This document shows positions 1 through 64,000 of a stretch of 64,000 nt of DNA, piece by piece. Source of the stretch: Thaumasiovibrio subtropicus (lineage in GTDB: Bacteria; Pseudomonadota; Gammaproteobacteria; Enterobacterales; Vibrionaceae); assembly GCF_019703835.1 (NCBI RefSeq), contig NZ_AP023054.1, forward strand, positions 992,001-1,056,000, written 5' to 3'. The first letter of the stretch is position 1, and every line of letters begins with the position of its first letter. A model generated the notes under the pieces. That model searched no databases, had not been told where the DNA came from, and saw only the letters and a program-made list of their open reading frames with translations. The translations under genes were made by a program, and so were the position numbers.

Positions 1-1375
1 CCATCATCATCGGGAGCATGGCCAAAATAGTCGTCAGTTGTCCAGCTGTCGCAGGCAGAATGAACTGCTTCACCGTCGTCATTGCTGCTTCAGGAAAGCG
101 TTTCTTTTGGGTATAAAGGTTTTCGTGCATTCCCTCCATCACCAAAATGAACACATCGACCATGAGCCCGAGCGCTAATACCATACCGATCATGATCATG
201 GAGTTAAAGCTGTAGCCCATTGCCGCCATTACAGCGAGTACACCTAGGATAGTGACCGGAAGTGCAAGCCCTGCAATGAGGGCTTCTCGCCAGCTGAGTA
301 GCAGCATGAGGACAACAAACACAATGACGACTGCTTGCTGCATGGAGCTTGAGATATCGTTAAAAGCGAGCTCAATGATCTCCCCGTCATCACTGATGTG
401 GGTTAAATGCAGGGCTTGGGGCCAATCTTGAGCGGTCAAAGACTCGGTGAGCGCTAATGTCTGCTCAATGACGGCAAACGTATCCGCGCCCGGACGTTTT
501 AAGACATCCAAGGTAACGCTTCGAGAAAAGGGTTCGCCGTTAAGACTAAAGTAAGTGCGGCTTTTTTCGCGATCTAAGCGCAGACTGACATCGGCGACTT
601 CGCCAAGGCGGACAGTGCGTTTGTCATCAAGACGGAGAATAGGTAACTGCTTTAACTGTTCAACCGTTTGAAAGCGGCCAGCAAGATAAAGGTTAAACGT
701 ATTTTCGTCGGCTTCAAATTCTCCCCACGCCATATCTAGGTTTGCGGACTGTAAGCGTTCACGAACGATTAGTGGCGATAGCCCCAAGCTTCGCAGTTGC
801 GCGGGGTTTAAGCGAACGTGTAAGCTTTTTTCGCGCAGGCCGCTAATGTTGACTTTCTTCACCAAAGGCAAGCTTTCCATTGCTGACTCAAGTTGCTTTG
901 CGGTATCGGAAAGCAGCATGTCGTCCACATCACCGCTTAAGGCGAAGCTAATGACGGGCATGTTGGAGACTGACATCTCTTCGATTTCAGGTTTCTCTAT
1001 GCCTTGTCCAGGTGGGAATTTGGCTGCCGCTTTATCTACCGCAGCACGTAGCAATGGCATCGCTTCTGCGACAGGCATATCGGCATCGAACTCAACGGAC
1101 ACGATTGAGTATGAGTTGTACGAACCGCTAGAAAAGGTTTTTAGACCTTTCAAGCTCACAATCTCATCTTCCAAATACTTGGTGATCTCCTTTTCGATTT
1201 GCTCAGGCGCACCGCCGGGCCATAAGGTCATCACGATAGCGGATGGGATCTCAAGATCTGGGTAGTTTTCGCGCACCATGTTGTTATAGCTAAGCACCCC
1301 GGCTAGCAATAGCATGCCGAGCAATAAGCGAGCGATAAGGGTATCGATAAAGAGTTTATAGCCTAGTCGACGCAT
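1..1375 (-). CDS. RND-family efflux transporter permease, N-terminal part
   Basis: Inner-membrane proton-driven RND pump subunit. About 458 codons are present; the C-terminal half lies beyond the left edge. The translation starts MRRLGYKLFIDTLIARLLLG (first membrane helix) and continues through a periplasmic porter region. It then enters the membrane block, with a helix rich in V/L near codon 345 and GMVLALGLMVDVFILVMEGM, the RND helix-4 region with its conserved Asp. The start codon overlaps the stop of the upstream adaptor gene by one base (TAATG), so the two are translationally coupled. Substrate cannot be told from sequence; the family covers drugs, detergents and metals. Confidence 0.9.
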   Translation of the reverse strand, partial: MRRLGYKLFIDTLIARLLLGMLLLAGVLSYNNMVRENYPDLEIPSAIVMTLWPGGAPEQIEKEITKYLEDEIVSLKGLKTFSSGSYNSYSIVSVEFDADMPVAEAMPLLRAAVDKAAAKFPPGQGIEKPEIEEMSVSNMPVISFALSGDVDDMLLSDTAKQLESAMESLPLVKKVNISGLREKSLHVRLNPAQLRSLGLSPLIVRERLQSANLDMAWGEFEADENTFNLYLAGRFQTVEQLKQLPILRLDDKRTVRLGEVADVSLRLDREKSRTYFSLNGEPFSRSVTLDVLKRPGADTFAVIEQTLALTESLTAQDWPQALHLTHISDDGEIIELAFNDISSSMQQAVVIVFVVLMLLLSWREALIAGLALPVTILGVLAVMAAMGYSFNSMIMIGMVLALGLMVDVFILVMEGMHENLYTQKKRFPEAAMTTVKQFILPATAGQLTTILAMLPMMM

Positions 1376-2691
1376 TACTTCTCTCCGATGACGGTAACAC
1401 TTGAACCATTGACCAGTAGATGTTGTCCGCGGACAACAACCCGTTCACCTGCGATAAGGCCGTGTAAGATTTCTACGCGATCAATGCTCTGTAATCCGAG
1501 CTGTATGTCACGTCGTTCAGCGATCTGCGTGTGCGGGTCTATGACATAAACAAAAGGTTTACCGTTTCGGAAGGAAAGGGCATGAAGTGGCAAAGAAATG
1601 GCGTCTGCTAAGGTGCTAGTTTCAATCCAAGCGCGAACGAACTGACCTTCTTTGAGGGAGGTTTGTTCTTGCTTGACGCGCACTTTTACGGTCTGGGTGC
1701 GGCGTTGCAAGTTAATCGCAGGACTTACCGACCACACAGTGCCCTGAGTAACGTCAAGACCGAGTCGTTGCTTTCGCTCTGCCGCATAGAGACGTTCATC
1801 CTCACTAGCAAGGTAGACAGTCAGGCCCTCTTTCAGTTGCTCTGCTTCTTTGACGTTGATTTCGAGTTGGATCTCTAGTTGAGAGTCGTCGACGATAACA
1901 ATGGCTGATGCTGCTTCTCGTTCCTTATCGCTGCTACTGCTAATTGGTGGATAGTAGTGGTTATTTTCTGAAATGTTCATCGCCGTAATGACGCCGTCAA
2001 AAGGGGCAAAGAGGCTGGTTTTTTCAAGGTTGAGTGTGGCGCGATTGAGTTCGGCCGTCAGGCTTGCTAACTCGGACTCAATGGATTGAATGCCACTTCT
2101 TGCACCTTGCACGGCGGCGTGCGCATTGAGATTGGCGGTTTTAATGCGATCGAACTCGTCTTGAGAGATAACGCCGCGCTCATACACTTCCTTCATTCGA
2201 GAGAAGTTCTGTTCACTTAAACGTTGCTCGTTTTTTGCTTGCTGTAGCTTGGTCTCTGCCTCGCTTTTTTGCGCACGCATGCTTTGTAGGCGCGCTTGTA
2301 AACTTTGCACCGCCGCCAGGTTATCGCGGTTATCGATCTGGGCAAGCAGCTGACCATGGCGGGTTCCTTCAGCAGGCCCAAAGACGCGGATACCTTCGCG
2401 CAAGTGGGTGCCATCGGCGAGGGTGGCGATGGATTCAACTTTGCCACCGAGTTCGAAGTCTAAGAACGCTTTCTGGTGTGCTTGTACTGTGCCTTCAGAA
2501 AAGACCCAAGCAGATAATGGCTGTGGGGAGAGGACGATAGTTTCGACTTTTATCGTTCGTTTGACGACTTCTTCTGAAGTGGCATTTTGTTTCAGGAGGT
2601 TGAGTCGATAAAACACTGCCGCAATGAGGATTAGCGGCAGTAGTACCCACCAAAAATGAGGTTTTCTTAGCATGTTTGTTAGCCTTTGCAC
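1375..2691 (-). CDS. RND efflux periplasmic adaptor (membrane fusion protein, HlyD/AcrA family)
   Basis: 438 aa. It links the RND pump to an outer-membrane channel. One N-terminal membrane anchor (about residues 13-28) is followed by a split biotinyl-lipoyl-like domain and a long coiled-coil hairpin (about residues 125-225, rich in Q/E/A/L). A beta-barrel and membrane-proximal domain follow, including the typical LFAPFDGVITAMNI return strand of the lipoyl fold. It is first gene of a two-gene operon with the permease. No TetR or MarR regulator gene is next to it, and no outer-membrane factor is seen in the window. Confidence 0.9.
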   Translation of the reverse strand: MQRLTNMLRKPHFWWVLLPLILIAAVFYRLNLLKQNATSEEVVKRTIKVETIVLSPQPLSAWVFSEGTVQAHQKAFLDFELGGKVESIATLADGTHLREGIRVFGPAEGTRHGQLLAQIDNRDNLAAVQSLQARLQSMRAQKSEAETKLQQAKNEQRLSEQNFSRMKEVYERGVISQDEFDRIKTANLNAHAAVQGARSGIQSIESELASLTAELNRATLNLEKTSLFAPFDGVITAMNISENNHYYPPISSSSDKEREAASAIVIVDDSQLEIQLEINVKEAEQLKEGLTVYLASEDERLYAAERKQRLGLDVTQGTVWSVSPAINLQRRTQTVKVRVKQEQTSLKEGQFVRAWIETSTLADAISLPLHALSFRNGKPFVYVIDPHTQIAERRDIQLGLQSIDRVEILHGLIAGERVVVRGQHLLVNGSSVTVIGEK

Positions 2692-2789
2692 ACAGGAGAC
2701 GGGCTATTCTATAAACATGCAGAAGGGTATGTAAATATATTTCGTACAAAAGACGAATAAATTTGTATTGAGAATGTATTCGCGGTTAA

Positions 2790-3605
2790 TTATGGTTTTG
2801 ATGTTTGCTGCTCTGCCCAACGGTGGGTTTGCTCTGTGAGCAAGGTATCAAACATGTCTGAGGCAACAATGGTTTTCACTTTCTCACTGAGGTAGTCGCG
2901 AAGTGCGGGCGTGTTGCAAGTCGAGTTTTTAGAGAAAGTATAATAGAGCCCTTCTACCGAGATAGGGGGGGAGAGTGCGGATAAGTGTGCGGTCAGATCA
3001 AGGGTTTGCAAAATCGCCTTACCTTGATACAACTCAAACACAACATAGTCGTAGCGATCGGCATTTAACATGCGAAAGGCGTTGGCAATGGAGTTGTTGT
3101 AGTCAATGTTGAGCTGTTCTTTCGCAAAGGCATCGAAATCTTGCCCAAAACTATTGTTGACCAGCGTGCCGCCTTGGTAAGCCTTCAGGTCTTCCCATTG
3201 GAAAAAACCAATAGGTGTCTCTTTACGAGTCCAAATCACGCTTGGGATATCGGTGAAAGAGGGGAAAACATAGTCCATCCAAGTTTGGCGGTCATCGGTG
3301 ATAAATGCGCCGGCCAACATATCGACTCGCCCAACCCTGACTTCCTTTTGCGCGCGTGCCCAAACCCCCACGTCGAGAAACTCGAGTTGAATGCCTGTGT
3401 CTTGGAATGCCATTTCGAGGAGCTGTCGTCCTAAGCCTGTTAAGGTGCCGGGCGCGTCTGGGTCTCGCCATAAAATGGGTGGGTACTCAGAGTTACCAGA
3501 TACTTTAATCGTCTTACATTCAGTGAGTGGGGCTGCAGAGAGTGTGGCGGTCGCAGCTAATAAGGTACTTGCAAATAAGTTACGTGCAATGGTTAAGCGC
3601 AGCAT
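2790..3605 (-). CDS. periplasmic solute-binding protein, family 3 (PBP2-like)
   Basis: 271 aa from the chosen ATG. A signal peptide (about 24 residues, ending LSAAPL) is followed by a bacterial extracellular solute-binding family-3 fold, with EYPPILWRD near the mature N-terminus and the DMLAGAFITDDR lobe segment. A longer reading from 3671 is possible, but that extension runs through the terminator hairpin of the neighbouring ABC operon and hides the signal peptide. A GGGAG Shine-Dalgarno lies 11 nt before the ATG at 3605. No permease or ATPase is adjacent on its side, so it may be an orphan receptor. Ligand unknown. Confidence 0.8.
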   Translation of the reverse strand: MLRLTIARNLFASTLLAATATLSAAPLTECKTIKVSGNSEYPPILWRDPDAPGTLTGLGRQLLEMAFQDTGIQLEFLDVGVWARAQKEVRVGRVDMLAGAFITDDRQTWMDYVFPSFTDIPSVIWTRKETPIGFFQWEDLKAYQGGTLVNNSFGQDFDAFAKEQLNIDYNNSIANAFRMLNADRYDYVVFELYQGKAILQTLDLTAHLSALSPPISVEGLYYTFSKNSTCNTPALRDYLSEKVKTIVASDMFDTLLTEQTHRWAEQQTSKP

Positions 3606-3669
3606 GGTGAACTGATCTCCCGGTGAGCTGGTTAAGATCGAGTATAGAACGCGGTTAGGGAATAGAGAC

Positions 3670-3700
3670 AAAAAGAGCCAACATCATGTCGGCTCTTTTG
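3670..3700 (-). terminator. intrinsic terminator of the TrpXYZ-like ABC operon
   Basis: Inverted repeat AAAAGAGCC (3671-3679) / GGCTCTTTT (3691-3699). Read on the minus strand it is a GC stem followed by a run of T, just after the ATPase stop at 3739. Confidence 0.75.
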
Positions 3701-3738
3701 CTGTAGGTGCAGTAAAAACTCGAGAGAGTCAATCACGT

Positions 3739-4533
3739 TTAGCCAAGTAGGAGGCTGTCATCCGCTAATTCTTCCCCGCGAACTTTACTGAACATTTCCA
3801 GTAGGTGCGGGACATCGAGTTCGGCACGTTCTTGCCCCGCGACGTCTAACACAATCTCGCCTTGATGGAGCATGATAGTGCGGTCGCCACAGGCTAATGC
3901 ATCTTTCATGGAATGCGTCACCATCATTACAGTCAGGTCAAACTCCTTGACGACTTTTTTAGTTAAGGCGATGACAAAGGCAGCCATGCGCGGATCAAGG
4001 GCCGCGGTATGCTCATCAAGGAGCAATAGACGACTATCGGAGAGGGTGGCCATAACAAGGCTAACGGCTTGACGTTGGCCTCCTGAAAGTAAGCCAATGC
4101 TATCACCAAGGCGATCTTCAAGACCGAGACCGAGTATACTGATCCGCTCTTGGAAGAGTTGCTTTCGACGGCTGCTTAAGGCTAGTTTCCAACTGCGTTG
4201 TTTACCCCGTTGGTAAGCTAGCGCCATGTTCTCTTCAATGGTGAGAGAGGCGCAGGTACCCGCGAGTGGATCTTGGAAAACGCGTGCCGCGTATTGTGCA
4301 CGGCGATGGACAGGCCAACGGGTAACATCAACCTCATCGATTTTAACACTACCACCGATAATCGGGGTTTCGCCGCTGACAGCGCCTAATAGCGTTGATT
4401 TACCTGCCCCATTCGAGCCAATCACGGTGACAAACTGCTTTTCTGGCACCTGCAAAGAGACGCCACGAAGCGCACGGTTTTCTAAGATGGTGCCAGGATT
4501 AAAGGTCACTTGAATATCGTTAATGTCAATCAT
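3739..4533 (-). CDS. ABC transporter ATP-binding protein (TrpZ-like)
   Basis: 264 aa cytoplasmic ATPase. It has Walker A GSNGAGKST (about 39-47), signature LLSGGQRQA, Walker B LLLLDEHTAALD and the switch His in VTHSM. The signature and D-loop resemble ATPases paired with ABC_sub_bind (PF04392) receptors and branched-chain-type permeases. AGGAGG lies 5 nt before the ATG. It is last gene of a receptor-permease-ATPase operon, 8 bp after the permease. Family knowledge: S. pneumoniae TrpXYZ imports tryptophan, but other members have unknown ligands, so substrate is an inference. Confidence 0.88.
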   Translation of the reverse strand: MIDINDIQVTFNPGTILENRALRGVSLQVPEKQFVTVIGSNGAGKSTLLGAVSGETPIIGGSVKIDEVDVTRWPVHRRAQYAARVFQDPLAGTCASLTIEENMALAYQRGKQRSWKLALSSRRKQLFQERISILGLGLEDRLGDSIGLLSGGQRQAVSLVMATLSDSRLLLLDEHTAALDPRMAAFVIALTKKVVKEFDLTVMMVTHSMKDALACGDRTIMLHQGEIVLDVAGQERAELDVPHLLEMFSKVRGEELADDSLLLG

Positions 4534-4541
4534 TCTGCCTC

Positions 4542-5429
4542 CTACGCTTTGCGTGCTTGAATACCGGACTTCATCTTCGGCGCAATAAGTGCGATCGCGA
4601 CGAGCACAGCGGTAATGAGATTCAAGTCAGAGGCTTGAAGGCCAAACATGCCGCTGCTGAGTGCAAAGGCAACCGCGAGGCGGTAAAGGATAGAACCAAG
4701 AATGACAGCAACCACGGCGACCCAAATACGGCGGCCAGGAAGTAAGGTTTGCCCCAGTATCACCGCAGCGAGACCGACAACAATGGTACCGACGCCGGAT
4801 GTGACATCGGCAAAACTGTTTGTTTGAGCAAAGAGCGCACCAGCAAACGCGACAAAGGCGTTCGAAAGGGCAAGTCCAAAGTAGGTCATGAACGCGGTGC
4901 TACCGCCTTGCGCGGAAACCATACGACTATTGACCCCCGTTGCGCGTAGCGCGAGACCAAAGTCACTGCTGAGCAAACGTACGACAAACCATCCGCTGAG
5001 GATAACCAGTATGGCGACGACCCCAAGTTGGGTATACGTCGGGTCAAATTGCCAATCGGGGAGGAGAGAGAAAATAGTTTCTTCTCCCAATAGCGCCATA
5101 TTGGGGCGGCCCATGATACGAATATTGATTGAAAATGCGGCGATCATGGTGAGGATACTGGCGAGTAAGTGAAGAATACCGCATTTAATCGCCAAAAATG
5201 CGGTGACGAGTCCACAGGCGGCGCCTGCTACGAGCGCCATTGCGGTTGCTAACCATGGGTTAACACCCGCAACAATGGCTGTCGCCGCGACTGCTGCACC
5301 CATGGGAAAACTGCCATCGACGGAGAGATCGGGAAAATCGAGGACACGAAATGTAAGGTAGACGCCCAGTGCGACTAGCCCGTAAATTAAGCCAATTTCC
5401 AGTGTGCCAAGGAAGGCAAATAGAGACAT
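4542..5429 (-). CDS. ABC transporter permease (TrpY-like, branched-chain amino-acid permease family)
   Basis: 295 aa, about eight membrane helices. It has the BPD_transp_2-type segment with DFPDLSVDGSFPMGAA near residue 32 and the cytoplasmic coupling region GLALRATGVN. The reading frame extends two TTG codons further up, but AAGGAG is placed correctly (6-7 nt) for the ATG at 5429. It forms the channel of the importer with the flanking receptor and ATPase. A single permease gene implies a homodimer. Confidence 0.88.
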   Translation of the reverse strand: MSLFAFLGTLEIGLIYGLVALGVYLTFRVLDFPDLSVDGSFPMGAAVAATAIVAGVNPWLATAMALVAGAACGLVTAFLAIKCGILHLLASILTMIAAFSINIRIMGRPNMALLGEETIFSLLPDWQFDPTYTQLGVVAILVILSGWFVVRLLSSDFGLALRATGVNSRMVSAQGGSTAFMTYFGLALSNAFVAFAGALFAQTNSFADVTSGVGTIVVGLAAVILGQTLLPGRRIWVAVVAVILGSILYRLAVAFALSSGMFGLQASDLNLITAVLVAIALIAPKMKSGIQARKA

Positions 5430-5489
5430 CAACAACTCCTTGTTCTCTTATTATAGTGAGAGGCGATAACGCCTCTCTCTGTGGGAGGT

Positions 5490-6458
5490 TTACTCCTTAA
5501 TGGTTGTTGCGCGCTCAAGTACGCTACTTGGTACAACAATGCCAATTTTGGCTGCGGTGCCTTTGTTAATAGCAAGGTCAGAACCTTTCGCGACTTTGAC
5601 ATCAAGGTTACCTGGCTTTTCTCCCTTGAGGATCGCATCGACATAGGCGGCTGTTTGAACGCCAACTTGGTAGTAATCGAAGCCAAGTGCCGCTAATGCA
5701 CCTGCGTTGACATAAGAGGTTTCAGCACCAACAATCGGGGTTTTAGCTTGATTGCCTGCATTAACGAGTGCTTCGATTGCCGAAGCGACCGTGTTGTCGG
5801 TAGGCGCGTAGATAACGTCGGATTTAGAAGCGACGATCTGCGCGGCTGACATCACATCTGCAGACTTAAGCGCAGTGCCTTCAACAACAGTTAAGCCGCG
5901 TGCTTTGGCTGCTTCATGTAGAAGTTCAACGAGTGCGACCGAGTTCGCTTCCCCTGGGTTATAGACCACGCCAATTGACTTCAAATCCGGCAGGATTTCT
6001 TGCATAAGCTCGACGTGTTGACCCACATTAGAGAGATCGGAAAGACCAGTAACATTCTTGCCCGGCTTCTCCATTTTGGAGACCAGTTTCGCACCAACGG
6101 GATCAGTGACAGCAGTGAAAACAACGGGAATAGACTTGGTTGAGGCTGCGAGTGCTTGTGCCGTCGGAGTGGCGATACCCACTAAGACATCGGGTCGTTC
6201 GCCCACGAACTGTTTGGCTATTTGTACGGCAATAGCTGGGTTACCTTGCGCGGTTTGGTAGGTAAACTCGAGGTTTTCCCCTTCGACATAGCCATGCTCT
6301 TTCAGACCATCAAGTAGACCTTGGCGTGTGGCATCAAGGGCCGGATGTTCCACGATTTGTGATACGGCTACTTTAACCGTATCCGCAATAGCCGCCGTCG
6401 GCGCGAGTAGCATAGATGATGCTAACATCAGTGCAGATAATGTACTGATTCCTTTCAT
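5490..6458 (-). CDS. ABC transporter substrate-binding protein (TrpX-like, PF04392 family)
   Basis: 322 aa. The signal peptide cleaves after about residue 25 (TAAIAD). The mature protein is a type-1 periplasmic-binding fold: VAVSQIVEHPALDATRQGL at the start, then GIATPTAQALAAS and VVYNPGEANS, all typical of the ABC_sub_bind family. The start has GAGGTGAG just upstream. It is first gene of the three-gene operon; a 328-bp upstream region carries two matching palindromes that may be operators. Tryptophan or another small amino acid is the plausible ligand, but the sequence does not settle it. Confidence 0.87.
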   Translation of the reverse strand: MKGISTLSALMLASSMLLAPTAAIADTVKVAVSQIVEHPALDATRQGLLDGLKEHGYVEGENLEFTYQTAQGNPAIAVQIAKQFVGERPDVLVGIATPTAQALAASTKSIPVVFTAVTDPVGAKLVSKMEKPGKNVTGLSDLSNVGQHVELMQEILPDLKSIGVVYNPGEANSVALVELLHEAAKARGLTVVEGTALKSADVMSAAQIVASKSDVIYAPTDNTVASAIEALVNAGNQAKTPIVGAETSYVNAGALAALGFDYYQVGVQTAAYVDAILKGEKPGNLDVKVAKGSDLAINKGTAAKIGIVVPSSVLERATTIKE

Positions 6459-6591
6459 ATCTCACCTCATTATTATGATTTTCTGTTGTGTTGCGTCACT
6501 ACTTTTTAGCGTATTTTTCTGTAAATAGGTACTGTGTTGTTAATGAGATGTTGCCATCCGTGTGGCGATATGATTTGAATATTTATATCAA

Positions 6592-6637
6592 TTTAGTGAC
6601 TAAACTGAATTTTATGGGTCTTATTTAGTAACTAAAT
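6592..6637 (-). promoter_or_regulatory. paired palindromes TTTAGTNACTAAA, candidate operator
   Basis: TTTAGTGACTAAA (6592-6604) and ATTTAGTAACTAAAT (6623-6637) are both perfect about a central base. Their centres are 32 bp apart, about three helical turns. They lie 134-180 bp before the start of the TrpX-like gene. This suggests cooperative binding by a dimeric regulator. They do not match the textbook TrpR, TyrR or Fur boxes. Confidence 0.45.
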
Positions 6638-6734
6638 CTAGTTCTGTTCAATTTGGTGGATTTTGATCTTGTTGAGAAAATGTGCACGACAGAAAGTGAA
6701 ATGTGTGCTGAGAAACACTTAATGGGAGAGGTTT

Positions 6735-6760
6735 ATCGTGGCAAAGCGTGTTGCCACGAT
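6735..6760. repeat. 10-bp perfect inverted repeat (hairpin) downstream of rlmA
   Basis: ATCGTGGCAA / TTGCCACGAT around a 6-nt loop. Neither strand has a T-run after the stem, so this is not a canonical intrinsic terminator. It may stabilise the 3' end of rlmA mRNA. Confidence 0.5.
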
Positions 6761-6786
6761 CATGAGGTAGTGTGAGTATAGCGATC

Positions 6787-7596
6787 TTATTGTTGTGGTC
6801 GGTAGAAGCGAATGCAAAAGTCCGCTTCACACTCGAATGACGTACTACTTTGGAGCGCTTCCCATGTCGATGGTTTCGCACGCCAAGCAAAGGGGGTCAT
6901 TTGTAGCAGCGCAGTGGCCATGTCATTGTTTATCGACATAACATAGTGCAGGTCTTGGCGATCTACGAGTTCAAAGCCAGAGAGATTCTCAGCGGACGGA
7001 TCATGCAGGTTGACAGTATCGTAGATTAACGCTTTTAACTGATAAAGGTGGCGAGCACCAGGTGTCACAGTGATAAGCATCCCGTCAGGTGTCAATGCGC
7101 GTAAGAGCTCTTCAGGTTTGCACGGTGCGTAAATTTTAATGATGGCATCAAGGCTACTATCACCAAATGGCAGGCGATGGCTAGAGGCAACGCTGAAGTG
7201 GCATGCTGGGTACCGTTTTGCCGCATATCGAACTGCCACTTTAGAAATATCTAACCCAAACACCTCGAGATCAGGACATGGGAGCTGAGTGAATCCCTCT
7301 GTGTAATAGCCTTCACCACAACCAATGTCCAGTAAGCGCTTGGGTTGATCAAGGCGTTGCTTAAGTTGAGCAATGAGGGCATCTTTCAACGGTTGATACG
7401 CACCCGCTTCGAGAAACTGTCGCCTTGCTTGCATCATCTCACCGTTATCGCCTGGATTTTTGGAATTTTTATGATGAGCGGGCATGAGGTTGACATAGCC
7501 TTCCTTGGCGACATCGAATTGATGGTTGTTTTCACAGCGCCAAGTGCGATCGTTTAAGATCAAATCTTGCTGGCAAAGAGGACAAGAGTAAGACAT
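6787..7596 (-). CDS. rlmA: 23S rRNA (guanine-N1-)-methyltransferase RlmA
   Basis: 269 aa, the same length as E. coli RlmA, which methylates G745 of 23S rRNA with S-adenosylmethionine. The N-terminal zinc site is CPLC (about residues 5-8) plus a Cys and His near 20-24. It is followed by the family-typical FDVAKEGYVNLMPAHHK segment and the SAM-binding motif LLDIGCGEGYYTEGF. I chose the ATG at 7596 because it gives MSYSCPLC, matching the family N-terminus; the frame remains open 17 codons further up, with no matching residues. Confidence 0.93.
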   Translation of the reverse strand: MSYSCPLCQQDLILNDRTWRCENNHQFDVAKEGYVNLMPAHHKNSKNPGDNGEMMQARRQFLEAGAYQPLKDALIAQLKQRLDQPKRLLDIGCGEGYYTEGFTQLPCPDLEVFGLDISKVAVRYAAKRYPACHFSVASSHRLPFGDSSLDAIIKIYAPCKPEELLRALTPDGMLITVTPGARHLYQLKALIYDTVNLHDPSAENLSGFELVDRQDLHYVMSINNDMATALLQMTPFAWRAKPSTWEALQSSTSFECEADFCIRFYRPQQ

Positions 7597-7683
7597 AGCC
7601 AAGAGTTCCGATGAGTAGCAGTGGCGGCGAGTGTACAAACTCTTCAAGTAGGGTGCAACCGTGACCGGGCGTATTTGATGGAG

Positions 7684-7719
7684 ATAAAAATTGACAAAGC
7701 CGACGGTGCGTCGGCTTTG
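7684..7719 (-). terminator. intrinsic terminator of the histidine kinase/regulator operon
   Basis: Stem CAAAGCCGAC (7695-7704) / GTCGGCTTTG (7710-7719). On the minus strand it is followed by TCAATTTTTAT. It lies right after the regulator stop at 7738. Confidence 0.8.
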
Positions 7720-7737
7720 GTATGGTTTTGCAGTGGG

Positions 7738-9012
7738 TTAGCTCCCACGCACTTTGTATTCTGCCTTGTCGAGATTGTGCTTCTTCATCCGCAGGTAAAG
7801 CTTCTTACGCGGAATTTGCAGGTAAGAGGCAACTTCATTGATGCGCCCCGAGAAGAGAAAGAGTGCGTCTTCGATGACTTGTTTCTCATAGCCATCGATA
7901 AGATCATCCAAAGGGCTACTGATCTGCTCAATGGGCTGGGTGCGCTCATTCCCTGCAAGCTTGACGATACCAATGGCATAGAGTTCAGCAATGTTTTTGA
8001 TTTCTAATACATTGCCTTGCCAATCGTGCTGTTGCAGGCGTTTTACATAGGCCTGTTCAACGCGCGGTTGCTCTTTGTTGAGCTTGATACAGCTCTGTTC
8101 CAAAAAGTGGTTAAACAAAGGCACAATGTCTTTAATGCGATGACGCACCGCAGGCAACGATAGCTTGCACTGTGATAGGTAGTAATAGAGCTCAGGCAAT
8201 AGGCTGTTTTGCTCTACCTCTTGCTCTGCACTGCCATCGATAATGGCGAAAATGCGATATTCTTTGCGGTTTAATCGCTCTTGTTCAAGCAAGGTATGGC
8301 AGAGCCAACGCTGTATCTCAACAGGCATTAGCTGCGGGTTGTGGAGTAAAACCCCGCCGCGAGCAGCCTGTTTTAAGACTTGCTGTAGCGCACCTTGACT
8401 TTGAATCGATTGACCTGAAGCCGAAATCAGAGACTGGTATTTTGCACTGCTTTCGCTGTGTATGAGGCGCGCGGCACTGTGACGCCCAGTGCCGGGTTCG
8501 CCTTCTAACAGAATATCTTTACTGTGTGCTGCGACGTCAGCGATTTGCTGTTTTATCTGTAGCATAGGTGGCGTGTCGCCAATCAGCTCAGTGCTGGCAC
8601 GATCTGACAAGGAACGTCGTTGGCCAATTAGCTTTTCGCGTTGTTCGAGTAACTCTTTCAGTTTTTTGAGTAAAGCGGGTGGTTGTAGAGGCTTAGTGAG
8701 AAAATCAACCGCCCCTTTCTTCACCGCATCCACTGCCATCGGGATATCGCCGTGTCCGGTAATAATCACCACGGGCAACTCTTCATCAAACTGTTGGATC
8801 TTTTGTAACAAATCCATGCCACTAAGACCGGGCATATACATGTCACTGACAACAACGCCAGCCCAATTGGTTGGGATCATTGCCATTACTTGAGTGGGGT
8901 CAGAGCAGGCTACGGTTTTATATCCAGATAGCTGCAACAGGTTTTGGTATGCGTCCAGAACGTCATTGTCGTCATCAATCAGTAATACCTGAACGTCTTC
9001 AGTCAACATCAT
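7738..9012 (-). CDS. NtrC/DctD-type response regulator with degenerate AAA+ domain
   Basis: 424 aa. The receiver domain (about 8-120) is complete: acidic DDD at 13-15, phosphoacceptor D57, T85 and K107. The central domain (about 141-345) still shows ELIGDTPPM and a Walker A-like GEPGTGRH, where the usual Lys is Arg. The GAFTGA loop that contacts sigma-54 is absent, and so is a normal Walker B. The C-terminal Fis-type HTH (about 380-420) is intact (NEVASYLQIPRKKLYLRM). By family knowledge such a protein cannot remodel sigma-54 polymerase; it probably acts as a phosphorylation-controlled DNA-binding protein. The start overlaps the kinase gene by 14 bp. A DctD relative is the closest guess; the target is unknown. 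Confidence 0.85.
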   Translation of the reverse strand: MMLTEDVQVLLIDDDNDVLDAYQNLLQLSGYKTVACSDPTQVMAMIPTNWAGVVVSDMYMPGLSGMDLLQKIQQFDEELPVVIITGHGDIPMAVDAVKKGAVDFLTKPLQPPALLKKLKELLEQREKLIGQRRSLSDRASTELIGDTPPMLQIKQQIADVAAHSKDILLEGEPGTGRHSAARLIHSESSAKYQSLISASGQSIQSQGALQQVLKQAARGGVLLHNPQLMPVEIQRWLCHTLLEQERLNRKEYRIFAIIDGSAEQEVEQNSLLPELYYYLSQCKLSLPAVRHRIKDIVPLFNHFLEQSCIKLNKEQPRVEQAYVKRLQQHDWQGNVLEIKNIAELYAIGIVKLAGNERTQPIEQISSPLDDLIDGYEKQVIEDALFLFSGRINEVASYLQIPRKKLYLRMKKHNLDKAEYKVRGS

Positions 9013-11341
9013 CTCTCTCTAGCTCCAATACTACCAAGGCTCCACGTTCAAGAGTGGATGCGAGGTAAATGTTTCCCTGCAGTCGCGACATTATACTGCG
9101 ACAGATATTGAGTCCGAGACCGAGTCCAACGTCTTTAGTCGTGGTAAACGGTGTGAAGAGATTGTTAATGATATCACCACTGAAACCATCGCCTGTATCG
9201 CTAACAGCTATGGTGGTGATCTCTTGCTCGGTCAATATCTCTTCGACGGTTATCGAGCGATCAGTCTTTGCGGATATGGCATCAATACTGTTGACCATGA
9301 GGTTGACCAGTACTTGTTCAAATTGCACCAAATCGGCGATGACATGGAGCCCATCGGGCAGGTTATTGATGAGTTTAACCTGCGCACTGCGAGCTCGGCT
9401 TTCGACAATCGTCCAGCTTTGTCGTGTTGCTTCTGATGCGTTGACGCGAGTAAGGGTCGCCACATCGTTATTCTTTTTCGAAAAATTACGAAGATTACTG
9501 ATCTGTGAACTAATACGTTCAAGCATCGCATTAATCTTCTCAAGCTGATTGGGCACATGGTCATATTGCTCATTTTCAAGCGCGAGTTGACAGCTAAAGA
9601 GGTAAGTGCTCATTGCTGACAGCGGTTGATTGAGTTCATGGGCCAACGATGTCATCGTTTGGCCAACCGTCGCCATTTTAGCCGCTTGTAACAGATCATT
9701 CTGTGTGCTGATAAGTTCAAGCTCAGTCTTTCTTCGTTCTTCTACTTCACGTTGTAACTGAGCATTATTCTCAAGTAAAGAGTGAGTTTTCTCTTGTACC
9801 ATTTTTTCTAACCAACGTGCCGTCTTTTCTTGCTCAGTGATGTCAGTAATCGTAATTATGACGCTCTGACCGCGGTTTTGCTCAAAAAGACGGAAATCAA
9901 GGCGGAGATATTTTTCATCGTTCTCCTCCTGATACTGGAAGGTGGTTGTCATGGCACCGCGTTTAATCAGGCTGCTATCTGGTGCAAAGATAGCGCGTAA
10001 GCGTGGCAAGATATCTTGATCAAAAAGTTGCCATAAATAGACTTTTTGCAGCGGTTCATTGGAACCAAAAAGCATCATTGCACTCGGGTTAATGGAGAGA
10101 ATCAGCCCGGTAGTACTGCAGGTAATTAATGCGGCTTGAGTATGGTTAATGAGGTTGAGGGCGTTGGTGCGCTCCATCTCGACCATCTGTTGTCGGAAAT
10201 GCTCAAGGTGTTGACCGATATCGGCAATCTCATCATCCCCTTCGATCAGCACGGATTGGGTGAGGTTGCCTTGGTTTACCACCATTAAGTTGTTACTAAG
10301 CTGGTTAAGTCGCTTCACGATACCTTTGCTTATCATGTCGATAGCCACAAAGATGGCCGCAAAGATGGTGACACACATCATAATGAAGATAACGATATTA
10401 CCGCCAGTGATGATTTGCGAAACGATGTTGTTAAGAACAGACATCTCTTCGGCGACACTCTTCACCGAGCTCAGTAATAGATTTTCGATGTGCTCTAAGC
10501 GTGAGCGGATCAATTGATAGGTATAGCGTCGTTCAACCTTGGCTTCTTTAATCTTGCTGAGTACACGTAGGAACTCGCCCTCTTGCCCTGCAAGTTCATT
10601 GAGGGCCGTAATTGTCGCGATATATTCATCGCCAGACGGGTAGATCGCGAATCGCTCACTACGTTCTAAGACGGCAACGATCAACGACGAAAACGCAAAA
10701 TCAACGGGTTGATTGGTGGATAATGATTGCTTTATCGCATTGTTGAGTTCGATAAATAAGTTAGCTTGGAGCTGATTCAGGTATTGTAGCTGAATGTACT
10801 CATTCGCGATGAACTGTGCACTGGGCTGGCGAGTATCAATTTCATACTGAATCTGGCTCAGCAACGATGTCGCTTGTTGGTTGAGCTCAAAAACTTGGAG
10901 ATCGAGTGCATTCAATGCTACTTGGCAACGCAGTAGCTCATCTTGAAGTTCAATCAATCGATCGATGTTTTTCTGCACGTTATCGTAACGATGGCGAATG
11001 ACTGCAAAGTCACGTTGATCTGGGTTCTCGTTAAGGAGCTGATGGATAAGCGAGAACTTATCATTAAAGTGTTTGTTGAGTTCAGGGAGCGCTTCCTGCT
11101 CTTGGCTATTCATGACACTGTTGAGCCAAGTATGCAGTTGGGCGGTGTGATGTTCGAGTTGGTAGTTCGTGGTTAGTGTGGGAAGCTTTTCATCCACGAG
11201 GAGTTCAACACGGTCGTCTAGCATTTCCCAAATGATAAAAGCGATAACGCCAATACTGACCGCTAAACCTGCAATGAAGCCAACGGAGAGAATGAGGCGG
11301 TTGCCTATCGTGTTACGCGGAGGGTGTACTTTGCCAGACAT
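8999..11341 (-). CDS. membrane sensor histidine kinase (HAMP-PAS-HisKA-HATPase)
   Basis: 780 aa. TM1 is at about 17-38, followed by a long (about 275 residue) helical periplasmic sensor and TM2 at about 314-337. HAMP (338-392), PAS (393-505) and a coiled coil (510-555) follow. The HisKA domain has phospho-His at about 568 (SLAHELNQPLSAM), and the ATPase has N box near 680-684, DTGDGF at 715 and GLGLGL at 739. The HELNQPL H-box is typical of DctB/FixL-type kinases. The all-helical periplasmic domain resembles TorS-like sensors rather than the CACHE of DctB. It is co-transcribed with the overlapping regulator gene. Signal unknown. Confidence 0.88.
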   Translation of the reverse strand: MSGKVHPPRNTIGNRLILSVGFIAGLAVSIGVIAFIIWEMLDDRVELLVDEKLPTLTTNYQLEHHTAQLHTWLNSVMNSQEQEALPELNKHFNDKFSLIHQLLNENPDQRDFAVIRHRYDNVQKNIDRLIELQDELLRCQVALNALDLQVFELNQQATSLLSQIQYEIDTRQPSAQFIANEYIQLQYLNQLQANLFIELNNAIKQSLSTNQPVDFAFSSLIVAVLERSERFAIYPSGDEYIATITALNELAGQEGEFLRVLSKIKEAKVERRYTYQLIRSRLEHIENLLLSSVKSVAEEMSVLNNIVSQIITGGNIVIFIMMCVTIFAAIFVAIDMISKGIVKRLNQLSNNLMVVNQGNLTQSVLIEGDDEIADIGQHLEHFRQQMVEMERTNALNLINHTQAALITCSTTGLILSINPSAMMLFGSNEPLQKVYLWQLFDQDILPRLRAIFAPDSSLIKRGAMTTTFQYQEENDEKYLRLDFRLFEQNRGQSVIITITDITEQEKTARWLEKMVQEKTHSLLENNAQLQREVEERRKTELELISTQNDLLQAAKMATVGQTMTSLAHELNQPLSAMSTYLFSCQLALENEQYDHVPNQLEKINAMLERISSQISNLRNFSKKNNDVATLTRVNASEATRQSWTIVESRARSAQVKLINNLPDGLHVIADLVQFEQVLVNLMVNSIDAISAKTDRSITVEEILTEQEITTIAVSDTGDGFSGDIINNLFTPFTTTKDVGLGLGLNICRSIMSRLQGNIYLASTLERGALVVLELERDDVD

Positions 11342-11439
11342 GAACTCAACTAGTAATCAAAGATGTGGCGATATTGTAGTGTTTATCGACGTTGAGATCT
11401 TTGGTTAATAGACTGATCCAATAAAAAAAGTATCAATAA

Positions 11440-11464
11440 AGGAAAAGGGGTCACATTTGACCCC
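11440..11464 (-). terminator. intrinsic terminator of yfbU
   Basis: GGGGTCA (11447-11453), loop CATT, TGACCCC (11458-11464). On the minus strand the stem is followed by TTTTCC. Confidence 0.65.
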
Positions 11465-11485
11465 CTAAATGCGTGTGCATTCACT

Positions 11486-11986
11486 CTAAGCGGCTAGAAT
11501 TTGCTGCAATTCTGTTGAACTTAGGTGATATTGACGCGGGCAGTTACGCCAAGTCTGTAGCATTCGGCTGTACTTATCGTACATCGGTACTTGGCTGTTG
11601 AAATGGTGCTCAGATTTTTCAAATTGAGGGTATAGCCCCTCTTCTTCGGTCAAGAAACGCACATAGTGAACCAGTTGAGATTCAGTCGCCGCATCGAAAC
11701 CTAAGAACTGTAAACGGCGGACGTCAACTTGGCTTTGATCCTCTGCTGCTAACATTTTGTACGACTCCTGCATCGCGTGATGCATCTCCATGAAGTCGAT
11801 AATGGTGCGGCACTTTTCTTCGTTTAGCTCACCAAAATCCTTATCTAGCTCGCGCATCTGTAGACCGTATCCACGTTCTACAATGGTTTGAAGGCGGCGG
11901 TATTTTGCTTCGAGTTCTGGCGTCAACTTTGACATCAGATAGTATTGATTAGAAAGGATTAAACGTTGAGCGTTAGTCATTTCCAT
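11486..11986 (-). CDS. yfbU: YfbU family protein
   Basis: 166 aa from the ATG at 11986, close to the 164 aa of E. coli YfbU. The N-terminus [18 protein letters not shown] and the segment [19 protein letters not shown] are diagnostic of the family. The protein is small, helical and soluble, without signal or membrane segment, and its biochemical role is not established. The frame is open nine codons further up, but GAGG is spaced 9 nt from the chosen ATG. Monocistronic, with its own terminator. Confidence 0.9.
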
Positions 11987-12141
11987 GTTGAATAGCCTCA
12001 TTGGTATTATCATTTGGGGACAGAGTACCAGCTTGATATAAAAAAACCATGATCCCGATGTGGGTCACTGCGTATTTTCCTTAACATTTCACTGAGTATT
12101 CACAGAGTAACGTCGAAAGTCAGGATAAGGAGGCGGTGATC

Positions 12142-12774
12142 ATGTGGCAGGTGTTGGGTTGGCTGGGTTGGATTTTGATTTTATTGTGCTTCTTCCCAAA
12201 AGAGTGGTTACCAAAACTGCGTCAAGACACGACTTACCAGCACTTTGTATACAGCTCGATTGGGGCGGTGACGCTACTCTGGTGCTTGCAAGCAGGTGTC
12301 GTTGAGGGGCTTGCGATTCACTTTCTTCTGGTGACAGCGTTAACCTTGTGCCATGGATTTCGCATCGCTATGTGGATGACGATAGTGCCGACCTTGTCGA
12401 TGGCGGTGTTTAAAGGTGTGAGTTGGCAAGATATAGGCCTGTATGGCCTCTGTTATGGGGTCATCCCGTGCGTATTTAGCGAGATGGTTTATCAGCTGAC
12501 GCGACGTTATTTGGCGCATCATCTGTTTATCTATTTGTTTGTTGCCGCCTTTTTTAATGGTGCGTTAATGATGGTGGTAACCATGCTTGCGGTGAGCGGA
12601 TGGCAATATGTGGTGCATGATATGGCGTTTGCGGTCATTTGGTATAACTACCTCTCTTTTATGCCTGTCTTGTTATTTCCTGAAGCCTTGCTCAATGGCA
12701 TGGTGATGACGCTGTTAGTGATCTATCGCTCGCACTGGGTACGAAGTTTTTCTGAGCAGGATTATTACTCCTAA
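12142..12774 (+). CDS. CbiM-like multi-pass membrane protein (energy-coupling factor permease family, COG3235-type)
   Basis: 210 aa with six or seven hydrophobic helices and almost no soluble part. Its HFLLVTALTLCHGFRIAMW region and overall hydropathy resemble the COG3235 group related to cobalt transporter CbiM. No ECF ATPase or T-component is nearby, so a cobalt role is only suggested. AAGGAGG lies 8 nt before the ATG at 12142; a GTG two codons earlier is too close to it to be the start. It stands alone between yfbU (divergent) and fhs (convergent). Confidence 0.65.
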   Translation: MWQVLGWLGWILILLCFFPKEWLPKLRQDTTYQHFVYSSIGAVTLLWCLQAGVVEGLAIHFLLVTALTLCHGFRIAMWMTIVPTLSMAVFKGVSWQDIGLYGLCYGVIPCVFSEMVYQLTRRYLAHHLFIYLFVAAFFNGALMMVVTMLAVSGWQYVVHDMAFAVIWYNYLSFMPVLLFPEALLNGMVMTLLVIYRSHWVRSFSEQDYYS

Positions 12775-12795
12775 TAGGTCAAGGTGCTGCAACAA

Positions 12796-12822
12796 AAAAC
12801 GGCACCTGATTGGTGCCGTTTT
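12796..12822. terminator. bidirectional intrinsic terminator between the CbiM-like gene and fhs
   Basis: AAAACGGCACC / GGTGCCGTTTT with a 5-nt loop. A-runs on the left and T-runs on the right let it work for both convergent genes. Confidence 0.88.
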
Positions 12823-12837
12823 AGCGTTTTCTTGCGA

Positions 12838-14592
12838 TTAACTCAGTCCAACGATATCGCCATTCTCATCAATATCGAGCCCCATATAGGCGGGCTTTTC
12901 AGGTAATCCCGGCATGGTCATAACATTGCCACATAGGGCGTAGACAAAACCTGCGCCCGCACAAAGCTTAAGTTCGCGCACTGGTACAGTGAAGCCAGTA
13001 GGGGCGCCTTTTTTACTCGGATCTGTCGTAATTGACAGTGGCGTTTTCGCCATACATAGCGCGAGGTTATCGAAGCCTTGTGCTTTAAATTGGGCCAGTT
13101 GCGCGTTGGCTTCATCACTGAGTTCAAGGTTGGCGGCGCCGTAACCGACTTCCGCAACGGCCATCAGTTTTTCCTCTAGGCTTTGTTCTAGATGGTAAAG
13201 CGGTTGGAAGTCCGCCGGTGTGTCACATGCTGCTACGACGGCCTTCGCGAGCTCCGCCGCGCCTTCGCCGCCTTTACCAAAGGCTTCGCTAATCGCGACG
13301 TTGACAGGCATACGACACTCTAGTGTTTCGATGAGCTGCTTAAGTTGATTCAACTCACTGTCAGTATCTTGCGGGAAGCGGTTAATGGCAACAACTACAG
13401 GGACACCGTATTTGGCGGCATTGTTAATGTGCCATTTTAGATTCTCAAAGCCAGCAAGTAGGGCGGTTTCATCTTCTTCAAAAAGGGTGTCTGGCAGTGC
13501 TTGCCCAGGGCGAAGGTCATATAAGCCTGAGTTGGCTTTCAATCCACGTAAAGTCGCGACAACAACAGCGCAATCCGGGGCGCGTCCAGCTTGCTGTGCT
13601 TTTATGTTGCAGGCTTTTTCGAAGCCCATGTCAGATCCGAATCCACCTTCTGTGATAGTAAAATCACTCAGTTTCAGCGCGATGCGATCGGCAATGACAG
13701 AGGAGTTACCATGAGCAATATTGGCGAAAGGGCCTGCATGGATGAGGGTTGGGACGCCTTCTAAAGTCTGCATTAATGTGGGCTCGATGGCTTCACGCAT
13801 TGTTACGGTCATCGCACCAGCGACTTGCAAGTCTTCCGCGGTAACAGGTTGACCATCCAAGTTGTAAGCTAGCACCACTTTGCCAATACGTTGACGCATG
13901 TCTTGCAGGTCGTTTGAGAGGGCAAGGATAGCCATTAGCTCAGAGGCTGCTGAGATGTCGAAACCGTCTTCGCGCTCAAGGCCATTAATGGTTTTTCCAG
14001 GCTGATTTTTGCCAACAGTTACCATACGTAGCGCGCGATCATTATGGTCGATTACGCGTTTCCAAACGATACGCTTCATGTCAATGCGCAGTGCGGTCAG
14101 CCCTGTTTTCTCTTCGAATGCGTCATAACCATGGCGCTGCTCATGATAAATGCGCGCGTCCAGTGCGGCAGAAGCAAGGTTATGTGCCGCAGTCACGGCA
14201 TGAATATCACCAGTGAGATGAAGGTTAAGTTGTTCCATCGGCGCGACTTGACTGTAGCCACCACCCGCAGCACCACCTTTGACACCAAAAACGGGGCCCA
14301 TTGATGGTTGGCGAATACAGGCCATCACCGAGCGACCAATTTTCTTTAAGCCTTGGGCGAGACCGATGGTGGTTACTGTTTTACCTTCACCAAGTGGCGT
14401 CGGTGTGATTGCTGTCACTACGACCAATTTTCCTTCTTTTTCCGTGCTTAGACGCTGGAGGATGGAAGGTTTAATCTTCGCTTTATGCGTACCTTGAGGA
14501 GATAAGTCGTCTGAATGAATGCCATGCTGAGCGGCAATATGTTCAATTGGGGTCAGTGTGGCTTCACGGCAGATTTGAATGTCGCTTTTCAT
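12838..14592 (-). CDS. fhs: formate--tetrahydrofolate ligase
   Basis: 584 aa cytoplasmic enzyme that joins formate to tetrahydrofolate using ATP, giving 10-formyl-THF. The P-loop [18 protein letters not shown] lies near residues 65-82, and the family strings [18 protein letters not shown] and [16 protein letters not shown] are present. Length is slightly above the usual 555-580. Formate made by PflB, encoded about 3 kb away, could feed it. A PurR-like box lies 67 bp before the start, which fits supply of one-carbon units for purines. Enterobacteria such as E. coli lack this gene. Confidence 0.97.
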
Positions 14593-14658
14593 TATTCACT
14601 ATCCTCTTTGGAACGTCGTAGTGAGTGGTATATGGCGAGAAATGGCGCAAAAGCAGTT

Positions 14659-14674
14659 GCGCAATCGTTTGCGG
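14659..14674 (-). promoter_or_regulatory. PurR-like operator upstream of fhs
   Basis: GCGCAATCGTTTGCGG matches the E. coli PurR consensus ACGCAAACGTTTGCGT at 13 of 16 positions and keeps the palindrome core. It lies 67 bp from the fhs start. Confidence 0.65.
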
Positions 14675-14874
14675 TGGTATTTATACCATAAAATTAAATG
14701 CTCTGAAGGGTTTATTTGGTGATTATTTCTGTAAATGAATATTACTGAAATTCATGGTACCTGAGAAGGGAATTATTTGACTCAATTAGGTTTTTTATTT
14801 GTTGCGGTGATGATTTGATTTTGTGAATGACGCCTTAATAGCGTGATCGGGCGGTGTCTTATCCGTCCCGATCG

Positions 14875-15996
14875 CTAAAAGGCAAAACTGTAGTTAATAC
14901 CGATAGAAATAATGTTTGCAGAGCGGTCTTCTATCTCTTGAATAGTGGGTGGTGTAAAGCTGCCTCGGTAATTGCCATCGCCAGTTTTGGTATGGTGCCA
15001 CTCTCCAACAATCGATAAGTTGGGTTTGATGTCATAGCGAAGTCCCAAGCTGAAGCTGTCCGACTTTTCTGGGTTGTCATCAGATGTCGGAGAGCGTTTT
15101 CCATAGACAATATAAGGAGTGAACTTGTCCCATGTATAGATGGCAGAGAGATAGCCACCCCACGAGGTGCTATCACTGCCTGCGCCCTCAAAGACAAAGG
15201 TCCAATCTTGCCAATCGTACTTTATGCCATAGGTCCAGCTTTTGGTTTGGACATCTTGCTTAAACGGAACAAATGGTGTTGTTGGAAGCACCGGAAAGCC
15301 ACTTGGCACTAACAGTTCGTCGGACGTCACAGTAATGTCTGCGCGATAATGGTTGAGATAGGCTGACCAGTTAATGCCCTCAATATCAAGTTTTAAGCCG
15401 TAGTGTTCATGAATATAGACATCCCAGCTATAATTATTGATTTCATTATCACGAATGGTTGATTTATAGGCCATATAGGGATGGAAGGTGATGATCAGAT
15501 CATTGTCGGTTTCAATTTGATAACGCGCATCCAGTCCATCGTAACGGGTAAAGCCTTTTGTTGTGTCGTAAACTTCTGCGGGCAAACGTAACCACGGGTA
15601 AGCCTGATTCACAAACACTACTTGCGAATACATGAAGGTTGGAGAGCGTAAACGCCCTGTTCTCAGGCTAAAAGACTCCGTGGGTGAGAAGGCGACATAC
15701 GCCCATTCGAGTGCAGGTTCACTGAAATTATCGACTGGGCGCTTTACGCCTTGAACGGAGAGGTGTAGCCAATCATTCGGATGTGCGTCGAGTTGTAGGC
15801 CAACGATAGTGTCGCAGTCAAAGCACCATTCATCGGAGATGTTACGCGAATAGTAGTAGGGTGCTGTGTTGTCGCTCTTAGCGGCCGCGGTAGACGCAAA
15901 ACCGGAGACAGAAAGCCATTCGGGTAGGGTGCTGCCCCAAGCGGATAAACTTGAGATAACAAGCGGTAGGGCCTTAATGAATTTCAAGTAATACAT
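14875..15996 (-). CDS. outer-membrane porin-like beta-barrel protein
   Basis: 373 aa. The signal peptide is about 21 residues (ending SAWGS). The mature protein alternates aromatic and polar residues in beta-strand patterns and ends in Phe (INYSFAF), the usual outer-membrane barrel signature. Family knowledge: Vibrio and Shewanella genomes often place such a porin beside a short PstS-like periplasmic protein, as here. Two cysteines close together near residues 58-61 (WCFDCD) are unusual for a porin. The start overlaps the upstream gene by 23 bp, so the two are coupled. Solute unknown. Confidence 0.75.
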   Translation of the reverse strand: MYYLKFIKALPLVISSLSAWGSTLPEWLSVSGFASTAAAKSDNTAPYYYSRNISDEWCFDCDTIVGLQLDAHPNDWLHLSVQGVKRPVDNFSEPALEWAYVAFSPTESFSLRTGRLRSPTFMYSQVVFVNQAYPWLRLPAEVYDTTKGFTRYDGLDARYQIETDNDLIITFHPYMAYKSTIRDNEINNYSWDVYIHEHYGLKLDIEGINWSAYLNHYRADITVTSDELLVPSGFPVLPTTPFVPFKQDVQTKSWTYGIKYDWQDWTFVFEGAGSDSTSWGGYLSAIYTWDKFTPYIVYGKRSPTSDDNPEKSDSFSLGLRYDIKPNLSIVGEWHHTKTGDGNYRGSFTPPTIQEIEDRSANIISIGINYSFAF

Positions 15997-16438
15997 TTAA
16001 GCCTCCTGCATGCTCTAATGGTAAATACCCAACCGCATCTGGGTTATCCATTAGCCACTGTTTGAGAGTTTCAATACTATCATCAGCCATTTCAATGGGG
16101 GGTTGAGCACGCCCAGAGAATGCTAATGACGCCCAAAGACGGTTCATTTGTGCCTCGTTTTTATTGAGGAAAAGGTCATAGAAAGCGACCCGTATCGGAT
16201 TCCCGGTGGGGAAGTCGGCCAATTTGACGCGTCCAATGCCTTTTACAGCGCGAGTTTTGCCAGAAAAGAGCAGCTTAGCTTTTGGCAATGAGAGTTGAGC
16301 GGGCGGTATTGGGGAGGCAGTGACGATGGCAAATGCACCTTCTTTACTGAAGGCGGAGCCGCTCAATAGCAATAAGAAAATGAATGTGATGATACGAAGT
16401 GAGAAAGACAAATTTTCATCCCTGTATATCGCCCTCAT
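15974..16438 (-). CDS. small PstS-like periplasmic protein
   Basis: 154 aa. A signal peptide with a strongly hydrophobic core (about 16-30) is followed by one lobe of a phosphate-binding-protein-like fold: LSLPKAKLLFSGKTRAVKG, LNKNEAQMNRLWASLAFSG and the terminal DAVGYLPLEHAGGLNVLLEI. It is half the length of a true PstS and lacks the second lobe, so phosphate binding is doubtful. It is first gene of a two-gene unit with the porin-like protein; a shared role in sensing or uptake is an inference. Confidence 0.7.
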   Translation of the reverse strand: MRAIYRDENLSFSLRIITFIFLLLLSGSAFSKEGAFAIVTASPIPPAQLSLPKAKLLFSGKTRAVKGIGRVKLADFPTGNPIRVAFYDLFLNKNEAQMNRLWASLAFSGRAQPPIEMADDSIETLKQWLMDNPDAVGYLPLEHAGGLNVLLEIH

Positions 16439-16515
16439 TAAACGTAGAAGCGAACAGAAACTAATTCAATAGTTTTGTCTTATTAAGTTGATATTTGTGA
16501 CTGGAAGAATAGGGA

Positions 16516-16536
16516 GCCTCTTCATCATGAAGAGGC
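16516..16536 (-). terminator. hairpin after pflA
   Basis: GCCTCTTCAT / ATGAAGAGGC almost abut each other. The minus-strand tail TCCCTATTCTTCC is only weakly T-rich, so termination strength is uncertain. Confidence 0.5.
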
Positions 16537-16544
16537 AACAGTGA

Positions 16545-17285
16545 TCAGTACATGACATTGTGGCCGTAGCTTGCCAAAATAGCTTTGATGTTTTCCATCG
16601 TCTCTTTGGGAGGCGGCGAAACGCCATCGAGAGGGTAATCATGGCCCATCGCTTCCCATTTGTGCGCACCGAGCTGGTGGTACGGGAGAAGCTCGACTTT
16701 TTCGATGTTATCCATGTCTTTAATGAATTCACCTAAGCGATGAGCGGAGGCTTCGTCATCGGTGAAACCAGGAACGACCACATAGCGAATCCACGTTTTT
16801 TGGCCACGTTTGTGCAGGTACTCTGCAAACTGCAACACACGTTTATTGGGCACACCCACCAGATTTTCATGAACATCATTGTCAATCTGTTTGAGGTCAA
16901 GCATCACTAAGTCGGCGACATCAAGCACTTCATCGACAATGTCAGTATGCTTGCGAATATAGCCATTAGTATCTAAACAAGTGTGAATACCTTCTGCTTG
17001 GGCTGCACGGAAGAAGTCACGCACGAACTCAGGTTGCAACATCGCTTCACCTCCTGATGCGGTAACCCCCCCTCCCGATGCATTGATAAAGTGTCGGTAA
17101 GTGAGTACTTCTTTCATGATTTCTTCAACAGAGACTTCTTTACCGTCGTGAAGATCCCAAGTATCACGGTTGTGACAATATTGGCAGCGCATTAGACAGC
17201 CCTGCATAAACACAATAAAGCGGATACCTGGGCCATCTACGGTGCCGCAGGATTCAAAGGAATGGATTCGACCAATTGCTGTCAT
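16545..17285 (-). CDS. pflA: pyruvate formate-lyase-activating enzyme
   Basis: 246 aa radical SAM enzyme. It reductively cleaves S-adenosylmethionine and installs the glycyl radical on PflB. The [4Fe-4S] cluster motif CxxxCxxC is at C30, C34 and C37 ([17 protein letters not shown]). The GGxG-type segment [17 protein letters not shown] follows. Length equals E. coli PflA (246). It lies downstream of pflB with its own 255-bp gap and after the strong pflB terminator, so it probably has a separate promoter. Confidence 0.97.
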
Positions 17286-17491
17286 TACATCTCTCGCTCA
17301 GTGCGTAATTTAGGAGTCAGTGTATTACAAACGCGATGAGAATTCCCCTCAATAGACAAGGATTTACAACTTTTTGAATTATTAAGCAGAAGCAATAAGT
17401 GATTTTAATGAGGGGTAACGAAGAGGTTATGAGTGTGTAACGTGGAAGGCTGTGCGCTGATAACTAAGCTTATTAATTGGGTTTGCAAAAA

Positions 17492-17520
17492 TAAAAAAAC
17501 CTCGCCGAAGCGAGGTTTTT
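17492..17520 (-). terminator. intrinsic terminator of pflB
   Basis: AAAAACCTCG / CGAGGTTTTT around a 6-nt loop (17495-17520). On the minus strand it is followed by seven T. Confidence 0.9.
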
Positions 17521-17540
17521 AAGTCATTTAAACTGAACGA

Positions 17541-19817
17541 TTAAAGTGTTTCAGTGAAAGTACGTGCGATAACGTCTTTTTGCTGCTCAGCAGTGAGAGA
17601 GTTAAAGCGAACAGCGTAGCCTGAAACGCGGATAGTTAGCTGAGGGTATTTCTCTGGGTGCTTAACCGCATCTTCTAGGGTGTCACGGTTTAGAACGTTA
17701 ACGTTCAAGTGCTGACCACCTTCGATAGTCTCTTCATGGTGGAAGTAACCATCCATTAGACCTGCTAGGTTAGCTTTCTGCGTCGTCTCATCTTTACCTA
17801 GCGCGTTAGGTACGATAGAGAAGGTGTAAGAGATACCGTCTTTTGCGTCAGCAAACGGTAGTTTACCTACAGAAGTCAGCGATGCTACCGCACCTTTTTC
17901 GTCACGGCCGTGCATTGGGTTAGCACCTGGAGCGAATGGTGCGCCTGCTTTACGACCATCTGGTGTCGTACCCGTCTTCTTACCGTATACCACGTTTGAA
18001 GTGATGGTTAGGATTGACTGAGTTGGTACTGCATCACGGTAAGTTTTCAGCTTACGGATCTTATCCATAAAGGTAGTAACAAGCTCACAAGCGATGTCAT
18101 CTACGCGTGCGTCGTTGTTACCAAATTTCGGATAATCGCCATCGATCTCGAAGTCGATCGCTATGCCATCTTCGTCACGTACTGGTTTCACTTTCGCGTA
18201 CTTGATTGCAGCCAGTGAGTCAGCAGCAACAGAAAGACCTGCGATACCACAAGCCATGGTACGACGTACGTCGCGGTCATGGAATGCCATCAGAGAGGCT
18301 TCGTAGCTGTACTTGTCGTGCATGAAGTGGATGCTGTTCAGTGCAGTGACGTACTGCTTCGCCAACCAATCCATGAAGTTGTCTAGACCCGCGTATACTT
18401 TGTCAAAGTCTAGTACTTCGTCAAGCATTGGCTCAGACTTAGGACCAACCTGCATCTTCAGCTTCTCATCAACACCGCCGTTGATTACGTACAGAAGCGT
18501 CTTAGCGAGGTTCGCACGCGCACCGAAGAACTGCATGTGCTTACCAATAACCATTGGAGAGACACAACATGCAATTGCGTAGTCATCAGACTCGAAGTCT
18601 GGACGCATTAGGTCGTCGTTTTCGTACTGGATAGAAGAAGTATCGATAGATACTTTCGCACAGAAACGCTTGAAGCCGTCAGGTAGCTGCTCAGACCAAA
18701 GCACAGTGATGTTTGGCTCTGGAGAAGGACCCATGGTGTATAGCGTGTTTAGGAAACGGAAGTTAGTACGCGTTACTAGCGTACGACCGTCAAGACCCAT
18801 ACCACCCATAGACTCAGTCGCCCAGATTGGGTCGCCAGAGAATAGCTCATCGTACTCAGGAGTACGTAGGAAACGCACCATACGTAGTTTCATGACGAAG
18901 TGGTCGATCATTTCCTGAGCTTGTTCTTCAGTGATGATACCCGCTTCGATGTCACGCTGAATGTAGATATCTAGGAACGTTGAAGTACGACCTAGTGACA
19001 TTGCTGCACCGTTTTGAGACTTAACAGCCGCTAGGTAAGCGAAGTAAGTCCACTGAACTGCTTCTTGTGCGTTAGTCGCAGGAGCAGAGATGTCGTAGCC
19101 GTATTTCGCTGCCATCTCTTTGATTTGAGCTAGTGCACGATGCTGCTCTGCGATCTCTTCGCGAAGCTGCATGGTCATCTGTAGGTCTTCGCCATTCTCA
19201 AAACGCTCTTGTAGAGAGTTGAATTGAGCTAGCTTGTCCTTCATTAGGAAGTCGATACCGTATAGCGCGGCACGACGGTAGTCACCGATGATACGACCAC
19301 GGCCGTAGGCATCTGGAAGACCTGTCAGAACGCCAGACTTACGACACTTCAGGATGTCTGGAGTGTAGATGTCGAATACGCCTGCGTTGTGCGTTTTACG
19401 GTACTCAGAGTAGATTTTCTTAACAGTTGGGTCTAGTTCGCGGCCGTAAGCTTTGCAAGAGCCTTCAACCATGCGGATACCACCGTTAGGGATGATCGCA
19501 CGCTTAAGTGGTGCTTCAGTTTGCAGACCAACGATAGTTTCTAGATCTTTTTCGATGTAACCCGCATCGTGTGCAGTGATGGTAGAGATCACTGAAGTGT
19601 CGAAATCAACAGGAGCGTGTGTTGAGTTCTCCTGCTTGATGCCTTCCATCACTTTTGCCCAAAGCTTGTTAGTCGCTTCAGTGCCTTCAGTTACCAGGAA
19701 TGACTCGTCACCTTCATACGGTGCGTAGTTCTTTTGAATGAAATCACGAACGTTAACTTCGTTTTGCCATTCGCCGGCAACAAATCCTTCCCATGCTTTA
19801 GCAAATTGCTCTGCCAT
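17541..19817 (-). CDS. pflB: formate acetyltransferase (pyruvate formate-lyase)
   Basis: 758 aa glycyl-radical enzyme that splits pyruvate plus CoA into acetyl-CoA and formate without oxygen. The radical glycine is at about residue 733 in RVSGYAVRF. The catalytic adjacent cysteines are in AIACCVSPM, matching Cys418/Cys419 of the E. coli enzyme. An AGGTAGG Shine-Dalgarno precedes the ATG. Codon use is strongly biased, as expected of a highly expressed gene. The upstream neighbour is a DUF3360 permease instead of the focA formate channel found in E. coli. Confidence 0.98.
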
Positions 19818-19983
19818 GACATACCTACCTTTTTAGTAGAAAAAACACGTATCAACCTCTGGCTAACATAGAGGCGATACTCTCTGAAAAAATAACTATA
19901 AGAATAATTGCTGTGAACTGTTATCACATCATTATTCGTATGGTTACTCGCTCTGGCTACCGCGTTATTGTTACAGTTTAAGA

Positions 19984-20004
19984 CAGGGCAGCAATAAGCT
20001 GCCC
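19984..20004 (-). terminator. hairpin after the DUF3360 permease gene
   Basis: GGGCAGC (19986-19992) / GCTGCCC (19998-20004). The T-run on the minus strand is poor (TGTCTT), so some read-through into pflB is possible. Confidence 0.45.
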
Positions 20005-20015
20005 GTTCTTTATAA

Positions 20016-21560
20016 TTAAAGGAGTGCTGGGATACCGTATTGGCCTTCCAACATACCTACCGCGAGCATGGCACCTAAACAAATCAATAGGGCACCCGCC
20101 GGAATCACGATGCGGTCAATCATAGACAACTTAGCCGCACGTTCTTTGTTGCCGATCAAACCGTTGTTGTCCAGTAGCATTGTCATCGCCCATGCAAGTA
20201 CTGGGTTTGCGACCATCGCACCGAACACACAGATACCTGCTGCTTGTGCATCTTTGCTATCACGAATCATCTGCACACCCGCTTCTAGCATCGGTAGAAA
20301 TACACCGACAAGCAGGGCAATGCGCATCACCGGAGGCCATACTGCGACATCCATTGGGAAACCAAGGATAGCGACGACGATACAAAAAGTACCCAGCAAG
20401 ATGGCACCCGCTGGAATTGGACGCTTCGCGATACCCGCTGGAATAATGTATGTACCCCACGATGAAGTGATGTTACAACCACCAACAGCAGTACCGACCA
20501 TTTGGCGTAGTGAACAGGTTGTCATTGTATCATCGACATCCATCAACACTTTTTCTGTGCCGCGTGGGTAGTTCATTTCTTGGAAAATACGGTGGCCCAA
20601 GAAATCGGGTGACCACATTGCAACGGCAAGAATGGCAAATGGCAGTGATGCGATAAAGTGTTGAACATTGGGTAGTCCTAACATCCAACCTTGTTCAGTG
20701 CTACCCCACCAATATACAGGGTTTAGGTTCGGAAGCCCTGTTTGCGTTTCGAACACTAAGTCAAAACCCGCCCCTAGACCTAATGAAATCGCAAGACCAG
20801 TGAACGCACATGCTGGAATCGCTAGCCAACGCTTGTTCACTTTTGCAAGGTAAGCGTATAGGCAGATGTTAGCGGCTAATACGATGAGACCGATGTAGCC
20901 TAAACTGCCTTTTGCATATTCCGCATTTTGTAATCCGGTTGCCCAGCTCTGGATATCGCCAATCTGTGTCATCGCACCCGTGAAACCGAGGAAGACCAGT
21001 AGTCCCCCGGCAACCCCTTCGCTGGTTAAATTAACCAGTTTGGACCCTCCTTTTAGGTAACTTAGAAGGAGACCAAAGGCGCCGATCAGGATGGCTAACG
21101 CTAGTGGGTGAGCACCAGCCAGTGCAATTGCCCCGATCAGTGGGATCATTGGGCCGTGGTTACCTGCAAGGTTTGCGCGAGGGTTCAAGAAACCTGAAGC
21201 CAAGACACAGAAAAGGAGAGCAGGAATAAGCATCTCTACACGGGCAACTTCTACTGCAAAGGTTTTGCCCAGCTCCACGTGATCCCATGCTGCGGATAAA
21301 CCGTCAGCCCAAGACATCGCTACCGAGGAATACATAGCGATAATGGCGATGGTACCAGCCAATGCAGGTACTAAATCTTCAAGCTCAAATCGGAAATCAC
21401 GGCCAGGTAAGTTCAAGCCCCAGCGGCGTGGTTTCATGATTTGAAGTTCATGATCCAAATAATCTGAGCGACTCGCAAACTCCGAGGCAGGGCGATGTAG
21501 CTCTTGATAGCTCTTCTCTGCGTTTGCGTCTAAGCCATCTGCTTTAGCGTTTGATGACAT
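20016..21560 (-). CDS. DUF3360 family membrane permease
   Basis: 514 aa. A soluble N-terminus of about 60 residues is followed by about 12 membrane helices. Glycine-rich segments such as NPRANLAGNHGPMIPLIGAI and the DVDDTMTTCSLRQMVGTAVG stretch resemble SulP/NCS2-fold transporters. I recall the group as DUF3360, common in Vibrio and without a defined substrate. It sits directly upstream of pflB on the same strand, so a formate- or pyruvate-linked transport role is tempting but unproven. The sequence does not resemble FocA/NirC. A 630-bp upstream region has an FNR-like site. Confidence 0.75.
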   Translation of the reverse strand: MSSNAKADGLDANAEKSYQELHRPASEFASRSDYLDHELQIMKPRRWGLNLPGRDFRFELEDLVPALAGTIAIIAMYSSVAMSWADGLSAAWDHVELGKTFAVEVARVEMLIPALLFCVLASGFLNPRANLAGNHGPMIPLIGAIALAGAHPLALAILIGAFGLLLSYLKGGSKLVNLTSEGVAGGLLVFLGFTGAMTQIGDIQSWATGLQNAEYAKGSLGYIGLIVLAANICLYAYLAKVNKRWLAIPACAFTGLAISLGLGAGFDLVFETQTGLPNLNPVYWWGSTEQGWMLGLPNVQHFIASLPFAILAVAMWSPDFLGHRIFQEMNYPRGTEKVLMDVDDTMTTCSLRQMVGTAVGGCNITSSWGTYIIPAGIAKRPIPAGAILLGTFCIVVAILGFPMDVAVWPPVMRIALLVGVFLPMLEAGVQMIRDSKDAQAAGICVFGAMVANPVLAWAMTMLLDNNGLIGNKERAAKLSMIDRIVIPAGALLICLGAMLAVGMLEGQYGIPALL

Positions 21561-22205
21561 ACGTTCCTCGTTTATAAGTGTTCAATAAAAGTGTTCAAAA
21601 AAAGTCGTAATGTTCGGTGAAGATTGTTTTGTGTTTTATATATGGCTCATTGGCCGTTTTACATCTGTGAAGAATACTTTCAACAAGTTGTAAAAAGTTT
21701 CACCGAATTTTACTGAAGTGTACCGATAGCCTGCTTATGGGGAATTGATCTCGATCACTCGCGCTAAAAAACGAGAAAAGACTAAAAAAATTTTATAGTT
21801 TCCGCTTGTTTTTAAGTCTAGCCTTGTGCTTGCAGGTATCTGTTACATTCGGTGCATACGCTTATTGTCCTTGTTTTTCTTAATGTTATTAAGTGTTCGA
21901 GTCAATAAGCGATGTAAGAGTGTAGCCCATCAATAGTGGTCAACAACGCGGATAGTTTTGAAAGCACCGCGCGATGAATCATTTAATAAAGCATTAGTTT
22001 CAATAATGTGTCAAATATGAAACATAGGGTTTGCGGTGGGAAAAAAGGAGTGATTTAACCAATTGACTTTTTTGTAGTTTATTTTCGACACTTTTCGTTA
22101 GCGTCAGGGAAAGGATTTTGGAGTGACATCTCGAACATTGGCGTATTATGTGCGTGATATTCGGACTAATGGTATGATTTAACTTATTTTTTGTGGGTTG
22201 CCTTG
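21561..22205. other. divergent intergenic region between the DUF3360 permease and the TPR gene
   Basis: About 645 bp, AT-rich, with no credible ORF. It contains an FNR-like palindrome at 21745-21758 and must hold the promoters of both flanking genes. I see no repeat or RNA gene. Confidence 0.6.
21745..21758. promoter_or_regulatory. FNR-like box
   Basis: TTGATCTCGATCAC fits the FNR/CRP-family consensus TTGATNNNNATCAA at 9 of 10 defined positions. It lies 185 bp before the permease start. The anaerobic enzyme genes next door make FNR control plausible. Confidence 0.4.
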
Positions 22206-23285
22206 ATGAAAAGTACCAGTTTAACTGCGATAGCCTTATTGATGTTTGTGGGGACAACTGAGGCTTCTATTCGCCCTGAGATTTATGTCAAGTTCGGAGA
22301 TGTCGACCATGCCATGCGCACGCAGCGTTATGATGATGCGTTAGCGACCCTCTCAACGATATCTCCTGAATCCACGGCTGAGGCTGCAAATGTCGCCCGA
22401 TTAAAAGGGCTAAACTATGCCGCATTAAGGCAATTTGATGCCGCTCTAGAGGCGTGTCAAAACGCGCTAACACAACGGTACTTCGTTGGGGAGGAAGCGC
22501 TGTCGTTAAGAAAACAGTGCAACCAATGGCGGCGGCAATCCCAGTTAGGCGCAGAGAGTATCGACATTATTCAGGCAGAATCGGCTGCCCCCTCACCTTC
22601 GACGCAAACGCCTGTATCCATCGCCGAACAACCGAGTGATCAGCGTGGCTTTGAAACGAAGGAGTCATCGCCAAATAGTGAGGTAACAGCGTCGCCAATC
22701 TTACCAAGCTCTTCTTCCAGCGTTGCCGACCTGGAGGAGCGAGTGAGGGCATACCAGAATGAGGATAGAAAAGTCTCAGAGGCAGAAACGCGTATAGCGC
22801 TATTGCAAATGGGACAAAGCAATCAGGCGTATCATTATCTGCGCATCGCAGCGCTTTTCTCTGAAGCTAAGCAACCACTCAAAGCGAACTATTGGTTTCA
22901 TCAAGGGGTATCGCAGGGAGCGATTGATCAAACGGCTGACAATCTTGCGATATGGTTGCAGTACGCCATTGACGGTGCTGATTGGTCGACAGCTGAGTAT
23001 ATCTTATCGTCTCTTCGTCAAAAAAATGACGATTTGAAATGGCTAAACCTCCATTTATATGTCCATGCTTCGTCGGAAAATTGGCAAGCACTGACCAATT
23101 TAGCCGCAGAGGCGACGCGTCGCTATCCTTATCAAGTGGGATATTGGCGTTACTTAGGCATAGGCCACTACCGCCTAGCCCAGTTCGAGGAGGCGGAAAA
23201 AGCATTCATTCAACTTGCTGAAATGGCGCCAGATAGCGATGCGCAAGGATGGCTGACACTTATTCGGCGTCAAAGAAGTCAATAA
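22206..23285 (+). CDS. secreted TPR-repeat protein
   Basis: 359 aa from the ATG at 22206; the frame is open from a TTG five codons earlier. The signal peptide ends about TTEAS. TPR-like helix pairs occur near the N-terminus (YDDALATLSTISPES, FDAALEACQNAL). A low-complexity Ser/Pro linker spans about 120-180. More TPR-like repeats follow to the end (FEEAEKAFIQLAEMAPDS). It probably is a periplasmic scaffold. Function not recognised; it precedes an unrecognised lipoprotein on the same strand, 145 bp away. Confidence 0.75.
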   Translation: MKSTSLTAIALLMFVGTTEASIRPEIYVKFGDVDHAMRTQRYDDALATLSTISPESTAEAANVARLKGLNYAALRQFDAALEACQNALTQRYFVGEEALSLRKQCNQWRRQSQLGAESIDIIQAESAAPSPSTQTPVSIAEQPSDQRGFETKESSPNSEVTASPILPSSSSSVADLEERVRAYQNEDRKVSEAETRIALLQMGQSNQAYHYLRIAALFSEAKQPLKANYWFHQGVSQGAIDQTADNLAIWLQYAIDGADWSTAEYILSSLRQKNDDLKWLNLHLYVHASSENWQALTNLAAEATRRYPYQVGYWRYLGIGHYRLAQFEEAEKAFIQLAEMAPDSDAQGWLTLIRRQRSQ

Positions 23286-23430
23286 TCGTCTCGCACATTG
23301 CTTCGTCAGGTTGTTGGTTTAACTGATAAAAAGCTTCTTTACGTCAGGCGTAATAAGTTGGTAAGCATTTTGCTACACACTGGGCAGTAAATTATTTTGC
23401 CAGTGAATGGCATATCTGACGAGGGATTCT

Positions 23431-24945
23431 ATGAAAAAGCTTATTCCACTGATGGCGCTTGCGCCTCTGGCATTGATTGGCTGTAGTGGCGGTGACAGCG
23501 GCGGCGGTGGTGGTGGCAGTGCACCTATTACTTATTACACGTTTAACTTTGTTGAACAGTACTCGACACTCGAGTCGAATGCTTCGAGTTGTATGACCTT
23601 TGGTTATGATGAAGTTAAATCGACCGATACAGTTAAGCATGTCGTTGTCGCCCGTAAGCCGACGCTAGTTGAAGGATTGGAAGTTGTCGCACTTGATGCC
23701 AATGGTGCGTTTTTAAGTCGCTACGCGATTCCTAGTGGCGGTGTAGTTAAAGTTCCTGTCAACAGTGTGCCAGCAGATGGTTATCTCGGCTTTATCGACT
23801 CTCAAGGTAGCTCGGTCTCTGGTAAGGGGGATGTCTTTGTTCAGGTTTTCCACAAAGATTTTATTGGTGATATTAATCAAGGGATGTTTAATGTCATTAA
23901 AGAACAAGGAAATGGCAATTGTTTAGGTGGCGCTTCAGTTATTCCAAACACTCAACCAAGATTTGCACATTTAAGTGCGTCTCAACTCGGTGTTGTGCCT
24001 ACAGCATATCGAGCAAGTTCGACACTTGAACTGGGTGATAAATCCGCTTTCGCTGCGGATATTCCAGTAACTGCTGTAGTGAATCAGTCTGTATTGGGGA
24101 CTGCATTGACGGAACAAGATGGAAAAGAGACGTTAGTTGGTTACACGCTTGTGAAATACAATCAGCTTACAGATTCGCAAGGCGGTGGTACTAATGTAGA
24201 CCTATCTGGCGATGTTTTTCCGGTTAATTGGACAGTGACTGAAACTGATTTTGATAGTGCTCCAACGTCAACAATCACGGTGAGAAGTGGTTCAAACTAT
24301 TACCCTTGGATGCAAATGCCGGGTGAAGATCATCGTTATGCTTACCCTTCAACCAATGACACACCAATCAATACTGTCGATTGGTTTGCGAGTACTGAAG
24401 GTGTCTCGGGCGGTTGGAATTTTGTTCAAAATACGCGTATGGCGAGTCCCGGGAATGGTCATAACCTTTCTTTACTGGTTACGAAGCCATCCAACACTGC
24501 TCTTCAATCTAATCAGTCTTGTGCTATCGGAGCAACGAACTTATGTGTTGAGCTGAGGGGAAGTATGACGGTGAACGATTTTGATGTTCAACGTACATTT
24601 GTTCGAGCTCGTTCGTCAAATAACCAAGCTGATATCTGGTTGTCTGTCTATGCGCCGCCCGCCGATCGTCAGTTGATTCCATCAACGGGCAATACTGATT
24701 TTGATGCTGCATTTTCAGGCGGAACCATTCTTAGACAAGAGGCAAGCTTGGCAAAAGTGACAGCAAATACACTGCCGCTGTTTATTGCTTCGTTTGGTGA
24801 CGCTTCAAAAACGGTGAATAACAACCATGAAGAGCCACAGCATGAGTCTAAAGCTTATTTACGTAATCCAGCCACAGCAAGTGCTGATAGAGCGACAGTC
24901 GCATCACATACCTATGTACAGCTGAGTTTGTCGACGTCAAACTAG
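23431..24945 (+). CDS. large lipoprotein of unknown function
   Basis: 504 aa. A lipoprotein signal peptide with lipobox LIGC (Cys near residue 18) is followed by a flexible Gly/Ser tether (SGGDSGGGGGGS) and a beta-rich domain. The start chosen has GAGG upstream and gives a clean signal peptide; the frame opens eight codons earlier. There is no strong charge after the Cys+1 Ser, so outer-membrane sorting is likely by the +2 rule. I do not recognise the domain. Possible disulfide cysteines lie near residues 45, 160, 363 and 371. Confidence 0.75.
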   Translation: MKKLIPLMALAPLALIGCSGGDSGGGGGGSAPITYYTFNFVEQYSTLESNASSCMTFGYDEVKSTDTVKHVVVARKPTLVEGLEVVALDANGAFLSRYAIPSGGVVKVPVNSVPADGYLGFIDSQGSSVSGKGDVFVQVFHKDFIGDINQGMFNVIKEQGNGNCLGGASVIPNTQPRFAHLSASQLGVVPTAYRASSTLELGDKSAFAADIPVTAVVNQSVLGTALTEQDGKETLVGYTLVKYNQLTDSQGGGTNVDLSGDVFPVNWTVTETDFDSAPTSTITVRSGSNYYPWMQMPGEDHRYAYPSTNDTPINTVDWFASTEGVSGGWNFVQNTRMASPGNGHNLSLLVTKPSNTALQSNQSCAIGATNLCVELRGSMTVNDFDVQRTFVRARSSNNQADIWLSVYAPPADRQLIPSTGNTDFDAAFSGGTILRQEASLAKVTANTLPLFIASFGDASKTVNNNHEEPQHESKAYLRNPATASADRATVASHTYVQLSLSTSN

Positions 24946-25348
24946 TCGATACTATTTAACCTCAAAAACCGCGTCTGTTCACAGTCGCGGTTTTTTGTGT
25001 CTAGAAAGTAGGGAACCGACGTCGAACGGCTTAGGTTGTCGTTTTTTATAGTCAGCCAAGCCTGCCGTAAGGGCAATTATTAACTCTATTAAAGTAGGTA
25101 GATAGAATGTTGAGTAAGCCTAGTTAATGGAGTTTTGTGAAGAATGATTGTGCCATTACTTTATTAACTAGCTTTTCTTTAGTTGCTTTGTTTTTGCGTT
25201 AATATTCAGTATAAGTGATTGATAAATCGCTCTGTGCGAGGTTAATAAATTGTTGCGGCGTGTGGTCTTAGGTGTTACTTTCAAACAGGTGCGCAGTAAA
25301 TAGACAAAAACAATGACTGCCGATGCATAACACTGGGGGTAAGCTTTG
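24946..25348. other. intergenic region before the amino-acid ABC operon
   Basis: 403 bp. It starts with the lipoprotein terminator (24964-24996). The remainder is AT-rich and probably carries the importer promoter (a TATAAG at 25210-25215 is a candidate -10). I looked for an ArgR box and saw only a half-site. Confidence 0.5.
24964..24996 (+). terminator. intrinsic terminator of the lipoprotein gene
   Basis: AAAAACCGCG (24964-24973) and CGCGGTTTTT (24986-24995) around a 12-nt loop, followed by TG. Confidence 0.85.
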
Positions 25349-26119
25349 ATGAGTGAGGCCATTGCGCTGCAGGTTAAAGATCTTCATAAAAGTTTCGGAA
25401 CGAATCAAGTACTCAAAGGAGTATCGCTCGATGCTCATAAAGGTGATGTGATATCAATCATCGGCTCTTCAGGATCTGGCAAGAGTACCTTTTTGCGTTG
25501 TATTAATCTTCTCGAAACCCCTACCTCAGGCGAAATCTGGGTCAATGGTGAATTGATTGAATTGAAGCAGAAAGGCCGGGGCGATGCGGTGCCAGTCAGC
25601 GAAAAACAAGTGCAGCGTATTCGTTCACGCCTCGCGATGGTTTTCCAAGGTTTCAATCTTTGGTCGCACATGACGGTATTAGAGAATGTCATTGAAGCAC
25701 CTGTCCATGTTTTGGGTGTGCCTAAAAAAGAAGCGACAGAAAAAGCGCTAGCACTGCTAAAAAAAGTGGGTCTGTATGAGCGCCGTGATTACTTTCCTGG
25801 TCACTTATCCGGTGGGCAGCAGCAACGTGCGGCCATAGCAAGAGCGTTAGCCGTTGATCCAGAGGTGATGTTATTCGATGAACCAACCTCTGCGCTTGAC
25901 CCAGAATTGGTAGGAGAGGTACTGAATGTCATGCGTGAACTGGCTGATGAAGGGCGCACTATGTTGGTTGTGACACATGAAATGGCCTTTGCGCGTGACG
26001 TGTCGAACCACGTTATGTTTTTACATCAAGGGCGAGTAGAAGAGCAAGGTGCGCCAAATAAGCTATTCTCTAATCCAAGTACAGAGCGTTTGAAGCAATT
26101 TATATCTTCTATTTATTGA
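25349..26119 (+). CDS. basic amino-acid ABC transporter ATP-binding protein (HisP/ArtP-like)
   Basis: 256 aa. Walker A GSSGSGKST (about 38-46), Q-loop VFQGFNLWSHMTV, signature LSGGQQQR, Walker B VMLFDEPTSALDPE and switch His in VVTHEM are all intact. The WSHMTVLENV region is typical of the histidine/arginine/octopine PAAT group. The frame opens at a TTG one codon earlier; GGGGGT lies 7-8 nt before the ATG. It is first gene of an ATPase-receptor-permease-permease operon. Specific substrate (Arg, Lys, His or ornithine) is not resolved. Confidence 0.9.
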   Translation: MSEAIALQVKDLHKSFGTNQVLKGVSLDAHKGDVISIIGSSGSGKSTFLRCINLLETPTSGEIWVNGELIELKQKGRGDAVPVSEKQVQRIRSRLAMVFQGFNLWSHMTVLENVIEAPVHVLGVPKKEATEKALALLKKVGLYERRDYFPGHLSGGQQQRAAIARALAVDPEVMLFDEPTSALDPELVGEVLNVMRELADEGRTMLVVTHEMAFARDVSNHVMFLHQGRVEEQGAPNKLFSNPSTERLKQFISSIY

Positions 26120-26191
26120 GGTTTACCAGCAACCGCACAGCATTTTGGGGAATGCGTTTGTGGGGTTGACGATGTCAGACAGGAGACGAAT

Positions 26192-26965
26192 ATGAAAAAA
26201 TGGATCATCGCCGCGGTTATGATGGCGACACTAGGCGCTACTTCCGCAATCGCAAAAGAGTGGAAAGTGGTGCGTTTTGGTATCGAAGGTGCCTATCCTC
26301 CTTTCAGTTGGACAGAGCCAAACGGCGATTTGAAGGGCTTTGACGTCGATATGGCGAATGCACTTTGTGAAGAGATGAAAGTGAAGTGTGTGCTAGTGGC
26401 TCAAGATTGGGATGGCATTATTCCATCACTGTTGGCGCGAAAATATGACGCGATTATTGCTGCGATGTCTATCACTGAAGAGCGCAAGCAACGTGTTGAT
26501 TTTACGGGTAAGTACGCACTGATTCCGAACAAGTTCGTTGCTAAACAAGGCACTGAAATTACCTTCACTGAAGAAGGACTCGCAGGGGTTAAAATTGGTG
26601 TGCAACGCGCCACGACCCATGATAAATACCTCACTGATAACTTTAAATCGGTCAATATTGTTCGCTATGGCACATTTGACGAAGCGTATCTAGATTTGAA
26701 GGCCGGGCGTATTGCAGCGGTACTTGGCGATGCATCGGCGCTTGAAGAGGGGTTGTTGAATAAACCCGGTGGTGATAGCTATACCTTTGTAGGCCCTTCG
26801 CTAACAGACCCGCAATGGTTTGGTGATGGTTTTGGGATTGCTGTTCGCAAACAGGACAAAAGTTTAACTGCGGCTCTCGACGCGGCAATATTGAGCCTTC
26901 GTGAACAAGGCATTTATCAAGAGATTGCGGCGAAGTACTTTAACTACGACGTTTACGGTGAATAA
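26192..26965 (+). CDS. basic amino-acid ABC transporter substrate-binding protein (ArtJ/HisJ-like)
   Basis: 257 aa. The signal peptide is about 21 residues (TSAIAK). The family-3 binding signature follows: FGIEGAYPPFSWTEPNGDLK, GFDVDMANALCEEM and the conserved DAIIAAMSITEERKQRVDFT. The two cysteines about seven residues apart (CEEMKVKC) match the disulfide of HisJ/ArtJ. It delivers ligand to the two permeases encoded downstream. Confidence 0.9.
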   Translation: MKKWIIAAVMMATLGATSAIAKEWKVVRFGIEGAYPPFSWTEPNGDLKGFDVDMANALCEEMKVKCVLVAQDWDGIIPSLLARKYDAIIAAMSITEERKQRVDFTGKYALIPNKFVAKQGTEITFTEEGLAGVKIGVQRATTHDKYLTDNFKSVNIVRYGTFDEAYLDLKAGRIAAVLGDASALEEGLLNKPGGDSYTFVGPSLTDPQWFGDGFGIAVRKQDKSLTAALDAAILSLREQGIYQEIAAKYFNYDVYGE

Positions 26966-27029
26966 GTCTAACAGGGGAGACATGGTGTCTCCCCATTTTG
27001 CCCCGACTAACTGAGTTGAGGTCTGCAAA

Positions 27030-27770
27030 GTGTTTGATTTACAGGGCTATGGATGGTCATTGATCGAAGGCGCATGGGTAACAATTGAAGTTGCTCTGCT
27101 TTCCCTATTGGTCGCAATGACATTAGGGATGCTCGGCGCGCTTGCCAAGCTTTCACCCTATGGATGGGCTCGGGCGATTGCCACGCTGTATACCACAGTG
27201 ATTCGTGGTATCCCCGATTTGGTATTGATGATGCTGATTTTCTTTGGTGGTCAGATCCTGCTGAACAATAGCTTATATGGCGTCAATTCGTGGTTAAATG
27301 AGTGGATGACCAACCGAAACCCATCACACGAGTGGGTGTCTTACTTGCCTGATTATATTGATGTCAGCCCTTTCATCGCTGGTGTTATTACTATTGGTTT
27401 TATTTTTGGTGCTTACATGGCGGAAACGTTTCGTGGCGCCATTCTTGCTGTGGACAAAGGGGAGTTGGAAGCAGCGAAAGCGTATGGGATGAGTGGTTTT
27501 TTGAGTTTTAGGCGGATCTTGTTACCACAAATGATTCGCCATGCATTGCCTGGATTTGGGAACAATTGGCTGGTACTGCTGAAAACCACTGCCTTGGTCT
27601 CGATCATCGGCTTAGATGATATGGTTCGCAAAGGCGCATTAGGCGCAGGTGCAACGCAGCAACCTTTCACATTCTATTTCGCCATTGCACTTATTTTTCT
27701 GTTCTTTACCTCGATTTCAACCGCAGCTTTAAGCTGGGCAGAACGTCGATATAGCATTCATACGAGGTAA
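27030..27770 (+). CDS. basic amino-acid ABC transporter permease (HisQ/ArtQ-like)
   Basis: 246 aa, five to six membrane helices. It has the EAA coupling loop GELEAAKAYGMSGFLSFRRI, the cytoplasmic site for the ATPase. It starts with GTG, preceded by GAGG. Its stop overlaps the start of the next permease (TAATG). It pairs with that gene as a heterodimeric channel. Confidence 0.9.
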   Translation: MFDLQGYGWSLIEGAWVTIEVALLSLLVAMTLGMLGALAKLSPYGWARAIATLYTTVIRGIPDLVLMMLIFFGGQILLNNSLYGVNSWLNEWMTNRNPSHEWVSYLPDYIDVSPFIAGVITIGFIFGAYMAETFRGAILAVDKGELEAAKAYGMSGFLSFRRILLPQMIRHALPGFGNNWLVLLKTTALVSIIGLDDMVRKGALGAGATQQPFTFYFAIALIFLFFTSISTAALSWAERRYSIHTR

Positions 27771-28456
27771 TGATGGACTTTTCTATTTTCCTCAAAGAGT
27801 GGCCAATTTACTTTGAAGGTTTATATACCACCGTTTGGTTAGTTGCCTTGTCTTTAGTTATTGGGTTGATAGTGGCAGTGCCAATTGCGGTTGCAAGAAA
27901 TAGTGCCTATCGGCTTCTCGCATGGCCAGCTTGGACATTTATCTATTTCTTTCGTGGCACGCCATTGTTGATTCAGCTTTATCTCATTTACTATGGCCTG
28001 AGCCAACTCATTACTGTGCAAGGTACCTTATGGCAAGAGGCTTGGTTTTGTGCACTCGTTGCTTTTGTACTGAATACCGGGGCCTATACCGCTGAGATAG
28101 TCCGCGGTGCGATTAACGGTATTCCTAAAGGTGAAGTAGAAGCGGCGTTGGCTTATGGCATGAGTAAAAGCCAAGCGTTTCGTCGAATTATCTTTCCGAG
28201 TGCGATGCGAAGAGCATTGCCCGCTTACAGCAACGAGGTGATTTTTATGCTTCATGGCTCAGCGGTTGCAGGTATTGTCACCATTGTTGATCTGACGGGG
28301 GCGGCACGCATCGTTAACTCTCGTTACTACGCGCCATTTGAATCATTTTTGATGGCGGGCGCTTTTTATATGGTACTCACGTTTCTGATTTTATGGGGGT
28401 TTAGGACATTAGAGCGCCGTTTTTTAGCGCATATGCGTTCGCTTGAGTCTTCATAA
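27770..28456 (+). CDS. basic amino-acid ABC transporter permease (HisM/ArtM-like)
   Basis: 228 aa, about five membrane helices. The EAA loop is GEVEAALAYGMSKSQAFRRI, and the early segment FIYFFRGTPLLIQLYLIYYG is diagnostic for the HisM/ArtM side. The start could be either of two adjacent ATG codons; the first overlaps the previous stop by one base. Last gene of the operon. Confidence 0.9.
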   Translation: MMDFSIFLKEWPIYFEGLYTTVWLVALSLVIGLIVAVPIAVARNSAYRLLAWPAWTFIYFFRGTPLLIQLYLIYYGLSQLITVQGTLWQEAWFCALVAFVLNTGAYTAEIVRGAINGIPKGEVEAALAYGMSKSQAFRRIIFPSAMRRALPAYSNEVIFMLHGSAVAGIVTIVDLTGAARIVNSRYYAPFESFLMAGAFYMVLTFLILWGFRTLERRFLAHMRSLESS

Positions 28457-28471
28457 AACCGCACTGCATGA

Positions 28472-28496
28472 GGGGCAAGGGGATGCCCCTATTTCT
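28472..28496 (+). terminator. probable intrinsic terminator of the amino-acid ABC operon
   Basis: GGGGCA (28472-28477) / TGCCCC (28484-28489) with a 6-nt loop, followed by TATTTCTCATTT. The T-run is interrupted. Confidence 0.55.
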
Positions 28497-28549
28497 CATT
28501 TCCGTGTATAATCCGCGCCCTTAGTAAATCAAGTCTTGAGGTATTGCCC

Positions 28550-29335
28550 ATGCGAGTCGCCCTGGGGATTGAGTATGACGGCGCAAAGTATTCAGGTTGG
28601 CAGCGCCAGAATCATACTATTGGTGTTCAAAATAAACTTGAAGCAGCATTGTCAAAAATCGCTAATCATCCTGTCGATGTTCAGTGTGCTGGGCGCACGG
28701 ATGCCGGTGTCCATGGTACGGGGCAAGTTGTCCACTTTGACACAGAAACCGCTCGTAAAATGGTGGCATGGCAAATGGGGGCGAATGCGAATTTACCGAA
28801 AGATATTGCCGTGCGTTGGGCAAAAGAAGTCCCGGCTGAATTTCATGCGCGCTTCAGCGCAACCGCACGTAGGTATCGCTACATTATTTACAATCACCAC
28901 CTTCGCCCAGCGATACTTCATACTGGCGTCAGTCACTATCATGGTGAACTCGATGCCGATAAAATGCATGCCGCGGGACAAGCGTTATTAGGTGAAAATG
29001 ACTTTAGTGCTTTTCGTGCAGCCTATTGCCAGTCCCACAGCCCATGCCGCAATATCATGCACCTTAATGTGAGTCGTCAGGGGCGATACGTCATTATCGA
29101 TATTAAGGCAAATGCGTTTGTCCATCATATGGTTCGTAACATTACGGGCAGCTTGATTGTAGTAGGTAAAGGTGAGCAGCCTCCAGAGTGGATAGCATGG
29201 TTGCTTGCTCAAAAAGATAGAAATCTAGCAGGTGCGACAGCAAAAGCCGAAGGTCTTTACTTGGTGGATGTTGATTACCCAGCCGAGTTTGAACTACCAC
29301 GTGCGCCAATTGGTCCCTTATTTTTAGCTGACTAA
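28550..29335 (+). CDS. truA: tRNA pseudouridine(38-40) synthase TruA
   Basis: 261 aa. It converts U38-U40 of many tRNA anticodon stems to pseudouridine. The catalytic Asp is in [18 protein letters not shown], and the N-terminal [17 protein letters not shown] is typical. The ATG at 28550 has GAGG 8 nt upstream; a TTG two codons earlier is unlikely. It heads the truA-accD-folC-dedD-cvpA-purF block, also found in E. coli, but without dedA between truA and accD. Confidence 0.97.
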
Positions 29336-29652
29336 GGCACGATATCGAAGCCGCTCAATATAGAGTGGCTTTTTTGTTAATTTCGCCAAAAATCACGGGA
29401 AATGTGGCAATTAGGACTGCAACGTGAGTGCTATGTCGTTCATTGTCGGTCTTTCTGCTTGGGCTTGCAGTTTTGTTGAAACTGCTAGACAGTTTCGGCC
29501 GAAATTTAAACATCATCACGACTTAAATAGGTACAACCAGTTTTTTGTCCACAGTTTTGCCACTTTGTGCTTTAATCCGTGGTTGTGAAATTAACTAATA
29601 TTGTGTACCTGCTGCGCTAAATGAGCAGGTAAATGTTGAGATAAGGTCGTCC
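29336..29652. other. intergenic region between truA and accD
   Basis: 317 bp. It holds the truA terminator and, at 29467-29485, a 7-bp hairpin (GCAGTTT / AAACTGC) inside what is probably the accD leader. A 50-codon frame from 29433 lacks a good ribosome site and is not supported as a gene. Confidence 0.55.
29350..29375 (+). terminator. intrinsic terminator of truA
   Basis: GCCGCTC (29350-29356) / GAGTGGC (29363-29369), one G-T pair, followed by six T. Confidence 0.8.
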
Positions 29653-30582
29653 ATGAGCTGGCTTGAAAAGATTAAGAGTAATATTGGGTCTTCGCGTAAG
29701 GCATCAATTCCAGAGGGAGTATGGACCAAGTGTTCATCATGTGATCAAGTCCTCTATCATGCCGAGTTAGAGCGAAACCTAGAAGTGTGCCCTAAGTGTG
29801 ATCATCACATGCGAATGAAAGCTCGCCGCCGCTTAGAAACATTTTTAGATAAAGAGAATCAAGTAGAATTAGGCGCAGATTTAGAGCCTAAAGATCTACT
29901 GAAATTCCGTGATTCGAAAAAATACAAAGATCGCCTCGCGACTGCGCAGAAGAACAGTGAAGAGAAAGATGCACTAGTTGTTATGCAGGGTACCTTGCTG
30001 GGTCAGCCTATCGTTGCTTGTGCCTTTGAGTTCCAGTTTATGGGTGGCTCAATGGGATCAGTGGTGGGAGCACGTTTCGTTAAAGCGGTTGAAGCTGCGA
30101 TTGAAAACAAGTGCGGCTTTGTCTGTTTTTCTGCAAGTGGTGGTGCGCGCATGCAAGAGGCGTTAATGTCTTTGATGCAGATGGCGAAGACCAGCGCGGC
30201 TCTTGAACGTTTATCACAAGAAGGCCTACCTTACATCTCTGTGTTGACGGACCCAACCATGGGTGGTGTCTCTGCGAGTTTTGCGATGCTAGGTGATGTG
30301 AATATTGGCGAGCCCAAAGCACTAATCGGCTTTGCTGGTCAGCGTGTTATCGAGCAGACTGTACGCGAGCAACTACCAGAAGGTTTTCAACGCAGTGAAT
30401 TCTTATTAGAGCACGGTGCGATTGACATGATTGTTGACCGTCGTGAGATGCGCCAGCGCATCGGCGGCTTGATGGCGAAGTTTACTAATGTACCGTCGCC
30501 ATTAGTTGTCTCGGTTGAAAAACCAACTGATGTGGAAACGGTAGAAGGTGAGTTGGTTGACGAAGACGAAAACCAACAGTAA
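29653..30582 (+). CDS. accD: acetyl-CoA carboxylase carboxyltransferase subunit beta
   Basis: 309 aa. With AccA it forms the carboxyltransferase that makes malonyl-CoA for fatty-acid synthesis. The N-terminal zinc ribbon is made by two CxxC pairs (CSSC near 27, CPKC near 46), followed by the crotonase-like core with [12 protein letters not shown] and [11 protein letters not shown]. Length fits the family (about 300). The acidic C-terminal tail ([13 protein letters not shown]) is seen in related proteins. Its stop abuts the possible GTG of folC. Confidence 0.97.
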
Positions 30583-30654
30583 GTGACTTCGTTGTTGCAA
30601 GGAAAGTCTGATATAGTTAAGCCCTTGCAATATCAACCGAGTGACACTGACTTC

Positions 30655-31905
30655 ATGGCAGATAATGTTGTCCCGCAAGCCACGTCGCCTTTGGCCACGT
30701 GGCTTACTTATTTAGAAAATTTACACACGAGTGCGATTGACCTTGGACTTGATCGTGTTCAAGCGGTCGCCGAGCGCGCTTCCTTAACAAAACCCAGCCC
30801 TTTTGTGATTACCGTTGCCGGTACAAACGGCAAAGGCTCTACCTGCGCGCTGTTGGAGTCTATCTTACTCACCGCAGGCTATTCTGTTGGCGTGTACAGC
30901 TCACCTCACCTAATCCGATATGCCGAGCGCGTGCGTATTAATGGTGAAGAGCTTCCCGAGGCAGAGCACAGTGAAGCGTTTGCTGAGATTGAATTTCAAC
31001 GTGGTGAAACCAGTTTAAGCTTTTTTGAGTTCGGCACGTTAGCGGCATTGGCGTTGTTTAAAAAGCATCAGCCTGACGTGGTGTTACTGGAAGTGGGATT
31101 GGGTGGACGGTTAGACGCGACCAATGTCGTTGACCACGATATTTCAGTGATTACCAGCCTAGCCGTGGATCACGTTGATTGGTTGGGCGATGACATCAAT
31201 GTGATTGGCTTCGAGAAAGCAGGTATTTTCCGTGCCAACAAGCCTGCAATTTGCGGACAACCTTTGCCACCAGCAACTGTCGCAGCCCATGCCGACGATA
31301 TCGGTGCTAACTTGTATCAAGTTGGCTACCAGTTTGAGTATCAGCAGCAGGGGGATGTGTGGCATTGGCGCAGTGGCGCGTTTGACCTCAATAACCTCCC
31401 TGTCCCTGATTTGCCGTTAGCCAACGCTGCTACGTCAATTATGGTGCTAGGCGTGAGTCCTTTCGATATTTCAGATCAACACATCGTTGAGGGATTGAAG
31501 AATGCGCAATTGGCTGGTCGTATGCAGGTCATTGCCCAATCACCTTACACCGTGCTCGATGTCGCGCATAATCCACATTCGGCCAATTATCTGGCAAGTT
31601 CTCTCAAGCGCAAGCAGGGTAAAGGCAAAGTACATGCTGTTGTCGCCATGCTTCACGATAAAGACATTGAAGCGACACTGGCAGAGATGACGGATGTGGT
31701 TGATTATTGGTATGCCGCTTCATTGGAAGGCCCGCGGGCAGCATCTGCCGAGGAGCTGCTATCACATCTGCCGCAACAGGCCTCTTCTCATCCTTCACCG
31801 GTATTGGCCTATCACGCGGCTGTTTCTGCGGCGAACGAGAACGATATCGTGCTGGTGTTTGGATCGTTTTACACTGTTGGACAGATCATCGACGAACTAG
31901 GTTAG
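30655..31905 (+). CDS. folC: bifunctional dihydrofolate synthase/folylpolyglutamate synthase
   Basis: 416 aa from ATG 30655. It adds glutamate to dihydropteroate and to folates. The P-loop GTNGKGSTCALLESIL and the YSSPHLIRYAERVRING segment mark the Mur-ligase-like N-domain. The C-domain has FDVAHNPH-type LDVAHNPHSANY. The frame is open from a GTG at 30583, right after accD. I prefer the internal ATG because E. coli FolC starts about ten residues before the same conserved SPLATWLTYLENLH. Neither start has a strong ribosome site, so this remains uncertain. Confidence 0.95.
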   Translation: MADNVVPQATSPLATWLTYLENLHTSAIDLGLDRVQAVAERASLTKPSPFVITVAGTNGKGSTCALLESILLTAGYSVGVYSSPHLIRYAERVRINGEELPEAEHSEAFAEIEFQRGETSLSFFEFGTLAALALFKKHQPDVVLLEVGLGGRLDATNVVDHDISVITSLAVDHVDWLGDDINVIGFEKAGIFRANKPAICGQPLPPATVAAHADDIGANLYQVGYQFEYQQQGDVWHWRSGAFDLNNLPVPDLPLANAATSIMVLGVSPFDISDQHIVEGLKNAQLAGRMQVIAQSPYTVLDVAHNPHSANYLASSLKRKQGKGKVHAVVAMLHDKDIEATLAEMTDVVDYWYAASLEGPRAASAEELLSHLPQQASSHPSPVLAYHAAVSAANENDIVLVFGSFYTVGQIIDELG

Positions 31906-31913
31906 GAGACGCT

Positions 31914-32516
31914 GTGGCCAGTAAATTTCAAAGCCGACTGGTTGGTACCATCATTCTTGTTGCGATTGGGATCATTTTTCTACCTGATCTCTTTGACGGA
32001 CAGAAAGCGCATTACCAAGAGGAGTTTGCAAGTATTCCGCTTCAGCCTGAGTATGAAGCGGTTTATGTTGAGCAAGATGTGCTTCCACCAGACGTCATGC
32101 CTGTTGAACCTGAACCCGTCATGGAGCAGTTTGAAATTGTCGATGCACAACCCGCGAAGCCTGTAAGCTCAAGCGGGGAAGAAGACCTTGTTATCGATGA
32201 TGTACAGGCACTGCCAATCGAGACTTTGGCGACGGTTGAAGTCGCGCCCGAGAAGCCTCAATTGGCAGACACCAGCTGGGCCGTTCAACTGGGTGTGTTT
32301 CGCAATTACAACAATGCGAGCAGCTTAGTGGAGCAATTGAAAGGCGCTGGCTATCAAGCGCATGTGTTACCGAAGCAACCTGTCGAAGGCGAGTTGGCGC
32401 GTGTCTTAGTCGGCCCTGACCTCTCCAAGCAAAAGCTTGAGGGGCAACTGGATGCACTGCAAGAAATAACGGGATTAAGAGGCCGTTTGGTTAGATTTAA
32501 TCCACTCAACCCATAG
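31914..32516 (+). CDS. dedD: DedD-like SPOR-domain membrane protein
   Basis: 200 aa. It has a short cytoplasmic N-terminus and one membrane helix (about 10-24, LVGTIILVAIGIIFLPDLF). A Pro/Glu-rich periplasmic linker follows, then a C-terminal SPOR domain (about 120-195, WAVQLGVFRNYNNASSLVEQ) that binds denuded septal peptidoglycan. The start is GTG with AGGAG upstream and lies 8 bp after folC; a much longer open frame runs back into folC but is not the gene. It probably acts in cell division, as in E. coli. Confidence 0.93.
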   Translation: MASKFQSRLVGTIILVAIGIIFLPDLFDGQKAHYQEEFASIPLQPEYEAVYVEQDVLPPDVMPVEPEPVMEQFEIVDAQPAKPVSSSGEEDLVIDDVQALPIETLATVEVAPEKPQLADTSWAVQLGVFRNYNNASSLVEQLKGAGYQAHVLPKQPVEGELARVLVGPDLSKQKLEGQLDALQEITGLRGRLVRFNPLNP

Positions 32517-32551
32517 GAAAACGTTTGCGTCGTGTTTTTTTCTGATAGAAT
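32515..32551 (+). promoter_or_regulatory. cvpA-purF promoter with PurR-like operator
   Basis: AGGAAAACGTTTGCGT (32515-32530) matches the PurR consensus at 14 of 16 positions and overlaps the dedD stop. A -35-like TTTGCG (32524-32529) and a -10-like TAGAAT (32546-32551) are 16 bp apart, so the operator covers the -35. In E. coli the same operon is PurR-repressed. Confidence 0.75.
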
Positions 32552-32580
32552 ACGCGCCAACTTGGTAGTGATAACAAGAT

Positions 32581-33069
32581 ATGCTTTGGATTGATTACGT
32601 CATTATAGGGATCATTGGCTTTTCCGCCTTGGTGAGTTTGGTGCGTGGATTTGTCAAAGAGGCGCTGTCTTTGGTGATTTGGTTTGGGGCATTTTTTGTT
32701 GCCAGCAACTTTTATCTCCAGCTTGCCGCTTACTTCACTAACATCAGTGATGAAATGGTACGAAATGGCGCAGCTATTGCAGCTTTGTTTATCGCCACTT
32801 TAATAGTCGGTGCAGTCGTTAACTATGTGATTGGTCAGTTAGTACAAAAAACGGGCTTGTCAGGTACAGATCGTGTGCTAGGCATCGTGTTCGGTGGATT
32901 GCGGGGCATCTTAATCGTTGCCGCGTTGCTGTTTGCCACTGACGCGTTTACGACCCTCTCCAGCAGTGATTGGTGGGCAGAGTCGCAGCTTATTCCACGG
33001 TTTGGTGTAGTCATCGAATGGTTCTTCTCTTACCTAAAAGAGACATCCAGCTTTTTACCCGGCGCGTAA
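32581..33069 (+). CDS. cvpA: colicin V production-family membrane protein CvpA
   Basis: 162 aa, four hydrophobic helices. The N-terminus [20 protein letters not shown] and [14 protein letters not shown] are typical of CvpA. Family knowledge: needed for colicin V export and for bile or envelope stress tolerance; the molecular action is unclear. It lies 36 bp before purF in the classical cvpA-purF operon. Confidence 0.95.
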
Positions 33070-33105
33070 TCGCGCCGTTTTAATACGAGACGAGGACTTA
33101 AGGGC

Positions 33106-34626
33106 ATGTGTGGTATTGTCGGAATCGTAGGGTCATCCCTGGTAAATCAGTCTATTTATGATGCGCTAACCGTATTGCAGCATCGCGGCCAAGATGCCGC
33201 GGGTATTGTTACCATAGATAGCAATCGTTTTCGTCTGCGTAAAGCAAACGGTCTAGTAAAGGATGTGTTTGAAGCTAAGCATATGCAACGCCTTCAAGGC
33301 ACTGTGGGTATTGGTCACGTACGTTATCCAACCGCGGGTAGCTCAAGTGCATCAGAAGCTCAGCCTTTCTATGTTAACTCACCTTATGGTATTGCGCTTG
33401 CACACAACGGCAACCTGACGAATGCTGCTGAGATTCGTGAGACCTTGTTTGAAAAAGCGCGTCGCCACGTGAACACAACGTCTGATTCAGAAGTACTCTT
33501 GAATGTTCTGGCTTATGAACTAGAGCAAGCGAGTAACTCGCCATTGACGGCAGAAGATATCTTTACCGCTGTTCGTGAAGTACATAAAACCGTGCGTGGC
33601 GCATATGCTGTTGTGGCGATGGTGATTGGCCATGGCCTGTTGGCGTTCCGTGATTCACATGGTATCCGTCCGCTTTGTCTTGGCAAGCGTGAGATGGAAG
33701 ACGGTAAAACGGAATACATGGTGGCATCAGAGTCTGTCGCGCTTGATGCGGTTGGGTTTGATTTTGTTCGTGATGTTGCACCTGGCGAAGCCGTTTATAT
33801 CAGCTTTGATGGTGAACTACATACCGCGCAATGTGCAGAATCGCCATCACTGAATCCTTGTATTTTCGAGTTTGTTTACTTCGCCCGTCCTGATTCATTC
33901 ATCGATAAGATTTCAGTGTACAGTGCTCGCGTTCACATGGGTAAGAAGCTTGGTGCGAAAATCAAGCGTCAATGGGATGACTTGGATATCGATGTGGTTA
34001 TTCCTATTCCTGAAACGTCGTGTGATATTGCGCTAGAAATTGCCCAAGAGTTGGATAAACCTTATCGTCAAGGTTTTGTCAAAAACCGCTATGTAGGCCG
34101 TACCTTTATCATGCCGGGTCAGCAGTTACGTCGCAAATCAGTGCGCCGCAAGCTAAATGCTATTCGCTCGGAATTTAAAGGCAAGAATGTGCTGCTTGTT
34201 GATGACTCGATTGTACGCGGTACAACGTCTGAGCAGATTATCGAAATGGCACGTGAAGCTGGTGCAAATAAAGTGTATATGGCATCGGCGGCACCAGAAA
34301 TTCGATTCCCGAATGTGTACGGCATCGATATGCCAAGTGCTAACGAGCTGATTGCACATGGTCGTGAAGTGGAAGAGATCAGTGAAATCATTGGTGCTGA
34401 TGGTTTGATTTTCCAAGATCTAGATGACCTTGTCGCTGCAGTGCAATTGGGTAACACAGATATCGAGCGCTTTGAAACCGCTGTCTTCAACGGTGAATAT
34501 GTGACTAACGATATTGACCAAGCTTACTTAGACTACCTAGACTCGCTCCGTAATGATGACTCAAAGACCATGCAAGAGATTAAGCAAGATCTTGCCAATC
34601 TAGAGCTGCATAACGAAGGGGCTTAA
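33106..34626 (+). CDS. purF: amidophosphoribosyltransferase
   Basis: 506 aa. First committed step of purine synthesis, moving glutamine ammonia onto PRPP. The catalytic nucleophile is Cys2 (MCGIVGIVG, no propeptide). The Ntn glutaminase domain spans about 1-230. The phosphoribosyltransferase PRPP loop is [17 protein letters not shown] near 365. Length equals the E. coli enzyme (505) within one residue. Control by PurR is expected from the upstream operator. Confidence 0.98.
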
Positions 34627-34648
34627 CCGCGTCTATCGTATCGGATTG

Positions 34649-34681
34649 AAAAAGAGTGGCGTAAATCGCCACTCTTTTTTT
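34649..34681. terminator. bidirectional intrinsic terminator between purF and the Yip1 gene
   Basis: AAAAAGAGTGGCG (34649-34661) / CGCCACTCTTTTTTT (34667-34681) around a 5-nt loop. It serves both convergent genes. Confidence 0.92.
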
Positions 34682-34698
34682 GTGTCTGCTATTTCGGC

Positions 34699-35298
34699 TC
34701 AGCTTACAAATTGCGGCCCAAAGCCAAAATTCCACAAGATAACTGAACTGGCCATGATAGTGACGAGCAACACCAAGCCACAAGTCACCACTGAGCTTGC
34801 GTAGATAAACCCTCTGTCTTCTGGGATGTGCATCAGAATCGGAACACCGGTGTAGAGCAGGTATACTGAGAAACTTAACCCGACCAAGCCTACCATCATT
34901 AAAAACCAAATATGAGGATAGAAAGCGCCCAGTGCCGACATGAAGAGAGGGGTTGCTGTATACACCGCTACTTCGAAGCATTGCGTGTACTCTGGCTCAG
35001 AGCCGAAGGTACGACTCATCCAATACGTTAAGTAACCCAATGCAAAAACACCGCTCACTAGGGCAATGTACATGCCGATGGCCATGAAGATCGCGCTGCC
35101 AGCCGTGAGGAAAATAGGGTCGCCTACACCAATCTGCCAGCCAATGAATACACTGGAAATGTAAGCGCAAACAGGGGGGAGAATAGCAACAATTAACAGG
35201 TGACTGAGGCTAGCACCGATACCTTCGTGTTTTTCATCTATGGTGTGCCATTCTTGTTTGGGGTGCGTGTATAGCCCGACTAAGTGATCTAGTAACAT
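34699..35298 (-). CDS. Yip1 family membrane protein
   Basis: 199 aa, five membrane helices. The N-terminus MLLDHLVGLYTHPKQEWHTI and the repeating helical pattern are typical of the bacterial Yip1/YIPF-like family (PF04893). It is common in Vibrio and Shewanella next to purF or other housekeeping genes. No enzymatic motif. Role unknown. Confidence 0.82.
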   Translation of the reverse strand: MLLDHLVGLYTHPKQEWHTIDEKHEGIGASLSHLLIVAILPPVCAYISSVFIGWQIGVGDPIFLTAGSAIFMAIGMYIALVSGVFALGYLTYWMSRTFGSEPEYTQCFEVAVYTATPLFMSALGAFYPHIWFLMMVGLVGLSFSVYLLYTGVPILMHIPEDRGFIYASSVVTCGLVLLVTIMASSVILWNFGFGPQFVS

Positions 35299-35501
35299 AA
35301 CGTGCTCCGTGTATTTAAACTAACCAGTGTGTTCAAACATCAGTGTTGTACGAATTATTTTGAAGTAGGTATCACTGAGTTCGTCGTCTCACTGGCAACA
35401 TGCTTTTTAGTCACTATGTCGTCGGATAGAGGCGGCGAGTGTTAACACATTTATAACATTTAGTCCGGATATCTAGGGCTGGCAAGCTTTGAGGAGCAAA
35501 G

Positions 35502-35524
35502 AAAAAGGAGCATTTAGCTCCTTT
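35502..35524 (-). terminator. intrinsic terminator of the LysR gene
   Basis: AAAGGAGC / GCTCCTTT with a 5-nt loop (35504-35524). The minus-strand tail TTTTTC follows, just after the stop at 35534. Confidence 0.8.
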
Positions 35525-35533
35525 ATGACTGCC

Positions 35534-36412
35534 TTAGTGCGAGAATTTGAAATAGTCACTCGCGAACTCAATGAAAAGCCGTAACTTTTCAGGTTGGTGA
35601 TCCCTATGGTTGTACATGAGATAAATGTCGCGTGGGTTAGCGGACCAGTCGTTGAGAATACGAACTATCTGGCCATTATCGATGTACTTTTGCAACATAG
35701 GTTGAGGCATCAAAGTGATGCCGAGTCCATCGCAGCAGGCCTCGCGCACCACATTGAGCTGCGTCGCTTCAAATCGGCCACGATCACTGATGGTAACGCT
35801 TTCCCCATCATTATTGGTTAAGCGCCAGCGCAATAAAGGCTGGCCTTTCAATAGGGAATGCGCATGCAGATCATTTGCATGGGTCGGCTCTGGGTTATTT
35901 CTTAAGTAATCAGGGCTGGCGACTAAGATGTCTTCGACGGAACTGATTTTTCGTGCAATAAGGCTGGAGTCGCGCTGTGGACCCACACGGAATATCAGAT
36001 CCCAGTCGGTTGGGTCGAGTTGGTCTGAATGGCTAATTGACAGCTCAATATTGATAGAGGGATGTTCGGCCATAAACGCATTGAGCATTGGCTGCAATAC
36101 CGTTTTGGTGAGGTTAAAAGGCCCCGCAATTCGAAGCTTGCCAGAAGCACCGCGCACTTCTTCACTAATATGCTCTGCGTTATTAACCAGTTGCTGCAGA
36201 AGTGGTCCGCACTCTTCGTAGAACTTTTTGCCCCCTTCTGTGAGAGAAAGCTTACGCGCATGTCGGTTCAACACGCGAATGTTTAACGACTCTTCTAGCG
36301 CTTGAATACGGCGTGTCAATGTCGCAACTGGAATCTGCGTCTTCCTTGAAGCTGCGGTAAAACTGCCGTTCTCGACGACGAGTCGAAAAATGTTTAAATC
36401 ATCCAGTTTCAT
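35534..36412 (-). CDS. LysR-family transcriptional regulator
   Basis: 292 aa. The N-terminal winged HTH (about 1-60) has the LysR pattern FRLVVENGSFTAASRKTQIP and the ALEESLNIRVLNRHARKLSL linker. The C-terminal effector-binding domain (about 88-290) resembles the AaeR/DsdC-like group with SIEL-type strand pairs. I chose the ATG at 36412; the frame has an earlier TTG, but no ribosome site is strong for either. The gene lies in isolation, with no obvious divergent target. Ligand unknown. Confidence 0.88.
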   Translation of the reverse strand: MKLDDLNIFRLVVENGSFTAASRKTQIPVATLTRRIQALEESLNIRVLNRHARKLSLTEGGKKFYEECGPLLQQLVNNAEHISEEVRGASGKLRIAGPFNLTKTVLQPMLNAFMAEHPSINIELSISHSDQLDPTDWDLIFRVGPQRDSSLIARKISSVEDILVASPDYLRNNPEPTHANDLHAHSLLKGQPLLRWRLTNNDGESVTISDRGRFEATQLNVVREACCDGLGITLMPQPMLQKYIDNGQIVRILNDWSANPRDIYLMYNHRDHQPEKLRLFIEFASDYFKFSH

Positions 36413-36658
36413 AATGCACAAGTGTTATTTAGGTAAACTACGATTGTATCTCAGTAAAAGTAAACGAGAACTGTTTTTTTCGCTCTTCTTGTCAATTACT
36501 CAATCATGAAGTGAGTCAATTCGGTAACATATTGACCCAAATCAATAAATATACCCCCCCTTAAAATGTGACTTGGGCTGAGGAGTTCTGCTGAAAACGA
36601 GACAGATAGTGGGGTAGCGACTACGCTTTAGACACGTTTTCATAGTTATGGCGGTGGT

Positions 36659-37798
36659 ATGCGGCAATCTCTCAATGGTCAGTTTTCCTACGATGAGCAG
36701 CCAAGTTTTAGGGCCGCTAATGCGTCGGAATTAAGTAAGGAAGAGAAGGTGCTCGACGGCAAAGAGGTGCTGATTGTTGAGGACGATCCTATTTTTCGCA
36801 ATATGATTGTTCAGTACCTAAAGACGGAAGGTTGTCAAATTAGCGAGGCTGAAAATGGCCTCGAAGGTCTTCGTGCACTCCGTAATTCGATTCCTGATCT
36901 CTTGCTTTGCGATCTCTCTATGCCGGTGATGAATGGTATGGAGTTTGTGGAAGAAGTCAGTGTTCAATATCCCATGCTACCTGTGGTTGTCTTGTCTGGC
37001 ACGGAAAAAATGTCGGATGTCGCAACTGCGTTAAGGTTGGGCGTCAAAGACTTTTTGATCAAGCCGCTGAGCGATATCCGCTCGTTGGGAACAGCGTTAA
37101 GTTCTGTGCTGTCTACGGCCGATGATGCCATCAGCCATCAACATGATTTCTCTCACCATTGGTTTGACGTAAATGGCATGCAGGCTCAAAACGATGAGTT
37201 GGAACGTCATCTAAATGAGCTTCAAGAAAACCCGGTAGCCGCAAGAGACTTATTAGTCGGGCTGATGCCAAATACCCATTCCAAACAAGGCGACTGGGAA
37301 CTCAGATATCAAGTGTTGCAATCAGCAGAAGTCTCACCAGTATTGCTAGATTATACTTGGTTAATGGATGGCAGGCTGGCGTTTTATTTAATTGATTCCG
37401 ATTCGGCTAAGGACGCAGGTACGGCAACAACGCTGTTAATTCGCGCCTTTTTTAATGACTATTTACGGACTCAGTTGCCCCAGCAGCATGATATTACTGA
37501 GTTAGTCAAAGTGCTTGAAAATGGCATTATGCACTCAGGGTATGCAACGCCGGTAAAAGGTATTTTTGGTATTTTTAATGCGTGCGATTGCTCATTGCAG
37601 ATAGTGCCAACAGGCATAGGTGCAAATCTTATTACTGCAGAAGGCACGCGACCCGTAGCGGCGATGAATTGGCTAGGAAAATCAGCCCAAAAGAACCCGG
37701 TATTACGCACGTTCTTGCCGGATTCTGGTGCACGACTATCACTTTCAGAGCTAGGCTCTGCAACTTTCAGTATTACGATAGGTCGAACTAACCGTTAG
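36659..37798 (+). CDS. rssB: RssB-like response regulator (RpoS proteolysis adaptor)
   Basis: 379 aa. The receiver domain (about 36-155) has acidic EDD at 41-43, phospho-Asp D85 in LLLCDLSMPVMNGMEF and K135. The C-terminal half is a PP2C-like pseudophosphatase of the RssB type, with LLVGLMPNTHS, the RVNYRQL-like DWELRYQVL and TTLLIRAFFNDYLRTQLPQQ. E. coli RssB hands RpoS to ClpXP. An N-terminal extension of about 34 residues is extra compared with E. coli. It lies just upstream of rfaH-galU, and rssB-galU adjacency is also seen in E. coli. clpP and clpX are encoded 6 kb away. Confidence 0.8.
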   Translation: MRQSLNGQFSYDEQPSFRAANASELSKEEKVLDGKEVLIVEDDPIFRNMIVQYLKTEGCQISEAENGLEGLRALRNSIPDLLLCDLSMPVMNGMEFVEEVSVQYPMLPVVVLSGTEKMSDVATALRLGVKDFLIKPLSDIRSLGTALSSVLSTADDAISHQHDFSHHWFDVNGMQAQNDELERHLNELQENPVAARDLLVGLMPNTHSKQGDWELRYQVLQSAEVSPVLLDYTWLMDGRLAFYLIDSDSAKDAGTATTLLIRAFFNDYLRTQLPQQHDITELVKVLENGIMHSGYATPVKGIFGIFNACDCSLQIVPTGIGANLITAEGTRPVAAMNWLGKSAQKNPVLRTFLPDSGARLSLSELGSATFSITIGRTNR

Positions 37799-37819
37799 AG
37801 ACCGATTAAAAACTGTGAT

Positions 37820-37853
37820 GCGAAGGTCGATTTTTCGGCACTTCGCTTTTTTT
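37820..37853 (+). terminator. intrinsic terminator of rssB
   Basis: GCGAAG (37820-37825) / CTTCGC (37841-37846), loop of 15 nt with a few internal pairs, then seven T. Confidence 0.7.
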
Positions 37854-37867
37854 CTTGGTTCTCTTTC

Positions 37868-37895
37868 TTGCTCTCATATAGCGGGAGCTTATAAT
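37868..37895 (+). promoter_or_regulatory. candidate promoter of rfaH
   Basis: TTGCTC (37868-37873), 16-bp spacer, TATAAT (37890-37895), 33 bp before the rfaH start. The -35 is weak; the -10 is perfect. Confidence 0.55.
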
Positions 37896-37927
37896 CGGTT
37901 CGTTAGGCTAGAGAAAATGGTTAAAAA

Positions 37928-38416
37928 ATGAATCCCTGGTACCTTTTATACTGCAAGCGAAGTGAGCAGACGAGAGCAACAGTTAATCTTAATCGTCAAG
38001 GGGTTGATTGCTACTACCCAAAAGTGACCGTTGAGAAAATGAAGCGAGGTAAACGGGTTCAAGTGGAAGAGCCATTGTTTCCTTGTTACATGTTTGTTTC
38101 TTTTGACTTAGAGAAAGTCTCCTTTACCTCAGTGCGTTCGACGCGTGGTGTGTCTGATTTTGTTCGTTTTGGCGCTTACCCCCAAGAAGTGGCCAAGGAA
38201 CTGATTTTTTCCATGATGTCGCAGGAAGATAATGACGACTATCGCGAGCAACTTAATGACCTGCCGACAGAAGGGGATCGTTGTACGATTCAGAGTGGTC
38301 AATTTGAGGGATTTGACGCCATCTACAAAGAGCCAGATGGTGACAAACGCTCTATCATGCTGGTTACCATGATGGGCAAACAAGTAGAAGTGAGCGTACC
38401 CAACACATCGATTTGA
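37928..38416 (+). CDS. rfaH: transcription/translation regulatory transformer protein RfaH
   Basis: 162 aa, the same length as E. coli RfaH. It is a NusG paralog recruited at ops sites to boost long surface-polysaccharide operons. The NusG N-domain spans about 1-100 (WYLLYCKRSEQTRATVNL, LFPCYMFVSFDL). The metamorphic C-terminal KOW region (about 112-162) has IQSGQFEGFDAIYKEPDGD. I found no operon with an ops element in this window. It is between rssB and galU, an enzyme of LPS and capsule precursor supply, which fits a surface-polysaccharide theme. Confidence 0.93.
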   Translation: MNPWYLLYCKRSEQTRATVNLNRQGVDCYYPKVTVEKMKRGKRVQVEEPLFPCYMFVSFDLEKVSFTSVRSTRGVSDFVRFGAYPQEVAKELIFSMMSQEDNDDYREQLNDLPTEGDRCTIQSGQFEGFDAIYKEPDGDKRSIMLVTMMGKQVEVSVPNTSI

Positions 38417-38443
38417 AATCAAAAATAATGAATAGGACGTGAT

Positions 38444-39346
38444 ATGTCTCAGGTTAAGAAGGCCGTTATTCCCGTTGCAGGATTGGGAACGAGAATGCTG
38501 CCCGCGACAAAAGCCATACCAAAAGAGATGCTACCCATCGTCGATAAGCCACTCATTCAACATGTGGTGAATGAGTGTGTAGCGGCGGGTATTAAAGAGA
38601 TTGTGTTGGTTACACATTCATCAAAGAACTCCATTGAGAACCACTTTGATACCTCATTTGAGTTAGAAGCAACGCTAGAGAAGCGTGTTAAGCGCCAGTT
38701 GCTAGAAGACGTGCAATCTATCTGCCCGAGTGACGTGACCATCATGCATGTGCGTCAGGGGCAAGCAAAAGGCTTGGGTCATGCAGTACTTTGTGCGCGC
38801 CCATTAATTGGTGAGCAGCCTTTTGCTGTCGTGCTACCTGATGTGATTTTGGATGACGCAGCCAGTGACTTGCGAAAAGACAACATGGCGAAGATGGTTG
38901 AGTTATTCAACGAAACAGGTGTTAGCCAAGTGATGGTTGAGCCTGTGCCAATGGAAGATGTTTCGAGCTACGGTGTGGCTGATATTGATGGTGTTGTGTT
39001 GAATGCAGGTGAAAGCTCAGCGATGACCGCTGTTGTCGAGAAACCAGCACAAGAGAAAGCGCCCTCAAATCTTGCGATTGTCGGACGCTATATTCTGCCT
39101 GCTGATATCTGGGATATGCTGACACGTACGCCACCAGGAGCAGGTGATGAGATTCAATTGACCGATGCGATTGATATGTTAATGGCAGAACAGCAGGTCA
39201 ATGCTTTCCATATGTCGGGTAAATCGCATGATTGTGGCAGCAAACTCGGCTATATGAAGGCGTTTGTCGAGTATGGTTTGCGGCATGAGAGTATTGGCCC
39301 GGCGTTCAAAGATTATCTCGCTACTCTGATGGCGAACCGTAAGTGA
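38444..39346 (+). CDS. galU: UTP--glucose-1-phosphate uridylyltransferase
   Basis: 300 aa. It makes UDP-glucose for LPS, capsule and galactose metabolism. The nucleotide-binding motif is [20 protein letters not shown] near residue 8, and the family [15 protein letters not shown] region is present. The gene is 27 bp after rfaH, so both may share a message. A strong terminator follows, shared with convergent folD. Confidence 0.97.
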
Positions 39347-39390
39347 TGGCTTGAATAACGTTTCTTTCAAACATCAAGAACTAGATAGAG

Positions 39391-39418
39391 AACAGGCCGC
39401 AACTGCGGCCTGTTTTTT
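39391..39418. terminator. bidirectional intrinsic terminator between galU and folD
   Basis: AACAGGCCGC (39391-39400), loop AACT, GCGGCCTGTT (39405-39414), then TTTT. It serves mainly galU. Confidence 0.88.
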
Positions 39419-39427
39419 ATTATAAGC

Positions 39428-40288
39428 TTAAGAGTCAGAATGGTATTGCTCACAAGCTAACAAAGTGTTCTCGATGAGCGTGGCAACCGTCATCGGGCCA
39501 ACGCCCCCAGGGACTGGTGTAATGTGGGAGGCTTTTTGAGCTGCGATATCATATTCAACATCACCGACCAAGCTGCCATCGTCGAGACGATTGATGCCCA
39601 CATCAATCACAATTGCACCCTCTTTAATCCAATCGCCTGGAATAAAGTTCGGTTTGCCCACCGCAACAACAACAAGGTCTGCTTGGCGTACATGACCTTC
39701 TAGATCTTGAGTAAAGCGGTGACAGGTTGTTGTGGTACAGCCAGCAAGCAATAGCTCTAGTGTCATGGGACGACCGACAATGTTCGATGCGCCAACCACA
39801 ACGGCATGCTTACCATGGGTCGGAATATTATAACGCTCGATGAGCGTCATAATTCCCTTTGGGGTACAAGAACGTAGTTTAGGAATGCGTTGGCAAAGAC
39901 GCCCGACATTGTATGGGTGGAAGCCATCAACATCCTTTTCAGGAATGATGCGTTCCAGTATCTCGGTGCTATCCAAGCCTGCTGGAAGCGGAAGCTGGAC
40001 CAAAATGCCATCTATCGTGCCATCTGCATTGAGCTCGTCAATCAGAGACAGTAACTCTTCCTGCGTTGTCGTATGTGGCATGTCAAACGATTTAGAGATA
40101 AAACCGACTTCTTCGCACGCTCTACGTTTACTACCGACATACACTTGCGATGCAGGATCTTCACCGACGAGGACTACGGCGAGTCCTGGCGCCCTTAAAC
40201 CGGCATCGGTCCGCGCTTTAACGCGCGCAGCGACTTCTTGGCGGACGGTTTGAGAAATGAGGCGACCATCGATAATTTGCGCTGACAT
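39428..40288 (-). CDS. folD: bifunctional methylenetetrahydrofolate dehydrogenase/cyclohydrolase
   Basis: 286 aa. It interconverts 5,10-methylene-, methenyl- and 10-formyl-THF with NADP. The catalytic Lys is in [12 protein letters not shown] (YVGSK motif, about residue 54). [21 protein letters not shown], the NADP site [12 protein letters not shown] and the terminal [12 protein letters not shown] are all canonical. A near-perfect PurR-like box lies 72 bp upstream. AAGGAAAA precedes the ATG. Confidence 0.98.
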
Positions 40289-40359
40289 GGTTTTCCTTTT
40301 GTGATCATGGGCTGACGTTTTGTCGCATAGTTTGGCAGAGATTGTTAATAAGATCCACT

Positions 40360-40375
40360 AAGCAAACGTTTGCGT
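40360..40375 (-). promoter_or_regulatory. PurR-like operator upstream of folD
   Basis: AAGCAAACGTTTGCGT matches the consensus ACGCAAACGTTTGCGT at 15 of 16 positions. It lies 72 bp from the folD start and is the best of the three boxes in the window. Confidence 0.8.
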
Positions 40376-40582
40376 CGGGGGTTATTTAAATGAAATGTTA
40401 ACGCTAAGTTTTTGACAATACTGTAAATAAACCGAGAGAAGGGTAGGCAAAAAAATGGAGCAACTATTTGGATGGTGCCACTTAATTTCTGGAAAGTTTA
40501 TGCTATCGCCGTATTGTTAGGCGCTAAGAGGCCAGACTTTAATCACTTGAACTAAAAAACGAAATTTTCTCTGGGTCGCCCG

Positions 40583-40610
40583 TTGACCTCACGAGTTCGA
40601 CCCGTATAAT
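40583..40610 (+). promoter_or_regulatory. promoter of tRNA-Arg
   Basis: TTGACC (40583-40588), 16-bp spacer, TATAAT (40605-40610), 13 bp before the mature tRNA start. Confidence 0.85.
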
Positions 40611-40623
40611 CACTTCCCACAAT

Positions 40624-40700
40624 GCGCCCTTAGCTCAGTTGGATAGAGCACGTGCCTTCTAAGCATGTGGTCACAGGTTCGAATCCTGTAGGGCGTGCCA
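40624..40700 (+). tRNA. tRNA-Arg (anticodon TCT)
   Basis: 77 nt with encoded CCA. The acceptor stem GCGCCCT / AGGGCGT includes one G-T pair. The anticodon stem CGTGC / GCATG encloses the loop CTTCTAA, giving TCT. The T-arm has GGTTCGAATCC. It has its own promoter and terminator. tRNA-Arg genes are common phage and island integration sites, but no integrase lies beside this one. Confidence 0.97.
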
Positions 40701-40706
40701 TATTGA

Positions 40707-40735
40707 GAAAAGCCAACCTTCGGGTTGGCTTTTTG
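40707..40735 (+). terminator. intrinsic terminator of tRNA-Arg
   Basis: AGCCAACC (40711-40718), tetraloop TTCG, GGTTGGCT (40723-40730), then T-run. Confidence 0.92.
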
Positions 40736-40899
40736 CGTTGTGCACCATTTTCCCATCTCTGCTGATTTTTTCTCCAGTTGCGTAAATACTCTCAGGAATC
40801 ATGATCTCACCCCAGTTATGTTTTCGAACCGATAGGCATAATCAAGAGGGTGTAAGAAAATATCTCTTGGTGTGTCGTTTCATGAATCAAGGAGGGTTT

Positions 40900-40977
40900 G
40901 TGTCTCGCCGAGGGGTAAAAGGGATAGCGGTTATAGGGGGGAGTTTAGGTCATGCGATCGCAGTCAATACGTTGTGA
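40900..40977 (+). CDS. possible 25-codon leader ORF
   Basis: A GTG at 40900 follows AAGGAGGG by about 4 nt and opens a 25-codon frame ending at TGA 40975-40977. This end overlaps the first 26 bases of the next gene in another frame, so translation could be coupled. It could also be chance: spacing is short and nothing is known about conservation. An in-frame ATG lies at 40882. Confidence 0.2.
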   Translation: MSRRGVKGIAVIGGSLGHAIAVNTL

Positions 40978-41908
40978 TTTGGGATTTTTTAAGCAAGAAG
41001 TTAACACAGCAGAAGCGCTACCGCTGTTGCTTGCAGAGCAGGTAAAAGGGCTAGCTAAACCCGATGAGATGTTGTTGTTTAAGCAAAAGTTTGGCGACTA
41101 CGCTAAAGCGTACAGTGTTTGTCTTGTTTATGAAGACAACATTGCCTGTCTAACCTATGATGATCATCAGCTCATAACGCATCGCGCGCCGATTTCAGCA
41201 TTGCAACTGCTGTACACCGAACAAAATGGGCAAAGAGAAGCTGTTCATCTGCAGTTCTCTGATTGGTCTATGGTTTTCGAATACCAACGTAACAAACCTC
41301 ATCCCATCGATGATTTTTTGACATTGCTTCGCCAAGGTGGGAAATCGACAGTGGCGGTAAAAAACAATGTACTGCCAATGCATTCATTAAAACGTGTCAG
41401 AGATGTGCCTTTACCTGAGCAAACCCGCAGGCATTCTGGCCAACCTTTACCTAACGCCTTGTTGATCAATGTTTGCCAATCCAGACCCAGTGCTGAAACG
41501 GTCGATGAACAAACGAAATCATACTGGCTAGTCGAGCAAGCTTGGAATGCCGATTTATCATTGTTGGGGCATTTTCGTAGTGAAGTAAGGCAAGCGAACG
41601 CGAGAGGAGGATTGTCTCGCTTGTGGCAACAAGGTGTGACCATCACGCAACCCAAAACAACCCTCTCTTCTATCGCGCGCCATACGGTCGTATTGGGCTG
41701 TAAAGAAGAGTATGTCGTTGTGCAGTGGCGAGAGGGTGATCGTTCGTGTTTAGTCTGCCGCCGTGAATCTCAAGATCAGTCTAAACCACTGAGTTTAGTG
41801 CAGAGCAACGAAGACAGCATCGATTGCATTGCGTTGCAAGCGGGTACGACCAATATTGCACTTTCGTCGAGAGAGTGGAAAAAGTTAGCACAACTCGGCA
41901 TCGTATAA
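40952..41908 (+). CDS. uncharacterised protein
   Basis: 318 aa, no signal peptide or membrane segment. I do not recognise a domain. The N-terminal half is rich in acidic and aromatic residues. The middle (about 140-170) is basic and probably a linker (SLKRVRDVPLPEQTRRHSGQ). The C-terminal third looks like beta strands (HTVVLGCKEEYVVVQWREGD). It sits between tRNA-Arg and tig. The start has AGG close by but no classical site. A bicistronic origin with a small upstream ORF is possible. Confidence 0.7.
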   Translation: MRSQSIRCDLGFFKQEVNTAEALPLLLAEQVKGLAKPDEMLLFKQKFGDYAKAYSVCLVYEDNIACLTYDDHQLITHRAPISALQLLYTEQNGQREAVHLQFSDWSMVFEYQRNKPHPIDDFLTLLRQGGKSTVAVKNNVLPMHSLKRVRDVPLPEQTRRHSGQPLPNALLINVCQSRPSAETVDEQTKSYWLVEQAWNADLSLLGHFRSEVRQANARGGLSRLWQQGVTITQPKTTLSSIARHTVVLGCKEEYVVVQWREGDRSCLVCRRESQDQSKPLSLVQSNEDSIDCIALQAGTTNIALSSREWKKLAQLGIV

Positions 41909-42063
41909 GCGCAACGATGTCGCGGAGTAGCGCTGCATTTAGACGAAAGAATGCGCAAAGTTTGGCAATAATCGCTAATTTTTACAGTTTTTTTTTGAAT
42001 TCTCCTTGAAACCCAGTTTTTCGCCCCAATAATTCGTTTAAATCACGTTTCGCAGTGGCTGTC

Positions 42064-42092
42064 TCGACGTTGAGGAATGAGATCGCTATAAT
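42064..42092 (+). promoter_or_regulatory. candidate tig promoter
   Basis: TCGACG (42064-42069), 17-bp spacer, perfect TATAAT (42087-42092). It predicts a 5' leader of about 170 nt. Confidence 0.6.
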
Positions 42093-42160
42093 GTCGCGTC
42101 TCTATTTCCATCCCTGTTTCTGCGTGTGATTGAATTTAGATACGCTAGATAGAATTCAGG

Positions 42161-42195
42161 TGTCATGGTTGCGCCAAGAGGGCAATGCCATGACA
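42161..42195 (+). other. strong hairpin in the tig leader
   Basis: TGTCATGG-TTGC (42161-42172) pairs with GCAA (42182-42185) and CCATGACA (42188-42195), with a 2-nt bulge and a 9-nt loop. No T-run follows, so it is not a terminator. Possible regulatory or mRNA-stability element. Confidence 0.45.
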
Positions 42196-42272
42196 GAAAG
42201 GATGCCACGATCGGCACTCATGTCGATTATTTACTCAGTCATCCTGAGTTAATTTTTGAGGTTTATAAGAAA

Positions 42273-43574
42273 ATGCAAGTTACCGTTGAAACCACAGAGG
42301 GCCTAGGTCGTCAACTTACTATCACCGTGCCAGCAGCGAACATTGAAGATGCTGTAACTGCACAGCTGCGCAACATTGCTAAGAATCGTCGTTTCGATGG
42401 TTTCCGTAAAGGTAAAGTGCCACTGAAGCTAGTTAACCAAATGTACGGTGCTTCTGTTCGTCAAGACGTAATGGGCGAAGTGATGCAGCGTCATTTCATC
42501 GAAGCGATCGTTGCAGAAAAAATCAACCCAGCAGGCGCACCAACTTTCGAGCCAGTTGAAGTTGAAGCGGGCAAAGACCTAGTATTCAAAGCGTCTTTCG
42601 AAGTTTACCCAGAGATCGAACTGAAAGGTCTTGACGCAATTGCAGTAGAAAAACCAGCAGTTGAAGTGAAAGATGAAGATGTCGCTGAGATGCTAGAGAC
42701 GCTACGTAAGCAGCAATCTACTTGGGCTGAAGTTGAAGCAGAAGCTGTTGCTGATAGCCGCGTAACTATCGACTTTATCGGTTCAATCGACGGTGAAGAG
42801 TTCGAAGGTGGTAAAGCAGAAGGCTTCCCACTAGAAATGGGCCAAGGCCGCATGATCCCGGGCTTTGAAGACGATATCGTAGGTAAGAAAGCAGGTGACG
42901 AATTCACTATCGAAGTGAACTTCCCTGAAGACTACCACGCTGAGAACCTAAAAGGTAAAGCGGCGAAGTTTGAAATCAAACTTCACAAAGTTGAAGCACG
43001 TGAACTGCCAGAGTTGAGCGACGAGTTCGTTGCTAAGTTCGGTGTTGCTGAAGGCGGTGTTGACGCGCTGAAAGCGGAAGTACGTAAGAACATGGAACGC
43101 GAGCTTAAGCAAGCGATCAAGACCCGTATCAAAGATCAAGTGATCAACGGCCTTGTTGAGCAAAACGAGATCGCTATTCCTGCTGCGTTGATCGATCAAG
43201 AAATCAACGTTCTGCGTCAGCAAGCAGCACAACGTTTTGGCGGTGATGCGAAGAACTTACCTGAGCTTCCACGCGAGCTATTTGAAGAGCAAGCACAACG
43301 TCGCGTTTCAGTCGGTCTACTATTAGGTGAAGTGATTAAGTCTGAAGAGCTGAAAGCTGACGACGAGCGTGTTAAAGCGTTAATCACTGACATGGCTTCT
43401 GCATACGAAGATCCAACGGAAGTTGTTGCTTACTACGAGAAGAACGAAGAGCTGATGAACAACATGCGTAACGTTGCTCTAGAAGAGCAAGCGATCGATG
43501 CGCTACTTGCTAAAGCTCAAGTTTCTGAAAAAGAAGTTGGCTTCAGCGAGCTGATGAACCAGCAACCTGCATAA
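42273..43574 (+). CDS. tig: trigger factor
   Basis: 433 aa (E. coli 432). Ribosome-bound chaperone and peptidyl-prolyl isomerase. The ribosome-binding domain spans about 1-115 and has the signature [12 protein letters not shown] (FRxGxxP). The FKBP-type PPIase domain follows (about 150-245, [20 protein letters not shown]), then the helical C-domain. I start at ATG 42273, giving [15 protein letters not shown] as in other trigger factors; GAGG lies 11 nt upstream. First gene of the tig-clpP-clpX-lon-hupB-ppiD proteostasis cluster. Confidence 0.97.
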
Positions 43575-43616
43575 TTGCTGCTAAAGGTTTGACATAAGTT
43601 CAAATCATCTGCTAAC

Positions 43617-43656
43617 AATGGTCCGTATGAAGAACTTCATCCGGGCCATTTATTTT
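43617..43656 (+). terminator. hairpin/terminator after tig
   Basis: A 34-nt imperfect stem (AATGG-CCG-ATGAAG against CTTCAT-CGG-CCATT) ending at 43650, followed by TATTTT. It overlaps the leader of clpP. Confidence 0.65.
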
Positions 43657-43670
43657 AGGGATATAAGATT

Positions 43671-44300
43671 ATGAGCTACCAAGAAAAAAATGCTATGTCT
43701 CCAATTGTGGATGCACTAGTGCCTATGGTGGTCGAGCAGACCTCACGTGGTGAGCGTTCGTACGACATCTATTCCCGCCTACTGAAAGATCGAATCATCT
43801 TTCTGACTGGTCAAGTCGAAGACCACATGGCGAACCTGATTGCGGCACAGTTATTGTTCCTAGAATCAGAAAATCCTGAGAAGGACATTTTTCTTTACAT
43901 CAACTCACCCGGTGGGTCTGTCACCGCAGGGATGTCAATATACGACACCATGCAGTACATTCGTCCTAATGTGAGCACAGTATGTTTAGGGCAAGCGTGT
44001 TCAATGGGTGCATTCTTGTTGGCTGGTGGTGCGGAAGGGAAGCGATTCTGTCTACCTAACTCACGCGTTATGATTCACCAGCCACTCGGTGGTTTCCAAG
44101 GGCAAGCATCTGACATTCAGATTCATGCGCAAGAAATTTTGACCATTAAGAACAAGTTGAATACCTTGTTGTCTCAACACACAGGTCAGCCGATTGAAGT
44201 CATTGAACGCGATACAGATCGCGACAATTTCTTGTCTGCAGAGCAAGCAGTAGAATACGGCTTAGTTGATGCAGTGCTGACGTCTGCGCCTCGTGAGTAA
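43671..44300 (+). CDS. clpP: ATP-dependent Clp protease proteolytic subunit
   Basis: 209 aa. The catalytic Ser is in [14 protein letters not shown], the His in [12 protein letters not shown], and the Asp in the DTDRDNFL region. The protein assembles into a 14-mer barrel. Gly-Gly oxyanion hole in [11 protein letters not shown] short propeptide, as in E. coli, is likely. It precedes clpX by 98 bp. Confidence 0.98.
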
Positions 44301-44398
44301 CGGTGAGAGTCACGAAACTGAGATACGCAAAGTCAGATGAGTTGTTATAAACTCATAGCATAGAAACAAATGGACTGATGTCCAAAAGAGGTTAGCGA

Positions 44399-45679
44399 AT
44401 GACGGACAAGCGAAAAGAGAGTGGTAGCAGCAAGCTGCTTTACTGTTCTTTCTGCGGAAAAAGCCAACATGAAGTTCGCAAGCTGATCGCCGGCCCTTCT
44501 GTCTACATTTGCGATGAGTGTGTCGATCTTTGTAACGACATTATTCGTGAAGAAGTGCAAGAAGTGATGCCGAAACGAGACGGCAGTGAACTTCCTACTC
44601 CACAGGAAATCAGAGCAAACTTGGATGATTATGTCATTGGGCAGAATCATGCGAAAAAAGTTCTGGCAGTAGCGGTATACAACCACTACAAGCGCTTACG
44701 TAATGGTGATACCAATAGCGAAGGCGTTGAGCTAGGTAAAAGTAACATTTTGCTGATTGGTCCAACAGGTAGCGGTAAGACGCTGTTGGCAGAAACATTG
44801 GCGCGTATGCTTGATGTGCCTTTTACAATGGCTGATGCAACAACACTAACTGAAGCGGGCTACGTAGGTGAAGATGTTGAAAACATCATCCAGAAGTTGC
44901 TTCAAAAGTGTGATTATGACGTCGCGAAAGCAGAGCGTGGTATCGTCTATATTGACGAAATCGATAAGATTTCACGCAAGTCTGAAAACCCATCTATCAC
45001 CCGTGATGTTTCTGGTGAAGGTGTTCAACAAGCCCTGTTGAAGATGGTTGAAGGTACTATTGCTTCTGTGCCGCCTCAAGGTGGTCGTAAGCATCCACAG
45101 CAAGAGTTTTTGCAGGTCGATACCTCGAAGATTCTGTTCATTTGTGGTGGTGCATTTGCTGGTCTAGACAAAGTGATTGACCAACGCGTCGCAACGGGAA
45201 CAGGTATTGGCTTTGGTGCCGATATCCGAGCCAAGGATGCAAGCCAGACGTTGGGTGATTTATTCGAGAAAGTAGAGCCAGAAGATTTGGTGAAGTATGG
45301 TTTGATACCAGAGTTCATCGGTCGTCTTCCTGTCACTGCTATTCTTAGCGAGCTGGATGAAGATGCGCTGGTGCAAATCTTACGTGAGCCTAAGAATGCA
45401 TTGACTAAGCAGTACGCGGCATTGCTGGAGCTGGAAGGTGTAGAGCTTGAGTTCCGAGATGATGCGTTGATTGCCATCGCACGTAAGGCGATGGAACGTA
45501 AAACGGGTGCACGTGGATTACGCTCTATCGTTGAAGCTGTGTTGCTTGACACTATGTATGACTTGCCGTCGCAAGCGGGTGTCAGCAAGGTTGTCATTGA
45601 CGAGTCGGTGATCAAAGGTGAATCTGAGCCACTGCTTATCTATGAAAACACAGATAACCAGGCTGCTGGCGCGGATTAA
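44399..45679 (+). CDS. clpX: ATP-dependent Clp protease ATP-binding subunit ClpX
   Basis: 426 aa AAA+ unfoldase. The N-terminal zinc-binding domain has four Cys (CSFC near 15-18, CDEC near 37-40). Walker A GPTGSGKT lies near 120, Walker B YIDEIDKI follows, and the ClpP-docking IGF loop ([10 protein letters not shown]) is near 269. It delivers substrates such as RpoS (through RssB, encoded at 36.7 kb) to ClpP. Confidence 0.98.
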
Positions 45680-45709
45680 TTGCTTAAAAAAGCAACGCTT
45701 TATGAATAA

Positions 45710-45736
45710 GAAGGAGGCAAATGCCTCCTTTTTTAT
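45710..45736 (+). terminator. intrinsic terminator of clpX
   Basis: GAAGGAGGC / GCCTCCTT around a small loop (45710-45730), then T-run. Confidence 0.88.
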
Positions 45737-45753
45737 TTTATCTCTGTGATAAC

Positions 45754-45782
45754 GTTGAATCTTAGGATTAAAGCCCCATATA
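45754..45782 (+). promoter_or_regulatory. sigma-32-type heat-shock promoter of lon
   Basis: -35-like GTTGAAT (45754-45760), 13-bp spacer, -10 CCCCATATA (45774-45782). This fits the RpoH consensus CTTGAAA-(11-16)-CCCCATnT. It lies 35 bp before the lon start. Confidence 0.8.
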
Positions 45783-45816
45783 CTTCTTAAAGAGTCCGAA
45801 TGGAAGAGAGAATAAT

Positions 45817-48189
45817 ATGAACTTGGAGCGTTCAGAACGCCTAGAGATCCCGGTTCTGCCACTGCGAGATGTGGTGGTGTACCCGCATATGGTTATTCCT
45901 TTGTTTGTTGGCCGTGATAAGTCTATCCGCTGTCTAGAAACAGCAATGGATAACAACAAGCAAGTGTTGTTGGTTGCGCAAAAAGACGCAGCAACTGAAG
46001 ATCCTGCCCTAGAAGATTTGTACGACGTCGGTACAGTGGCCACTATCCTTCAACTTTTAAAGCTACCAGATGGTACGGTAAAAGTGCTCGTCGAAGGTCA
46101 GCAGCGTGCAAAAGTTGAAGAGCTCTATGAAGATGAGTTTTTCCGCGCTGAGGCACAATTTCTTGTCACGCCTGAAATGGATGAGCGTGAGCAAGAAGTC
46201 TTGGTTCGCACAGCCATCAATCAATTCGAAGGTTTTATCAAGCTCAACAAGAAGATCCCACCTGAAGTATTAACATCACTTTCTGGGATTGAGGAAGCAG
46301 CGCGTTTAGCTGATACGATTGCGGCGCACATGCCTTTGAAGCTGTCTGATAAACAACAAGTTCTTGAAATTGTAGATATTGTTGAACGTCTAGAGTTTTT
46401 GATGGCGATGATGGAGTCGGAAATTGACCTACTGCAGGTTGAGAAACGTATCCGTGGTCGTGTTAAAAAGCAGATGGAGAAGAGCCAGCGCGAGTACTAC
46501 CTCAATGAGCAAATGAAAGCGATCCAGAAAGAGCTGGGTGAGCTTGATGATGCGCCGGACGAGTTTGAGTCTCTGAAACAGAAAATCGAAGAAGCCAAAA
46601 TGCCGGCCGAAGCGAAAGAGAAAACAGAGCAAGAACTTCAGAAACTGAAAATGATGTCGCCAATGTCGGCAGAAGCCACTGTCGTTCGTAGCTATATCGA
46701 TTGGATGTTAAGTGTACCGTGGAACAAGCGTTCTAAGGTGAAGAAGAATCTAGCGAAAGCCGAAGAGATCCTGAATGCTGACCACTACGGTCTAGAGCGT
46801 GTTAAAGAGCGTATTCTTGAGTATCTCGCGGTACAGAATCGCATTAATAAGCTGAAAGGCCCGATTCTTTGTCTTGTTGGACCTCCGGGTGTGGGTAAAA
46901 CCTCGCTAGGCCAGTCTATCGCTAAGGCGACGGGTAGAAAGTATACGCGTATGGCACTAGGTGGCGTACGTGATGAAGCTGAAATTCGCGGTCACCGTCG
47001 CACTTACATCGGTTCTCTTCCGGGTAAGCTCATTCAGAAGATGGCAAAAGTCGAAGTGAAAAACCCGCTCTTCTTGCTCGATGAAATCGATAAGATGTCT
47101 TCTGATATGCGCGGCGATCCTGCATCGGCTCTCCTTGAGGTGCTTGATCCAGAGCAAAACAACGCGTTTAACGATCACTACCTCGAAGTCGATTACGATC
47201 TTTCTGACGTGATGTTTGTTGCGACATCAAACTCAATGAATATCCCGGGTCCACTACTGGATCGTATGGAAGTGATTCGCTTATCGGGTTACACCGAAGA
47301 CGAGAAGCTGAACATTGCCAAACGTCACTTGGTTGAGAAGCAGATCCAGCGTAATGGGTTAAAGGCGCATGAAATTGCGATCGAAGACAGCGCACTGATT
47401 GGCATCATTCGTTATTACACCCGTGAAGCTGGTGTTCGTAGCCTAGAGCGTGAGATCTCTAAATTGTGTCGTAAAGCAGTTAAAGAGATTCTTCTCAATA
47501 AAGACACCAAGACTGTCACAATCACACAGGATAATCTTAAAGATTACCTTGGCGTGCAGCGCTTCGATTACGGTAAAGCGGAAGATAACAACCGTATTGG
47601 TCAAGTTATCGGCCTTGCGTGGACAGAAGTGGGTGGTGACTTGTTGACGATCGAAACTGAGGCAATGCCAGGTAAAGGTAAGCTTACCTATACTGGTTCA
47701 CTCGGTGATGTGATGCAGGAGTCGATCCAAGCGGCGATGACAGTCGTGCGAACACGCGCAGAGAAATTAGGTATTAATCCAGATTTCTATGAAAAGCGTG
47801 ATATCCACGTGCATGTTCCTGAAGGTGCGACACCAAAAGACGGCCCGAGTGCTGGTATCGCGATGTGTACCGCGTTAGTGTCTAGTTTGACCGGAAACCC
47901 AGTGAAATCTGACGTTGCTATGACAGGTGAAATCACACTACGTGGTGAAGTATTACCTATCGGTGGCTTGAAAGAGAAGCTCTTGGCTGCTCACCGTGGT
48001 GGAATCAAAACGGTAGTGATACCAAAAGAGAACGAGCGTGATCTGGAAGAGATTCCTGATAACGTGAAAGCGGATCTCGCTATCCACCCAGTCCGCTGGA
48101 TTGACGATGTGCTGCAACTCGCATTACAGAACAATCCTACCGGTATCGAGCTGGTGAAGGCTGAAAACAGTGATTTGAAGCAAAGTTAA
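45817..48189 (+). CDS. lon: ATP-dependent protease Lon
   Basis: 790 aa (E. coli 784). N-domain (about 1-300) for substrate recognition, AAA+ domain with Walker A GPPGVGKTS and Walker B LFLLDEIDK, and the C-terminal protease domain with catalytic Ser in PKDGPSAGIAM (near 680) and Lys about 43 residues later (GGLKEKLLAAHRGG). Expression is predicted to be heat-inducible. Confidence 0.98.
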   Translation: MNLERSERLEIPVLPLRDVVVYPHMVIPLFVGRDKSIRCLETAMDNNKQVLLVAQKDAATEDPALEDLYDVGTVATILQLLKLPDGTVKVLVEGQQRAKVEELYEDEFFRAEAQFLVTPEMDEREQEVLVRTAINQFEGFIKLNKKIPPEVLTSLSGIEEAARLADTIAAHMPLKLSDKQQVLEIVDIVERLEFLMAMMESEIDLLQVEKRIRGRVKKQMEKSQREYYLNEQMKAIQKELGELDDAPDEFESLKQKIEEAKMPAEAKEKTEQELQKLKMMSPMSAEATVVRSYIDWMLSVPWNKRSKVKKNLAKAEEILNADHYGLERVKERILEYLAVQNRINKLKGPILCLVGPPGVGKTSLGQSIAKATGRKYTRMALGGVRDEAEIRGHRRTYIGSLPGKLIQKMAKVEVKNPLFLLDEIDKMSSDMRGDPASALLEVLDPEQNNAFNDHYLEVDYDLSDVMFVATSNSMNIPGPLLDRMEVIRLSGYTEDEKLNIAKRHLVEKQIQRNGLKAHEIAIEDSALIGIIRYYTREAGVRSLEREISKLCRKAVKEILLNKDTKTVTITQDNLKDYLGVQRFDYGKAEDNNRIGQVIGLAWTEVGGDLLTIETEAMPGKGKLTYTGSLGDVMQESIQAAMTVVRTRAEKLGINPDFYEKRDIHVHVPEGATPKDGPSAGIAMCTALVSSLTGNPVKSDVAMTGEITLRGEVLPIGGLKEKLLAAHRGGIKTVVIPKENERDLEEIPDNVKADLAIHPVRWIDDVLQLALQNNPTGIELVKAENSDLKQS

Positions 48190-48195
48190 CGAATC

Positions 48196-48237
48196 AAAAA
48201 ACGCTGATAGTGATAAAAGTCTTGTCAGCGTTTTTTT
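48196..48237 (+). terminator. intrinsic terminator of lon
   Basis: AAAACGCTGA (48198-48207) / TCAGCGTTTT (48225-48234), 17-nt loop, then T-run. Confidence 0.8.
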
Positions 48238-48357
48238 GTGTCGCTATAAGGTATTGACGCTCTTTTTTCTTCAGCGCACGTTAGGATAACAAGTCGCTGA
48301 AGGGTTTAAATCATTTTGCCACTGCCAATAGTGGAAAGGTTCATAAGGGGATAAATC

Positions 48358-48630
48358 GTGAACAAAAGTCAACTAGTCGATAAAATCGCAGATAATGCAG
48401 AACTGTCAAAAGCGTCAGCTGGACGTGCATTGGATGCCTTTATTGAAGCTGTATCTGAAAGCCTAAAAGACGGTGATGCTGTGTCTTTAGTTGGTTTCGG
48501 TACTTTCTCTGTTCGTGAGCGTGCTGCACGTACTGGTCGTAACCCACAAACGGGTAAAGAGATCCAGATCGCTGCGGCTAAAGTTCCAGGTTTCAAACCA
48601 GGTAAAGCGCTGAAAGACTCAGTAAACTAA
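48358..48630 (+). CDS. hupB: DNA-binding protein HU-beta
   Basis: 90 aa nucleoid protein. The N-terminus [20 protein letters not shown] and the beta-arm [20 protein letters not shown] with its conserved Pro are diagnostic. It starts with GTG, preceded by AAGGGG, as fits the E. coli N-terminus. It follows lon as in many gammaproteobacteria. Confidence 0.98.
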
Positions 48631-48708
48631 TCTGGGCTACCGTGTTCGTCACTGTCAGTGTAAACTGCACTATAGTTGGAACGTTCACGATGTAGAACGG
48701 TCTATGTT

Positions 48709-48735
48709 AAGCGCATCGCGGGATGCGCTTTTTGT
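48709..48735 (+). terminator. intrinsic terminator of hupB
   Basis: AAGCGCATC (48709-48717), 4-nt loop, GATGCGCTT (48722-48730), then T-run. Confidence 0.88.
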
Positions 48736-48751
48736 TTATTTGTACCACTGT

Positions 48752-48846
48752 GTTATTTTTCGCCAGCTTTGCTGCCTGAGGCAGCGATTTGCTGATAATA
48801 GTTCCAACCTCAACGGCGATAGCCAGCTGGGTTGACGAAAAATAAC
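48752..48846. other. 95-nt structured element with 11-bp terminal inverted repeats before ppiD
   Basis: GTTATTTTTCG (48752-48762) and CGAAAAATAAC (48836-48846) are perfect inverted repeats. Just inside, CCAGC (48763-48767) pairs with GCTGG (48826-48830). A separate internal hairpin GCTGCC-TGA-GGCAGC spans 48771-48785. It may be a ppiD leader structure or a small palindromic repeat. No other copy was spotted in the window. Confidence 0.5.
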
Positions 48847-48874
48847 CAGAATTTCGCTTGGGATACGTCAAACT

Positions 48875-50722
48875 ATGATGGAACGGCTGCGTGAAGGCGC
48901 TAACAGCCTTGTCGTTAAAATTATTTTAAGTCTTATTATTCTCTCTTTCGTTTTCGCTGGCGTTGGCAGCTACCTTGCAGGTGGTGGGCAAATGGTTGCG
49001 GCGACCGTAAATGGTGAAGAGATTGATGTTCGTGAATTTGAACAACAGGTTCAACAAGAACGAAACCGTATGCAGCAGCAAGGCGGTGAGCAGTTCTTGA
49101 ATTTGATGGGTGACCCTGCTTATGTGGCTCAGTTCCGTCAAATGATCCTGAATCAAATGATCAACGATGTCCTGATTCAGCAACATGCTGATCAGCTCGG
49201 GTTACGTGTCAGTGATGCGCAAGTGCGTCAGGAAATCTTTGCCATCCCAGCTTTTCAGGTGGATGGCCGTTTTGACAATGACCTCTACAACACCACGTTG
49301 CGCCGTATGGGTCTAACGCCAGATGGTTTTGCTGAACGTATGCGCTCTGATATGCGTCGTCAGCAGCTACTCGCGGCATTGGCGGGTAGTGAGTTTACAC
49401 TGGATTCTGAGCTAGCAGGTGTTAGCGCGTTAGAAAGCCAAACACGTATGGTTCGCACAGTGACTTTGTCACTGGATGATATCGCGAGTGATGTGACGGT
49501 TGAGCAGAGTGAAGTACAAGCGTACTACGATATGAATTCAACACTCTTCACACGTCCTGACCAAGTTAAAGCGAGCTATATTGAGTTGTCTGCCGCGTTG
49601 CTTGCTGATCAATTAGAAGTAAGCGCTGAAGATGTGCAGGCATACTATGATGCAAACATCGCACGTTACAGTTCAACGGAAAAACGCCGTGTCAGCCATA
49701 TCCTTATTGAAGGTGATAGCAGTGAAGCGCAAGCACAAGCTGTGCTTGATCGCTTGAATGCTGGCGAAGCCTTTGCGGATTTAGCCAAAGCGCTTTCTGC
49801 AGATACTTTCAGTGGCGAGAATGGCGGCGATCTTGACTGGATCGAGAAAGGCGCGATGGATCCTGCTTTCGAAGATGCCGCGTTTGCACTCGCGAGTGTT
49901 GGCGATGTGTCTGAGGTCGTGCAGTCTGATTTTGGCTTCCATATCATTAAACTGACTGACCTTGATGGTGCCGTCGCGACGCCATTAGCCGAGGTAGAAG
50001 CGCAGATCCGTACGACGCTGCAACAAGACCTAGCGGTTAATTCATTCTTCGAGTTGAAAGATACCCTAGCGGATGTGGCGTTTGAGAAGTCAGATAATCT
50101 TGATGATGCTGCGGAAGCGACAGGGACGACCGTTCAGACAACCGACTTCATTTCAGAGACAGACGCGCCGGGCGTATTGGCGGATCCGCGTGTGATTCAA
50201 GCGCTGTTTAGCCAAGACGTGCGTGAAGATGGTTTCAACTCAGAGGTGATTGAGCTAGATAGCGAACGTGCCATTGTTGTGCGTGTTGATGACTTCCGTT
50301 ATGAAGAAGTCTTGCCTTTCGAAGACGTAGAAGCTGACGTTCTTGAAACGCTGACGCAGCAGAAAGCACAAGAAGAAGCGTCTCGTTTAGCCGAAGAGAT
50401 GCTAGCAGCATTAGAGGCTGGCGAAACCGTTGATGCTGAGTTCGGTGACGCTGAAGCCTTTACTCGTCGAGGCCCGAACTGGGTCGTCGCAAACGCTGTG
50501 TTTGGTTTGCCTAAGCCAACAGAAGGCCCAGTGTACGGTTCTGCAACTGGGTTTGGCGGTGATGTCATCGTATTCTCTGTCGAAAGCGTTCAAGAAGGTC
50601 AAGTGGCTGATGATTTACGTCCATTTGGTCAGCAAATGCTGCAAGGCTTGAGTCAGCAAAGCCTTGAAAGTGTGATGGACTCACTACTATCAAACGCAAA
50701 AGTGACGTCCAACGTTAACTAA
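48875..50722 (+). CDS. ppiD: periplasmic folding chaperone PpiD (SurA-like peptidyl-prolyl isomerase)
   Basis: 615 aa. It is anchored in the inner membrane by one N-terminal helix (about 16-34, IILSLIILSFVFAGVGSYL) and faces the periplasm. SurA_N-type helical region about 40-160; parvulin domain about 266-355 (RRVSHILIEGDSSEAQ, GGDLDWIEKGAMDPAFEDA); then a second degenerate repeat. The start could be either of two adjacent ATG codons. Family knowledge: it works at the Sec translocon on emerging proteins. Confidence 0.95.
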   Translation: MMERLREGANSLVVKIILSLIILSFVFAGVGSYLAGGGQMVAATVNGEEIDVREFEQQVQQERNRMQQQGGEQFLNLMGDPAYVAQFRQMILNQMINDVLIQQHADQLGLRVSDAQVRQEIFAIPAFQVDGRFDNDLYNTTLRRMGLTPDGFAERMRSDMRRQQLLAALAGSEFTLDSELAGVSALESQTRMVRTVTLSLDDIASDVTVEQSEVQAYYDMNSTLFTRPDQVKASYIELSAALLADQLEVSAEDVQAYYDANIARYSSTEKRRVSHILIEGDSSEAQAQAVLDRLNAGEAFADLAKALSADTFSGENGGDLDWIEKGAMDPAFEDAAFALASVGDVSEVVQSDFGFHIIKLTDLDGAVATPLAEVEAQIRTTLQQDLAVNSFFELKDTLADVAFEKSDNLDDAAEATGTTVQTTDFISETDAPGVLADPRVIQALFSQDVREDGFNSEVIELDSERAIVVRVDDFRYEEVLPFEDVEADVLETLTQQKAQEEASRLAEEMLAALEAGETVDAEFGDAEAFTRRGPNWVVANAVFGLPKPTEGPVYGSATGFGGDVIVFSVESVQEGQVADDLRPFGQQMLQGLSQQSLESVMDSLLSNAKVTSNVN

Positions 50723-50805
50723 GCCGTGAACACAGGCTCTACTGTTACAGTTGTATTACGTAAAAAAACGCAATATCACAGCTGATTTGTAATCGATAAA
50801 CATAT

Positions 50806-50837
50806 AGACGCATCTCCTTGGAGATGCGTCTTTTTTT
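50806..50837 (+). terminator. intrinsic terminator of ppiD
   Basis: AGACGCATCTCC / GGAGATGCGTCT (50806-50831), 12 pairable bases per arm, then seven T. Confidence 0.93.
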
Positions 50838-50928
50838 GTGCAAATTGTTAGTCACCTTTGACATTCTAATTGTTAATGTAATTGCGCTTAATTAGTGAGC
50901 AATTAAATACAATGATAAGGATATTCAA

Positions 50929-51228
50929 ATGAAAAAGTATGGTCTACTTGGTGTCATCTTCGCGTTGTTTTTCACAACAATGCCTGTGGCTTTTGCTGAG
51001 GAACAAACCGCGACAAGCGATGAATTTGAGATTGTCGTCAATATTAATACCGCAACACTCGAAGAACTCGACAAGTTGTTGATTGGCATTGGGCCTGACA
51101 AAGCACAGGCTATTATTGACTATCGCAATGAGCATGGTGCCTTTCTCAGTGCCGACGAACTACAGAAAGTAAAAGGAATTGGTAAATCGACAGTCGCGAA
51201 AAATGCCGAACGTATCCTAGTGGAGTAA
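50929..51228 (+). CDS. comEA: ComEA family helix-hairpin-helix DNA-binding protein
   Basis: 99 aa. The signal peptide ends VAFAEE (about residue 23). The mature protein is a ComEA-type domain with two HhH motifs: VNINTATLEELDKLLIGIGP and ADELQKVKGIGKSTV. In V. cholerae the periplasmic ComEA pulls transforming DNA across the outer membrane. The location after ppiD matches Vibrio and other gammaproteobacteria. Confidence 0.88.
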   Translation: MKKYGLLGVIFALFFTTMPVAFAEEQTATSDEFEIVVNINTATLEELDKLLIGIGPDKAQAIIDYRNEHGAFLSADELQKVKGIGKSTVAKNAERILVE

Positions 51229-51309
51229 ACACTGAGTGATTAAAAGTGCGTAGACGGTGGCTGTCTCTTCGGAGTCGTTTAGCGCAGATGTTAAAGATAT
51301 AGACAGTTA

Positions 51310-51334
51310 ATAGCCCCAGAGCGGGGCTATTTTG
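51310..51334 (+). terminator. intrinsic terminator of comEA
   Basis: AATAGCCCC (51310-51318), 5-nt loop, GGGGCTATT (51324-51332), then TTTG. It lies between comEA and convergent queC. Confidence 0.8.
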
Positions 51335-51335
51335 C

Positions 51336-52022
51336 TTAAGCTGTTTTGGCTCGGTATGCAGCCATGATTGCGTCTTTATTATCTAGGTACTCGTTAAGCC
51401 CCGCTGCGCGGAGATCACAAGATGGGCAGTTACCACAGCCATCACCAATGATACCGTTGTAACAGGTCAACGTGTGTTGTCGCACAAAGCTTAGTTCCCC
51501 AATCGCATCTGCCATCGCCCAAGTCTCTGCTTTATTCAGCCACATCAGTGGTGTCTCAATCGTGAGCGATCTATCCATTCCGAGCACGAGTGACTGATTG
51601 ATCGATTTAACAAACTCATCACGACAGTCTGGGTAGCCAGAGAAGTCGGTTTCGCAGACGCCAGTAATGACGGTCTCGGCACCGACTTGGTAAGCGTAGA
51701 TTCCTGCAAGTGTCAGGAACAAAATATTGCGTCCCGGAACAAAGGAATTAGGTAGCCCATTCTCCATCAGTTCATGTGAAACTGAAATATTGTCACGGGT
51801 CAATGAACTGATCGCCAATTCATTGAGAAGGCCGACATCCATCACTTTGTGAGCTGTCACGTTAAGTGATTGGCATATCTTCTCGGCGACCTCTATTTCT
51901 AGCTTATGGCGCTGGCCATAATCAAAGGTGATGCAGTGCACCTCATCAAACTGTTTTACTGCATGGAGTAAACAGGTCGTTGAATCTTGACCACCGCTGA
52001 AAACCACCACTGCTTTACGCAT
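51336..52022 (-). CDS. queC: 7-cyano-7-deazaguanine synthase QueC
   Basis: 228 aa. It converts 7-carboxy-7-deazaguanine to preQ0 in queuosine synthesis. The PP-loop [14 protein letters not shown] is near the N-terminus, and a zinc site is made by Cys in [20 protein letters not shown] is 5 nt before the ATG at 52022; the GTG two codons earlier overlaps it and is less likely. Confidence 0.96.
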
Positions 52023-52075
52023 ATTCACCTCTGAGTAATGTTAACTCGCCTAGGATAATGGCATTTCAGAGTCTG

Positions 52076-53122
52076 TCAAACGGCGTGTGACATTGTTAAT
52101 AAGGTGTCGAGATAAGGTGCCATATCGCCAATATGTGTCTGTACCCACTTGTTATCATAGTAGGTATCTAAATAACGGTCACCGTTGTCACAGATGAGCG
52201 TGACAATCGAACCTTGCTCGCCTCGCGCTTTCATTTGCATTGCAAGGTGTAACGCTTGCCAAAGATTCGTACCCGTTGAAGGGCCGACTTTTCGTCCCAG
52301 TATACCCTCTAGCCAATGGATGGTCGCTACGCTTGCCGCGTCTGGCACAATAGACATGTCATCGACAACGGAGGCGATAAAACTGGGTTCGACGCGAGGA
52401 CGACCTATGCCTTCGATGCGACTGCCTTTTTTAAGCGCAAGTGTTTTGTCTCCGCTTTGGTAATAGGGGTAGAAAACCGAATGCTCGGTGTCCACGACAT
52501 GGAGTTTAGTCGTTTGCTGTTGATAACGAATATAGCGGCCAATGGTTGCTGAAGTGCCCCCTGTGCCAGCCCCCATCACTATCCAACTCGGAATTGGGAA
52601 ACGTTCTTTCGACATCTGCGCAAAGATGCTGTTGGCGATATTGTTGTTACCGCGCCAATCCGTCGCCCGCTCTGCGTAAGTGAACTGATCCATAAAGTGA
52701 CCATGTTTCTCTTCCGCTAATTGGCGAGCAACGCTGTCCATCTCGCAAGCGCTTTCAACAAAATGGACTTTGCCACCATAAAACGCGATCTGCTCTATCT
52801 TCTTTTGTGCAGTGCCTCTTGGAAGGACGGCAATGAAGGGAAGTTGAAGAAGTTTAGCGAAATACGCCTCACTGACGGCGGTTGAGCCAGAAGAGGCTTC
52901 AATGATAGGTGTTCCCTCTTTGATCCACCCATTACAGAGTCCATACAGGAACAAAGAGCGTGCTAAACGATGTTTAAGGCTACCCGTGGGGTGAGTACTT
53001 TCATCTTTAAGATAAAGGTCAATGCCTTCGAGAAAAGGGAGATCGAGTGCCACTAAGTGCGTGTCTGCAGATCGTTGAAAATCGGCTTCGATTTTTTGAA
53101 TAGCGTTGTTAACCCAAGACAT
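52076..53122 (-). CDS. PLP-dependent cysteine synthase-family enzyme (Cds1/L-cysteine desulfhydrase-like)
   Basis: 348 aa fold-type II PLP enzyme. The PLP Lys is K50 in [13 protein letters not shown], the phosphate loop is [12 protein letters not shown], and [17 protein letters not shown] is the substrate loop. It differs from CysK/CysM, with insertions such as [19 protein letters not shown] found in the Cds1-like group. By family comparison it may break down cysteine to sulfide, pyruvate and ammonia. It is divergent from an Lrp-type regulator, which supports inducible cysteine use or detoxification. Confidence 0.8.
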
Positions 53123-53241
53123 AGGGAGTTTCCTTAAACGACGAGATAGTTCTAGATTACGTGGACTAAGAGAGAAAACCTTGCTTCATTTCGGCCAATT
53201 AGGCTAAATTTGAGAAATAAATTTTTCTATATGGTGTCGTT

Positions 53242-53709
53242 TTGGAAAATATTTCTTTGGATTCAATAGATAGAAGAATTCTTACTCTTTTGCAGGAAGA
53301 TGCGACGCTGTCGCTAGCGGTGATTTCAGAGCAAGTTAATTTGAGTCAAAGTCCTTGTTGGAAACGGATTAAGCGCCTTGAAGAGGCTGGCGTTATTCGT
53401 TCTAAGGTTGCATTGCTTGATGCGGAAAAGCTCGGCGTCGCCTTTACCGCATATGTTCAGATAACGACGTCTGATCACAGCGAAGAATGGTATCTGAATT
53501 TTTGTCGAACGGTATCTGAATTCAAGGAAGTGATGGAGTTCTATCGCATGGCGGGAGAATATGACTATTTGCTTAAGGTCCAAGTGAGCGATATGAAAGA
53601 CTTCGACCGCTTCTATAAGCGTCTTGTGAACTCGGTATGTGGTTTGAATAATGTGACCTCCACCTTTGCGATGGAGGCGATTAAATACACGACTGCAATC
53701 AGTGTCTAA
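53242..53709 (+). CDS. Lrp/AsnC-family transcriptional regulator
   Basis: 155 aa. N-terminal HTH (about 6-60, [20 protein letters not shown]) and C-terminal RAM ligand domain (about 70-150). It starts with TTG; no in-frame ATG is close by. In enterics a relative (DecR/YbaO) responds to cysteine. The 119-bp divergent promoter region with the cysteine-desulfhydrase-like gene makes that neighbour the likely target. It ends 9 bp before convergent tesB. Confidence 0.88.
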
Positions 53710-53718
53710 TATCCGCAG

Positions 53719-54591
53719 TTAGCGATCGGTACTTTCATTGAGTCGCATTAGCCCTTCTTGGGTCGCGGAGGCAACTAACTCGCCTCTCTGGTTAAAAATC
53801 TCGCCGCGTACAAAACCTCTTGCGCCGCTCGACGATGGGCTTTCGATAGCAAACAACAACCACTCATCCATCTTGAAAGGGCGGTGGAACCACATTGAAT
53901 GGTCAATCGTGGCAACCTGCATACCGGGTGTAAACAGAGAAACTTCATGAGGATGCAATGCGGTGACTAAAAAACCCCAATCGGATGCGTAAGCCATGAG
54001 ATATTGATGTACCAATCGATCATCAGGCATCTCACCGTTTGCTTTAAACCATAAGTATTGCTTTGGCTCCGCAACTTGTGGGGCGAGTGGATTGACGATG
54101 TTAACCGGCCTCACCTCGACGGGCTTTTCATTGGTGAATGTTTCACGAATTTTCCGAGGTAGTTTATCCGCAATGGCACTCGCGAGTTCTTGTTCACTGT
54201 GAAAGTTTTCTGGGCCCGGTATCTTTGGCATCGACGTCTGATGACTAAAACCTAACTCGTCTTGCTGATAGGAAGCAGTTAAAAAGAAGATCGGCTTCCC
54301 ATTTTGAATGGCTTTTATTCGTCGAGTACTGAAACTTTTTCCATCTCTCAATGTCTCAACATCGTAGATAATCGGCTTTTCAGGATCGCCGGGCAGTAAA
54401 AAATAGCTGTGAAAGGAATGAACAAACCGAGAGGGATCGACTGTCTCTTTCGCTGCGGACAGGGCTTGTCCAATAACTTGCCCACCATAAACTTGGGGGA
54501 GGCCTAGGTTTTCGCTTTGTCCTCGGTATAAACCTTGTTCGATTCGCTCTAATTTAAGTAAATTGAGAAGTTCATCCAGTTCTTTACTCAT
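53719..54591 (-). CDS. tesB: acyl-CoA thioesterase II
   Basis: 290 aa double-hotdog thioesterase that hydrolyses acyl-CoAs. [33 protein letters not shown] and the active-site region [13 protein letters not shown] match E. coli TesB (286 aa). AAGGA precedes the ATG. It lies beside ybaY, as in E. coli. Confidence 0.95.
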
Positions 54592-54733
54592 TGTTGATCC
54601 TTACAACGTGCTATTATCTTGCGCGATTTCGTGATGGCTATCTAAACTTACCCTAGTCGAAAACGCAATAATTCGAATGTATTTTGTCCCCCTTATGCTT
54701 TCTAGAGCATAGTTTTAGTTTTGAGGTTTTATA

Positions 54734-55153
54734 ATGAAAAGGGTGCTGACCTTAACAGTAGGATTGATCGCCGCGTTGATCATCACTGCTTGTACTTCCT
54801 ATGCCATAACGGAAAGTCAGCGAGGGCAAGTAACTGGAACGGTTAATTATCGTGAGCGCGTGTTGTTGCCTGATGATGCCGTTATTACTGTCACATTAGA
54901 AGATGTGTCTAAAATGGATGTAAAATCGACAACCATTAGCCAGCATCGTTTCCTTTCGCGTGGTGACCAAGTGCCACTCGAGTTCGCATTACAGTTTGAT
55001 CGTGAAGCGATTAACGAGCGTCATCGTTATTCTGTTAGCGCAAGGATTGAGCAAAATGGCGAATTACTCTTTATTACCGATACCCACAATGGCGTATTAA
55101 CAGACAGTAATAAAACAAGAGAACTCGAACTTTGGTTAATTAAGGTCAATTAA
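54734..55153 (+). CDS. ybaY: YbaY family lipoprotein
   Basis: 139 aa. The lipobox is ITAC (Cys near residue 20). A single beta-sandwich YbaY domain follows (VTGTVNYRERVLLPDDAVIT, FALQFDREAINERHRYSVSA). No established function; relatives are often called type III secretion pilotin-like. GAGG precedes the ATG. Its last 18 bp overlap the end of the convergent atl gene. Confidence 0.87.
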   Translation: MKRVLTLTVGLIAALIITACTSYAITESQRGQVTGTVNYRERVLLPDDAVITVTLEDVSKMDVKSTTISQHRFLSRGDQVPLEFALQFDREAINERHRYSVSARIEQNGELLFITDTHNGVLTDSNKTRELELWLIKVN

Positions 55154-55465
55154 TTCACGCCATCGATACTTTTTTAACGATATTTTCCCATTGGGCTCGA
55201 CAAGAATACCCTCCTCTCTAAGTCGAGCCATTTGCCTTTCTAAGCTTGTGCCTTTCAATGAAATACGCCCTTGACTATTGATGATCCTAAACCAAGGTAA
55301 CTGTGTGTCTTTGGGTAAGCTGCTCAACACCTTACCGACATGACGCGCGTATCCGGGATAGCCCGCCAGTTTGGCAATGTCACCATAAGTCGCGACTGAG
55401 CCAGAGGGAATTTGATACACAGCAGCATAGATTTGTTGTTCAAATTCGTTCATATTAATAGACAT
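55136..55465 (-). CDS. atl: alkyltransferase-like protein (ATL, MGMT family)
   Basis: 109 aa. A single MGMT-like DNA-binding domain with IYAAVYQIPSGSVATYGDIA. The active-site motif PCHR of true alkyltransferases reads PWFR here, so the reactive Cys is a Trp. By family knowledge such ATLs bind O6-alkylguanine without repair and flag it for nucleotide excision repair. The gene order tesB-ybaY-atl-(SRP RNA) is also found in E. coli. Confidence 0.92.
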   Translation of the reverse strand: MSINMNEFEQQIYAAVYQIPSGSVATYGDIAKLAGYPGYARHVGKVLSSLPKDTQLPWFRIINSQGRISLKGTSLERQMARLREEGILVEPNGKISLKKYRWRELIDLN

Positions 55466-55641
55466 GTAACTGATAGTTCCTTTTTCTTTTCCCTTCTCGT
55501 GCTATCAGGCTGTTTACTCTGTTCGACAGGAGGTTGAGCACTGGAGAAAGGGGGCCCACTTTGTGTCATTCGTTGCTATGCTTCTTTATATCCAATACAC
55601 ACGGTGCGGTAAACGGTCAATTCACGCAAGGAGGTGCATCT

Positions 55642-56373
55642 ATGTATGCCGCGTTACTCGTTTTGGTGAGTGTTTTCGTTTCTATTCTCGGCGTGTTCTC
55701 GCTCGGGGTGGGGGAGGCTGATATCCCGCTGCTCGTACTGGTGATCCCCGCCGTTTGGTTGCTGCCTCAAGGGCGTGTTGCAGCGTGGCTGATGTTGGCA
55801 GCGCTTGGGCTATATGGCTCCACATTGAACATTCAACCGTTAGCTGTCTCAGTGAGTGTCTGGATGCTTTTACCTGTTTTGTTTGTTGTCTTTTCTAAGA
55901 AGAGTAATTGGCAGCTCGGGCTCCTGATGATGGTCATCGTCTTTGCGATGTACGGCGGTTTAATGGCTTTGCAGCGCGACGGTAAGCTAGGCGGTGAGCC
56001 TATGCAGACAGCTTGGCAAGTATTATCTGTCATGGGGGTATGGTTTGCCGCGCGCAGTTGGCGACCCATTTCTGGTAATCCATGGTTTCCTGCCGCTGTC
56101 GCTCTGCTGCTTTGGGTTGCAGGCTCAGCGCATGCTGCCTTAGTCGGATTGTGTGTCGTCGGCTTGATAGCAGCATTGCAGGGGATTAGTCAGCAAAAGC
56201 ATACCGACTGGATAGAACGTCTCGCTTGGATATTACCCTCGGTCAGTTTTGCGGCATTGGTCGTAACACCCCGTTTTGTGGTGCCCAACTCTGTTTTAGT
56301 CTGCTGGTTATTGGTTTTGTGTAGTGCCTGGCTAGGGGAGTACCTACTCGAAGAGCCAGAAGAAGATTTTTAG
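55642..56373 (+). CDS. multi-pass membrane protein of unknown function
   Basis: 243 aa with about eight hydrophobic helices and a short acidic C-terminus (EEPEEDF). I start at ATG 55642, preceded by AAGGAGGTG at 7 nt; the frame opens 36 codons earlier, but that extension is not membrane-like. No transporter signature seen. It precedes the SRP RNA gene. Confidence 0.65.
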   Translation: MYAALLVLVSVFVSILGVFSLGVGEADIPLLVLVIPAVWLLPQGRVAAWLMLAALGLYGSTLNIQPLAVSVSVWMLLPVLFVVFSKKSNWQLGLLMMVIVFAMYGGLMALQRDGKLGGEPMQTAWQVLSVMGVWFAARSWRPISGNPWFPAAVALLLWVAGSAHAALVGLCVVGLIAALQGISQQKHTDWIERLAWILPSVSFAALVVTPRFVVPNSVLVCWLLVLCSAWLGEYLLEEPEEDF

Positions 56374-56398
56374 TCAATCTGCTTAATCTCTCAGCACT

Positions 56399-56419
56399 TA
56401 AGCGCCATTTTTGGCACTT
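56399..56419 (+). terminator. possible terminator of the membrane-protein gene
   Basis: AAGCGCCA / TGGCACTT with one mismatch around TTTT, followed by TTGCTT. Weak. Confidence 0.35.
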
Positions 56420-56422
56420 TGC

Positions 56423-56451
56423 TTGCAATCATCTCTGCATTCTTACATAAT
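56423..56451 (+). promoter_or_regulatory. promoter of the 4.5S RNA gene
   Basis: TTGCAA (56423-56428), 17-bp spacer, CATAAT (56446-56451). A start near 56458 would give a 5' extension of about 30 nt, including the hairpin TTGAGC-TATG-GCTCAA (56461-56476). Confidence 0.65.
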
Positions 56452-56488
56452 GCCAACCACTTGAGCTATGGCTCAAAACAGAATCTAT

Positions 56489-56602
56489 GGAGGCCCCATT
56501 GGTCCTCCCGCAACACTAGTTCGTGAATCTGGTCAGGTCCGGAAGGAAGCAGCCACAGCGGATGATGTGTGTGCCGGGATGTGGCTGGTGGGGCTTCCAC
56601 CC
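56489..56602 (+). ncRNA. ffs: signal recognition particle 4.5S RNA
   Basis: About 114 nt. The conserved domain IV loop GGTCAGGTCCGGAAGGAAGC is at about 56530-56550, with the opposite strand GCCGGGATGTGGCTGG. The closing stem GGAGGCCCC (56489-56497) pairs with GGGGCTTCC (56590-56598). The length and order match E. coli 4.5S RNA, which binds Ffh. The exact 5' end depends on RNase P trimming. Confidence 0.95.
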
Positions 56603-57026
56603 ATCTAGCGTTTTATTTCTCTCTGCTACTACCGCTTCTTTTCTTTACCGCGATGTGATTGAGTCCCAGGCTGGCGATGATTATCCCGATGCCTACCCAG
56701 TGTTGTCGTTCGAGTTCTTCATTCAGTATCCACGTCGCCATGAGTAGAGTGAAGATGGGGATACAATGCATGAACTGACCCGCGAACGGTGCGCCTAGGA
56801 TGGAAACGGCTCGATTCCAGCACAAAAATGCTAGCGCTGAAGCAAAAACGCCCGTGTAGATGACGGTACTCACACTTTGCGTGTTTAAAGGTATCACTTT
56901 CCCGCTCGCTGTCTCCCAAAGATAAAAAGGCAAAATCAATAGCGTGCCTAATAGAACGGAGTAACCCAATATGGGGGCGCCTTTGAGTGGTTCAGGTAAT
57001 CGCTGGAGTAATACCAATCTGGAAAA

Positions 57027-57560
57027 TTAACTGGTCAGTTTAATCCAGTCTCTGGTGCACATTTTGGTCACTCTATCTGCACGCTTCAAGAATCGATTCC
57101 ATGCAGTGCATACTTTCGACACAATATCTTCGTAGTCGGTAAAACTCTGATTGGCAAGATAGTGTTGTCTGAGCCAACTCCACACTTGTTCTATCGGGTT
57201 TAGCTCTGGTGAATATGGCGGGAGCTTGATGATACTGACATTACTGAACTGTTCTGCAATGTCATTTGTATGCCAGCCAGCACCATCCATAATGATCACT
57301 GCGTGACGACCTTTTTCGGTCACCGCGGAGATCTGCTTAAGGTGCTCAACCATAATGTCCTTGTTAACCCAAGGAACGACCAGCGCCTCGCCAATACCTC
57401 TAGCGGGACATACTGAGCCAAACAAATACGCATATTCAAACTGCTGCTGTTTAACTGCTCTTGGTCTTGATCCACGTTTAGCCCAAAGTCGAGTTGTCGT
57501 GTTTTGCTGACCAAATCTTGCTTCATCTTGAAACCAGACATCGACGTTATCAAGCCCCAT
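57027..57560 (-). CDS. IS630-family transposase, DDE catalytic part
   Basis: 177 aa from ATG 57560, but the frame is open back to the A-run at 57597-57603. Catalytic acids are in WFQDEARFG (D), VIIMDGAGWH (D) and SPELNPIEQVW (E). The protein probably is made as a fusion with the HTH part by frameshifting. Confidence 0.9.
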   Translation of the reverse strand: MGLDNVDVWFQDEARFGQQNTTTRLWAKRGSRPRAVKQQQFEYAYLFGSVCPARGIGEALVVPWVNKDIMVEHLKQISAVTEKGRHAVIIMDGAGWHTNDIAEQFSNVSIIKLPPYSPELNPIEQVWSWLRQHYLANQSFTDYEDIVSKVCTAWNRFLKRADRVTKMCTRDWIKLTS

Positions 57561-57585
57561 GTGACCGGGGATCTTAAGGATCGTT

Positions 57586-58077
57586 TCAATTTTGAATTTT
57601 TTTAAAATCGTCTTGGATTTGCTGGGATTGACGAGGGTGCTTGGAGCGTGATGTTATCCAAGAGAAGCCCATGTGACTAAGCAAATAGTAGATAGAGTCT
57701 GGGTGGTAGTGTTTACCAAACTCTTTCACGATATAAGCATGAATATCAGTACCTGTTAACCTCCCCCCAGATGAATCTTCGGCACGCGCCTTTATAAACA
57801 GGCTTAGCTGTTCACGTTGCTGAGTATTGAGGAATGCTGGGCGACCCGTTCTTGGTTTCTCTTGCAGCCCTTCAAGCCCTTCTTCAAGGAATGTTTGTAC
57901 CCACTTATTCACACTCGTTCTGCTTACCTTAAGGAACTTAGCAATTTGGGTTCGAGAGTGACCATCTTTAAAGTGTGCCAATGCGAGCAATCGCATCTTC
58001 ATCTGAATAGATTTTTGTTGGCTAGCAAGCTTTTTGAAATCAATGGTATCGAGGCTGTCCATAGCGTCTTTTTTCAC
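57586..58077 (-). CDS. IS630-family transposase, N-terminal HTH part
   Basis: 163 aa (start at GTG 58077 or ATG 58062). It has a helix-turn-helix (HSRTQIAKFLKVSRTSVNKW) and a second HTH-like winged region. It ends shortly after an A7 run (57597-57603 on the minus strand). A +1 shift (or -2) there continues into the DDE frame without stop, as in programmed frameshifts reported for this family. Confidence 0.87.
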   Translation of the reverse strand: MKKDAMDSLDTIDFKKLASQQKSIQMKMRLLALAHFKDGHSRTQIAKFLKVSRTSVNKWVQTFLEEGLEGLQEKPRTGRPAFLNTQQREQLSLFIKARAEDSSGGRLTGTDIHAYIVKEFGKHYHPDSIYYLLSHMGFSWITSRSKHPRQSQQIQDDFKKIQN

Positions 58078-58836
58078 GAAGAAGTAACAGCCTCAATTAG
58101 ATCATATTTTTACTTAGATTGGTATAACACGCTGTATGCTCCCCAGGCAAAGATCGCGAGTAAGGTGATAAGATCGCCAGTGTGAAACAGCGAGCTCGTT
58201 GTTTGTTGCCCTAATAATATAATCGCGATACCGAGGCTCGACATCATCAAGGCGATTGTTTGCAGCTTGGTAATTCCTTGACCGAGCAATAGAAATTGCA
58301 AAACAACGATCACGAAAGGGCTGGTCGATTGCAGGATAGCAACATTGACTGCCATCGTTTCATTTAATGCGATATAGATAAGGCTGTTATAGGTTGCTAC
58401 CCCAAAGAGGGCAAGCAGGAAGATAGACAAATAGTGTTGTTTTGCTAGCTGGCGCTGATGATACATAGCATGGAATGCAAAGGGTAAAATAAACACCGTG
58501 GCGACTAGCCAGCGCCAAAAGGCGAGGGCAAGAGGTGGGATATCACCGCTGATAACCTTGCCTGCCCAACATAGCGTCGCGATAAGTGCGTAGAGAATAG
58601 CGGTCATAGGAGTAGCAGAAGTTAAAGGCGTCGTTTGTGACATGGTGCTCCTTAACGTCAAATAAGCTATCGGAAGAGAATCTATATTGACTGGTTAGGC
58701 GAAACTTCTCAGTGACTTAGCCTGCTTTACTGTATTTTGTTTACGAATATTTAACAAGTTGCTTGTGAGTCCGTGAGGTCAGAGCGTTGTCGGGCGAGCA
58801 ATGAATTTGCTCGCCCGTGTTAGGATGAGGATAGGG

Positions 58837-60237
58837 TTACTGGAGTTGTTGACCTTTGTATTCACCAGTTAAGGTGTGTAGGTAGGCAGTAATTTTTTCA
58901 ACTTCATCACGACTGAGTTGCACACCCACCTGATAAAACGCCATCATGTCGACGGCTTCTTCCAAGGTTTGCGCGTAAGCATCATGGAAGTATGGCGCGG
59001 TGAGTGCCACATTGCGTAACGTTGGTGTTTTAAATCGATACTTATCTTCTTCACGTCCTGTTACGTTGAAACGGCCAAAGTCGACGTCAGTGACGTTGCC
59101 GCGAGCTGCAAAGTAGTCATTTTTCAGACCCATAATTTCAAAAGATTGCCCCCCCATGGCTTCACCGACGTGACAGGTTGAGCATTTATATTGATTAAAA
59201 AGTGCGTAACCTTGTTGTTCTTTTGCACTGAGTGCATCTTGGTTGCCTTGCAAAAATTGGTCAAAGCGGCTGTTGGGGGTGATGAGTGTCTTTTCAAACT
59301 CTGCGATAGCATCCGTAATGGAGTGTTCAGTGATGCCTTCTGGATAGATTGCCGCAAATTCCTCAACGAGTGCCGTGTCTAGGTTAAGTTTGCCAGTAAT
59401 TTGTTCCCAAGATTCTGATGCCATTTCGATCGGGTTTAATGGTGGCCCACCAGCTTGCGCTTGTAGATCTGCCGCTCGGCCATCCCAGAACTGGTGCGTA
59501 TTGAATACAGAATTGAATACAGTAGGCGCGTTGATTGGGCCAACAGCACCGCCGACACCGACAGAGCTGTCGAGTCGATCTACGCCCCCTGTATCTAGAC
59601 TGTGGCAACTCGCACAAGAGATGGTGTCATCGCCAGATAAACGCACGTCGTGATAAAGCTTATCACCAAGAGAGACTTTGGCGATATCAACGTCAGATAT
59701 AGTTGTAATCGGTTGCACTGGGCTGTTGATGTGCACGTCTGCTAGCGTTGTTTGATCATGGTGGCGGCTGCGTTCATGGGCAATCCAATCTTGAAGTGTT
59801 TTCTTATCTTGAGTCGATAAACTTGAACGCCAGTGCATGGCGAGATATCGGGTTGGAGGCATGCTACCATCATTTAGAACACCATCGATTTTGGCTAAAT
59901 CGACTTCCGATATTTTGTTGCCTGTCGCCATGTTTTCAAGCAGTGGTACGATGTCAAAGTGGCGCAAGCCCTGACGGATGTCGGCGTCCATTAATTGACT
60001 TGCGACAGGCATTTTTGCATAGAAAGGCATATCACTGTCTTGGCTATGGCAGTACTGACAGCCTTTATCCGCGATGATATCGAAGGCACTTGCTGTAATA
60101 GCTTGGTGTTGTGTGAGGTCAATATTCTCTTTTCGAAGGACACTCATTTTGTTGTCGAATCTATCGACCGCATATACGGTGAGCAAATATCCACTCGCTG
60201 CAATGCCTAGCACTATTGCGGCTTTTTTCACTTCCAT
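58837..60237 (-). CDS. yhjA: tri-heme cytochrome c peroxidase (YhjA/Ccp type)
   Basis: 466 aa (E. coli YhjA 465). An N-terminal membrane anchor (about 7-25) is followed by a first heme site CQYCH near 60, then CASCH near 210 and CSTCH near 355. The last two form the normal bacterial cytochrome c peroxidase; the first is the extra quinol-oxidising domain. GGAVGPINAPTVFNSVFNTH and GGPPLNPIEMA are family strings. It reduces periplasmic hydrogen peroxide at the expense of quinols. AAGGAG precedes the ATG. In E. coli it is controlled by FNR and OxyR. Confidence 0.92.
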   Translation of the reverse strand: MEVKKAAIVLGIAASGYLLTVYAVDRFDNKMSVLRKENIDLTQHQAITASAFDIIADKGCQYCHSQDSDMPFYAKMPVASQLMDADIRQGLRHFDIVPLLENMATGNKISEVDLAKIDGVLNDGSMPPTRYLAMHWRSSLSTQDKKTLQDWIAHERSRHHDQTTLADVHINSPVQPITTISDVDIAKVSLGDKLYHDVRLSGDDTISCASCHSLDTGGVDRLDSSVGVGGAVGPINAPTVFNSVFNTHQFWDGRAADLQAQAGGPPLNPIEMASESWEQITGKLNLDTALVEEFAAIYPEGITEHSITDAIAEFEKTLITPNSRFDQFLQGNQDALSAKEQQGYALFNQYKCSTCHVGEAMGGQSFEIMGLKNDYFAARGNVTDVDFGRFNVTGREEDKYRFKTPTLRNVALTAPYFHDAYAQTLEEAVDMMAFYQVGVQLSRDEVEKITAYLHTLTGEYKGQQLQ

Positions 60238-60929
60238 TTCTCCTTAATTATTGATTTTTCAAAGGAAGATAAAATAAAAAGTGAGCAAGATCTATTCAAA
60301 ACATGTAAAAAGTGTGGTTATTTTCTCTATTGTTTCGAGGGCCGAATTTATTCTTTTGTAAACAATGAGTTGCTGATAAATCTTGGCAGTTTGATGTGCT
60401 TGTTGATAGGGTGCTTTTCGTTCATGTCTCTAGTAATTAATAAACCTTCATTATGTGGAGGTGTTTAATATAATCTAAGGCAATTAAAATAACCGTGTTT
60501 ATTTATTCTTTCTGAGGATTCTATTGTTCTTTCTTTTTCCTGGAGTATAGATGATAAAAATATATTTGGCTGTATTAGTTAATGGAAATATGATTTCAAA
60601 AGATATAGACGATAATCATTTTGTTTCTGAATAATATATACCTTTGGTTCAGAAGGGTGTTAAGGCAACTATACATGATCTGAGGTAAGGGATGCTGTGT
60701 GGGAACAAGGTGAGGGGAGAGTGTTGCCTGCTATTATTATCACTGCGGCCTAATATATTGGCTGCCCCTTAATGACTAATTTATCCATAAGGTGCTTAGT
60801 ATTGAAAGTGTTAATGATTCCTATGTGTGATTTTAGTTAAATAATTGAGATATATCGGATATGTATATACTCAACAAGAATTGATTTGTTGAATGATTCG
60901 ATCGTACCATATACGAAAAAGGAGTTGGT
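60238..60929. other. AT-rich divergent region between the peroxidase and chemoreceptor genes
   Basis: 692 bp, clearly more AT-rich than its surroundings. It contains one small ORF with a ribosome site (60551-60634). No convincing FNR palindrome was seen. Promoters for both flanking genes must lie here. Confidence 0.55.
60551..60634 (+). CDS. possible 27-codon small ORF
   Basis: ATG with GGAG 5 nt upstream opens a frame beginning MIKIYLAVLV and ending at TAA 60632. A hydrophobic start and polar end are seen. No known match; it could be chance in AT-rich DNA. Confidence 0.2.
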   Translation: MIKIYLAVLVNGNMISKDIDDNHFVSE

Positions 60930-62798
60930 ATGAAGTTCGTCAACAAAGTCATTGCTACAAGTGTAGTCATATTGGTAGGCGCATTAGTTGGTCTCTCTTT
61001 ATGGCAATATGTTCAAGTGAAATACGAAGTGGAGAGTCTGGTTACCCAAAGTGTCGATGAGGTTCTTGAAGGGGTTAAAAATACGGTTGATGAAGAGTTG
61101 GCCGTGAAGTTTGATTTAGCGGCTTTTACTGCGGAGTTGGCTGAAGATAATTTGACGAATGAATTTGTTGATTCAATTATTCATAAATCCAAAATACGAA
61201 GTAATTTTTTAAATGCAGGCATTGGCTATGATGCTGATGGACGCTTTCAAGTGAATGACGCTGCTTGGAGCACACCTCAGGGTTGGGATCCTCGGCAAAG
61301 GCCATGGTACAAAGAGGCAGAACAAGCGGGAAAATTGGTCGTCACTAACCCGTATAAAAGCGCATCTGGTAGTGAAATGTTAGTCTCGTTGGCGATGCCG
61401 GTGAATCAAGCGAATCAGTTTGCTGGCGTGATGTTTTTTGATGTTAGCTTAAAAGAGATGGCAGAGACCATTAACCGCGTGACGCTCTTTGATGCTGGAT
61501 ACCTCTTTTTAGTCGATAGTAGTGGCGTCATTATTTCTCATCCAGATGCGAACTATAATGGTCGCTCAATCAAAGATGTGGTCGGTGATCTTCCATACTC
61601 GGAAACCCTTTCTCCGTTCAGTTATAAGGGAAAAGAACACCTGATCCAATTTACAACCTTAGCCAGCCAAGATTGGCATGTAGGGGTTGTGCTGGATGAG
61701 GAAAAAGTGTTCAGCTCTTTAGCGGATTTACGATTAAACGCGATTCTACTCACTTCGGGTGCGAGTGTACTTGCGATTGTGATTCTGTTCTTTGTGCTGA
61801 AGAAATTAATGTCGCCGTTGAGCGCGTTGAACCTCGCAATGAAGGATGCAGCAAGCGGTCATGGTGATCTGACACAGCGATTGTCAACGGATACAGATTT
61901 AGAGTTTGCAGATCTTGCGGGGAACTTCAATCAGTTTACGGAAACGCTACAGCGATTGATCGGTGAGATGATGGCGATCGCTGATGGGATTCGAAATGAC
62001 ACCTCTTCAACCTCTACGGGAATTCAACAAGCGGCAGCGGCAATGGGGCGTCAGTTAGAAGAAGTAGAAATGCTGGCGACAGCGATGAATGAAATGGCAT
62101 CATCTTCGATGGAAGTCGCAGCGAATGCCCAGAATGCAGCGGCAGCAGCCCAACAAGCGGATGTTGCTTCCTGTCGTGGTGCCGAGATCGTTGATGCGAC
62201 GACTGAGGCTATTCGTACGCTGTCATCCCAAATCCACTCTTCCGAACAAGCCGTCATCTCATTGCAAGAGGCTTCAGCAAATATCGAATCTATTTTAACC
62301 GTGATTAACGGTATTGCAGAGCAGACCAACTTGCTCGCGTTAAATGCCGCGATTGAGGCTGCCCGCGCGGGTGAATCTGGGCGAGGTTTTGCCGTCGTTG
62401 CCGATGAAGTGCGAAATTTAGCACAGCGTACACAAGACTCGACTACTGAGATCAGTACAATGATAAGCCAGTTAATGCAGGGAACTGAGTCCGCGACGCT
62501 ATCCATGCAAGAGAGCCGTGAGCTCGCAGAGTCCAGTGTTGAGCAGGCTCAGCATGCCAATCATGCCCTTGATGAAATTAAGCAGGCGATAGCCGCCATC
62601 TCTGATATGAACCTGCAGATTGCTGCGGCTGCAGAAGAGCAAAGTCATGTCGCGGAAGAAATTAATACTAATACCGTGAACATCAAAGATATCTCTCACG
62701 AAGTCACACAAAGCGCGGATACATTGGCATTGAATATCGAGAATCAGGTTGAAAGAGTGAATCAACAGGAGAAGCTGCTAAGCCAGTTTACGGTTTAG
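60930..62798 (+). CDS. methyl-accepting chemotaxis protein (dCACHE type)
   Basis: 622 aa. TM1 about 8-28, periplasmic double CACHE domain (about 35-270), TM2 about 278-300, HAMP (about 300-355) and the signalling domain with tip [20 protein letters not shown] (about 465-485). The ligand pocket has WDPRQRPWY and the FFDVSL Asp; the first aromatic, usually Tyr in amino-acid-binding CACHE domains, is Trp. AAGGAG precedes the ATG. It is followed by a paralog in tandem. Confidence 0.93.
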
Positions 62799-62832
62799 GT
62801 TTTATAGACATTTATAAATATTTTTATTGATA

Positions 62833-62858
62833 AAAAAGGAGCAGATTTGCTCCTTTTT
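62833..62858 (+). terminator. intrinsic terminator of the first chemoreceptor gene
   Basis: AAAAAGGAGCA (62833-62843) / TGCTCCTTTTT (62848-62858), 4-nt loop. Confidence 0.88.
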
Positions 62859-63040
62859 CATTTTATAACTCGTGAATAGTTAAGCCTCACAGCCTGTTCG
62901 CGCATCCAAATGATGTGTTTCTGGGTCAAAAGAGAAAATAATAAGATTGTTAATTCGGTATTAATATTTAGTTCAAATCTTGTTTGTCATATTCAATTGG
63001 CATAATCTGACACTAAGTGCAATATCACTAGGGTATGATT

Positions 63041-64000
63041 ATGAAGTTCGTACATAAAGTCATCGCAACCTCATCCGTTATCGTGCTGATTTCGCTTTCA
63101 GTCATGTCGGCATGGCAAGCTTTTCAGGTTCAAAATGAGATCGAGTCATTAGTTCAGCATAGCGTTGATGAGATTGTCAGTGGTGTGAAAAATACGGTTG
63201 ACGAAGAAATCAAAGCAAAAGAAGACTTAGCGACCTACGCGACAGGTTTATTGACTGGAGAATCAAACAGCAGCGAGATCGCTGCGATCATTGATAGGCC
63301 AGTAATGAAATCCAATTTTCTGCTGGTGGGTATTGGATTTGAGAAGGACGGCTCGTTCCAAGGTAATGATCCGACTTGGATTCCGCCGTCAGATTGGGAT
63401 CCCAGAAAACGTCCTTGGTATCAAGACGCCAAACAAGCGAATACTACGATTATCACAGCGCCTTATGCCGACTCGAGTACCGGTGAGATATTAGTCTCGG
63501 TGGCGGCTCCGGTGAAAACCAATGGTCAGTTTAGCGGTGCGATTTTTTATGATGTGAGCCTTGCCGAAATGGCAAAGAAAATCAACTCATTATCACTCTT
63601 TGATGCCGGTTATGTTTTCATGGTTGATAGTGCGGGCACCATTATCTCTCACCCAGAGACGGCATTAAATGGCGAGGGTATGTCGAGTTTCCTCGGGGGA
63701 CAACCTATTACAACTCAGCCGACCTTGATCGATCACCAAGGCAGAGAATCGTTGTTGGTGTTTACCAAGATAAACAATCAGGATTGGTATGTTGGCGTGT
63801 TGCTAGATTATCAAAAGGCATTGTCTTCCGTGCATAAGCTCAGAAGTTCCGCGATTGTGTTAACCGTACTTTGTGTGGTGTTTACTATCGCTGCGCTATT
63901 TGTCGTGCTGGGTATGCTGATGCGACCGCTAGGTTTGTTGAATGATGCGATGAAAGATGCCGCGTCAGGGCAGGGTGATTTAACACGACGCCTTGATACC
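63041..64000 (+). CDS. methyl-accepting chemotaxis protein, second tandem copy, partial
   Basis: First 320 codons; the rest lies beyond the window. The N-terminus MKFVHKVIATSSVIVLIS is nearly that of the upstream gene, and the CACHE region keeps WDPRKRPWY and FYDVSLAEM. HAMP begins near 290 ([20 protein letters not shown]). Ligand-pocket regions differ more than the frame, as expected for duplicated receptors with different ligands. AGGGT precedes the ATG. Confidence 0.93.
   Translation, partial: MKFVHKVIATSSVIVLISLSVMSAWQAFQVQNEIESLVQHSVDEIVSGVKNTVDEEIKAKEDLATYATGLLTGESNSSEIAAIIDRPVMKSNFLLVGIGFEKDGSFQGNDPTWIPPSDWDPRKRPWYQDAKQANTTIITAPYADSSTGEILVSVAAPVKTNGQFSGAIFYDVSLAEMAKKINSLSLFDAGYVFMVDSAGTIISHPETALNGEGMSSFLGGQPITTQPTLIDHQGRESLLVFTKINNQDWYVGVLLDYQKALSSVHKLRSSAIVLTVLCVVFTIAALFVVLGMLMRPLGLLNDAMKDAASGQGDLTRRLDT

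Follow-up and report, generated by a model that had tools for sequence, protein, structure and literature searches.

A genus-specific candidate leader of ppiD, predicted to fold as a three-way junction, in Thaumasiovibrio

Introduction

Does the inverted repeat between hupB and ppiD in Thaumasiovibrio subtropicus bound a small mobile element, or does it belong to an RNA leader of ppiD? Both explanations had been offered by a first-pass annotation of the locus. MITEs and ERIC/REP-type repeats carry terminal inverted repeats around a structure, and an ordinary-looking inverted repeat can be separated from a mobile element by its copy number, by its flanks and by the sharing of each of its arms. 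PpiD, a chaperone of the periplasm, is linked to the Sec channel, and a real regulatory leader would mean that a post-transcriptional layer had been added to ppiD control in one lineage.

Results

The hupB–ppiD spacer and the predicted fold of the element

The window is the whole stretch of T. subtropicus DNA that was analysed, 64,000 nt in length, and its genome is called G000 here. The open reading frames of the plus strand follow one another in the order 45817-48189, which we take to be lon, then hupB (48358-48630) and ppiD, the last two names being those given at the first reading of the sequence. The element occupies positions 48752-48846; as the first-pass annotation had placed it, it lies after the hupB terminator, starting 21 nt past the terminator stem and ending 28 bp ahead of the ppiD ATG. 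Position, between candidate promoters and the start codon, and coding strand both fit a 5'-UTR RNA. The features of the locus are collected in Table 1.

Table 1. Features of the hupB–ppiD spacer, in window coordinates.
Feature	Coordinates	Strand	Remarks
Sigma-E-like promoter candidate, GGAAC-N18-TCTATG	48678..48706	+	Same 18-nt spacing in G001
Intrinsic terminator of hupB	48709..48736	+	Stem 48709-48730 plus T-rich tail; G001 shares 18/22 stem letters
24-nt block ending in the 5' arm	48739..48762	+	Common to some genomes of genus g7, same place past the terminator
P1, 5' arm (outer stem)	48752..48762	+	Repeat letters, predicted fold and G001 comparison
P2 stem-loop	48764..48794	+	CAG 48764-48766/CTG 48792-48794; GCTGCC 48771-48776/GGCAGC 48780-48785
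P3 stem	48805..48834	+	CAACC 48805-48809/GGTTG 48830-48834; variable loop
P1, 3' arm (outer stem)	48836..48846	+	Repeat letters, predicted fold and G001 comparison
Shine-Dalgarno-like GGGA of ppiD	48860..48863	+	By eye; outside the element
ppiD, gene with the element in its leader	48875..50722	+	Name from the first reading

The outer arms, GTTATTTTTCG and CGAAAAATAAC, are the perfect 11-bp terminal inverted repeats that had been described, with 73 nt between them. Such a repeat is unremarkable on its own and not beyond chance, as three perfect 11-bp inverted repeats with loops of 20-100 nt were counted in the window, against 1.6 expected from 60 simulations of a first-order Markov model. When short loops were included, 17 were seen compared to 2.1 expected, and judging by their letters these were mostly terminator-like hairpins.

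The RNA of the whole element was predicted to fold at -38.6 kcal/mol, whereas 200 shuffles averaged -21.5 (z -5.46) and none of them was as stable; in the fold model this stability is exceptional and beyond chance. The minus strand folds too (z -6.24), because the element is a near-palindrome. The predicted fold is a three-way junction in which P1 encloses P2 and P3. Within P2, the separate 6-bp hairpin that had been annotated was recovered, although by repeat count it can also be drawn as 7 bp around a 1-nt loop, while the second inner stem, the 5-bp P3, had been overlooked. A proposed extension of the outer helix through CCAGC/GCTGG is absent from the predicted folds, where the 5' CAG(C) has (G)CTG at 48791-48794 as its partner and the 3' half of the proposed extension belongs to P3.

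When Rfam 15 was searched, no family matched the element at gathering score, in agreement with the earlier remark that it resembled no known riboswitch or leader. The best matches below threshold (RefA9, TarB and sar) were far below their cut-offs. The element therefore resembles the riboswitch and leader families of Rfam 15 in its leader position and junction architecture, but not by any gathering-score match. Elsewhere in the window, the only gathering-score matches were a Bacterial small SRP RNA (56497-56593) and a tRNA (40624-40697).

A search of literature listings on ppiD leaders, ppiD promoters and hupB–ppiD spacers found nothing on the element. A predicted structured leader ahead of the same gene is described in another gammaproteobacterium, as the ppiD 5'-UTR of Shewanella ranks sixth among the regulatory RNAs predicted by RSSVM in the accessible part of that report (PMC2659441). 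That leader is reported to match Rfam Thr_leader, whereas no Rfam family matches here, and by this description the two are set apart.

Conservation in a second species of the genus

The comparison within the genus comprised two genomes, G000 and G001, so that all the covariation given below comes from two sequences. As a scale for the comparison, 234 of 526 PpiD residues are identical, as are 41/119 fourfold-degenerate sites in the compared part of ppiD, 25/45 in hupB and 51 of the 93 alignment columns ahead of the hupB terminator. The element was found at the same hupB–ppiD position in G001, with the same stems, and this copy was also predicted to fold more stably than any of 200 shuffles (z -3.24).

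On the predicted fold of the window, G001 has the same letter at 53 of 58 aligned paired positions compared to 15 of 27 unpaired ones (Fisher 2.8e-4), and 27 of the 32 pairs stay standard pairs. The five lost are three apical pairs of P3 and the pairs 48769-48787 and 48767-48791, which accompany nine P2 pairs (CAG/CTG and GCTGCC/GGCAGC) that are identical in both species. In contrast, the predicted fold of G001 itself, in which P3 is shifted and some of the variable junction becomes paired, gave no contrast between paired and unpaired letters (49/62 and 19/23 identical; Fisher 0.74). A 25-pair model gave 47/50 paired and 21/35 unpaired letters identical, but it was drawn with both sequences in view and with the unkept pairs omitted, a bias that flatters the contrast.

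Of the pairs in that model, the outermost one of P1 is compensated, from G-C to A-U in G001, the next changes from U-A to U-G by a single substitution, and the remaining 23 have the same letters in both species. The loop of P3 is 12 nt shorter in G001 and the apical GGC/GCC stem of the window is missing there, with the P3 stem itself intact; it is in the loops and the junction that the element varies. Most of the two arms is covered by identical runs of 24 (48753-48776) and 19 letters (48826-48844). However, in bins of 40 nt the element (31/40 and 26/40 identical) is no better conserved than its surroundings, and hupB and the two terminators, of lon and of hupB, contain identical runs of 23, 23, 21 and 20 letters too.

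This conservation is the main evidence for the element, and as far as two sequences can tell, the case for selection on its structure is good but not proven. The suggested cis-regulatory RNA of ppiD gained from the shared place and stems, from the compensated pair and from the excess of paired identity on the fold of the window, but not from the fold of G001, where that excess disappears.

In the same comparison, the lon terminator (48196-48241), which has a long loop, proved to be near-identical in G001 (39/40 in the bin 48201-48240, with runs of 23 and 21), whereas the spacer past it is less conserved (26/40 and 20/40). A conserved loop is unusual for a plain terminator.

Copy number and the age of the two arms

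The element was present once in G000 by DNA, pattern and covariance-model searches, and once in G001 by DNA and covariance-model searches. When two mismatches were allowed in the pattern search, 230 places were found compared to 186 for the reversed control; among the matches listed, only the element locus had, by eye, two arms facing each other at a short distance. A covariance model was run against 296 genomes of the family, with the stricter filters that apply to searches over more than 40 genomes and lose weak matches. Five genomes gave E <= 0.05, of which only G000 and G001 were convincing (2e-32 and 2e-26), and both strands of the near-palindromic element were matched in G000. The three matches at E 0.02-0.05 were as expected by chance, and those of G200 and G236 fell on contigs other than the ones with their ppiD match; weaker matches (E 0.2-9) in a separate covariance-model search were likewise at chance level for the number of genomes covered. 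The element is real and single-copy, and both species compared within the genus have kept it, with no convincing match elsewhere among the 296 family genomes.

As support for either of its explanations, the first-pass annotation had looked to compensatory changes in orthologs or to other copies in the genome. One compensatory pair in one ortholog was found, by which the proposal escaped narrowly, and no other copies in the genome.

To follow the arms outside the genus, 49 hupB–ppiD spacers were extracted from 48 genomes (L003 and L005 come from the same one), chosen among those with DNA matches, so that the sample leans to near relatives; L028, L034-L039 and L041 yielded no spacer. The 24-nt block that ends in the 5' arm was matched at 17-21 of its 24 letters in seven of the 46 spacers from outside the genus, all of them from genus g7, and at most one in 200 single-letter shuffles matched as well. 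The block sits 3 nt past the fifth T of the terminator in g7, compared to 5 nt in the window. For the 3' arm, the best match in the same seven spacers was 11/21, no better than in other spacers (10-14). As these seven spacers have the 5' arm without the 3' arm, the former appears to be older than the element, with the 3' arm a later addition that pairs with it. The older 5' arm counts against the insertion of a ready-made element, and it leaves room for a separate role of this arm, such as an extended -10 box.

These results bear directly on the possibility that the element is a miniature inverted-repeat transposable element, or a remnant of one. It resembles MITEs and ERIC/REP-type repeats in its perfect 11-bp terminal inverted repeats, which enclose an interior stem, and additional long stretches have entered this spacer in other genomes. 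However, multiple copies were absent in both genomes, the flanks (TACCACTGT on the left and CAGAATTTC on the right) have no target-site duplication, no match to the element was found in plasmid and phage collections, and none to its exact 23-nt pattern in viral contigs. Furthermore, the element holds the same place in two species with its interior stems conserved, and its 5' arm, which stands alone in several g7 genomes, appears to predate it. The MITE-like origin suggested by the earlier annotation is thus largely refuted, and we regard it as highly improbable.

Extra hairpin-forming, insertion-like stretches were seen by eye in the hupB–ppiD spacers L025, L026 and L033, each in a single genome.

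The ppiD leaders of other genera were also folded, with mixed results. Among 43 distinct ones, several of which are close relatives of one another, z ranged from +0.5 to -4.3 with a median of -1.6, and was -2 or lower in 15, and the consensus fold of seven g7 leaders had 0 of 12 pairs compensated. A structured ppiD leader throughout the family is suggested by these values, but is not claimed here. A g7 hairpin at this position whose letters change was seen by eye, and is noted as a lead only.

In a subgroup of g7 (L008-L014, L017-L019, L021-L023, L027 and L046-L048), the ppiD leader extends for 284-317 nt past the terminator. These long leaders are alike among its members, and some show more structure than their shuffles (z to -4.3). 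Rfam had no match for L009, L019 or L021, the three that were examined. A genome-contig collection scanned for PpiD yielded six distant relatives and no near ones.

A structured leader or a switch

Taken together, the element is probably a cis-acting, genus-specific structured 5'-UTR of the ppiD mRNA, a predicted three-way junction between the hupB terminator and the ribosome-binding site; we put the probability of this at roughly 0.57. The most likely mode of action would be that of a structured leader with an effect on message stability or as an insulator. As a rigid leader, the element would mainly shield the ppiD message from degradation and keep the terminator region away from the ribosome-binding site of ppiD, without masking that site. 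In the fold model, the access of the ribosome-binding site is predicted to be about the same with or without the upstream leader (0.47 with and 0.58 without, and 0.23 and 0.22, respectively).

5' stabiliser hairpins front mRNAs such as ompA. The element shares with this type a stable structure at the front of the message and a ribosome-binding site outside it, but differs in being a predicted three-way junction with an 11-bp outer stem. In E. coli, structure probing classed the 12-30 nt before the ppiD start as single-stranded, a ribosome docking site (PMC4619774, accessible part); the element ends just upstream of that distance, so it would leave such a docking site free. The ppiD mRNA is also counted among those degraded by MazF in the accessible part of a review (PMC8082313). 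A transcriptome of Photobacterium profundum includes, in the accessible part of the report, 992 transcripts with a 5'-UTR longer than 60 nt and only 10 known RNA elements among its 5'-UTRs, and neither 'hupB' nor 'peptidyl-prolyl' occurs in the main text of that paper (PMC3505737).

A stable three-way junction located in a leader could also be a switch or a protein-binding structure, in which P1, P2 and P3 sense envelope stress, a small molecule, an RNA-binding protein or an sRNA and alter ppiD expression accordingly. The gene is stress-controlled in E. coli, where the control described, in the accessible part of the report, is transcriptional and exerted by sigma-32 and Cpx (PMC2956729). In both species, moreover, TTGACG (48832-48837) is complementary to CGTCAA (48865-48870), a pairing that would compete with P1 and P3. 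However, for the full leader this competing hairpin was predicted with a probability of 0 in either species, and neither a terminator-like structure nor a masked ribosome-binding site was seen inside the element. In addition, a ligand site would be expected in the junction and loops, but it is these that vary, unlike their counterparts in a typical ligand-binding riboswitch; no conserved loop or junction letters of the kind expected of a ligand site were found between G000 and G001, and this variability argues against a small-molecule aptamer. A ligand- or protein-controlled switch is therefore possible, but we consider it unlikely.

Two further candidates were rejected. The TTGACG/CGTCAA hairpin, which would enclose the ribosome-binding site, was predicted in subsequences of G000 (up to 0.86) but at less than 0.01 in those of G001. 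A short leader peptide spanning the 5' arm was, by eye, without a ribosome-binding site, and its endings differ between the species.

Promoters ahead of ppiD

As a structured leader, the element would be transcribed within the ppiD message, and the promoter would either overlap the hupB terminator or lie upstream of it. A candidate is GGAAC-N18-TCTATG, similar to the sigma-E consensus, whose boxes are exactly 18 nt apart in both species despite several indels across the stretch. The GGAAC/TCTATG spacing pattern was found at six places in G000 and three in G001, with 0 and 1 in the respective controls. A strict sigma-E consensus pattern had five places compared to 13 in the control in G000, and six compared to two in G001, so that an excess, and a small one, was seen in G001 but not in G000; an orthologous pair among these strict matches adjoins, by eye, a porin-like gene. 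A sigma-E promoter for ppiD is suggested mainly by the spacing kept in two species and is taken as a lead only. Transcription from this candidate would start inside the terminator stem, so that the stem would become a 5'-terminal hairpin. A fuller scheme can be drawn, of a genus-specific leader with a sigma-E-type promoter overlapping the hupB terminator, the terminator hairpin as the 5' end of the message, and then a junction that tunes ppiD to envelope stress and was born when the older 5' segment gained a complementary 3' arm; as a whole it appears rather improbable.

The 5' arm could, instead, act mainly as DNA, providing an extended -10 box (TGnTATTTT, 48751-48759) for ppiD, in which case transcription would start inside the element and P1 would never form in RNA. 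In favour of such a box, the 24-nt block with this motif occurs in seven of 46 spacers from other genera, at a near-equal distance from the terminator and with the 3' arm missing. However, no good -35 box was seen by eye, the site is not among the predictions of a promoter scan (which requires both hexamers), the TG is absent from G001, and such a box explains neither the conservation of the 3' arm nor the compensation of the outer pair. This alternative to the structured leader is consequently a doubtful one.

Two other sites were discarded by eye: a promoter at the TTGACG of the 3' arm, which has no -10 at a fitting distance, and a CRP-like site in two g7 genomes, which is not kept in others. 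In eight spacers from genera g3, g13, g6 and g9 (L030-L033, L043, L044, L058 and L059), a TATAAT box was seen by eye about 18-25 nt ahead of the hupB terminator, a position that would suit a ppiD promoter firing shortly before that terminator.
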